In this document: piece after piece, positions 1 to 12,601 of the stretch
How the letters are laid out: each line of letters starts with the position of its first letter
Position numbering within the stretch: the stretch's first letter is position 1
Assembly: GCA_030690245.1 (NCBI GenBank)
Contig: JAUYGW010000063.1
Location: 1 to 12,601, forward strand
DNA from: Gallionella sp.
Lineage (GTDB): Bacteria > Pseudomonadota > Gammaproteobacteria > Burkholderiales > Gallionellaceae
Length of the DNA stretch: 12,601 nt
Direction: 5' to 3'
The notes under the pieces: generated by a model
The model's input: the letters and a program-made list of their open reading frames with translations, nothing else
Told to the model about the DNA's origin: nothing
Database searches by the model: none
Translations under genes and position numbers: made by a program

Positions 1-19
1 CAACTTGGAAAATGTAATT

Positions 20-83
20 GAGCCACGGATGAACACGGATTTACACAGATGTTTTGTCCGTGTTTATCCGTGTAAATCTGTGG
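20..83. repeat. Imperfect palindromic repeat upstream of the Lon-like gene
   Basis: The left arm at about 21-49 and the right arm at about 55-83 are inverted copies of each other with roughly 23 of 29 positions pairing. Each arm also contains short internal reiterations of the kind CCGTGT / CCACGGAT / CACGGAT. This type of sequence, reading roughly as ATCCGTGTAAATCTGTGGC, resembles dispersed intergenic repeats of proteobacteria. It could form a hairpin in RNA read in either direction. No convincing promoter was seen between it and the start codon at 137. The call as a repeat is direct; any function is unknown. Confidence 0.6.
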
Positions 84-136
84 CTAACTGAAGTTTTTAA
101 TCAGGATTACCCAGCACACAAGCTGCAAACGACCCT

Positions 137-2560
137 ATGCCAATCTCAACCCTGACTCCCGCCGAGCTGCGCCTCACCGTCGATCCCGCTACGCTCGGCT
201 TCGAAGACACCTCCGAATTGCTGGAGCATGCGCTGCCGTGGATCGGGCAGGAGCGCGCGGAGATTGCCGCCCGCTTCGGCCTCGGGATGAACCAGCCGGA
301 TTACAACCTGTTCGTGCTGGGTGAGGTCGGCAGTGGCCGCTCTTCGCTGCTGAAGCTGGCGATGCAGACGGCGGCCGCAAGCCGGGCGACGCCGCCCGAC
401 TTGTGCTATCTGCACAACTTCGATACGCCGGAACGCCCGCGCGCGCTGCGCCTGCCTGCCGGGCAGGGACGCCTGCTGCGCCAGCTCATGGCGCAAATGA
501 TGAAATCGCTGCAAACGGAAATCCCCCAGCATCTGGACGGACAGGACTTCAAGGCCGAAAGCGGGCGCATCGAAAAATCCTACAAGGAGGAAGAAGCCAA
601 GGCCTACGCCGAGCTCGAGGCCTTTGCCGAAGCCCGCAATTTCACGATGCACCGCGAATCCGGGCACCTGCTGTTCACATTGCGCGGCAAGAAAGGCCAC
701 GCGCTGACCGAGGATGAAGTGCTAACAATGCCGAAGGAACGCCGCACCGAAATCGCGCTGGCCGAGCAGGAACTGCGTGCCGAGATCAGCCGTTATTTCG
801 AGAAAATCCGACCGATGGAACGGGTGATGAACGAGGCGCTGGCGGCATTGCGCCGCCAGGTGGTGAAGCCGCTGCTGGATCGCGAATTGCAGGAAATCCG
901 CGTCGGATTGAAGAAGCAGATCAAGGATTCCGTCAAGCTTGGCGCCTATCTGGATCGGGTCGTGCACGACGTGCTCGACAACCTGGAACTGTTCAAGATT
1001 GCCGATACCGATGATGATATTCGCCAGGAAGTATTGGGCAAAGTGCTGTCCCGCTACCGGGTCAACCTGGTGGTGGACAACGGCGGACTGGAAGGCACGC
1101 CGGTGATCGTCGAAGACAATCCGTTGTTCCGCTCGCTGTTCGGCAGCATCGAATACCAGACCGAGAACGATGTGCTGATGACCGATTTTTCCCGCATCCG
1201 CGCCGGCAGCCTGCACAAAGCGCATGGCGGTTTCCTGCTGCTGCATCTGCGCGACCTGCTGGCCGACGGCCTGGTGTGGGAAAAACTGCGGCGCGTGCTG
1301 CGCAGCGGCAGGTTGCAGATCGAGGAACCGGGCACGGCGTTTACGCCGATCGCGGCGGTCTCGCTCGAACCCGAGGCGGTGGATGTCGATGTCAAGATCG
1401 TGCTGATCGGTTCGCGCGAACTGTATTACGAGTTGCAGGAGGAAGACCCGGAGTTCGCGCGCCGCTTCCGCGTCAAGGTGGACTTTGCCGAAAGCTTTTC
1501 GGCCAGCGCCGATACCCGCCGCGCCTCGGCCATCTTCGTCGCCCACACCTGCCGCAAACTGGGGCTGCCACATTTTTCCGCTGCCGCCGTAGCGCGCCTG
1601 CTGGAAGACGGGCACCGCGAGGCGGACGACCAGTCGCGCCAAAGCGCGATCTTCGCCCGCGCCGAGGCACTGGTGGTGGAAAGCGCCGCTTTATGCAGCG
1701 CCCGCAGCGGCAAACTGGTCGAAGCGGCAGATGTGGAAGCGGCGCTGGCCGCGCGTACCCTGCGCCACGATTACCCCGACCAGCGCCTGCGCGAATCCAT
1801 CGCCGAGGGCGATCTGCTGATTTCACTGCATGGCGAAAAAATCGGCCAGATCAACGGCCTGACCCAGGTAGACCTGGGCGATTACCGTTTCGGCTTCCCG
1901 GTGCGCGTCACGGCGCGCACCTATGCCGGCGAGGATGGCCTGCTCAACGTCGAACGCGAAGTGGAAATGTCCGGGCCGATCCACGACAAGGGCGTGCTGA
2001 TCCTGCACAACTACCTGTCCGCGCTGTTCGCCCATAACGCGCCGCTCGCGCTTAACGCGTCCATCGTGTTCGAACAGGAATACAGCGGCGTGGAAGGCGA
2101 CTCGGCTTCCTGCGCCGAGCTGTATGCGTTGCTCTCGTCGCTATCGGGGCTGCCGCTCAAGCAGGGTATCGCGGTGACCGGCGCGGTCAATCAGCACGGA
2201 GAATTATTACCCGTGGGCGGACTCAACGAAAAGATCGAGGGTTACTTCCGCATCTGCGCAACCGTCGGGCTGGACGGCAGCCAGGGCGTGCTGATCCCGC
2301 AGCGCAACCGCCGCCACCTGATGCTGGAGCGCAAGGTCGCCGAGGCCGTCGCCCAGGGCTTGTTCCATATCTACACGGCGGAGCATGCCAGCGAAGGCCT
2401 GGAGCTGCTCACCGGCTTGCCGGCAGGCATCGCAAACGATGCGGGCAACTACCCGCGCGACAGCGTGCTGGGCCACGCCCAGAGAACCCTGACGGCCTAC
2501 CGCCGCGCCTGCCAGGCGTCGGAACACACCAAGACTGAGCGCAAGCGCTTGCACAAATAA
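137..2560 (+). CDS. Lon-like ATP-dependent protease (YcbZ/LonC-type, S16 family)
   Basis: 807 aa, a cytosolic AAA+ protease of the S16 family that would unfold and degrade proteins. The C-terminal protease domain (about 560-760) carries the Ser-Lys dyad: Ser656 in EGDSAS and Lys699 in GGLNEK. The N-terminal part has a P-loop-like motif at 62-70, GEVGSGRSS, in which the usual Lys of Walker A is Arg. A long charged helical insertion (about 130-290) splits the ATPase core, and the arrangement fits the AAA_32 / LonC-helical group rather than classical LonA, since the LonA N-terminal substrate domain is absent. The start was chosen because MPISTLTPAELRL followed by a GFEDT-type segment is typical of the family; no good Shine-Dalgarno is visible. 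It is followed after 101 nt by a universal stress gene in the same direction, so a stress or proteostasis neighbourhood is plausible. Very likely a Lon-like protease; the substrate is unknown. Confidence 0.93.
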   Translation: MPISTLTPAELRLTVDPATLGFEDTSELLEHALPWIGQERAEIAARFGLGMNQPDYNLFVLGEVGSGRSSLLKLAMQTAAASRATPPDLCYLHNFDTPERPRALRLPAGQGRLLRQLMAQMMKSLQTEIPQHLDGQDFKAESGRIEKSYKEEEAKAYAELEAFAEARNFTMHRESGHLLFTLRGKKGHALTEDEVLTMPKERRTEIALAEQELRAEISRYFEKIRPMERVMNEALAALRRQVVKPLLDRELQEIRVGLKKQIKDSVKLGAYLDRVVHDVLDNLELFKIADTDDDIRQEVLGKVLSRYRVNLVVDNGGLEGTPVIVEDNPLFRSLFGSIEYQTENDVLMTDFSRIRAGSLHKAHGGFLLLHLRDLLADGLVWEKLRRVLRSGRLQIEEPGTAFTPIAAVSLEPEAVDVDVKIVLIGSRELYYELQEEDPEFARRFRVKVDFAESFSASADTRRASAIFVAHTCRKLGLPHFSAAAVARLLEDGHREADDQSRQSAIFARAEALVVESAALCSARSGKLVEAADVEAALAARTLRHDYPDQRLRESIAEGDLLISLHGEKIGQINGLTQVDLGDYRFGFPVRVTARTYAGEDGLLNVEREVEMSGPIHDKGVLILHNYLSALFAHNAPLALNASIVFEQEYSGVEGDSASCAELYALLSSLSGLPLKQGIAVTGAVNQHGELLPVGGLNEKIEGYFRICATVGLDGSQGVLIPQRNRRHLMLERKVAEAVAQGLFHIYTAEHASEGLELLTGLPAGIANDAGNYPRDSVLGHAQRTLTAYRRACQASEHTKTERKRLHK

Positions 2561-2650
2561 CCGTGCGAAAACCAACCCGAATACTCTGCTCCACTGCAAA
2601 TTCAAAACAGGTATAGAATCAAATCAGCTTGGCCCGTGCTTCAAACAGGA

Positions 2651-2654
2651 AAGG
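2651..2654 (+). promoter_or_regulatory. Ribosome binding site deciding the start of the stress-protein gene
   Basis: AAGG lies 7 nt before the ATG at 2662, within the purine-rich stretch AAGGCGAGGAG. It favours that ATG over an in-frame TTG at 2629, which would add 11 residues not expected in this family. Confidence 0.6.
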
Positions 2655-2661
2655 CGAGGAG

Positions 2662-3111
2662 ATGACTATTTATCAACGCATTCTGGTTCCGATCGACGGC
2701 AGCGCGACTTCCGAACGGTCATTGCAGGAGGCCATCAGGCTGGCGGACGGCAAGGCTCGGTTACGCGTGATTTATGTGCTTGAGGAAATCTTGCCGCTTA
2801 ATGCCGAGGACTATACCTATATCGATTATGCCGCCCTGCAGGAAACCGTGCGGTATGCCGGAGAGCGGGTTCTTGCGCAGGCTGCGGCAAAAGCCCAACC
2901 GTCAGGCATGACAGCAGAAACCGCGCTGCTTGAAGCGAGTGGAGAGCACATTGCCAGCGTGATCAAGGATGATGCCCAGCATTGGCAGGCTGACCTGATC
3001 GTGATCGGCACGCACGGGCGCTCCGGTTTAAGCCGTTTGTTGTTGGGCAGCGTTGCCGAGGGCGTGGTGCGCGGCGCATCGGTTCCGGTGCTACTGGTTC
3101 GCGCCGAATAA
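2662..3111 (+). CDS. Universal stress protein, UspA family, ATP-binding type
   Basis: 149 aa, a single Usp domain, cytosolic. The N-terminus has the first beta strand and conserved Asp in ILVPIDGS. The C-terminus has the nucleotide-binding signature G-2x-G-9x-G-S at residues 116-130 (GTHG ... GS), the hallmark of ATP-binding Usp proteins, followed by the terminal strand VPVLLVR. Such proteins act as dimers in stress survival, though the specific role is not predictable. The ATG at 2662 is preceded by a purine-rich ribosome site; an in-frame TTG at 2629 also exists but would add a non-conserved N-terminus. A TATAGAAT stretch at 2612-2619 could be a -10 element, but no matching -35 is seen. The next gene begins 24 nt downstream, so the two may be cotranscribed. 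Confidence 0.95.
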
Positions 3112-3135
3112 AATACGTTCTGATCGGAGGTAATC

Positions 3136-3423
3136 ATGTCCCCTGCTACACCCCTTCCACAAACCCCGCCCGACTATGACCAAACACGGGTGACTGAGCG
3201 GCCGGATGGTTTTTACTGGCAGGATAAGCTCGCCGACAAATTGTACGGCCCCTTCCCGACGCTGCTCGAAGCGATGCAGAACATGCAAGGCCAGGACGAT
3301 ACCGGCTATGAAGAAGACGAATCGCTGAAAGAGGCGGAGGCGGAAATCGGCATCGCCGGCTGGACCGACCCCGAAACCGGCCAGCCGGCGGAAAGTTTGC
3401 AGCCGCATCTCAGCGACGAATAG
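3136..3423 (+). CDS. Small acidic protein of unknown function
   Basis: 95 aa, strongly acidic in its second half ([12 protein letters not shown]), with no membrane segment and no signal peptide. A central segment around [17 protein letters not shown] looks structured. A second segment, [13 protein letters not shown], reads like a conserved C-terminal motif. The start is well supported by GGAGG at 3126-3130, five bases before the ATG. It lies 24 nt after the universal stress gene and is probably in the same transcript. I do not recognise the family; it resembles short conserved hypothetical proteins of betaproteobacteria. Coding is supported by the ribosome site, the spacing and the codon bias matching its neighbours. 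Confidence 0.8.
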
Positions 3424-3653
3424 CCGCAGCGTGCAGGCCTGCGCGAAGAGCAGAATCAAGGGATAAAAAACATCGGCCGTTGCCTTTACGACAGCCTGAC
3501 CCGCCTGTCATCGCACCGTGTTTCTTGCAGAATCTGTATCTCGCCAGCCGCATCATCTATCAGATAGAATCCACGCCGTTCTTCTCGCGCAGCCTTAACC
3601 GGCTGACCGCTCAATTATTTCCAATCACCTCCTTTTTAATCACCAAGACTCTC

Positions 3654-5996
3654 ATGCTGCCATCCATCGAACAACGCCTCGCTACAGAAATTTCCGCCAA
3701 ACCCGCCCAGGTCGCCGCCGCCGTCGCGCTGCTCGACGAGGGCGCGACTGTCCCGTTCATCGCGCGCTACCGCAAGGAGGCGACCGGCGAGCTGGACGAT
3801 GTGCAGCTGCGGCTGCTCGAAGAGCGCCTGCGCTACCTGCGCGAACTGGAGGAACGGCGCGCGGCGATCATCGCGTCGATCAACGAACAGAACAAGATGA
3901 CGCCGGAGCTGCTGGATGCGATCAGCCATGCCGAAGACAAGACCCGCCTGGAAGACCTGTACCTGCCGTACAAGCCGAAACGCCGCACCAAGGCGCAGAT
4001 CGCGCTGGAGGCCGGGCTGTTGCCGCTGGCCGATGCGCTGCTGGCCGACGCTATGCTCAACCCCGAGGAAGAGGCGGGCAAATACCTGAAGCCTGCCTTC
4101 ACCTCCGAGCAGGGCGACAACCCCGGCGTGCCCGACACCAAGGCGGCGCTGGACGGTGCGCGCTTCATCCTGATGGAGCGCTTCGCCGAAGACGCTCCGC
4201 TGCTGCAGGACCTGCGTGACTACCTGCAAACGCATGGCGTGGTCGAGGCCAAAGTCATCGAAGGCAAGGAAGAGGCCGCCGCGAAATATGCCGATTATTT
4301 CGACTATCAGGAACCGATAGCCGCGATCCCGTCGCACCGCGCGCTGGCGCTGTTTCGCGGCCGCCGCGAGGAGCTGCTGAACGTCACGCTGCGCCTCGAC
4401 AGCGAAGCGGAAAAACCCAAATGGGATGCGCCGCATAACCCCTGCGAAGCGCGTATCGCCAAGCGCTTCGGCATCTCCAACCAGAACCGCCCCGCCGACA
4501 AGTGGCTCGCGGACACAGCGCGCTGGACCTGGCGGGTGAAGAGTTTCCTGCATCTGGAGAGCGAGCTGATGGGGGTGCTGCGCGAGCGTTCCGAGACCGA
4601 GGCGATCAAGGTATTCGCGCGCAACCTGAAAGACCTGCTGCTCGCCGCGCCTGCCGGGCCGCGCGCGACGATGGGGCTGGACCCCGGCCTGCGCACCGGC
4701 GTGAAGGTCGCCGTCGTGGATGCGACCGGCAAAGTGCTGGACACCGCCGTGATCTATCCGCACCAGCCCAGGAACGACTGGGACGGCTCGTTGCACACGC
4801 TCACCATACTCGCCGAAAAACATAAAGTCGCGCTGATTTCTATCGGCAACGGCACGGGTTCGCGCGAGACCGACAAGCTGGCGCAGGATCTGATCAAGCT
4901 GCGCCCGGAACTCAAGCTCACATCTATCGTGGTTTCGGAAGCGGGCGCGTCGGTGTACTCCGCGTCCGAGTTCGCGTCGCGCGAACTGCCCGACATGGAC
5001 GTGACGCTGCGCGGTGCGGTGTCCATCGCGCGTCGCCTGCAAGACCCGCTCGCGGAGCTGGTGAAGATCGACCCGAAATCCATCGGCGTCGGACAATACC
5101 AGCACGACGTGGGACAGCACCAGCTGGCGCGCTCGCTGGATGCCGTGGTCGAGGACTGCGTGAACGCGGTGGGCGTGGACGTCAACACCGCCTCGGCGCC
5201 GTTGCTGGCGCGCGTGTCCGGCCTGTCCGGCAGCGTCGCGCAAAGCATCGTGTCCTACCGCGACACGCACGGCATGTTCGCCACACGCGCCGCGCTGAAG
5301 AAGGTGCCGCGCCTCGGCGACAAGACCTTCGAGCAGGCCGCCGGCTTCCTGCGCGTCATGGGCGGCAACAATCCGCTCGACGCGTCGGCGGTGCATCCCG
5401 AGTCGTATCCGCTGGTGAAAAAAATCCTCGCCGACCTCAACAAAAACATCAAGGAACTGATCGGCGATTCCGGGTTATTGAAGTCGCTCAACCCCGGCAA
5501 ATATGCCGATGAACAATTCGGCGTACCCACCATCAGCGACATCCTCAGCGAACTCGAGAAACCGGGGCGCGACCCGCGACCCGAGTTCACCACCGCCACC
5601 TTCAGGGAAGGCATCGAGGAACTGAAAGACCTCAAACCGGACATGATCCTCGAAGGCGTGGTCACCAACGTCGCGGCGTTCGGCGCCTTCGTCGACATCG
5701 GCGTGCATCAGGACGGGCTGGTGCATATCTCGGCGCTGTCCAACAACTTCGTCAAGGCCCCGCACACCATCGTCAAGGCGGGGCAAGTGGTGAAGGTCAA
5801 GGTGCTGGAGGTGGACGAAAAGCGCAAGCGCATCGCGCTGACGATGCGGCTGACCGACAGCGCTGCCGAGAGTGGAAAAGGCGCGGCACCGCGCGATCGT
5901 CAAGCCGACGCCAAGCGCCTGACGCAGCGCAAGGAAGAGCGCCAGCCCGCGCCAAGCGGCGCGATGGCGGCGGCACTTGCCAAGTTCAAGAGATAA
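3654..5996 (+). CDS. tex: Tex-family RNA-binding transcription accessory protein
   Basis: 780 aa, close to the length of E. coli YhgF and Pseudomonas Tex. Domain order is as expected. The N-terminal helical Tex domain begins [11 protein letters not shown] and carries the family signature [18 protein letters not shown] YqgF/RNase H-like domain starts at about 340, with GLDPGLRTG at 341-349 and NGTGSRET at 399-406. A helix-hairpin-helix region lies at about 485-545, and an S1 RNA-binding domain at about 664-734 ([17 protein letters not shown]). Tex binds nucleic acid and is linked to transcription and virulence-gene expression in other bacteria; its exact role remains debated. The reading frame is open upstream to 3480, but family N-termini match the ATG at 3654, so this start was used. 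No clear Shine-Dalgarno is visible. A strong terminator follows at 6117-6141. Confidence 0.95.
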
Positions 5997-6052
5997 TCCG
6001 GCCGCTGGCGAATTCCGTGCTGGCGAGATGCCGCCCAGCCTGACGCTAGACA

Positions 6053-6164
6053 AAAGCCCATCTATACAGGCCATACAGCGGAAGAAATGCAAAAAACAGA
6101 GAGTGGTATGAAACACAAAAGCCCGCGGTTTGCGGGCTTTTGGCAGCTATTTTGTTGTTATAAA
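6053..6164. repeat. Left copy of the island-flanking direct repeat
   Basis: Bases 6062-6164 are identical to 12499-12601 (103 of 103, offset 6437). The octamer AAAGCCCA just before (6053-6060) also matches 12490-12497, giving 111 of 112 with one mismatch at 6061. The left border at 6053 is sharp. The right border cannot be seen because the second copy runs to the end of the window. The repeat includes the tex-side terminator. Confidence 0.97.
6117..6141 (+). terminator. Bidirectional hairpin terminator after tex
   Basis: A perfect 10-bp stem: left arm AAAAGCCCGC (6117-6126), loop GGTTT, right arm GCGGGCTTTT (6132-6141). The A-run on the left and T-run on the right make it a candidate intrinsic terminator in both directions. 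It would stop tex on the + strand and could also stop minus-strand transcription leaving the island. It lies inside the long direct repeat, so a second identical copy exists at 12554-12578. Confidence 0.85.
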
Positions 6165-6356
6165 CCAACAAGATAGCCAGTATGGCGGTGGACGAACTCT
6201 ACTCGCGCATTGTCTCTGCTGCTCCCCACTGCTAACAGGGATAAATACAGCGAACTGGGCAATGATGCCCCACTGCTTCATCAACACACCAGCACAAAAC
6301 CCAATACAGGAGCCGGTTTCGTGCGAAATCAAGCCATTGATGGCGAAACTGGAACA
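6165..6356. other. Non-coding or unassigned stretch inside the left end of the island
   Basis: Together with the flanking repeats, 5997-6428 has no recognisable intact gene. It holds the tail of the tex intergenic region, the direct repeat with the terminator (6053-6164), this 192-base segment and a gene remnant (6357-6429). Short reading frames are open on both strands (for example minus strand 6332-6147, 61 aa), but none has a ribosome site, a recognisable motif or convincing codon bias. It may contain a remnant of an attachment site or of a lost gene; I could not identify it. Confidence 0.5.
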
Positions 6357-6429
6357 GGGAATTATCAGTGGAAAATAAACACTAGCCGTTCAGAACGGCC
6401 GGACTCATCCAACCATCGCTGGCGGCCAT
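6357..6429 (-). pseudogene. Remnant of the 3' end of the 212-aa gene (left copy of nested repeat)
   Basis: This stretch matches 10509-10581, the last codons and downstream region of the unknown 212-aa gene, with a few substitutions and short indels. On the minus strand it still reads GRQRWLDESG, against GRQEWLDESG at the end of the intact gene. A 1-nt length difference then moves the original stop out of frame. The rest of the gene is absent: homology starts exactly at the stop codon of the primase-helicase gene. It contains the inverted repeat GCCGTT-CAG-AACGGC (6385-6399), which may act as a weak hairpin after the operon. Confidence 0.75.
6385..6399 (-). terminator. Possible weak terminator hairpin after the primase-helicase gene
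   Basis: A 6-bp stem GCCGTT / AACGGC with a 3-nt loop. Read on the minus strand it is followed by TAGTGTTTATTTT, which is T-rich but interrupted. It is placed about 30 nt after the stop codon. The stem is short, so it is only a candidate; the strong hairpin at 6117-6141 would catch read-through. Confidence 0.35.
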
Positions 6430-8816
6430 TATGTAACCTTCGTGTGAGGTTGCTCTGTAACCTCCTGATGATTATTGCCAATCCTGTATCCCATCGCTCG
6501 GTAACCGCGCTGCCGTTTATCCCACATCCGGAGCAGCGCCGGGTGCCCGTTATCCACGAAATCAATGATGCGAACATCCGTCTTGGTCGCATGTTCCCGG
6601 TGGAGGCGGCCGGCGTATTGCTGAAGCGTCCCTTTCCAAGAGACCGGCATCGCCAGAATCAGGGTATCAAGCGCCGGATGATCGAATCCCTCTCCGACCA
6701 ATTTGCCTGTCGCGAGTAGGATGCGCGGTGCATCTGCCGAAAGTTGGTCAAGATCAGAGATCGTGGCGATCCGCTGCTTTTTCGACATCCGACCGTGCAG
6801 CACGAATAGTGAGGTCACTTTTCCGTCAAGTGCAGCCATGATCGCATCAAGGTGCTCTGTACGCTCGGTCAGAACCAGCACTTTTCGGCCTTGCTGATAA
6901 GCGTCTCGGGCCTCGGCAACAATGGCTCCGGTTCGCGCCTGGTCGTTGGCAAGATGCCGGAACACATCCTGAATGCCCGCTTCAGGCGGTAGAGCGATAC
7001 GTGTAAAAAGTGATCGCGGCAGCACCTCCAGATCGTGTGGCGCGTTGGCCGGTTTGGCTGCCGTGTGGCGAATTGGCCCGCACTGCATGAAAATGATTGG
7101 TTGCAGGCCATCTCGACGAATAGGAGTTGCCGTGAGACCAAGCACATACTTGGCTTTGACCGCCTTCAGAATCGCGTCGAATGAGGAAGCGCCAATGTGG
7201 TGGCACTCGTCGATGATGATGTGGCCGTAGTTCTCCACGATGGGATTAACCTCTCCCTGGCGCGACAATGACTGCATCACGGCGATATCGATTTTGCCGG
7301 TCGGCTTGGCCTTGCCACCTCCGATGGTGCCAACTACTCCCTTGCCGATGCCCAGGAAGGATTGAAGACGTTCCTGCCACTGCTTGAGCAATTCGGTACG
7401 ATGCACCAGAACCAAAGTATTGACGCCACGCCGGGCGATCATCGCAGCCGCTGTCACCGTCTTGCCGAAGGCGGTGGGTGCACAAAGCACGCCAGCATCA
7501 TGGCCGAGCATGGCTGTCACGGCGTGTTCCTGATCTGGACGTAGAGTGCCGGCGAAACCGACATCCAAAGCGATGCCGTCATATCTTTCATCGAGCAGAT
7601 CACAGGAAATCCCATTATCCTGAAGCAGGCTTAAGGCGGCATCGATGCAGCCACGCGGCAGTGCGATGTGATTGGGATAATTCTCGGCGCAGCCGATCAC
7701 TCGTGGCTCGTCCCAAACCGAGAATCGCATCGCTTGCTTTTTGTAAAACTCAGGATTTTGAAATGCGGCCAGTCGGATGAGTCGATTGGCCAATGCCTGC
7801 GGCAGGTTGGCCTTATCGAAATAAACTAGGTTGGCGAGCGTCAGCGTCAACGATTTCGGCATTTTTTCGCTCAACTTATCCATGGTTGAACGCTTCCATG
7901 GCTCCTTCAAGTCTTCATCATCAATGAATGTGACATCAAGTGGATGAGAATGGCCGGTCGCTCTGGTGATGGTGGGCTCAATATCGTGGCCTACCATCGG
8001 CTCGATGCGCGACAGGAATCCCCATTGATCCGGGTAGGGGCGCAGATCGTCGTCGACAAACACGCTGCCCCCATTCTCTCGCGGCCCCTTCTGCAAGGGC
8101 AGCGCAATCAGATTGCCGAAGCCACCTTTAGGCATGGAGTCCTGATTGGGGAACAACCGGTCATAGGATTCAAGTTTCAATTGCCGAGTGCGGGCGCAGG
8201 TGTGGCTGATAAGGGCGGTGCCGAGGCGACGAGCATCGCGGGCCGAAACCTTGCTGGCGAAAAACACCCAGACGTGCGCGCCCTTGCCTGACCGTGAAAT
8301 TTCCAGTGCGGCCGGCACGCCAAGGTCATGACAGGACTGCATGAATGCGTGAGCATCATCACGCCACTCGGCTTCATCGAAATCAACGGCAAGAAAGTAG
8401 CAACTATCATCCTCCAGCAAAGGATACACTCCGACCGTATGCTTCCCGATCAAGTGGTTGTAGATCACCGAGTCCGACAGCGGGGACAGTCGCCGATTGT
8501 CGCAGTCACCACATTTCATTCGCGGCTTCCCACACACACCGGCAAGCCATTCGTTTGCGCAGGCCGGCGCGTACCCGGTCTTGCCAGTGGTCTTGCTTTC
8601 CCAACGTACTGGGTAGACATCGGATCGCCCCCGAAACAGGCGGCGAAACAGAGCGACCTTCTCTCCCGTCGTGAGTTGCGAGGGTTCTGGGTCTTGAACT
8701 GGCGCGGCAGGCGGAGGCGGCAAACGCCATTCGATACCGTGGGACTCAAGCAGCAAGATTAGCCGGGCGTTCTCGGTGCGCAGCGCATCTATATCATGGT
8801 AGCCGGAGTGTTTCAT
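6429..8816 (-). CDS. TOTE-type primase-polymerase/SF2 helicase fusion protein
   Basis: 795 aa. An N-terminal short coiled coil (LRTENARLILLLESHGIEW, about 12-30) is followed by an archaeo-eukaryotic primase (AEP) module. This has a Cys cluster that may bind zinc (C86, C95, C102, C105), the catalytic Asp pair in AVDFDE (D145, D147), and the motif SGKGAHVW (176-183). The C-terminal half is an SF2 helicase: Walker A PTAFGKT (K452), DECH box (536-539), LTATP (561-565), GEGFDHPALD (about 708-717) and motif VI QQYAGRLHR (732-740). All core catalytic residues seem intact. This fusion is the signature of TOTE conflict systems, predicted from comparative genomics to be anti-invader systems; activity is not proven by the sequence. 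The start is 17 nt after the hipA stop, with no clear Shine-Dalgarno, so translation may be coupled. The C-terminus ends normally, just after RGYRAMGYRI. Confidence 0.92.
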   Translation of the reverse strand: MKHSGYHDIDALRTENARLILLLESHGIEWRLPPPPAAPVQDPEPSQLTTGEKVALFRRLFRGRSDVYPVRWESKTTGKTGYAPACANEWLAGVCGKPRMKCGDCDNRRLSPLSDSVIYNHLIGKHTVGVYPLLEDDSCYFLAVDFDEAEWRDDAHAFMQSCHDLGVPAALEISRSGKGAHVWVFFASKVSARDARRLGTALISHTCARTRQLKLESYDRLFPNQDSMPKGGFGNLIALPLQKGPRENGGSVFVDDDLRPYPDQWGFLSRIEPMVGHDIEPTITRATGHSHPLDVTFIDDEDLKEPWKRSTMDKLSEKMPKSLTLTLANLVYFDKANLPQALANRLIRLAAFQNPEFYKKQAMRFSVWDEPRVIGCAENYPNHIALPRGCIDAALSLLQDNGISCDLLDERYDGIALDVGFAGTLRPDQEHAVTAMLGHDAGVLCAPTAFGKTVTAAAMIARRGVNTLVLVHRTELLKQWQERLQSFLGIGKGVVGTIGGGKAKPTGKIDIAVMQSLSRQGEVNPIVENYGHIIIDECHHIGASSFDAILKAVKAKYVLGLTATPIRRDGLQPIIFMQCGPIRHTAAKPANAPHDLEVLPRSLFTRIALPPEAGIQDVFRHLANDQARTGAIVAEARDAYQQGRKVLVLTERTEHLDAIMAALDGKVTSLFVLHGRMSKKQRIATISDLDQLSADAPRILLATGKLVGEGFDHPALDTLILAMPVSWKGTLQQYAGRLHREHATKTDVRIIDFVDNGHPALLRMWDKRQRGYRAMGYRIGNNHQEVTEQPHTKVT

Positions 8817-8833
8817 TTGGGCGCTTACTGCGT

Positions 8834-10111
8834 TTACTCACCGGCTGCTGAAGCAGCGGTAGATAAACGCCGTATCGTCAATGCAGAGCGTTGCTCAATG
8901 AGACTGACGATTTGCTCGATTATCCGATTTTTGGAAAAGCCATGGTCAGGTGAGTTCCGGAGTTTCTGTGCGGCCATGGGTAACTGGTGAGCCAGTTCCA
9001 AAATACGCTTGCGGGTTTGCGCCACAGATAATCCGGCGGATGACGCAAATTGCTCCCAGTGAGGCATTTCCACTTCACTAAATTTGTATTTGCTGCCGAG
9101 CTTCATGGCCATTTTTGGAGTGAGGCTCGGGTACACCGCTGTTGATAAGACATCGTAGAGCGGGGCAAGCACAGAACCTTTGCTCGTAAACAGCAAGGAG
9201 AAGTTTTTGGCATGGGCATCGTGATTGCCGATTAGTGCGTTGAATATTACATTGTCGAGTAAGCGCAGGACGTGCGGTGCGCTGGGTCTGGTGACACGGC
9301 GAAGCAACGCAAAGCACTGGGCCAGATCGGGACCACCTTCATTCTGGTATTTCATTTCCGGCACAACACCAAGTGCCTGGCAGAAATCTTCCTGATGTAA
9401 CCGGATCGGACTGCCCGATGCGTCGTGTATTCTGTCATAGCGTTCAACCAATAAAAAACGATGATCACCGACGGAATAAACGAGCGAGCGTGCGGCCTTG
9501 AACTGCATCGCCTCGGCTAGCAATAGACAGAAGTGCTCGTTGGATACGCTATCCTCGACAGCGTGAATGGCTGGCTTCAGGATGTGAGAGCTGGGCGCGT
9601 TATTGCGCGGCAATCCGATTCGGTTGCCGTCAAAAACGACCGGCAACTTATCCTGTGCACCCGCCAGGGATAGACGCAATCCATCTTTGCCAGCCAACAT
9701 AGGGCGATGCGGCAATTCATCCAAAATTGCAATGAGCTCATCATCATTCAGCCAGTCGACTTCGCTGCTCATCGCGGGATGGGGTGGCGGGTGGCCGGGC
9801 TCCGTAAAGGTCACGGCGCCGGCACATTCGCCACCGATGTGATCGAGTAAGGCAAAGTCGTTCTGGCGGGAAATTTGAAACTGCTGCGCAATCAGGCGGC
9901 GCATTTGACCTTCCGGCAACAGCCCTGCAAAGAATGGGCGCGTTTCATGGTCGTCAAACGGTTCTGCCTGTAACGGTAGGGAGCACGACAGCGCAACTGA
10001 ATTGGTGCGCGTCAGCCATTCGTCGGCGTACCTGAAATTGAGCCTTCCCTCTACCAGGGACAAGGTGCCGATATGATTTTCAAACAGCCAGACCTCGAGT
10101 TCATGAGCCAT
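8834..10111 (-). CDS. hipA: HipA-family serine/threonine kinase toxin
   Basis: 425 aa, close to E. coli HipA (440 aa). An N-terminal HipA_N-like domain (about 1-100; LEVWLFENHIGTL, FFAGLLPEG) precedes the HipA_C kinase domain. Visible kinase elements are the Gly/Ser-rich loop SLAGAQDKLP at 148-157, where Ser148 aligns with the autophosphorylated Ser150 of E. coli HipA. The catalytic motif GNHDAHAKN (295-303) has Asp298 as probable base and Asn303 as metal ligand. The metal-binding Asp320 is in LAPLYDVLS. In characterised systems HipA phosphorylates glutamyl-tRNA synthetase (or other targets in homologues), causing growth arrest, and forms a DNA-binding complex with HipB. The ATG overlaps the end of hipB by 11 nt, indicating translational coupling. 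It appears intact. The target here is unknown, and it may be tuned to the downstream conflict gene. Confidence 0.93.
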   Translation of the reverse strand: MAHELEVWLFENHIGTLSLVEGRLNFRYADEWLTRTNSVALSCSLPLQAEPFDDHETRPFFAGLLPEGQMRRLIAQQFQISRQNDFALLDHIGGECAGAVTFTEPGHPPPHPAMSSEVDWLNDDELIAILDELPHRPMLAGKDGLRLSLAGAQDKLPVVFDGNRIGLPRNNAPSSHILKPAIHAVEDSVSNEHFCLLLAEAMQFKAARSLVYSVGDHRFLLVERYDRIHDASGSPIRLHQEDFCQALGVVPEMKYQNEGGPDLAQCFALLRRVTRPSAPHVLRLLDNVIFNALIGNHDAHAKNFSLLFTSKGSVLAPLYDVLSTAVYPSLTPKMAMKLGSKYKFSEVEMPHWEQFASSAGLSVAQTRKRILELAHQLPMAAQKLRNSPDHGFSKNRIIEQIVSLIEQRSALTIRRLSTAASAAGE

Positions 10112-10340
10112 GACTATTATCCCGCGCCGGGAGGCCGCTCAGGTTGATTTCGCCACCCAGTGCTGCGATGACACGCAATACATGCTCAAGACGCAGCGTA
10201 GGTTTGCCAGCCTCCAAATCCACAATGAAACGTACCCCTACTCCAGCCGCCAGTGCCAATTGAGCTTGGGTCAAACCCATTTGTTTACGGGCGGCGAGTA
10301 ATGAGACACCTAGTTGCTGTGTGGTGTGGATGCTAATCAT
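10101..10340 (-). CDS. hipB: HipB-type XRE-family antitoxin and repressor
   Basis: 79 aa, one Cro/C1-type helix-turn-helix (about residues 10-62), with the recognition segment around LTQAQLALAAGVGVRFIVDLEAG split as LTQAQLALAAG and VRFIVDLEAGKPT. Immediately upstream of hipA with an 11-nt overlap, it fits the usual HipB role: neutralising HipA and repressing the operon. The ATG at 10340 was preferred over an in-frame TTG at 10391, because the TTG lies upstream of the predicted transcription start (about 10373) and would add 17 non-conserved residues encoded by operator DNA. No strong Shine-Dalgarno is visible. Three palindromes upstream are its likely binding sites. Confidence 0.9.
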   Translation of the reverse strand: MISIHTTQQLGVSLLAARKQMGLTQAQLALAAGVGVRFIVDLEAGKPTLRLEHVLRVIAALGGEINLSGLPARDNSHGS

Positions 10341-10363
10341 GATTTTGCTTGTCAAGAAATCGG

Positions 10364-10381
10364 ATTTCCCGTTCGGGAAAT
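10364..10381. promoter_or_regulatory. Operator palindrome 1 (proximal) of the hipBA operon
   Basis: Perfect arms ATTTCCCG (10364-10371) and CGGGAAAT (10374-10381) around a TT centre. It overlaps the predicted -10 element and transcription start, so a bound HipB would block RNA polymerase. It is the longest of the three palindromes (8-bp arms). Binding by HipB is inferred from location and from the known autoregulation of hipBA. Confidence 0.75.
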
Positions 10382-10408
10382 TATTGCTCAAGACTGTGAA
10401 TTATGCAA
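10380..10408 (-). promoter_or_regulatory. Predicted sigma-70 promoter of hipB-hipA-primase/helicase
   Basis: On the minus strand a -10-like AATAAT (10385-10380; 5 of 6 to consensus) lies 17 nt after a weak -35-like TTGCAT (10408-10403). The predicted start of transcription, about 10373, is 33 nt before the hipB ATG and inside operator 1. The -35 match is poor, so this rests on the -10, the spacing and the overlap with the operator. Confidence 0.5.
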
Positions 10409-10415
10409 ATTTAAT

Positions 10416-10429
10416 TTCCCGTTCGGGAA
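10416..10429. promoter_or_regulatory. Operator palindrome 2 (middle)
   Basis: TTCCCG (10416-10421), centre TT, CGGGAA (10424-10429). Its core is identical to palindrome 1 and its centre is 50 nt away, just upstream of the -35. Inferred as a second binding site for HipB. Confidence 0.7.
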
Positions 10430-10463
10430 TATCGACGTAGAGAATGCGCAGACTTAATAAAAT

Positions 10464-10479
10464 ATTCCCGAACGGGAAT
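10464..10479. promoter_or_regulatory. Operator palindrome 3 (distal)
   Basis: ATTCCCG (10464-10470), centre AA, CGGGAAT (10473-10479). It has the same core as the other two but in reversed orientation, and its centre is 49 nt from palindrome 2. The regular spacing suggests cooperative or looped binding by HipB/HipA complexes. Confidence 0.65.
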
Positions 10480-10508
10480 CTTATTGCGATGCCACTTTTA
10501 GTCACTTT

Positions 10509-10581
10509 GGGAATCTATCAGTGGAAAAACAAACACTAGCCGTTCCGGAACCCAGACTCATCCAACCATTCCTGACGGCCA
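10509..10581. repeat. Right copy of the nested direct repeat bracketing the hipBA-primase/helicase cassette
   Basis: It matches 6357-6429 over about 73 nt, sharing blocks such as ATCAGTGGAAAA, AACACTAGCCGTTC, CTCATCCAACCAT and CGGCCAT, with substitutions and single-base indels between. It covers the last about 14 codons, the stop and 27 nt downstream of the 212-aa gene. Together the two copies enclose exactly the hipB-hipA-primase/helicase cassette. Confidence 0.8.
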
Positions 10582-11174
10582 TAGCTATAACCAGGGAATT
10601 CGCCATCCAGAGTGGCCACACTTTTAATAAGACGACGGGCAAGATCGACCAATGATCCGGCATCAATTTGGTCGCGCACCTCTAGCGGCACGCAAAGCTC
10701 CATGCCCAGCCCCCACGAATATGCCCTGACGGACATGGACGGACGTACTTCGAAATCGATTCCCTCGGTTTTTAGGCGTTTTTCAGTGGCCAGTAGCTGG
10801 TCATAGCGCTCCAGCCTAGCTTCAGACTGTGGCGGAGCTTGATAGCCGGCCACCTTCTTGCGGGATTTTCCGACTTTTTTCCAGATTTTCTGGCTAGGCT
10901 CATGACCTAATAGCTCTGAGAACTCTGACGGGACAGTTACCGTTGCCTCCCAAGCCTGATCGTCTATGGCATCGGCATAGGCCATTCTGGGATGAATCCA
11001 CCACACCATCACCCGCCGCCCATTCAGAATGAATCCGATGTCGTCCCACCAAGACAATTGGCGAGGGGTCTCATAGCTGTGCGGCAAATACAGGCCATTG
11101 GTCAGCCCCCATTGGCTGTGGCGATGATGCTGACGCATCAAGCGATAAAGGCGTTCGTGTCTGGGATTCTTCAT
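10536..11174 (-). CDS. Uncharacterised 212-aa protein of the island
   Basis: 212 aa, no signal peptide and no clear transmembrane segment. The N-terminus is basic and His-rich (RLMRQHHRHSQWG). An aromatic-rich region follows (LSWWDDIGFILNGRRVMVWWIHPRM, about residues 40-65), then a Lys-rich stretch (WKKVGKSRKKV) and a segment SVRAYSWGLGMELCVPLEVRD. I recognise no enzyme motif. The ATG is preceded by a weak GAAAG and by an in-frame stop upstream (in TCTGAAAG), so no longer start is possible. The 3' end is duplicated as a remnant beyond the primase-helicase gene. It lies 195 nt upstream of hipB in the same direction. Coding is supported by length, composition and conserved remnant frame; function unknown. 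Confidence 0.75.
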   Translation of the reverse strand: MKNPRHERLYRLMRQHHRHSQWGLTNGLYLPHSYETPRQLSWWDDIGFILNGRRVMVWWIHPRMAYADAIDDQAWEATVTVPSEFSELLGHEPSQKIWKKVGKSRKKVAGYQAPPQSEARLERYDQLLATEKRLKTEGIDFEVRPSMSVRAYSWGLGMELCVPLEVRDQIDAGSLVDLARRLIKSVATLDGEFPGYSYGRQEWLDESGFRNG

Positions 11175-11238
11175 GATCGGTAGCTTTCAGAGTAATGGGC
11201 AATCCTGCCAGATTCCTGCGGCCTTGTCCTTAAATGGC

Positions 11239-11530
11239 TCAGCCCCCTTCTTCGAAGACCGGAACACATGGTGGGCGCTCATTCGTCTTGATCCACCCGC
11301 ACACTTGATGCCACGCCTTTGCCGCGCCACTTTTCCGTTGGATCCAGCTGACCGCTTCCTCGGCACGACTGAGCCAATTTTTTCCGTAATCGGTTAGCTC
11401 TGTTTGGCTAACAGCCACGACTTCACGCAGATGTGCCACATATTGACGAAGCAGCGTGGCATCAGACCAAGCTTTGGCCTCTTTCAGCGCCCCATCAAGG
11501 CTTATCAAACACGCGAAGGGGCTGTCACAC
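11239..11530 (-). pseudogene. Probable 5'-truncated unknown gene (C-terminal fragment)
   Basis: A minus-strand frame runs from an ATG at 11613 to TGA at 11239 (124 aa). Its first about 28 residues are simply the complement of the recombinase remnant on the other strand, so they are not likely part of the original protein. The rest, from about ALKEAKAWSDATLLRQYV to VFEEGG, looks like a helical, soluble C-terminal portion of a larger protein. I do not recognise the family. It lies 64 nt upstream of the 212-aa gene in the same direction and may once have been its operon partner. The truncated frame could still be expressed; evidence for this is weak. Confidence 0.4.
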
Positions 11531-12351
11531 CATGCCTCCTCTCCGGGCTGCTGTTTGATCATAAAGGTCGAAAGTTCACCACCGGCGGCCAGGTCACCAA
11601 AAAAACAACTCACTACCGTTTTTATATTTGCTCACTCTCGACCTCTGCTACTGAAGGCAAGCCCCCCCGAAAACTTACGCCTGCCTGCAAACGATATAGA
11701 AGGAGTTGTCATAGATGCGCTTGTCAGCTTGCTCACTGACAGTAGCCGTATGGCGGAGTTGATATCGAGCGCAGATGAAAAAGTAGTTCAGCAACATCTA
11801 AATCGCGCCACCGCTCTGGCACAGCAGTTATCTGAAGGTCGTGCCCCGGAAAAGATCGATGCACTTCAATCACTGCTAGATCGGGTGTGAGTGTGCATCC
11901 TGATTACGTCGAAATCGGCGTCAAAAGTTTTTTGCAAAAATCATCAGCGACAGCAGATGCAACAAATCGATCCTCTGCGACTGTGATCACGGTGCCAATC
12001 AAACTCCGGCAACGTAGCAAGGCGTGGCGTCTTGTAGTTCAGCCCAAGCAGGATGCATTCTCGCAAGAGGCCGACCCCAAACTGGGAGCACTAATCTCGA
12101 AGGCTCATGACTGGTTGTCACGATTGACGTCAGGTCGATATGACGGTGTACAGGCGATTGCCACCGAGGAAAAGATGACCAGCTCATATGTCACCCGGGT
12201 CATCTATGTCGCGTACCTGGCACCGGATATATCCCTAAGAGTTCTCAAGGGGGATCACCCGCCTGATCTGACCGCAAAGAAGCTGCTGAGCTTGGTTCCC
12301 CTGCCCGACCGTTGGGAAGAGCAACGCCGGCTGCTAGGCATGCAAAACTGA
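11515..12351 (+). pseudogene. Large serine recombinase, C-terminal remnant with two frameshifts
   Basis: Pieces in two frames join into the C-terminal part of a large serine recombinase. Piece 1 (to about 11668) holds the recombinase beta-ribbon-like segment SLL-type LLSGLLFDHKGRKF followed by HYRFYICS. Piece 2 (about 11668-11887) holds LPANDIEGVVIDAL and a helical region to LQSLLDRV. Piece 3 (11887-12351) holds VHPDYVEIGV and the characteristic C-terminal module with YVTRVIYVAYLAPDI, PPDLTAKKLL and WEEQRRLLG. Frame 1 changes to frame 2 at a run of seven C (11665 region); six C would keep the frame. Frame 2 returns to frame 1 at a GTGTGAGTGTG stretch (11885-11895), where a TG duplication introduces a TGA. 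The resolvase catalytic domain with its nucleophile Ser is missing entirely, so the protein cannot recombine DNA. Sequencing error could explain the frameshifts but not the missing N-terminus. Confidence 0.8.
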
Positions 12352-12372
12352 GTCGTTCTACCCCGCGCTGTC

Positions 12373-12401
12373 ACAGCCCGCATAACGCGGGCTGTTTTTT
12401 T
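12373..12401 (+). terminator. Intrinsic terminator after the recombinase remnant
   Basis: Perfect 9-bp stem ACAGCCCGC (12373-12381) and GCGGGCTGT (12387-12395) with a 5-nt loop ATAAC, followed by a run of seven T (12395-12401). It sits 22 nt after the recombinase stop, so it is the natural end of that gene. Confidence 0.9.
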
Positions 12402-12489
12402 ATTCGATATGGCAATTTAGTGCCTCGCCAAACCCGTAATCCAGATTAGAAATTCGCTGAAAGTGGTAGCGGCGATCTAGCCAGCAGAG

Positions 12490-12601
12490 AAAGCCCAGCT
12501 ATACAGGCCATACAGCGGAAGAAATGCAAAAAACAGAGAGTGGTATGAAACACAAAAGCCCGCGGTTTGCGGGCTTTTGGCAGCTATTTTGTTGTTATAA
12601 A
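12490..12601. repeat. Right copy of the island-flanking direct repeat (runs to window end)
   Basis: Identical to 6062-6164 from 12499 to the last base, plus the matching octamer at 12490-12497. The repeat reaches the window edge, so its full length and what follows are unknown. The 88 bases before it (12402-12489) contain no gene. Confidence 0.97.
12554..12578 (+). terminator. Second copy of the bidirectional terminator
   Basis: The same 10-bp stem and GGTTT loop as at 6117-6141, carried by the direct repeat. If island insertion duplicated it, both island edges are insulated by the same terminator. Confidence 0.8.

Follow-up and report, generated by a model that had tools for sequence, protein, structure and literature searches.

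The primase-helicase gene considered here is the third gene of an apparent hipBA operon on a small island in a Gallionella metagenome-assembled genome (MAG), and toxin-antitoxin pairs appear to have been joined to this enzyme several times by different bacteria. With modest confidence we favour the view that a mobile island carries a HipB-repressed hipBA operon that has captured the primase-helicase as its third gene, so that growth arrest and helicase would be released jointly. The recurrent association of toxin pair and enzyme hints at a possible shared defence switch. The window, meaning the whole 12,601-nt stretch of DNA analysed, is an entire contig (C320) of a 2.34-Mb MAG that is 82.5% complete.

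All three genes lie on the minus strand. The first, hipB (10101-10340, ATG at 10340), encodes a 79-aa Y4mF-type HTH antitoxin/repressor that scores 78.8 bits against TIGR03070 (cut-off 71.65), and hipA (8834-10111) encodes a 425-aa Ser/Thr-kinase toxin that matches PF07804 and PF13657 in Pfam (HipA_C 177.5 bits, Couple_hipA 98.3 bits) and E. coli HipA (PDB 2wiu) at E 2.4e-45. The two genes overlap by 11 nt (10101-10111), and a gap of 17 nt (8817-8833) separates hipA from the primase-helicase gene (6429-8816), all as given in a preliminary description of this DNA. D298, a HipA residue singled out there, is present and, like N303, D320 and S148, invariant among six aligned HipA proteins; we take these positions to include the catalytic Asp and the serine of the Gly-rich loop. 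With an antitoxin gene of the HTH type upstream of and overlapping hipA, kinase motifs, and palindromes in the hipB promoter, the pair has the sequence features of a type II toxin-antitoxin (TA) module and is a good candidate for one.

Upstream of hipB lie three perfect TTCCCGWWCGGGAA palindromes (10366-10379, 10416-10429 and 10465-10478), the sole three copies in the 2.34-Mb MAG, which are predicted HipB operators. Of the 12 related hipBA loci compared (L016, L116-L125 and L263; L016 and L116 are possibly from one species), 11 have triple operator-like sites at 48-50 bp spacing. Promoters and terminators were sought by simple consensus matching, compared with shuffled sequence. On its minus strand the operon region has a single promoter-like site, a sigma70-like match (9/12) at 10409-10380, upstream of hipB and between two of the predicted operators; a terminator-like hairpin, again a consensus match, lies 3' of the helicase stop (6384-6400, minus strand). 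As the preliminary description had it, no terminator- or promoter-like match falls in the 17-nt gap; no operator-like match was found there either, and no TTCCCGWWCGGGAA-type operator near the helicase start. Weak minus-strand terminator-like matches occur within hipA (9026-9010) and the helicase gene (8283-8270 and 7507-7492), and each of the three palindromes also reads as a hairpin with a T-rich tail (10479-10464, 10429-10416 and 10381-10364). Single weak matches of this kind carry little meaning, given the counts in shuffled sequence (13.8 ± 4.3 terminator-like matches against 23 observed, and 5.3 ± 2.6 promoter-like matches against 4). An Rfam search at gathering scores gave no match. The predicted operators ahead of hipB and the tight gene spacing support the earlier proposal of a single apparent operon.

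The 795-aa product of the third gene is an AEP (PrimPol-type) domain fused to an XPB/UvsW-like SF2 helicase. Its Pfam matches are AEP-TOTE (PF22548, 332 bits, cut-off 27), ResIII (PF04851, 95 bits) and Helicase_C (PF00271, 37.9 bits), and its N-terminal half scores 385 bits against the PADLOC PrimPol model, which is labelled CRISPR-associated. A moderately confident structure model (mean pLDDT 67.8, pTM 0.43) suggests folds like those of the CAPP Prim-Pol and of XPB/UvsW. D145/D147 and K452, to which the preliminary description had pointed, are present and, together with D536-E537, invariant in 23 aligned enzymes. By eye, the ribosome-binding site of the gene is poor. The family is present in 26 of 274 genomes in a class survey, and we found no tested function for it in the literature and listings consulted; we take the enzyme to be mobile and probably defensive.

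The island is delimited by a 112-bp direct repeat (6053-6164 and 12490-12601, the right copy reaching the contig end), inside which a 67-bp direct repeat brackets the cassette. The downstream copy of this inner repeat (6363-6429) contains the hairpin and resembles the 3' end of a 212-aa gene of unassigned function (10536-11174, minus strand), while the upstream copy (10516-10582) is that 3' end itself plus the next 20 nt. A Pfam search gave no family for the 212-aa gene, a homologue of which precedes hipB-hipA on an Acidovorax plasmid. A recombinase remnant (11404-12351, plus strand) consists of pieces in different frames; the last (11887-12351) matches phrog_14161 'recombinase' at E 8.2e-22 and is the sole piece with a match, the earlier pieces, recognised by eye, giving no family match except a sub-cut-off one to TraI_2. 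The outer repeat also adjoins a tRNA-Ser gene on contig C62. Simple insertion beside a tRNA-Ser adjoining tex genus-wide was rejected on congener loci: no tRNA gene was found in the tex flanks of 19 of them (~1.5 kb per side), and G1304 showed no copy of the outer repeat behind tRNA-Ser.

How often the enzyme has a Hip neighbour was determined in a census that sampled 80 of at least 564 confirmed genome loci and 25 of 347 plasmid records. The preliminary description would have abandoned its three-gene unit had homologues of the enzyme never stood next to hipBA elsewhere; this is not the case, because 4 of 155 other loci have HipA immediately ahead of the enzyme (3 of 154 if L202, opened on account of its HipA match, is set aside). 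The proposed unit is thus partly supported, in that HipA recurs upstream in diverse backgrounds, but HipBA is a minority partner. A prophage-like contig (L170) has the order hipB-hipA-helicase, with an overlap of 4, a gap of 11 and degenerate sites spaced 49 bp apart. The others, an Undibacterium plasmid (L153), an Alloyangia plasmid (L202) and an uncultured proteobacterium MAG (L047), have HipA-helicase with other HipA types. On the two plasmids the operator matches are weak and the hipA-enzyme gaps are 460 and 289 nt, respectively, which leaves room for a separate promoter; in L047 the enzyme gene is in two pieces in one frame, split by an in-frame stop. On an enzyme tree built without 9 of the 156 enzymes, which were too short or broken (including L047, with hipA, and L077, with AbiE), four hipA-labelled tips need four changes and ten AbiE-toxin tips need eight. 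Viral scans with alignments gave 13 loci with most of the enzyme (L264-L276), one with hipA (the L170 contig) and one with RhuM upstream, as well as 16 HipA loci, of which one, the L170 contig again, adjoins the enzyme; a viral scan with HipA alone gave no useful result.

In a profile search with a limit of 650 nt, HipA lay upstream on the same strand in 5 of 156 loci, the studied locus included; none of the 156 had it downstream or on the opposite strand at that distance. The order is nevertheless variable: in L237 the enzyme precedes an annotated HipA N-terminal piece, which begins 515 nt further on. For HipA alone, the count of 4 upstream versus 1 downstream is not significant (Fisher p 0.38). 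Could the arrangement be a chance juxtaposition or a misassembly? The sequence does come from a metagenome assembly and the contig terminates in a repeat, yet we consider this very improbable: the density of HipA in the flanks predicts ~0.57 same-strand upstream HipA genes where 3 or 4 were found, the identical order occurs on the independent L170 contig, and all three reading frames are open, with hipA and the helicase gene looking, from their substitution patterns, to be under purifying selection (helicase gene, pN 0.089 and pS 0.595 against L002; hipA, pN 0.175 and pS 0.762, the latter near saturation, against L016).

HipBA as a fixed partner of the enzyme was rejected: in the class survey seven other genomes had both genes, none adjacent (HipA being counted only at E <= 1e-30), and the enzyme is in no flank of ten close hipBA loci (L116-L125), two of these flanks being short (85 and 546 nt). 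In L016, hipBA lies 3.8 kb downstream, behind genes that by eye resemble insertion-sequence genes. It is conceivable, although we rate it well below our favoured view, that hipBA merely retains the island and the primase-helicase rides along, with arrest and helicase functionally unlinked. The ten close loci share the operators in flanks that lack the enzyme, on pACP3.2 a gene for a HAD protein follows hipA, and the island is bounded by repeats and carries a degraded recombinase gene. In addition, one paper describes stabilisation of a Klebsiella plasmid by HipBA and cites the same for a Shewanella genomic island (PMC11487325). Simple retention accounts less well for two observations: HipA genes of differing types recur in the same orientation immediately ahead of the enzyme gene on distinct branches of its tree, and unrelated TA families fill the same upstream slot, more than a random order of cargo would lead one to expect.

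Partners commoner than HipBA are an unnamed 181-aa family (32 loci), for which a Pfam search gave no match, AbiE (11 loci) and YgjP (7 loci). TA and restriction genes upstream include AbiEii, ParE, type I restriction pieces, McrBC, BrxL and Dsr1. AbiEii was found by Pfam in 11 of 75 further upstream ORFs and by profile in 11 near-upstream versus 0 downstream matches across the 156 loci; on one viral contig (L266) an AbiE-like match lies downstream of the enzyme. With a downstream Pfam scan as control (25 of 39 families), TA genes among the families listed, their counts summed by hand, made up 25 of 149 upstream versus 7 of 128 downstream (Fisher p 0.004). The upstream bias of p181, RhuM, YgjP, AbiE and Gp49 is partly by construction, because these families were chosen as seen upstream. 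Another set of neighbours would fit an enzyme that serves the mobile element itself, in replication, transposition or repair, rather than defence: the 75 upstream ORFs include two resolvases and two TniQ, and in plasmid records the enzyme adjoins TniB/TniQ genes or tyrosine recombinases, in one record lying with a recombinase on one side and a Tn3-family transposase on the other. We regard such a service role as unlikely, as TA or restriction functions account for many of the upstream genes that were identified, and the scanned island ORFs contain no recognisable replication initiator.

Under the capture of the enzyme by a HipB-repressed operon, which we favour, a single promoter within three phased HipB operators would drive one transcript that encodes the antitoxin, the kinase toxin and the primase-helicase. 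Ample HipB would keep the operon repressed and HipA neutralised; once HipB is lost or depleted, HipA would be freed to arrest growth and expression of the primase-helicase would go up. The predicted task of the enzyme is to remodel and prime nucleic-acid intermediates, branched or single-stranded, that an incoming replicon forms. We infer, then, co-transcription, HipB binding and repression, derepression and antiviral action. The enzyme acts like a modular passenger that has come, time and again, to be the downstream gene of TA and restriction operons, with HipBA as one of several hosts. One may speculate further that TOTE-type primase-helicases serve quite generally as a plug-in third gene in unrelated TA operons (HipBA, AbiE, Gp49/HigBA and ParDE), in which loss of the antitoxin would act as infection sensor and one promoter would serve two arms, growth arrest and a nucleic-acid-remodelling effector; this generalisation is tentative. 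If the antitoxin does govern the primase-helicase, TA modules would be autoregulated, ready triggers and not arrest devices alone, and separate lineages would have attached such triggers to the same effector enzyme. This would tie TA biology to defence islands in a concrete, testable way and offer a first point of entry to the enzyme family. Mere hitch-hiking would account for the spread and upkeep of such enzymes.

The TOTE label of the preliminary description is right for the domain and not for the system. In the TOTE conflict system the AEP-TOTE domain is an effector with neighbouring TPR, OB/CSD and TBP genes (PMC12458937); the enzyme studied here shares the AEP domain of PF22548, but it is fused to an SF2 helicase and stands beside TA or restriction genes. 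It falls outside TOTE systems in the strict sense: the scanned island ORFs include no TPR, OB or TBP gene, nor do such families occur among the 25 commonest listed per set of neighbour ORFs. With CAPP (CRISPR-associated Prim-Pol, PDB 7nqd/7nqe/7nqf) the enzyme probably shares the AEP fold (TM-score of the model ~0.77, normalised by target), here fused to an XPB/UvsW-like helicase; the scanned island ORFs include no cas gene, as Cas3 models match the helicase half only, and weakly, and nothing array-like was present among the 20 largest repeat families listed for 5900-12601. HipAD (DS-6) is described as an operon with a HipA-like kinase that confers protection against phage, its second protein being DUF3037/DUF1829 where HipB stands here, and the word "primase" is absent from the main text of that paper (PMC13092281). 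A three-gene Hip operon is also known in hipBST, whose extra gene encodes the HipS antitoxin, whereas here it encodes an unrelated enzyme (PMC8262856). The closest likeness in layout is to E. coli HipBA (PDB 2wiu), with the antitoxin first, the overlap with hipA, kinase motifs and upstream palindromes. Our locus differs from it by the primase-helicase 17 nt downstream and by the triple TTCCCGWWCGGGAA array at ~50-bp spacing, an array that is common to related hipBA loci without the third gene.

The three genes hipB (79 aa), hipA (425 aa) and the primase-helicase gene (795 aa) lie in this order on the minus strand, at 10340-6429. The preliminary description had claimed an 11-nt overlap of hipB with hipA and a 17-nt gap between hipA and the helicase gene, and the coordinates bear out both. 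HipB scores above the threshold set for the antitoxin model of the Y4mF family, and HipA can be aligned over most of the protein with E. coli HipA (2wiu, E 2.4e-45). The enzyme consists of an AEP-TOTE primase domain (residues 52-280), a ResIII/DEAD domain (424-567) and a Helicase_C domain (641-740), and its N-terminal half matches the PADLOC PrimPol model, labelled CRISPR-associated, with 385 bits. In a structure model of mean pLDDT 67.8 and pTM 0.43, the primase side resembles CRISPR-associated Prim-Pol (TM-score about 0.77 by target length) and the helicase side XPB and T4 UvsW; sequence searches return the same relatives, plus RadD. Primase, Walker and DE-box motifs show no variation across 23 aligned enzymes.

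Upstream of hipB lie three perfect 14-bp palindromes (10366-10379, 10416-10429 and 10465-10478), which are predicted HipB operators; the operon region has a single promoter-like match on the minus strand, and it falls between the first two. The three palindromes are the only occurrences in the 2.34-Mb MAG, where the pattern read backwards does not occur at all. The hipA-helicase gap contains no palindrome-like site, even when up to three mismatches are allowed; three-mismatch matches fall in the helicase gene (7527) and at the end of a 212-aa gene (10537), against a chance expectation of 1.6. A triplet of such sites, each with 0-2 mismatches and spaced by 48-50 bp, is also present in 11 of 12 related hipBA loci (L016, L116-L125 and L263), the exception being L120 with two. 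Judged from these sequences, the triple array, intact in the window, is therefore a feature of this hipBA subfamily whatever gene lies downstream. In L170, a prophage-like IMG/VR contig, three degenerate sites (2-3 mismatches) occur at 232, 281 and 330, spaced by 49 bp, under a relaxed pattern that also yields many chance matches. The near-constant 48-50-bp spacing of the triple HipB-type sites spans HipAs that are 42-74% identical, and such constancy asks for a structural reason, which may be looping or stacked HipB.

A 67-bp repeat, its copies about 86% alike, lies on both sides of the unit. The downstream copy (6363-6429) reaches up to and includes the final base of the helicase stop codon and contains a terminator-like hairpin, and the upstream copy (10516-10582) takes in the 3' end of the 212-aa gene and 20 nt beyond. 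Recombination between the two could allow the 4.15-kb unit to be swapped or lost. The simplest reading of the gap, operators and terminator is a HipB-repressed three-gene operon. According to this reading, HipB would repress an operon making antitoxin, toxin and primase-helicase together, and loss of the antitoxin would lead to release, coupling arrest to a nucleic-acid-remodelling enzyme. Antiphage activity is reported for HipAD, a HipA-like kinase system (PMC13092281), and for HipBA plasmid keeping is reported and island keeping cited (PMC11487325); defence and retention readings thus both have precedent.

Recurrence of hipBA upstream of the enzyme elsewhere had been put forward as support for a functional unit. 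We compared 156 distinct enzyme N-termini, drawn from the best 80 of 564 confirmed genome loci, from class, phylum, order and one further class samples, from 25 plasmid stretches of 347 matching records and from a viral scan; the upstream flank was at least 600 nt in 149 of the 155 others. Neighbours tabulated for this set show a same-strand HipA within 650 nt upstream at five of the 156 loci, so that HipA does recur there at four of the 155 others (L170, L047, L153 and L202). In L170, hipB and hipA overlap by 4 nt and the enzyme follows after 11 nt (HipA 63%, enzyme 76% identical), with, by eye, an integrase fragment to the left and phage tail-like proteins to the right. In an uncultured proteobacterium (L047) a HipA 28% identical lies 69 nt before an enzyme gene that an in-frame stop divides into two pieces, and the order HTH-HipA-enzyme is found on an Undibacterium plasmid (L153; HipA 24%, gap 460) and an Alloyangia plasmid (L202; 38%, gap 289). 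L202 was picked since its record also matched the HipA search, and omitting it the count is 3/154. Other HipAs lie farther from the enzyme. At L237, HipA comes after the enzyme and is IS-interrupted, an annotated HipA N-terminal piece lying 515 nt past the enzyme; L029 has one such distant HipA, L016 has two, and L047 has one besides the upstream HipA already described. Given the density of HipA in the flanks, chance alone would yield about 0.57 upstream cases on the same strand (P(>=3) 0.02, P(>=4) 0.003), or about 0.7 by hand if L237 is counted as distant. HipA upstream versus downstream of the enzyme, 4 versus 1, is not a significant difference (Fisher p 0.38). The class survey found the enzyme domain, sometimes partial, in 26/274 genomes and HipA (E <= 1e-30) in 52/274, with adjacency in none of the seven other genomes holding both; in one of these (G136) the pair is 28 kb apart. 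A congener's primase-helicase copy (L180, G884:C15:149960-152014), 78% identical, carries three in-frame stops.

HipA is one of several partners in the upstream slot. The nearest-upstream labels at the 156 loci are p181, a 181-aa family and the commonest partner (32), AbiEii (11), YgjP (7), HipA (5 including the window), RhuM (4), Gp49 (3) and other (88), with too little flank at six. RhuM is more often the second gene up (15 near matches by profile). The p181 gene (e.g. L025:7445-7990), which has no Pfam match, often follows a RhuM gene, and in many Proteobacteria it ends at or just inside the enzyme gene start. After p181, RhuM, YgjP and HipA loci were dropped, 75 upstream ORFs of at least 75 aa gave Pfam matches to AbiEii (11), HTH_37 (4), ParE (4), HTH_3 (3), McrBC, PIN, DUF1828, DUF1829, Resolvase and TniQ (2 each) and singles such as BrxL, SIR2 and NYN; NCBIfam added Dsr1 and HigA. 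One ORF further up, AbiEi, Gp49 and HigB are among the families found, together with housekeeping genes (GMP synthase, for instance). Downstream (93 ORFs at 128 loci, the window copy left out), the 25 of 39 families listed include ParE (4), RelE (1) and Fic (2) but neither AbiEii nor HipA, and AbiE profiles match nothing downstream across the 156 loci. AbiEii is upstream at 11/149 versus downstream at 0/128 (p 0.001), and an AbiE-helicase system is possible. The AbiE toxin gene is directly upstream at L178, L175, L181, L182, L201, L039, L064, L077, L035, L088 and L094. A FastTree tree built from 147 enzymes requires 4 changes for its 4 hipA tips, 8 for the 10 AbiE tips and 19 for the 32 p181 tips; joins and losses are therefore common, and the enzyme behaves as a swappable downstream gene. 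On alphaproteobacterial plasmids the enzyme often has transposition or recombinase genes as neighbours instead; at L225, L227, L228, L229, L231, L234 and L236 it is next to TniB/TniQ or to a row of three tyrosine recombinase genes. These neighbours favour a rival explanation, in which the primase-helicase serves mobile elements.

The hipBA-helicase unit itself lies in an island bounded by 112-bp repeats (6053-6164 and 12490-12601) that are 99% alike, with recombinase remnants near the right end (phrog_14161 match). A third, partial copy (L085:4706-4780, contig C62; 75 nt, 97%) abuts a tRNA-Ser(cga) gene and may reflect a tandem element or a shared target. In the congener G1304 a distance of 237 kb separates tex from tRNA-Ser, and no outer repeat was seen behind this tRNA gene; the regions flanking tex at 19 congener loci contain no tRNA. 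The 212-aa gene (10536-11174) precedes hipB-hipA both here and on Acidovorax plasmid pACP3.2 (homologue L263:3678-4235), where the order is integrase gene, homologue, hipB-hipA and then a HAD protein, not the helicase. Its family has 183 homologues, one of them an 88% relative named Ferrigenium kumadai, and no Pfam match; the gene is a possible further member of the unit.

The hipBA-primase-helicase arrangement is unmentioned in the accessible parts of PMC8262856, PMC8649781, PMC10910872, PMC5862659, PMC10853773 and PMC12839542, and no title or abstract start in the literature searched, which mostly excludes subscription papers, deals with such an operon. TOTE stands for TPR, OB, TBP, Effector (PMC12458937, which refers to a review of 2022 by Aravind and colleagues). 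Of the TOTE label given to the enzyme in the preliminary description, the effector domain stands, and the other TOTE parts were not found among the island ORFs scanned or the families listed for neighbour ORFs. The likeness to TOTE systems therefore lies in the effector domain, and TOTE, on the sequence evidence, is here the name of a domain rather than of a system to which the enzyme belongs.
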